This document shows positions 1 through 16,678 of a stretch of 16,678 bases of DNA, piece by piece. The stretch covers positions 1 through 16,678 of the forward strand of contig JAGTWP010000029.1 of assembly GCA_018260755.1 (NCBI GenBank), given 5' to 3'. The translations under genes were made by a program, and so were the position numbers. Every line of letters starts with the position of its first letter. Positions within the stretch are counted from its first letter, which is position 1. A model generated the notes under the pieces. It did no database searches. It saw only the letters and a program-made list of their open reading frames with translations, and was not told where the DNA came from. This stretch comes from Candidatus Altarchaeum sp. (GTDB lineage: Archaea; Altiarchaeota; Altiarchaeia; Altiarchaeales; Altiarchaeaceae).

Positions 1-13
1 AGCGTTAGCGAGG

Positions 14-44
14 TTAAAACTCTTTTTCACCAACAGAGTTTTAA
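14..44. repeat. Perfect 10-bp hairpin with tag sequence
   Basis: TTAAAACTCT at 14-23 pairs perfectly with AGAGTTTTAA at 35-44 around an 11-nt loop. It follows AGCGTTAGCGAGGTT at 1-15, whose GCGAGGTT end recurs at positions 358-365 and, as GTGAGGTT, at 403-410. This belongs to the same hairpin style as the array at 457-567. It may be a terminator for a gene left of the window, but the window starts too late to tell. Confidence 0.5.
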
Positions 45-168
45 ACGGTCTCAAAATATTTGAATGAAATGAAATTACTTTAAAAAAGATATATTTAAAT
101 TTTACCTATAACAAAATATTTAATCGGATTATTAATTAAAAATAAGTTAAATTTATTTATGAAATAAA

Positions 169-342
169 ATGAAACTCTCAACTGCAATAGGAATTATAAT
201 TATATCTGCATTCTTTTTACTTCCGATATTGACAAATTTTGCTGTCATTCCGGAAGATATGAAGCCACAAAACATAGGTGAATTTTTAGGGGGCATTTTT
301 CAGTATTGGATTATCGTAATTTCAAAAATTTTTAAATTATGA
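169..342 (+). CDS. Small hypothetical membrane protein, 57 aa
   Basis: An open frame from ATG 169 to TGA 342 encodes 57 residues. The N-terminus (about residues 4-26) is a run of Ile, Leu, Phe, Ala and Ser that would form one membrane helix, followed by a short polar segment containing VIPEDMKPQN and a second hydrophobic stretch at about 37-53. This looks like a hairpin of two membrane helices, or a signal anchor plus amphipathic tail. I do not recognise a family. No Shine-Dalgarno-like sequence is visible upstream; the leader is very AT-rich (151-168). It converges with the CorA-family gene ending at 620. The composition of the helices makes chance less likely, but the length is near the noise limit. 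Confidence 0.4.
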   Translation: MKLSTAIGIIIISAFFLLPILTNFAVIPEDMKPQNIGEFLGGIFQYWIIVISKIFKL

Positions 343-412
343 AATATCCGAGCAACAGCGAGGTTATTTTAAAATCCGAATATTATGAAATATCCGAACA
401 AAGTGAGGTTAT
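337..412 (+). repeat. Two direct copies of a 30-31 bp repeat
   Basis: Copies at 337-367 and 383-412 share TTATGAAATATCCGA at the start and GAGGTTAT at the end, and differ in the middle (GCAACAGC versus ACAAAGT, one base shorter). The first copy overlaps the stop codon of the small ORF at 169-342. The middle of the second copy, CGAACAAAGTGAG, reappears at 3399-3411 inside the other inverted-repeat element, so it is a dispersed tag rather than a purely local duplication. Confidence 0.65.
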
Positions 413-567
413 AAAGATAATTCTGCAATCAATACGCATAATAACATCACCATACTAAAAATACTCCGAGTATTTTTACTGAAAATTTATAAAATTTTCA
501 ATCTTTAAAAATCTGCAAGATTTTTACAATAGTTCGGATATTTTTAAAAACTCTGTGTTTTTAAAAA
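388..567. repeat. Hairpin array closed by a 12-bp inverted repeat
   Basis: AAATATCCGAAC at 388-399 is the exact reverse complement of GTTCGGATATTT at 532-543. Between and just beyond them lie four perfect small hairpins: 457-477 (9-bp stem, 3-nt loop), 481-499 (8-bp stem, 3-nt loop), 507-525 (7-bp stem, 5-nt loop) and 541-567 (11-bp stem, 5-nt loop). The gap lies between a + strand ORF and the 3' end of the - strand CorA-family gene. Bidirectional transcription stop or 3'-end protection is therefore a reasonable inference; a small non-autonomous mobile element is the alternative. Apart from this array and the direct repeats nothing coding was seen in 343-619. Confidence 0.6.
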
Positions 568-619
568 TAAACTAAAAACCTGATTAAATTTATTTCAAAA
601 TTTATAAGCGTATTTACAA

Positions 620-1585
620 TTATACTTTTATTTCTTTTATTCCTTTATAAATATAACTTATCATTAACTGTGCAAATATTATTGAAATCGTTGCAATCAT
701 GACCTCTATCGTCCAGTTAGGAAGCCCGAAAAGCATAACTTCCTGAGGATATATGCTTGGCCACAAAGTAAATATGCTGTTTGGAATCATAAACAAAACA
801 CTTGCCCGTGTTAAAAGTTCTATCGCTATACTCAGGCGTGCAGTATATTTTGTGTACTCCGTAAGATTCTTTGACTCTATCGCCTGAATGATTCCGTTTA
901 ATTCTTTTTCCAGTCCGGCGGATAATTTTCCATACTTGTCAAGTTCGGCAAGTATATCTGCAGCATAATATCCTACATCTTTATTTGAGATATATTCTCC
1001 TTCTCCCCTTTTCATAGAGGATATAATAACTGACTGATATAAAAGTACTCTTGAAAATGTCTTTATATTGTCTCTTATTTTATTAATGATAGTTAAATCT
1101 ATACTATTTTTCTCAACCGAATTTCGTAAATTCTGAAGGTTGTCGTCTATTGTACTGATTACATCCATATTTTTATCAACGATTTCATAAAGGAGTTGTG
1201 CGAGAACAAAATTATTAAATTTAATTATATTTTCTTTTTCATCTTTAATTATTGCATTTATCTTTTTTATGAAGTGATTTATTGGTGTGGAGTCCTCTTT
1301 GTGTATTGTTATTGCCGCATCAGAGGTTACAAAAAAATAGATGGTTTTGAATACATTATCCTTTCCTATATAACTTATCTTAACCAAGGTGTAATTTATA
1401 CCGTCTTCAACCTGACAATATTCGTCCTCATTTAATAGTCCTTTTTCAATCTTTAGCCCAAATATATCTTCCGGCAAATTGTCTGTTTTCAAATCAAGCC
1501 ACGAGTCCTTCAACTCATCCAACGAAATTTTATCAGCTTCAATCACACTAATCTGTCCGTTCCCGGAATATTTAAAAATTTTCAT
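620..1585 (-). CDS. CorA-family divalent metal transporter homologue, GMN motif absent
   Basis: This 321-residue protein has the CorA/MIT fold order: a soluble alpha/beta N-terminal domain (about 1-120), long helices (about 120-255, including the stalk helix) and two C-terminal membrane helices at about 255-277 and 292-313, ending in a short basic tail (YKGIKEIKV). CorA proteins are inner-membrane pentamers that move Mg2+, Co2+ or Ni2+. The length is typical of the family. What is odd is the loop after the first membrane helix: the family's YGMN selectivity motif is not there, and the sequence instead reads IPNSIFTLWPSIYPQ. It may therefore be a divergent metal channel or have another ion or direction. 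ATG at 1585 is preceded by AT-rich DNA; the gene diverges from atpE. Confidence is high for the family and low for the substrate. Confidence 0.78.
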   Translation of the reverse strand: MKIFKYSGNGQISVIEADKISLDELKDSWLDLKTDNLPEDIFGLKIEKGLLNEDEYCQVEDGINYTLVKISYIGKDNVFKTIYFFVTSDAAITIHKEDSTPINHFIKKINAIIKDEKENIIKFNNFVLAQLLYEIVDKNMDVISTIDDNLQNLRNSVEKNSIDLTIINKIRDNIKTFSRVLLYQSVIISSMKRGEGEYISNKDVGYYAADILAELDKYGKLSAGLEKELNGIIQAIESKNLTEYTKYTARLSIAIELLTRASVLFMIPNSIFTLWPSIYPQEVMLFGLPNWTIEVMIATISIIFAQLMISYIYKGIKEIKV

Positions 1586-1670
1586 CGTAAATTTTAGGGA
1601 AGTATATTAATTTTAGGAGTAAATTAATTTATTATTAACATCATAAATTTACTTCATACTTTACTTTACT

Positions 1671-1697
1671 TAATTTAATTAATTTAATTAATTTAAT
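1671..1697. repeat. Tandem repeat, 9-bp unit x 3
   Basis: TAATTTAAT is repeated three times head to tail in the gap between the divergent corA-like gene and atpE. The sequence is low complexity, so slippage is the simplest origin. It may contribute an AT-rich promoter for either gene. Confidence 0.6.
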
Positions 1698-1745
1698 TTA
1701 CCAAAATTATTAATTTCTATAACTAAATTCTTATAACTATAATTT

Positions 1746-1835
1746 AATAAATTTTAACTCAATAAATTTTAACTCAATAAATTTTAACTCAATAAATTTT
1801 AACTCAATAAATTTTAAGTCAATAAATTTAAAAAC
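1746..1835 (+). repeat. Tandem repeat, 15-bp unit x 6, in the atpE leader
   Basis: The unit AATAAATTTTAACTC occurs four times exactly (1746-1805), then once with one change (1806-1820), then as a decayed copy (1821-1835). The array ends 15 bases before the ATG of atpE at 1851, so it occupies the position of the promoter and 5' leader. Copy-number change would move the promoter relative to the start codon in 15-bp steps; whether that has any effect is inference. Confidence 0.85.
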
Positions 1836-1850
1836 AATAAAATCGTTAAA

Positions 1851-2405
1851 ATGGAAAATAGCGGTGTCGGGAAAATTATGGAAGAAATAAATAAAGAAAC
1901 AGCACAAAAGGTAAGCGAGATAGAAGCAACATCTTCAAATAAGGTAAATTTCATAATGAAACACTTTGAACAACTCGCAGAAGAAAACGCAGAAAAGATA
2001 AGAAAGGAGAGAGATGATGAAATTTTAGTCCTAAAAAGACAGATGATTTCAAATGCCGAAATAGAAGCAAAAGGTAAAATTGACAAAGAGAAATTTAACT
2101 GGATTGAGAATGTATTTGAAGAAACAAGGCAGGTGATTTTAAATTTAAGCGCTCAAGAAAAGAAAGAAATTCTGGAAAAAATGTGCGATGTTCCGGATAA
2201 AGAAAATTTTGTATTTTATGTTGATAAAAAGTATGCGACTTTAGTGGGAAATGTTGAGAATGTTAAGGAAGCAGACATTAACGACTTCGGAGTTATAATA
2301 AAGAGTAAGGACGGAAAAATAACAATAGATAACACTTTGACAAATTGTCTAAATATCTTAAAACAGCATAAGAGATATGAGGTTGCAAAAATTTTGTTCA
2401 GGTGA
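1851..2405 (+). CDS. atpE: A/V-type ATP synthase subunit E
   Basis: The 184-residue product is the peripheral-stalk subunit E of the archaeal A-type (V/A) ATP synthase, which pairs with subunit H to hold the A3B3 head against the membrane motor. The first ~110 residues are a charged, heptad-rich helix (many Glu, Lys, Ala), as expected for the stalk coiled coil. The C-terminal globular part carries the family ending GVIIKSKDGKITIDNTL followed by a helix ending in ILFR, matching the family pattern of a Gly-rich strand, a DG turn, a DNT motif and a terminal LF. Length is normal. A second ATG at 1878 is possible, but the first gives an acceptable N-terminus. Unusually, no other ATP synthase genes flank it; the next gene, 46 bp downstream, is argB. 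Its leader contains the 15-bp tandem array. Confidence 0.88.
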   Translation: MENSGVGKIMEEINKETAQKVSEIEATSSNKVNFIMKHFEQLAEENAEKIRKERDDEILVLKRQMISNAEIEAKGKIDKEKFNWIENVFEETRQVILNLSAQEKKEILEKMCDVPDKENFVFYVDKKYATLVGNVENVKEADINDFGVIIKSKDGKITIDNTLTNCLNILKQHKRYEVAKILFR

Positions 2406-2451
2406 AGATATAGATATGATGAATATATGAGATTACTAAATTTTTAGGATA

Positions 2452-3255
2452 ATGGAAATATCCGAAGGTCTAACTTATGTCAAAAAATTTAAAGGCGAAA
2501 CATTCGTAGTGAAATTTGGCGGTTCAACACTGAACAATAAAGATGCAATTATTTCTGTCGGGAAAAATTTAAAATATCTAACGGATGCCGGAATAAATGT
2601 TGTCTTAATTCACGGTGGGGGTCCGCTTATTTCAAACACGATGAGAGCGTTAAATTTAAAGGTAAATTTTTATAACGGTGAGAGAATTACCGATGAAAAA
2701 TCCCTGTATGTTGTAATCGGCGGTTTGCTGGCAATAAACAAAGACATTGTTGAAAAATTTAATGAATTAGGAATTAATGCAGTAGGCATCAGCGGAATAA
2801 TCTATGCGAGAAAAAAGGAAAATCTGGGATTTGTCGGAGAGGTTGAGGATGTTAAGCTCGGTGTGCTCAAAAATTTAACGAATGAAGGATATTTACCAGT
2901 AATTAACCCGCTCGGTAATGATATTAAAAATTTAACCCCTCTCAATATCAATGCCGACTTTGCGGCAACTGAAATTGCACAGAAACTGAATGCAAAAAAA
3001 TTTATTGTTTTGACATCTGCAAAAGGTGTGCTTGATAAAAATGGAAATTTAATAAATAAACTAACCTTGAAGCAATGTGATGAAATGGTTGCAGACGGAA
3101 CGATAACGGAAGGTATGATTCCAAAGATAAGAGCGTGCAAGGAAGCTATACAAAAAGGTGTGGAAAGTGCACATATTGTTTGTGCTTATGAAGATTCCTT
3201 AATTAATGAAATTTTTACTGATAAGGGAAGCGGGACTATGATTGTGAATGAGTGA
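2452..3255 (+). CDS. argB: Acetylglutamate kinase (amino-acid kinase family)
   Basis: This 267-residue protein belongs to the amino-acid kinase family and fits N-acetyl-L-glutamate kinase, the second step of arginine synthesis, which phosphorylates the side-chain carboxylate with ATP. Visible motifs are VKFGGS (Lys21, ATP phosphate binding), IHGGGP (53-58), GERITD (76-81, substrate-binding Arg), SGIIYARKK in place of the usual SGxDG loop, NINAD, LTSAKGVL where LTDVxGVL is usual, EGMIPKIRAC (usually GGMIPK) and a C-terminal GSGTMI. The closely related LysW-aminoadipate kinase (LysZ) cannot be excluded without a tree. No other arginine or lysine genes are nearby. It follows atpE by 46 bp on the same strand and may be cotranscribed. 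Downstream it faces the redoxin gene across a hairpin element. Confidence 0.85.
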   Translation: MEISEGLTYVKKFKGETFVVKFGGSTLNNKDAIISVGKNLKYLTDAGINVVLIHGGGPLISNTMRALNLKVNFYNGERITDEKSLYVVIGGLLAINKDIVEKFNELGINAVGISGIIYARKKENLGFVGEVEDVKLGVLKNLTNEGYLPVINPLGNDIKNLTPLNINADFAATEIAQKLNAKKFIVLTSAKGVLDKNGNLINKLTLKQCDEMVADGTITEGMIPKIRACKEAIQKGVESAHIVCAYEDSLINEIFTDKGSGTMIVNE

Positions 3256-3282
3256 AAGTGGTGAAATTTAAAATTTTATTTC

Positions 3283-3462
3283 GTAACTATTCAGAGGGTA
3301 CAAAAATTTACTGAAAATTTATAAATAAATTTTTAATCTTAAAAAATATTTCAAATATTTTTTAATACCTGCGATTTTCAAACTTGTTTGAAAATACACG
3401 AACAAAGTGAGCGTAAAAAGTCAAAAATTTACCTTTAATTTTTTGGGTGACTGAATAGTTAC
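3283..3462. repeat. 180-bp element closed by 12-bp inverted repeats, with internal hairpins
   Basis: GTAACTATTCAG at 3283-3294 is perfectly complementary to CTGAATAGTTAC at 3451-3462. Inside are two further perfect hairpins, 3339-3365 (13-bp stem, 1-nt loop) and 3374-3395 (10-bp stem, 2-nt loop), the phrase CTGAAAATTTATAAA (3311-3325, also at 479-493 in the other element) and the tag CGAACAAAGTGAGCG (3399-3413). It fills the gap between the convergent argB and redoxin genes, ending only 4 bases from the redoxin stop codon. A bidirectional terminator or a MITE are both plausible; no target-site duplication is obvious. Confidence 0.7.
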
Positions 3463-3466
3463 AATT

Positions 3467-3739
3467 TTATTTCTTAAATTTTTCCTTTAAAATTTTTAAT
3501 AGTTCTTCTTTTTTTGGAACCTCTCCGTTATAGAATAATTCATCATCAATCAATATAGACGGTGTTGCCGCAACCTGTTTTTGCAAAGCTTCAATCATAT
3601 TGTCGCCTTCATCAATATTTTTAATTTCATAGTCGTAACCTTCTCTTAAGTCTAATTCCCTCACAACTTCTCCCAGTATTTTCTTTGCAGCAGGACAATG
3701 TGTGCATGTTGTTGCCGTATATAAAATAACTTTTGACAT
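3467..3739 (-). CDS. Glutaredoxin/thioredoxin-like redoxin (CTHC), probable NrdD partner
   Basis: This 90-residue single-domain thioredoxin-fold protein starts with a beta strand (VILYTAT), has the active-site motif CTHC at residues 12-15 at the head of helix 1, and a cis-proline segment (AATPSILID) followed by a hydrophobic strand, a turn (YNGEV) and a final Lys-rich helix. This size and order match small archaeal glutaredoxin/NrdH-like redoxins that carry electrons by dithiol exchange in the cytoplasm. It begins 11 bp after the nrdD stop codon on the same strand, so cotranscription is very likely. Some class III reductases are known to take electrons from a thioredoxin/NrdH-type protein instead of formate; the linkage suggests that here, but this is inference. 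No nrdG activase gene lies in the window. Confidence 0.85.
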   Translation of the reverse strand: MSKVILYTATTCTHCPAAKKILGEVVRELDLREGYDYEIKNIDEGDNMIEALQKQVAATPSILIDDELFYNGEVPKKEELLKILKEKFKK

Positions 3740-3750
3740 TTTTCTTAAAT

Positions 3751-6700
3751 TTAAAAGTCCAACGATGTATCATATTTTAATTTCTCTTTCAGTTTTTCAA
3801 ATCTTGCCTCATAATCGCCTTCTTTCATTGTAAAGGAAATTTCCTTCGCAGTAATTTTATCATTATTTTCAAATCCATATCTTCTCCTGTCCTGAAGCTC
3901 TTTAAGCTTTCCTTTATTCCAGCCCTTGATGTTCTGATAATAGCCGGTAATCCTGCTCCACCATTCAACATTTTCAGAATTACAATTCGGACATTTATTG
4001 TGCAATCCCCCTGTTACAAAATTACAGTTACTGCAGACCGTTAAATCCTTTGTGAAAGCCATATACTGGATTGCTGTTTTTGTGGCGATCTTTTTTGTTA
4101 AGGACAAAATTGCTTCGGGATCAGGATTTTGTTCACCAAGCCAGATGTGCGACATTGCTCCTCCGTCAGTTAGCGGGTGGAATGAACCTTCAACACTCAG
4201 TCGTTTCCACAAAGGAATATTTGCCGATGGTCTTATATGGAATGAATTTGTATAATATGCATCTTTTCCTTCACCATTAGTAATAAATTTATCAGGAAAT
4301 CTTTTAATGTCTATTTGTGCCAGGCGATAAGCAGAACTTTCCGCAGGCGTTCTTGCCAGAGAGAAATTTAGACCTGTTTCTTTTCTAATATCAGCGACCA
4401 TTTTCTTCATTTTATTCATAACCTTTAATCCAAATTTCCACCCTGTATCTTCGTGTAATTCGTAGCCAGTCATAAATTTAACACATTCATTCATCCCAAC
4501 TAATCCCATAACAAAACTTTGCCGGTCAACTTCTAAATATTTATCTCCTTTCTCATTAACAATCTGAGACATAAAAGGAAGCATTCCCAAATTCTGGTTT
4601 TTCTTTATAATTTCTCGTTTTAGAATATGCACACTTTTTGCTTTTTCCATTCTGTCTTTCAAAATTTCAATAAATTTATTTTCATCCCGATTACTTTCGT
4701 AAGCAATCTGGGGAAGGTTTATTGTTACAACCTGTAATGCCCCACCTCTAACTGTCCCGTCCCTTACATCATCTTCGGTATTTGCATCGGATAATGGCAT
4801 AAGAAAAGCACAACAATTTGAAGAAAAAATTCCGTGCACATTTGTAAAATTATGATAATCCTCAACATCTGCAAAATCATACACATAACCTCCTTTTATA
4901 ACAAATTCTATAGTTCTAACTTCATAAATTGCTAAATTAGAAAACGCATAGTCATATCCGAATCTATCTAAGGTGTGATAAATAGAAACACTATCTTTTC
5001 CTGACTTTAAAGTAACATTACTTCCCATGAGATTAGTATACCAAGATGCACCGACTTCTTTATATACCTCTTTCGCGTTTTTATCTTCATATTCAAAGAC
5101 ATTTAATTTTAATTCTTCAATTACCTTTTTCATATTTCTAATTCCTATTAACCGAGCGCCAGGTTTAATATCTTTTGCTCTTTTTTCAATAATTTTTCCT
5201 TTTTCTTCCACAATTAATTTGTGGTTAGAGGTTACTGTAATATCTTTGTTGAAAGCCAAATGAAATCTAATAATTTCTTCTTTTTTTGGATGTCTCATTA
5301 CCTTTCCGATTTTTTTCTTTTCAATCTTCAACGTTTTCGGATTAAATGATAACACATAATCCTGAGATTCGGCAATTTCAACTTCGCCCTCAAATCCCCT
5401 TACAAGATTAATATGTCCTTTTTCTTTCATTTCTTCATCCATTATTTTATTTATATACTCTCCAATCCTTACCAAATGTAATTCTTCGCCTTTGATAATC
5501 CAGACCTTTTCATCATAAGGCAGTGACTGATAGCACGCATACAACGGCATATAGGGCTGGTTAATAATATAATAAGGAGTTCCGAATTTTGCTGCTAATT
5601 CCGAAACCTTTAAAAGCACATCTTCATTTTTATCCATTTTTTTCGGATAAAGCTGAACCTCAAATTTTGGAAAATTAAATGCTTTTCCAGTATAATCTCC
5701 CTTGAGATAAACATCTACGATCGCATTAAATAATGTTTTTGTTTCATCTTCAAAGTCAGCATAAGTTGTATTTTCTTTAACTATTCCTCCGGGCAAAACA
5801 GCAGGAATATCTTTAAACTGCTCGGGAACTTCCATATCACAATCAATACTACTGAAAACAGTTTGGCCGCCTCTCGCCACATACATCATTGACATTTCGT
5901 AGATAAACATCTGTGCTAACTGCTTAACCTTTTCATAAGGTAACCCTGTAATGTATGGTGCAAGAAATGTGTTAAAATAACTAAATCCCTGTCCTCCTGC
6001 ACAATTGACCTGTGCCGATGCTAATACCTTTGCAGCGTGTAAAAATGCAACATCTGGCTTTTTTGCAGGTCCCGCAACAGCAGTATGATTTCCAACGCCA
6101 TCTACCTTTAATCCGTGTTTAAGGAAAAACCTTATATCATGAGAAAAACAAAACGGGCGCGTAGAATTATGCACATAAACAGGAGATGCGCCGACTAAAT
6201 ATCTTCTCGCATCGGGACAGGATAAATCATATACATATTCGGGTTTATCAGATATATTCTTTTCTTTTACACAAATAAAATTAGCATCTTTAAAAGAAAT
6301 ATATCTATTCTCGGATTCTTTAATAACAAACATATTTTGTTGTTTGTGAGTTAAACATCTCTTTCCAAGACGTCTCAAAAGCCATTTTATTTGACTCGCG
6401 AGATCTTCTGAAGAAGTATAATATTCATTTGTACCGTTTCCGTCACATTTTTTAAAGAAATCAAGTAAGGACTTAATGTTCTCTTTATTGAACATTATTG
6501 TAAAATCGGGGAGCTTTTTATTTTTAGCATATTCGCCAATTGAAAAGACATATTTAAATAAAAGATAGGCTATCTTTGAGCCAAAAGTAACTGTTGTAAC
6601 TCCATTCTCTCTTAAATAATTTTTTGGGCGTTTTCCAAAGATGCTTTCTGCTGCAAGCTCAAATTTTTTAATAATATTTTTATCATTGTTTGAAAAAGAT

Positions 6701-8421
6701 ACACCATAAACAGGATTTCTATCTTTTAAGTGTGTCTTGTTTAACCATCCTTCCGTAACAACACCTGCAATAACAGTTACAAACGCATCATCAATTTTTA
6801 AAAATACTGGAACAGAATAATTGATTTTTGGGTTGTAGTTATAAGTGATGCTCAACTCTGTTTCTTGTCCTCTTATTTTATCAATATCTTCAAGGGGCTT
6901 AATAGTTCCATCTGCATATTTTACTCCTATGTTTTTTATAAGAAATTCATCTTCTGCAAGGATTTTGCTTTTGTTTTTTATTATAGATTCTAAAATATTG
7001 ATTTCCTTTATTTCATCCTTCTCATCAACCGCTATTTCTCTCGGAACCTCTACAAGCATACCCTTTTCTAAATTATCAGCAGTGATTTCTTTTGTTTCCA
7101 TGTAATTACACAAATTCATTAAAATTTCATACCATATCTTTGAATTAATAACTATGTTTTTTGTTTTGCTCTCTTTTGAAATATACTTCTTTGTGAATGG
7201 AATTCCCAAATTTTTTAAGGCATCTTCAACAATATCGCCAAATTCTGTTCTAAAGATTATTCTTTTTTCTTTGTCATCATTTCTTCCGCATAAAATTTGA
7301 TTAAGAATTATATCAAAAAATTTAGAAGATTTTATTTTTTCCGTAACTTTAAATTTACTTCTCTCTTGGTTGTAAAAGCCATCCTTCAAGTGCAAATTGC
7401 TTAATTTATCAATAAAAGGGTATATCAAAAATTCTTTATTTTTTAGGCCTAAACTAAAGAACCTGTGCTGATTTGTGACTTTTATGTCATCTCCGTTATC
7501 CAAAGAAATTTTACAAAGGTTCTCATCATTTTTTCTTTTAAATAATTCCGAGGCGTAAGCGGGCTTTGCAATGCCATTTGCACCGGAAAATATCTTAAAA
7601 TGTGCATTATTATTGTTATTATTTGCATCATTGTCATTAATGTTGTTGTCTATCCATTCTCCAATAGTTGTAAATTTAGGTGTGGGATTTACCGTCCAAA
7701 TTTTTTCGTTTTTATCCAAACAAAAATAATCCATATCGTGTATATGTATTTCCCCCCTCATGTGCGCATCCGCCAATTCCAAAGGCAAAACCTTAATCAA
7801 AGAATATTCCTTGCTAATCTGGTCAGCCATTAATTTATGAATCGTCTCGGGATTAAATTGTAAATTTGCATTTTCTTTGCTTCCGTGCTCAATAAGAAAG
7901 GTAACATCATAAACAGGCATTCCGAGTCGTGTGTACAATTTTCTTTCATTTTCAAAGCCGGCTTTTAACAATTCAACACAAACCATTTCTCTTATTAAAG
8001 GAGCCGTAACAAATTCCAGGTTTAATTTCCCCATTTGTTTTTTAACGGTTTTTGATATTCTTTCGGCAATTTTTTCATCAATATCAGTTTCTTCAATAAG
8101 CGACCTCGTGATTTTATTCGCATCAAAATCCTCAAATGTAGATAAAGAAGTTCTTACCTTTGTTGTATTTCCTTGGAGATATTTATCGGCAAGTTTATTA
8201 TCTATGCCCTTTAATTTTTCATAGACCTTTGCTCTGATTTCCTTGCTTGAAATTTCTATTTCGGTATCTGATACATTATTTTTTATTTCCTCGAAAATTT
8301 CAGTTGCTGTACTTACTGCTAACGATGCCTGTAGCCCTACATTTAAAAGCGAATTGATAATTTTGTCATTATTAAATTTCTCCGTTTTGTCGCTTTTCCT
8401 TACAAACACTTGCCGGGTCAT
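3751..8421 (-). CDS. nrdD: Anaerobic ribonucleoside-triphosphate reductase with two inteins
   Basis: The 1556-residue precursor is an oxygen-sensitive class III ribonucleotide reductase, making dNTPs through a glycyl radical. Extein 1 (residues 1-233) holds an ATP-cone (about 3-95), a second cone-like region (about 90-185) and the conserved GEIHIHDMDYF. Intein 1 is 234-752; extein 2 (753-962) begins STRPFCFSHD and includes NCAGGQGFSYFNTFLAP. Intein 2 is 963-1202; extein 3 (1203-1556) begins CCAFLMP and ends with a zinc site (Cys1463, 1466, 1477, 1480) and the glycyl-radical loop SRITGYYQ, with Gly1493 the likely radical site (734 in the spliced protein). Splicing would leave 797 residues, a normal length for an archaeal NrdD with ATP-cone. 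The reading frame is intact throughout. The redoxin gene follows by 11 bp. ATG 8421 is the only sensible start, giving the ATP-cone directly. Confidence 0.95.
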   Translation of the reverse strand: MTRQVFVRKSDKTEKFNNDKIINSLLNVGLQASLAVSTATEIFEEIKNNVSDTEIEISSKEIRAKVYEKLKGIDNKLADKYLQGNTTKVRTSLSTFEDFDANKITRSLIEETDIDEKIAERISKTVKKQMGKLNLEFVTAPLIREMVCVELLKAGFENERKLYTRLGMPVYDVTFLIEHGSKENANLQFNPETIHKLMADQISKEYSLIKVLPLELADAHMRGEIHIHDMDYFCLDKNEKIWTVNPTPKFTTIGEWIDNNINDNDANNNNNNAHFKIFSGANGIAKPAYASELFKRKNDENLCKISLDNGDDIKVTNQHRFFSLGLKNKEFLIYPFIDKLSNLHLKDGFYNQERSKFKVTEKIKSSKFFDIILNQILCGRNDDKEKRIIFRTEFGDIVEDALKNLGIPFTKKYISKESKTKNIVINSKIWYEILMNLCNYMETKEITADNLEKGMLVEVPREIAVDEKDEIKEINILESIIKNKSKILAEDEFLIKNIGVKYADGTIKPLEDIDKIRGQETELSITYNYNPKINYSVPVFLKIDDAFVTVIAGVVTEGWLNKTHLKDRNPVYGVSFSNNDKNIIKKFELAAESIFGKRPKNYLRENGVTTVTFGSKIAYLLFKYVFSIGEYAKNKKLPDFTIMFNKENIKSLLDFFKKCDGNGTNEYYTSSEDLASQIKWLLRRLGKRCLTHKQQNMFVIKESENRYISFKDANFICVKEKNISDKPEYVYDLSCPDARRYLVGASPVYVHNSTRPFCFSHDIRFFLKHGLKVDGVGNHTAVAGPAKKPDVAFLHAAKVLASAQVNCAGGQGFSYFNTFLAPYITGLPYEKVKQLAQMFIYEMSMMYVARGGQTVFSSIDCDMEVPEQFKDIPAVLPGGIVKENTTYADFEDETKTLFNAIVDVYLKGDYTGKAFNFPKFEVQLYPKKMDKNEDVLLKVSELAAKFGTPYYIINQPYMPLYACYQSLPYDEKVWIIKGEELHLVRIGEYINKIMDEEMKEKGHINLVRGFEGEVEIAESQDYVLSFNPKTLKIEKKKIGKVMRHPKKEEIIRFHLAFNKDITVTSNHKLIVEEKGKIIEKRAKDIKPGARLIGIRNMKKVIEELKLNVFEYEDKNAKEVYKEVGASWYTNLMGSNVTLKSGKDSVSIYHTLDRFGYDYAFSNLAIYEVRTIEFVIKGGYVYDFADVEDYHNFTNVHGIFSSNCCAFLMPLSDANTEDDVRDGTVRGGALQVVTINLPQIAYESNRDENKFIEILKDRMEKAKSVHILKREIIKKNQNLGMLPFMSQIVNEKGDKYLEVDRQSFVMGLVGMNECVKFMTGYELHEDTGWKFGLKVMNKMKKMVADIRKETGLNFSLARTPAESSAYRLAQIDIKRFPDKFITNGEGKDAYYTNSFHIRPSANIPLWKRLSVEGSFHPLTDGGAMSHIWLGEQNPDPEAILSLTKKIATKTAIQYMAFTKDLTVCSNCNFVTGGLHNKCPNCNSENVEWWSRITGYYQNIKGWNKGKLKELQDRRRYGFENNDKITAKEISFTMKEGDYEARFEKLKEKLKYDTSLDF
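4816..5535 (-). other. Intein 2 of NrdD, 240 aa, no recognisable homing endonuclease
   Basis: This in-frame protein-splicing element covers residues 963-1202 of the precursor. It starts with Cys963 (CYQSLPYDEKVW), carries block B as VTSNHKL (T-x-x-H, about 1065), and block F/G as VYDFADVEDYHNFTNVHG followed by FSSN. Asn1202 is the last residue and Cys1203 is the +1 nucleophile. The C-terminal SSN before Cys resembles the IASN ending of DnaE-type inteins rather than the commoner HN. No LAGLIDADG or HNH motif is visible; about 90 residues beyond a minimal splicing domain are unexplained. Removing it joins LYA to CCAFLMP, so it sits at a double cysteine that probably belongs to the catalytic finger loop. 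Confidence 0.9.
6166..7722 (-). other. Intein 1 of NrdD, 519 aa, with LAGLIDADG endonuclease
   Basis: This element covers residues 234-752. It starts with Cys234 (CLDKNEKIWTVNPTPKF), has block B as VTNQHRF (about 314-320) and ends with block F/G VYDLSCPDARRYLVGASPV then YVHN, followed by Ser753 as the +1 nucleophile. The middle contains two degenerate LAGLIDADG helices, VIAGVVTEGWL (about 549-559, acidic Glu) and SLLDFFKKCDGNG (about 650-662, acidic Asp), spaced as in a monomeric DOD homing endonuclease that would invade intein-less nrdD alleles. Both acidic residues are kept, so it may be active. An Asn-rich low-complexity stretch lies near residues 258-272, probably a surface loop. Splicing restores DMDYF-STRPFCFS. 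Confidence 0.93.
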
Positions 8422-8454
8422 TTTGATTAGGTATAAATTTGAAAATTTAAATTT

Positions 8455-8480
8455 AAGTTTAGAAATTAAGTTTAGAAATT
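8455..8480. repeat. 13-bp tandem duplication upstream of nrdD
   Basis: AAGTTTAGAAATT occurs twice without a gap (8455-8467, 8468-8480), 34 bp upstream of the nrdD start codon, followed by a partial echo (TTAGAAA). It lies in the probable promoter of nrdD. Confidence 0.7.
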
Positions 8481-8519
8481 AATTAAAAATTAGAAAGGAA
8501 ACATAAAACTTTAAAGAAT

Positions 8520-8592
8520 TAGGACTTACGCATTTGCATCGTAAAAAGGCTTCAGTAATTCAAGGGTTTACTTTTGGTTTGCGTAAGTTCTG
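8520..8592. mobile_element. 73-bp MITE-like element with inverted termini and possible 5-bp target duplication
   Basis: The left end TAGGACTTACGCA (8520-8532) matches the reverse complement of the right end TGCGTAAGTTCTG (8580-8592) at 11 of 13 positions. AGAAT flanks the element on both sides (8515-8519 and 8593-8597), as expected of a target-site duplication. There is no room for a transposase. It lies between the nrdD promoter and the 3' end of the truncated NFACT gene. Termini of the type GGACTTACGCA are familiar to me from insertion sequences and MITEs in several prokaryotes, but I cannot name the family here. Confidence 0.65.
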
Positions 8593-8675
8593 AGAATAAT
8601 GGAATTTTCGCAGAGATTTGAAACTGAAATCGGAAAAAATTTATATTTCTGTGCCTTTTTAAATGCGAGAAAAAT

Positions 8676-9542
8676 TTAAATTTCAACAACAAGATTAGTT
8701 CCTTCGGTCCTCTTTATTCTGCTATCAGGTCTTTTATTTTTTGCGTTTTCCAGAATTTCCTCAATAGTACTAAAATTTTGATAAATTTCATCGCCTGTTT
8801 TTATCCATAGTAATGCTTCCTCACCAAGTTCTTTCATCCTTTTTCGCTGCTGTTCGGCGACAAATTCCTGTTTTTTTAAGTCCTTCTCTATTTTCTCATT
8901 TTTGGGATCCTTGCGTCCATTGCCCTCAATTAAATTTTTAAACATTTCCAAAATTTCGCTTTCCTTATTTTCCAAAATTTTAATTCCGTATTCTAAATTT
9001 AATTTATCTTTTGGCAATGTATCATAATATACCCCGAAAAATATCCTTAACTTTTTATCCTCCTCATTCGGCATATTTTCCGGAAATTTATAAATTTCTC
9101 CCGGCTTTATTGCCCTGCCTTTCCATTCCCTCTTAACTAATCCGTCTATTATTTTATTCTCGTTATCGCATAATACAACATTTCCGCTGCCAAAAAATTC
9201 AAGATAAATTATGTGATTTAATGTTTTTACGGACAAAATTTTATCATTATTGCATTGCGAGACCTCAGATATAAATTTATTCTCAAGATATTTTCTTAAA
9301 ACCATCGCATAAGTTGACGGCATCTGCGGATTTTCAATAATATCATTGGTATAAACAAAGGCAGAGTTATTTGTGATGAGCAAAATTTTCTTTTCCTGTT
9401 TATGAACCACAAATTTAATGACATATCCCTCTTCTCTTTTGACATAATAAATTTTCTCAATGCGTCCGTTTGAAATTTCATCTTTGAGTTTCCTGCATAA
9501 AATGTAAAAGTCAAATCCACAGGTCTTTCTGAAGGATTCCAT
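8676..9542 (-). CDS. NFACT/RqcH-like protein, N-terminal half only (288 aa)
   Basis: The N-terminal ~170 residues match the NFACT-N domain: DFYILCRKLKDE, an ENPQMPSTYAMVLRKYL segment, a strand pair around YLEFFGSGNVVLCD, and RAIKPGEIYKFP. A reduced linker region follows (about 170-205), then a basic helical segment (DLKKQEFVAEQQRKRMKEL) and a GDEIYQNFSTIEEILENAK motif typical of the coiled-coil part. The family (bacterial RqcH, eukaryotic Rqc2/NEMF and archaeal homologues) binds stalled large ribosomal subunits and usually has 550-700 residues with a C-terminal NFACT-R domain; this one stops at 288, before the M region and NFACT-R. It could be a split-gene half or a truncated gene; a MITE-like element lies 83 bp beyond the stop codon. 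The frame is intact and the stop is clean. Family assignment is good, function uncertain. Confidence 0.75.
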   Translation of the reverse strand: MESFRKTCGFDFYILCRKLKDEISNGRIEKIYYVKREEGYVIKFVVHKQEKKILLITNNSAFVYTNDIIENPQMPSTYAMVLRKYLENKFISEVSQCNNDKILSVKTLNHIIYLEFFGSGNVVLCDNENKIIDGLVKREWKGRAIKPGEIYKFPENMPNEEDKKLRIFFGVYYDTLPKDKLNLEYGIKILENKESEILEMFKNLIEGNGRKDPKNEKIEKDLKKQEFVAEQQRKRMKELGEEALLWIKTGDEIYQNFSTIEEILENAKNKRPDSRIKRTEGTNLVVEI

Positions 9543-9639
9543 TTTTAAATTTTAATCGGATTATCTTATTTAATTTGATTTATTCAATTAACTTTTTATT
9601 TTTTTAAAATTAAAAGAGGTATCGTTGTATTTTATAAAC

Positions 9640-10028
9640 ATACCAAAAAACCACTCTAAAACAATCAGAACTGCCCTCTTAAAACTACCCTCTTAAAACC
9701 ACTCCTAAAAACTACCCCAAAACAACTTGAAACTACCCTTTGAAACTACCCTCTTAAAACCACTCCTAAAAACTACCCCAAAACAACTTGAAACTACCCT
9801 CTTAAAACCACCCTCTTAAAAACACTCCTAAAAACTACTCTAAAACAACTTTCAAAACTACTCTCTTAAAACCACTCCCCAAAAACTACTCTAAAACAAC
9901 TTTCAAAACTACTCTCTTAAAACCACTCCCCAAAAACTACTCTAAAACAACTTTCAAAACTACTCTCTTAAAACCACTCCCTGAAACTACCACCAAACAA
10001 CTTGAAACTACCCTTTGAAACTACCCTA
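9640..10028 (+). repeat. A/C-rich minisatellite, about 51-bp unit, about 6 copies
   Basis: The phrase CTCTTAAAAC recurs at 9676, 9690, 9751, 9799, 9813, 9863, 9914 and 9965. The last three copies are spaced 51 bp apart and nearly identical; earlier copies are diverged, with spacings of 14, 61, 48 and 50. Sub-phrases are CAACTT, AAACTACC and AAAACTACT. The + strand is almost without G and about four fifths A+C, an extreme amino/keto strand bias. All frames are interrupted in the older copies and no start codon is present, so it is non-coding. It fills the gap between the debranching enzyme's 3' end and the NFACT gene's 5' end, both on the - strand. Confidence 0.88.
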
Positions 10029-10050
10029 AAATAAAAATAAATAATACTTG

Positions 10051-10091
10051 TATCGTGTTCGAAAGCGTCCCAAGCAAAAGCGGACACTATG
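10051..10091. other. Local GC-richer islet with imperfect inverted repeat
   Basis: TATCGTGTTCG (10051-10061) is imperfectly complementary to CGGACACTATG (10081-10091), with 8 of the central 10 positions matching. The stretch is visibly richer in G+C than its surroundings. On the - strand it lies about 40-80 bases downstream of the debranching enzyme stop codon. A terminator or a small structured RNA are options; nothing decides between them. Confidence 0.35.
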
Positions 10092-10105
10092 AGATTAAAG
10101 AAAAT

Positions 10106-10129
10106 ATTTGTTATACTATTTGTTATACA
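10106..10129. repeat. 12-bp tandem duplication at the debranching enzyme 3' end
   Basis: ATTTGTTATACT is followed directly by ATTTGTTATACA (10106-10117, 10118-10129). The second copy abuts the stop codon of the - strand gene that ends at 10130. Confidence 0.65.
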
Positions 10130-12088
10130 TTAACATTGGTCGTTCAGTAAATCCAACACCCTCAATATTTCCGCAACACTCCACGCCTGTGCAATACAAC
10201 CCCTCGGAGTGTGAGGGTAATCTCCATCAAAAATTTCCGGGCTTGTGCCAAATTTTTCAGCATATTCCAAAAGGGGGGTTAAAAATTTCATTGCTTCTTG
10301 CTTACTTTCTCTACTGTAATTATTTATCTTTAAATATGCATCTATAAAACCTCCCGTCAAAAACGGCCATACGGTTCCGTTATGATATGCCTTATCCCGA
10401 TTTTCTTCATTTCCTTCATAAACTCCTTTGTAATTCTCATCTTTCTTGCTTAATGTTCTCAATCCGCAAGGAGTATATAATTCCTCAAAAACCACATTGA
10501 AAATTTTTGTTTTTCTCTCATCGTCAATAACATTAAAAGGCAGACCTATTGCAAAAATCTGATTTGGTCTTATGGAATCATCCTCCACATCTGAAGGACT
10601 TATTACATCATAGAGGCATTGCTTTTTTTTGTTCCAAAAAATTTCAAAATTTTTCTTTACACATCCTAAAATTTCCACATAGTCAAATCGCTTATTAAGT
10701 AATTTTGAGAAAAATTTTAATATGCTTAAAGCATTATACCACAAGGCATTTATTTCTACCGCCTTTCCTTCTCGTTTTGTCCATTTCGTATCCATCCATG
10801 TCGTTTGCGGATTTGAAATAATTAAACAGTCATGAGCCATTTTACAGGCAGAGTTTCCTTTTATATAACCTTCAACGATTTCGCACAATTTTTGATGGAT
10901 TTCTTCAATAAATTTTATGTCTTTTGTATAAATGTAGTAAAAATAAGATGCATTGAAAAGCCAAAGTGATGCATCGCTTGAATTGTGCGGGCATTCAAAA
11001 GGACATGTTACCGGAATAAAATTCGGAATTAATCCTTTGTGCATAAAATTTAGCCATCTTTTTATTATGCTTCCTGCAATTTCATACCTTCCCGTTGCCA
11101 GACATAATCCGGGAATTGAGAGCATCGTGTCTCTTCCCCATTCATCAAACCAGTGATAGCCGGCAATTATTCCATAACCCTTCGAAGATTGAATTATAAA
11201 TTTATCCGCCATTTTCAAACTTTGTTTTAAAATCTCTTTATTTGAAGTTAAGTTTGTTAAATTTTTTATACGTAGAATTTCATTGTTTCTGCTCGTTTCA
11301 TAATTTAGTTCTTCAATTTTTATCTCATCTGTTGTTGCCACAATTGTAATCTCTTTTTCTTTTCCATCAAAGGTATCAAAAAAATATCCGGGACAATATA
11401 AGTCCTCAAAGCAATCATAGCCGCGCTCTTTTTCTTCTCTATAAAATGTGTTCCATAATATGTATTCTTTCTTTAAGAAGTTTAATTCCGATGCAAATTT
11501 GAGCCTTAAATTTTTATGCTCAACGAAAACATGTTTTTGATTTTCAGAGACCTCACACATAAACCTTTCTTTTAAATCAGATAAATGTAAATTCTTATGA
11601 AAATTTCTCATATTCAGCAAAGGCGAGAGAAAAAATTTTATATTGTTGTGGGGCATGTCGCATTTGATTTTGTAATGAAGAATAACAGAATTTTCTCCGT
11701 GAGGCATTAAAATTTCCTTTTCAACCGCAACACCTTTATCTTCAATATAATAATAAAATTTCGGAAACGGCTCAATTTCGCTTTTAACAAAAAATTTAAA
11801 CCCCTGCGGGTGAAAAATATCTTCAAGATTTGTATTCCGGTCCTTCTTATAATGATGGGTTCCGAGTTCATAAATTTTTCCATCTATTTCCACACTTTCA
11901 TCAATACCCGAAAGGACAACATATCTTTCATTATTATATGCCGCAACAAGTAATCCGTGATATTTTCTCGTGTTTAAATTCAATCTCGTTGATGAAGCAT
12001 ATCCGCCGAGTCCGTTTGTAATTAAATACTCTGTAAGATGTTTTTGATTTATACCCTCAGCACTATTGATATTTACTGGGAATTCCAT
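10130..12088 (-). CDS. Glycogen debranching enzyme (amylo-alpha-1,6-glucosidase, GH133 type)
   Basis: The 652-residue protein has the two-domain layout of archaeal/bacterial glycogen debranching enzymes. The N-terminal beta-rich domain (about 15-250) shows NGLGGY (25-30) and RKYHGLLVA (41-49). The C-terminal (alpha/alpha)6 barrel (about 280-645) shows WFDEWGRDTMLSIPGL (313-328), HNSSDASLW, TTWMDTKW (429-436), VEINALWYNAL (444-454), RPNQIFA, NGTVWPFLTG and AQAWSVAEILR. It hydrolyses alpha-1,6 branch points of glycogen in the cytoplasm; the acidic residues in the DEWGRD and WMD motifs are the candidates for catalysis. Length is normal. No other glycogen genes lie in the window. ATG 12088 is chosen because the N-terminal motif starts shortly after. 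The gene lies downstream of the spt4 end of the cluster, separated by 160-440 bp of degraded sequence, and probably has its own promoter. Confidence 0.9.
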   Translation of the reverse strand: MEFPVNINSAEGINQKHLTEYLITNGLGGYASSTRLNLNTRKYHGLLVAAYNNERYVVLSGIDESVEIDGKIYELGTHHYKKDRNTNLEDIFHPQGFKFFVKSEIEPFPKFYYYIEDKGVAVEKEILMPHGENSVILHYKIKCDMPHNNIKFFLSPLLNMRNFHKNLHLSDLKERFMCEVSENQKHVFVEHKNLRLKFASELNFLKKEYILWNTFYREEKERGYDCFEDLYCPGYFFDTFDGKEKEITIVATTDEIKIEELNYETSRNNEILRIKNLTNLTSNKEILKQSLKMADKFIIQSSKGYGIIAGYHWFDEWGRDTMLSIPGLCLATGRYEIAGSIIKRWLNFMHKGLIPNFIPVTCPFECPHNSSDASLWLFNASYFYYIYTKDIKFIEEIHQKLCEIVEGYIKGNSACKMAHDCLIISNPQTTWMDTKWTKREGKAVEINALWYNALSILKFFSKLLNKRFDYVEILGCVKKNFEIFWNKKKQCLYDVISPSDVEDDSIRPNQIFAIGLPFNVIDDERKTKIFNVVFEELYTPCGLRTLSKKDENYKGVYEGNEENRDKAYHNGTVWPFLTGGFIDAYLKINNYSRESKQEAMKFLTPLLEYAEKFGTSPEIFDGDYPHTPRGCIAQAWSVAEILRVLDLLNDQC

Positions 12089-12190
12089 GATGAAATAAAA
12101 AATACGAAATTTATTAAAGTTATTTCAGTGACAGAATCATTTAATGAAGGAATATGCCCTACTTCATAATTAGTTTTCTATCCTATTAGA

Positions 12191-12214
12191 TATTCAGGCA
12201 TTTATTCAGGCATT
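12191..12214. repeat. Perfect 12-bp tandem duplication
   Basis: TATTCAGGCATT occurs twice without a gap (12191-12202, 12203-12214). Read on the - strand the duplication spans the stop codon of a 15-codon frame (12249 to 12202, MSENQKDIFDVEMPE) that starts 1 base after the stop of the segment at 12251-12514. That micro-frame could be a relic or chance. Together with AT-rich sequence this is all I see between 12089 and 12250. Confidence 0.75.
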
Positions 12215-12250
12215 TCAACATCAAAGATGTCTTTTTGGTTTTCAGACATT

Positions 12251-12514
12251 TTAATTTTCCTTTAAAATTTCTCTGATTGCGAGTAAATCCAGTTTTGATT
12301 GCGATTTTATTGTTTCATTGGCGCATTCTGCAAACAAAATATTATTCTTAACAAGATACATCTTTACTACTTCATCAATCTCACTCGTAGAAATTTTATC
12401 TCTTTCATTGAACATTTTAAGTGTTGAAAGTACATCACCATAATTAACCTTGTAAGGAACATCGTTGTATTTTATTTCGCCCCCAAATCTTTTGAGCTTC
12501 CTTAAGGTATCGAC
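12251..12514 (-). pseudogene. Start-less coding segment downstream of spt4, 87 codons
   Basis: An open frame runs from just after a TAA at 12515-12517 to the TAA at 12251-12253. It reads VDTLRKLKRFGGEIKYND and continues with a helical, charged sequence (about residues 30-87) ending in AIREILKEN. The amino-acid make-up looks like real protein, with Lys, Glu, Ile and Leu spaced as in amphipathic helices. There is no ATG, GTG or TTG before the first Met at 12413-12415, which would leave only 54 residues. I do not recognise the family. In many archaea the genes after rpo7-spt4 are a DUF359 protein and ribosomal proteins S24e and S27ae; none is present here. It is probably the remaining 3' part of a decayed gene, or a short gene starting at 12415. 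Confidence 0.45.
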
Positions 12515-12528
12515 TTAAAAGCTTAAAA

Positions 12529-12735
12529 TTACCTTACATTCAGCACATATCTTCCGCTTAAAACCTTTGTATTACTTCTTTCCTCAATCTTTTTTGCAAC
12601 TTCTGATTTTTCAGGATTTATAATTCCCACAAACCCGCTGTGTGTTTCACTTGTCGGAATTTTACAAACAGGACATCTTTTTACATTCTCGTCATACAGC
12701 ATAAAACATTTCCTGCACGCTCTGCCTTCGCTCAT
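12529..12735 (-). CDS. spt4: Transcription elongation factor Spt4 (formerly RpoE'')
   Basis: The 68-residue protein has the archaeal Spt4 zinc-ribbon: CRKC at Cys7/Cys10 and CPVC at Cys21/Cys24, followed by the strand-rich core with SGFVGIINPEKSEVAKKI and a terminal SGRYVLNVR. Spt4 binds the NGN domain of Spt5, and the pair closes over the RNA polymerase cleft to raise processivity. Length is typical. It follows rpo7 on the same strand as is usual in archaea, but the 239-bp gap is larger than expected and contains a copy of the first 32 bases of this gene. ATG 12735 places the first Cys pair where the family has it. Confidence 0.92.
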   Translation of the reverse strand: MSEGRACRKCFMLYDENVKRCPVCKIPTSETHSGFVGIINPEKSEVAKKIEERSNTKVLSGRYVLNVR

Positions 12736-12738
12736 TTT
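12704..12738. repeat. 35-bp direct repeat, copy A (spt4 5' end)
   Basis: The 35 bases covering the first 32 bases of spt4 and the 3 bases before its start codon are repeated exactly at 12884-12918, a shift of 180 bp. This copy lies inside the functional gene. Confidence 0.9.
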
Positions 12739-12819
12739 ATCTGATTATTAAATTTAAATTTATTGTTTGGTTAATTATGGTAAAATTTTGAATTTATCAG
12801 GGTAAATTTATTAAATTTT

Positions 12820-12915
12820 TCAAAGATTTACTTTTTCTTTCTTTTCGGCGTATTTTCTTTCTTTTTTAAAGAAAGAAAAGTGCAAACATTTCCTGCACGC
12901 TCTGCCTTCGCTCAT
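12820..12915 (-). pseudogene. Spt4 N-terminal fragment, 31 codons (copy B of the duplication)
   Basis: The exact 35-bp repeat at 12884-12918 brings a second start codon and the residues MSEGRACRKC in frame. The frame then departs from Spt4 (LHFSFFKKERKYAEKKEK) and stops at TGA 12820-12822. It has only the first zinc Cys pair, so it cannot be a working Spt4. It lies in the rpo7-spt4 gap, on the same strand. It could be an accidental duplication or a decoy translation start in the leader of spt4. Confidence 0.55.
12853..12879. terminator. 12-bp perfect hairpin in the rpo7-spt4 gap
   Basis: TTTTCTTTCTTT (12853-12864) pairs perfectly with AAAGAAAGAAAA (12868-12879) around a 3-nt loop. It is a homopurine-homopyrimidine stem about 95 bases downstream of the rpo7 stop codon and inside the fragment frame at 12820-12915. 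It may stop or pause transcription between rpo7 and spt4. The related phrase TTTCTTTCTTTTCGG lies just beside it (12835-12849). Confidence 0.45.
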
Positions 12916-12974
12916 TTTCAGATTTATTAAATGTTAAATTTTGAAGTGTTATTACGGTTAAATTTTAAACATAA

Positions 12975-13640
12975 TCATTTACTCTTCTTTTCCTTCTTTT
13001 CCTTCTTTTCGTCTTTTCCTTTTTTCACATCTTCTTTTCCTTCTTTGGACTTAATTTCCTTTTCCTTCATTTTTTCCGCTTTTTCATGTATTTTTTTATC
13101 TGTCTCCGCCCATTCATCCTTTCCCAAATACGGCTGTCGCATAGTTAAACCGATTTTTGTATTAAGCACATCCCCTCTCCAGCTTATTGCATTGATTCTT
13201 GCTTTGACTTCATCTCCCACCATAAGTTTTTTTCCTGTTTCTTTGCCAACTATCATTTTATTTCGTTCGTCATAATTTGCATAATCATCAAAAACCTGAG
13301 AGATATGGCAAAGCCCGTCCAATGTACCGATATCAATAAAAACCCCAAAGTCCATAATGCCTTTAACAGTCCCTCTGACAAATTCAAGATTTGTCGGAAC
13401 ATCTGCAACAGCAGTAAATTTAACATCAAAATACACCCCTCCGTCACCAGGAATTATCTTACCTTCTCCGATATGGTTTATTTTTTCAATCGCAACAATT
13501 ACACCTTTACTACTATCCGCCTCAAAGATTCCTCTTGACAATTCTCTCTCAAGTTCGGAATATACTATATTTTCAATATTTTTCCCTAGTCGCTCTGCCG
13601 GAACCCTGATAAAGTCCTCCACAGTTATCAAATAATACAT
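12975..13640 (-). CDS. rpo7: RNA polymerase stalk subunit Rpo7 (RpoE') with Lys/Glu tail
   Basis: The 221-residue protein is the S1-domain subunit of the archaeal RNA polymerase stalk, which with Rpo4 binds emerging RNA and helps open complex formation. The N-terminal half (about 1-80) has the RNP-like domain beginning MYYLITVEDFIRVPAERLG; the OB/S1 domain (about 83-168) reads GTVKGIMDFGVFIDIGTLDGL with HISQVFDDY. Typical archaeal Rpo7 proteins have about 180-190 residues; this one adds about 35 residues made almost only of Lys, Glu, Asp and Gly, encoded by purine-rich DNA and probably disordered. It lies between ksgA and spt4. A 31-bp tandem array begins 3 bases upstream of its start codon, so the leader is made of repeat. 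Confidence 0.93.
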   Translation of the reverse strand: MYYLITVEDFIRVPAERLGKNIENIVYSELERELSRGIFEADSSKGVIVAIEKINHIGEGKIIPGDGGVYFDVKFTAVADVPTNLEFVRGTVKGIMDFGVFIDIGTLDGLCHISQVFDDYANYDERNKMIVGKETGKKLMVGDEVKARINAISWRGDVLNTKIGLTMRQPYLGKDEWAETDKKIHEKAEKMKEKEIKSKEGKEDVKKGKDEKKEKKEKKSK

Positions 13641-13643
13641 CTT

Positions 13644-13726
13644 GATTAAATTTTAGTTTATTGATTAGTTTATTGATTAAATTTTAGTTTATTGATTAGT
13701 TTATTGATTAAATTTTAGTTTATTGA
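13644..13726. repeat. 31-bp tandem repeat, 2.7 copies, in the rpo7 leader
   Basis: A unit starting GATTAAATTTTAGTTTATTG and ending ATTAGTTTATT is present at 13644-13674 and 13675-13705, with a partial third copy at 13706-13726. The array starts 3 bases from the rpo7 start codon, so promoter and leader of rpo7 must lie within or beyond it. The unit itself contains two short near-copies of TTTATTGATTA. Confidence 0.85.
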
Positions 13727-13773
13727 TTAAATTTTTAAATTTAAATTAAAAGGATAAATTACAATTAGTATAA

Positions 13774-13811
13774 TAAATTTTTGATGCCTTCCTAAATTTC
13801 CGATGCCTTCC
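13774..13811 (-). repeat. 19-bp tandem duplication spanning the ksgA stop codon
   Basis: On the - strand GGAAGGCATCGGAAATTTA is followed directly by GGAAGGCATCAAAAATTTA (13811-13793 and 13792-13774), with 2 of 19 positions different. The first copy encodes the last residues of KsgA and includes the stop codon's first bases; the second lies just after it. Confidence 0.75.
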
Positions 13812-14520
13812 ACAGTTCAAAAATTTCGTCAGGTCTTAATTCATATATTCTTTTTCCGTAAAATTTTTTTTCACAATTTTTCAAAATTTTATTTCTCCTG
13901 TTGAACATACCTTTAACAAAATTTATAAAATTTTCTTCAGCAGGAAATTTTTGCACGACTTTAATAATTACCGAATTAACATCAGGAACCGGAAAAAATG
14001 CCTTTCTTTCAATATAACTTAAAATTTCAATTTCGGATGATGCCTGCACAACTACGGATATTGCCCTGTAGTTTGCCTTCTTTGGTTTTGATATTAACTT
14101 TTCTGCAAATTCCTTTTGTTCAACGAGAATTGCTGTGCTAAACGGACAGGTCAAAATTTTTTCGGTTATCCTGCGGGATATGGAATAAGGGAGGTTTGAG
14201 ACAATCTTGTTAAATTTTAACTCTACAAAGGAAATTTTTACAGCATCGCCTTTAATAATATCTACATTCGTATTTTTAAATCTTTCAACCAAAAAATTGA
14301 CAAGCCGTTCCTCTCTTTCTATCGCTATGACTTTCCTGCATCTTTTTGATATTTCAGCGGTTAAATTTCCCGTCCCTGCTCCGATTTCAAGCACGACATC
14401 ACTGTCCTTTATATCAGCATAATCACAAATTTTTTTGATTAAATTTTTATCAATCATGAAATTTTGGTTCATCATGAATTTTATAGTGTATTTGAACTTA
14501 TTCATCAGGAAAATCAACAT
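13792..14520 (-). CDS. ksgA: 16S rRNA dimethyladenosine transferase KsgA/Dim1
   Basis: This protein dimethylates the two adjacent adenines in the 3'-terminal hairpin of 16S rRNA using S-adenosylmethionine, a late small-subunit check. Motifs are NQNFMIDK (family start region), VVLEIGAGTGNLT (SAM motif I), AIERE, NLPYSIS (the NLPY catalytic motif that binds the target adenine) and the C-terminal FFPVPDVNSVIIKV typical of the family. The longest frame gives 242 residues from ATG 14520. The QNF motif begins normally within about 10 residues of the start, so ATG 14505 or 14475 is also possible; the first 15 residues (MLIFLMNKFKYTIKF) are hydrophobic and may not be translated. It follows the nitroreductase by 14 bp and precedes rpo7 by about 150 bp. 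Confidence 0.93.
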   Translation of the reverse strand: MLIFLMNKFKYTIKFMMNQNFMIDKNLIKKICDYADIKDSDVVLEIGAGTGNLTAEISKRCRKVIAIEREERLVNFLVERFKNTNVDIIKGDAVKISFVELKFNKIVSNLPYSISRRITEKILTCPFSTAILVEQKEFAEKLISKPKKANYRAISVVVQASSEIEILSYIERKAFFPVPDVNSVIIKVVQKFPAEENFINFVKGMFNRRNKILKNCEKKFYGKRIYELRPDEIFELWKASEI

Positions 14521-14534
14521 AAGAGCAAAAATAA

Positions 14535-15056
14535 TTAAATGTTGCCTACTAATAAAATTAATTTATCAAGTTCTTCTCTCTCAGAAACAGGACTTTCATC
14601 TTTATAACCAACAGCAATTACCGCAACCAATTCGTACCTTTTATCTATATTCAAGACCTCATTTACTTTTTCCTTGTTTTTTAAAATTTCTCCGAGCCAA
14701 CAAGTTCCTAAATTTAAACTTTCTGCCATTAACAACATATTTTGAATACATGCGCCAACAGCAAGTAAATCCTTTGTTCTGTCATAACACACATCACTAT
14801 CAATAAACACACAGATGCAAACATTACTTTCAGTTATGATATTCCCATAAGAAGTAAATTTTGAAATTTTATCTTTTTCGCTTGCTCTCAACACGCAAAA
14901 TCTCCACGGCTGATTATTCAATCCCGATGGCGCCCATCTTCCCAACTCTAAAATTTTCAGGACTTTTTCTTCGCCAATGTCAAAATTTTTAAATTTCCTT
15001 ATACTCCTTCTGCTTTTTATTAAAATTTCAATATCTGTTTTCACTTTCTGACACAA
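14535..15056 (-). CDS. Nitroreductase-family flavoprotein
   Basis: The ~170-residue product shows the FMN-dependent nitroreductase fold: SRRSIRKF near residue 17 (phosphate-binding Arg residues), APSGLNNQPWRF (about 42-53, flavin contact), a VGACIQNMLLMAESLNLGTCWLG segment (about 102-124) and a C-terminal VAVIAVGYKDESP. Such enzymes are homodimers that reduce nitro compounds, quinones or flavins with NAD(P)H; the natural substrate is not predictable. The frame opens with TTG at 15056, 4 bases after the PIN-ATPase stop; a GTG four codons later (15044) is an alternative start. Translational coupling with the upstream gene is likely. Its place among rRNA and transcription genes has no clear functional reason. 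Confidence 0.85.
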   Translation of the reverse strand: MCQKVKTDIEILIKSRRSIRKFKNFDIGEEKVLKILELGRWAPSGLNNQPWRFCVLRASEKDKISKFTSYGNIITESNVCICVFIDSDVCYDRTKDLLAVGACIQNMLLMAESLNLGTCWLGEILKNKEKVNEVLNIDKRYELVAVIAVGYKDESPVSEREELDKLILLVGNI

Positions 15057-15060
15057 TAAA

Positions 15061-16608
15061 TTATCTCATTTCAATCTTTTTCCCGGATTTAAGACAATCC
15101 ATAATTATATCCCCGTAATGTGTATTCCTTAAAATTTTTATCCTTCCGTTTCTGCAAAAATCCGAAAATAAAAATTCATCATCTGCATATATTTTTGATT
15201 CGCCAGTAAATTTTGTGTGAGTTTGTATTGTTATATACTTTTTTGACTTCATTATTGAAATTCCTGAAATACCCTGTTCATTTTCTGTCTTAGTCATTTC
15301 TTTTGTTCGGACAGGGGCAACGACAACCTCGTTCCCGAAACTATACATTTCATATTCTACATTTAACTTATCAAAGTCCCTTACAACAATTACCGGTCTT
15401 GTTAAATCCATATCCCTCATTCCGCGAGGTACCTTTATCTCCATGTTTAATTCATAAACCTTCTCTATCACTCCTCCTTTTATAAATATTACCGTATCAA
15501 TAATATGCGGAATCATACCGAATTCAACCCTCCCGATTAGTCGCTGAATGGCATCTATTGGTTTTGATGAGTGAGTAACTCCAACCATTCCGACACCTGC
15601 AAGTCGCATATCTGCAAAAATTTCAAAATCCTTTGTCTTTCTTACCTCGTCATAAATAGTATAATCAGGCCTGACCAAAAGCAAAATATCAGCTGTTTTT
15701 TCCATATTTCCTTCAAGCGGGGCGTATTGCGAAATTTCATCCCTGACTTGTAAATCACGCGGTGATTCCATTGTTTTGACGATTTTTCCCTTATTCAGGT
15801 AAAATTCAGCGAGACCTTGTGCAAATGTTGATTTTCCAGCTCCCGGAGGTCCGCTTATAAATATTCCTTCCGCCCTTTCTTCTAATCGTTTAAGCAACTT
15901 GTTGGTTATATTATAATCCCCTAATGTTTTTTTGACAAGCGGTTTAACAGCGGTAATCTCATAACCGTCACAAAACGGGGGCTTTGCTATAACAACCCTG
16001 AAAATTCCTGCTTGTATTACGGTTACGCCTCTTTCTTCAATTTCAATAAATTTATTTTCCCTTCCGTATTCATAAATTTCATCCGCATACTCCTTGATCC
16101 TTTCCTCGCTTATTCCTTCCGAAATTTTTTCCAGCCGGAAATTTCCAACACTACCTTTTTTTGCAAATATTACTCCTCCTTTTACATGCAGGGACAAGGT
16201 ACTTTCATCAAAAAATTTAAAAATTTCCGGCTCTTTGTAGGTAAATTTTAACAATCTGACTTGGACATCATACAATTCGGAAATTTTTGCAAGCAATCTG
16301 TCACTTGTTACCAAAACGGCCTTATTTTCCTTTGCGATGTTCATTATAAGACGGTTATTCCTGTTTAGCCCTGTGTCGGTTTTGTTTTCCGGTGAAGAAA
16401 CAATTTTAACATCTAAATTTTCCCCTAATTTTTTTATGTATTCAATTCCTTTGATTCCATCATCATTTCCCTTTTCTGCTATGTGTTCAAGTTCATGGAT
16501 TACGAGCTCGGGAATTAAAATTTCAATCCCTTCTTTTTCTGATATATCCTTCAAAAATTCAACTACTTTCTCGTTTATTATTACATTTGTATCTAATACG
16601 AATTTCAT
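15061..16608 (-). CDS. PIN-domain ATPase with C-terminal KH-like region (PINA type)
   Basis: The 515-residue protein joins a PIN nuclease-fold domain (1-~120), a RecA/VirB11-like ATPase (about 225-400) and a C-terminal basic region (about 450-515) matching the KH-like end of the archaeal PINA family. The Walker A motif GPPGAGKST is at 253-261 and the Walker B region LLLVRPDYTIYDEV at about 309-322, followed by a GVTHSSKPIDAIQR segment. The Sulfolobus homologue is a hexameric ATPase that promotes Holliday-junction migration and interacts with Hjc and Hjm. In the PIN domain Asp6, Glu39 and Asp103 are present, but the position where an Asp normally sits (NRNNRLIM) holds Asn at 84/85, so nuclease activity may be weak or lost. 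It is the first gene of the - strand cluster and overlaps none; the nitroreductase start follows 4 bases after its stop. Confidence 0.9.
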   Translation of the reverse strand: MKFVLDTNVIINEKVVEFLKDISEKEGIEILIPELVIHELEHIAEKGNDDGIKGIEYIKKLGENLDVKIVSSPENKTDTGLNRNNRLIMNIAKENKAVLVTSDRLLAKISELYDVQVRLLKFTYKEPEIFKFFDESTLSLHVKGGVIFAKKGSVGNFRLEKISEGISEERIKEYADEIYEYGRENKFIEIEERGVTVIQAGIFRVVIAKPPFCDGYEITAVKPLVKKTLGDYNITNKLLKRLEERAEGIFISGPPGAGKSTFAQGLAEFYLNKGKIVKTMESPRDLQVRDEISQYAPLEGNMEKTADILLLVRPDYTIYDEVRKTKDFEIFADMRLAGVGMVGVTHSSKPIDAIQRLIGRVEFGMIPHIIDTVIFIKGGVIEKVYELNMEIKVPRGMRDMDLTRPVIVVRDFDKLNVEYEMYSFGNEVVVAPVRTKEMTKTENEQGISGISIMKSKKYITIQTHTKFTGESKIYADDEFLFSDFCRNGRIKILRNTHYGDIIMDCLKSGKKIEMR

Positions 16609-16678
16609 TTTAAATTATAATTAAATTAAAATCGCTCATATGTTGATTTTTATTGATTAAATTATTTATTTTTGTTGT
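16609..16678 (-). promoter_or_regulatory. Probable promoter region of the PIN-ATPase cluster
   Basis: The last 70 bases are AT-rich and contain, on the - strand, TTTTAATTTAATTATAATTT just upstream of the start codon, which could hold an archaeal TATA box and a short leader. No gene is visible. The window ends here, so an upstream gene cannot be judged. Confidence 0.3.

Follow-up and report, generated by a model that had tools for sequence, protein, structure and literature searches.

The window, a stretch of 16,678 nucleotides, lies on a contig of a 1.32-Mb draft genome (G000, below called the window genome). A single uninterrupted frame on its minus strand (3751..8421; 1556 aa plus stop) is the nrdD precursor gene, coding for a class III ribonucleotide reductase with two inteins. 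The NRDD family of Pfam matches this frame in three pieces (E 1.9e-149, 499 bits), the ATP-cone is also matched, and NCBIfam TIGR02487 (NrdD) gives 487 bits; NRDD and TIGR02487 both score above cut-off over the whole catalytic domain. Two Intein_splicing stretches are found in the same frame (E 3.4e-30). These matches bear out the first-pass annotation in its two basic claims, that one open frame with two sets of intein blocks occupies 3751-8421 and that the gene is nrdD.

The host protein is divided into three exteins, all encoded on the minus strand. Extein 1 (residues 1-233; 7723..8421) comprises the ATP-cone region and the start of the catalytic barrel, and ends with HIHDMDYF. Extein 2 (residues 753-965; 5527..6165) runs from STRPFC to LYACYQ and contains Cys758, which corresponds to Cys79 of T4 and Cys125 of T. 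maritima. Extein 3 (residues 1203-1556; 3754..4815) carries the CC pair Cys1203/Cys1204, a zinc ribbon CSNC...CPNC and the motif RITGYY with the glycyl-radical residue Gly1493 (window 3943-3945). The active-site cysteines (Cys758 in PFC, and Cys1203/Cys1204 after splicing at the corrected boundary given below), the glycyl-radical motif and the Cys4 zinc site are all present; the frame reads as an archaeal class III NrdD that is catalytically complete and belongs to a Candidatus Altarchaeum-type genome.

No class I or class II ribonucleotide reductase was detected in the window genome and three congeneric drafts (65-87% complete), and NrdD is the only reductase seen in the window genome as far as the completeness of the draft allows. 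An NrdG2-type activase is present on another contig (G000:C11). Directly downstream of nrdD, a glutaredoxin/thioredoxin-like protein with a CTHC motif is encoded on the minus strand (3467..3739). A glutaredoxin-like gene adjoins nrdD in strain HURL_140 as well and is more distant in Nanoarchaeota KR11; the CTHC protein is a candidate NrdH-type reductant for NrdD. Two further inteins were noticed in the window genome, one in an RtcB-like gene (L065; G000:C66, ~10.8-12.2 kb) and one in an MCM-like gene (L064; G000:C73, ~9.7-11.3 kb), both gene names being assigned by inspection. Elsewhere in the window, tandem repeat arrays with periods of 51 and 61 and short GTAGTTTT-like units lie at 9669-9990, between an NFACT-like gene and a glycogen-debranching-like gene.

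Intein 1 (residues 234-752, 519 aa; 6166..7722, minus strand) occupies what we call site A, with the junctions HDMDYF/CLDKNEK...VYVHN/STRPFCFS (slashes mark the insertion points here and below). It has the features of a class 1 intein, namely Cys1, a TxxH motif (T83/H86), a VHN end with N519 as its last residue, and a +1 Ser. When it is excised, DYF-STRPF aligns gap-free with intein-free NrdDs, and the earlier placement of this joint, DMDYF to STRPFCFS at residues 233/753, therefore stands. Besides Cys1, the intein contains seven further cysteines. Both acids of its LAGLIDADG motifs, E324 (window 6751-6753, minus strand) and D427 (window 6442-6444, minus strand), are retained, as they are in the site-A copies of CG2_30 and G204, which also share the insertion point and Cys1 and are 85% and 47% identical to the window copy, respectively.

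The best solved-structure match for both window inteins is the intein-encoded endonuclease PI-PkoII (2cw7), which is not an NrdD intein and has low identity to either. Its match with intein 1 spans the endonuclease domain and the C-terminus (E 1.2e-11), and the motifs VVTEG (E324) and KCDG (D427) align with it acid for acid (TEG/CDG on SEG/GDG). The possibility that the second motif (CDGNG) has lost its acid was considered and ruled out, since the PI-PkoII alignment shows the Asp to be kept. The Pfam LAGLIDADG score of intein 1 is 15 bits, below the cut-off of 22.5 bits. Judged from its motifs and its divergence, the endonuclease is probably functional and still able to home. In the stretch that joins splicing blocks A and B, the CG2_30 copy (L034) has a run of 44 asparagines with mixed AAT/AAC codons; the window copy has 6 there (residues 34-39 of the intein).

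Intein 2 (residues 966-1202; 4816..5526, minus strand) is a mini-intein of 237 aa at site D. The features of class 1 are again all found: Ser1, T99-x-x-H102, an SSN end with N237, and a +1 Cys, together with D217 and H225. It contains no cysteine, and no LAGLIDADG domain. PI-PkoII matches it with E 1.9e-10. The intein had been taken to start at Cys963, three residues too early, and the residues C-Y-Q (963-965; 5527..5535, minus strand) had been counted as part of it; they are conserved extein residues, with Cys963 at position -3. At site D, the intein-free NrdDs of Altiarchaea and DPANN read LYACYQCC(S/A)(F/Y)LMP, strain A3 (intein-free, with 86-87% identity to the window extein) reads INQPYMPLYACYQCCSFLMPLTD, and CYQCC is present in every other intein-free NrdD of the Altarchaeum-type group. 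All five site-D inteins of this type start with SxPxxEK after CYQ, and those of HURL_140, G016, KR11 and G204 lie at exactly CYQ/CC, start with S(L/I/M)P..EK and end with GIFSSN. Because intein-free relatives read CYQCC and the same-site inteins start with Ser after CYQ, intein 2 is assigned to Ser966-Asn1202. Only excision at this boundary gives a CYQ-CCAF joint that is gap-free against intein-free NrdDs. The joint proposed before, LYA to CCAFLMP at residues 962/1203, opens a gap by deleting the conserved C-Y-Q, the outcome named in advance as refuting it, and the spliced length becomes 800 aa rather than 797. Cloning to the earlier boundary would remove three conserved active-site residues.

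S1, T99, H102, D217, H225 and N237 are invariant across the five site-D inteins. Their penultimate residue is Ser instead of the usual His (SSN versus xHN) in all five; inteins without the penultimate His have been discussed (PMC4031507). The copy of HURL_140, also a mini-intein, shares the CYQ/CC position, Ser1 and the SSN end with the window copy and is 74% identical to it. The copies of G016, KR11 and G204 share the same point, Ser1 and SSN at 38-41% identity; they differ in being full-size (418-425 aa versus 237) with a LAGLIDADG domain, which the window and HURL_140 copies have lost. A HINT fold is putative for both window inteins, which have profile matches and matches to PDB sequences. 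AlphaFold models were poor (mean pLDDT 33 and 35, from 2 and 3 aligned sequences), and the fold assignments rest on sequence matches only.

How are the two insertion sites positioned relative to the catalytic cysteines? When the sequence is aligned with reductases of solved structure, the CC pair matches residues 289-290 of T4 NrdD and 329-330 of T. maritima NrdD. For the T. maritima enzyme, 328-SCCR has been equated with 288-MGCR of T4, and the C329A and C330A substitutions each abolish activity (PMC4493059). Intein 2 is inserted between the Gln equivalent to T4 Met288 and the CC pair, such that its +1 nucleophile Cys1203 corresponds to T. maritima Cys329 and the +2 residue Cys1204 to the radical cysteine Cys290 of T4 and Cys330 of T. 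maritima. The match of Cys1204 with Cys290 is taken from a multiple alignment with intermediate families; pairwise phmmer with T4 alone, which puts Cys1203 on Cys290, was set aside in favour of it. Intein 1 is inserted six residues before Cys758. The earlier suggestion that both inteins lie near catalytic cysteines is supported by these positions. Inteins are known to prefer conserved functional sites (PMC2814812). Ranked within the protein, local conservation reaches the 96th percentile around site D and the 59th, only average, around site A; the description of both sites as conserved core positions is accordingly right for the second and not clearly so for the first. Since intein 2 parts the loop from the essential CC pair, the precursor, as had been supposed, is very likely inactive.

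The frame, boundaries, motifs, presence or absence of inteins and synonymous contrasts are read from the sequence; splicing of both inteins, inactivity of the precursor and cutting by the endonuclease are inferred. We propose, with a probability of roughly 0.88, that the locus encodes a complete NrdD with two independent self-removing class 1 inteins, both mobile elements, which is made as an inactive precursor and yields an 800-aa product. Translation would give the 1556-aa precursor. Intein 1, judged from its motifs, would leave by an N-S acyl shift at Cys1, attack by the +1 Ser and Asn cyclisation, and intein 2 by an N-O shift at Ser1, attack by the +1 Cys and Asn cyclisation. Both excisions would restore CYQCC and PFC in the 800-aa enzyme, whose predicted joints are LYACYQCCAFLMP and HDMDYFSTRPFC; the loop would gain its essential cysteine pair once intein 2 has left, and up to that point the enzyme is presumed inactive. 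In this proposal, intein 1 would have homed in after the hosts diverged, and intein 2 would have been present for longer, passed down together with the gene.

The histories of the two inteins can be compared among four congeneric genomes, drafts of 65-87% completeness, which show four patterns of site occupancy: A and D in the window genome, A and E in CG2_30, F, B and D in HURL_140, and none in A3. CG2_30 and HURL_140 thus each hold one of the two window inteins plus inteins at other sites, and A3, with its closely similar NrdD, has neither. As A3 lacks both and the other two have one each, the genus can do without either intein. Between the window genome and CG2_30, dS is 0.35 for intein 1 and 0.96 for the extein; codons that differ for the same amino acid number 64 of 431 in intein 1 and 222 of 666 in the extein (Fisher p 3.5e-12), and at four-fold sites the contrast gives p 2.9e-4. 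Between the window genome and HURL_140, the corresponding counts are 46 of 169 for intein 2 and 181 of 705 for the extein (p 0.70). AT-rich composition was rejected as a cause of the low dS of intein 1, as intein 2, equally AT-rich (30% GC), shows no deficit. Because its synonymous divergence is far below that of the extein, intein 1 was transferred between lineages after the host genes diverged, apparently as a recent arrival by homing; intein 2, diverging in step with the extein, is old and inherited with the gene. The extein has a dN/dS ratio of ~0.08 and the inteins have ~0.22 each, with the endonuclease region of intein 1 evolving fastest (0.30). Such ratios indicate that both inteins are functionally constrained, less strictly than the enzyme.

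Next to site A, the invaded genes read TCT ACG (Ser-Thr) and the uninvaded congeners GCN CTC (Ala-Leu), which by their sequence are unable to splice at +1. Upstream of site A, pS between the window genome and CG2_30 is 0.14 over 40 codons, and in the 20 codons adjoining the site it is equally low between the window genome and A3; a co-conversion tract beside the site is suggestive only. A search of viral contigs, at the sensitivity applied, turned up no relatives of intein 1 or intein 2.

In a rival account, at least one of the inteins has been kept because it switches the sole reductase post-translationally, for example through oxidation that blocks splicing, either at Cys1 of intein 1 or by a disulfide from Cys963 to the +1/+2 cysteines of intein 2. 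There is precedent in the DnaB mini-intein of M. smegmatis, which is inhibited by a disulfide with its own catalytic cysteine (PMC6195587), and disulfide switches have been reviewed (PMC4031507). The extein cysteines 963, 1203 and 1204 do flank the junctions of intein 2, and this endonuclease-free intein is under purifying selection (dN/dS 0.22), so that something maintains it. However, intein 2 begins with Ser1 and is free of cysteine, which excludes redox sensing through a "Cys1" of this intein and tells against the control of splicing through Cys1 that had been suggested earlier. Moreover, neither intein is conserved in the genus, intein 1 was transferred recently, and the need to splice is by itself enough to explain the purifying selection: an essential active site must be restored, for which reason splicing competence would be kept in both inteins and no regulatory role is needed. 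No evidence favours such a role, and we consider the switch account unlikely. Its more specific form, in which the splicing of intein 2 activates the sole reductase through Cys963/1203/1204 or another signal and the endonuclease-free intein is kept for that purpose, strikes us as quite improbable; the +1 nucleophile of this intein is an active-site cysteine adjacent to the one that bears the radical. Mobile elements account better than a conserved switch for the occupancy pattern and for the fact that intein 1 was transferred recently. Very doubtful is the view that an intein has decayed and that NrdD has no function or is produced in separate parts: intein 2 does lack the penultimate His and an endonuclease, and the endonuclease region of intein 1 evolves fastest, but the frame is open with all splicing residues present, dN/dS is well below 1 (0.08 in the extein), and no other ribonucleotide reductase was detected in the genome. 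Hardly credible, finally, is an intein 2 that starts at Cys963 and leaves the mature loop LYACCAFLMP, since, even if Cys963 could act as Cys1 with the C-terminal junction unchanged, all intein-free Altarchaeum-type NrdDs have CYQCC, inteins in four other genomes sit at the same point after CYQ with a Ser start, and without C-Y-Q the residue that aligns with Met288 of T4 would be missing.

The arrangement proposed here, two mobile self-removing inteins in one reductase, has several relatives. In M. smegmatis, DnaBi1 and DnaBi2 likewise occupy one essential protein, one a mini-intein without endonuclease and the other full-size (PMC6195587); the difference is that the mini-intein there senses oxidation via its own cysteines, of which intein 2 has none. 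Haloarchaeal MCM-a and MCM-d show the same mosaic site occupancy, with uninvaded alleles that carry a splicing-unfit +1 residue, and the Ser/Pro dichotomy of MCM-d is similar to Ser-Thr versus Ala-Leu at site A (PMC10643990). The gene is a different one, and homing is experimental in that system whereas it is deduced for intein 1.

NrdD inteins as such are already known and the gene itself is ordinary; the added value lies in the comparison across genomes. A two-intein NrdD is known from Methanocaldococcus jannaschii (MJ0832, RNR-1/RNR-2). One genome sampled, G234, which is probably that species, has a 1750-aa NrdD frame with full-size Ser1 inteins at ARGGQ/T (site B) and TPAES/T (site H). There too, a single frame for an archaeal class III reductase holds a pair of class 1 inteins; the window inteins lie at DYF/S and CYQ/C instead. 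Our literature search found no account of inteins in Altiarchaeum, and no open-access account of the M. jannaschii RNR inteins.

Among the 248 NrdD-bearing archaeal genomes sampled, at least 23 have inteins in NrdD, at no fewer than 11 distinct insertion points, and the sites of the window recur in other archaea. Other intein types occupy CYQ/CC or the equivalent AM/CC in G275, G325 and G256, the last guessed to be Thermococcus-like in genus, and G134 has an intein one residue further, at SMC/CRL. This intein (L110; G134:C4) lies between both cysteines and has no Cys or Ser at position 1, a Cys in block F and a Thr before HN, features suggestive of class 3. G204, a 0.7-Mb draft archaeon whose NrdD is related to that of Nanoarchaeota KR11, apparently has five inteins in nrdD, at sites A, G, B, D and E; the gene is joined by inference as L100-L101-L099-L102 over contigs C67, C68, C42 and C58, with breaks inside three inteins.

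The glycyl-radical tail was also met apart from the main frame. In L072 (G300), L110 (G134) and L080 (G278), the NrdD frame ends at the zinc site and the tail lies in a downstream frame with its own ATG; similar split matches occur in G295, G344, G259 and G381, and either a frameshift or a class III reductase made in two pieces could account for them. The NrdD on G325:C1 (L105, 371-377 kb) has inteins ahead of both the Cys79 equivalent and CC, and its tail is a 131-aa frame ~90 kb away (L112, 282 kb). Several Altiarchaeia moreover encode a stand-alone protein of ~87 aa whose N-terminus is rich in cysteine and which ends in a glycyl-radical tail of the NrdD type (SRITGYYQNIAGWNEGK), found as L042 (G003:C36 1362-1622), as L043 (G001:C87 4563-4820) and in G014, G016, G023, G025 and G026. 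In A3 and HURL_140 it coexists with a complete NrdD, and it looks like a GrcA/YfiD-like spare part for NrdD.

Several unrelated inteins thus lie at, or one residue from, the essential CC motif of archaeal NrdD. In the gene described here, the relative ages of the two inteins can be told, one apparently recent and with endonuclease motifs, the other old and endonuclease-free, and nrdD of these archaea therefore offers a natural system for following the homing cycle in one gene.
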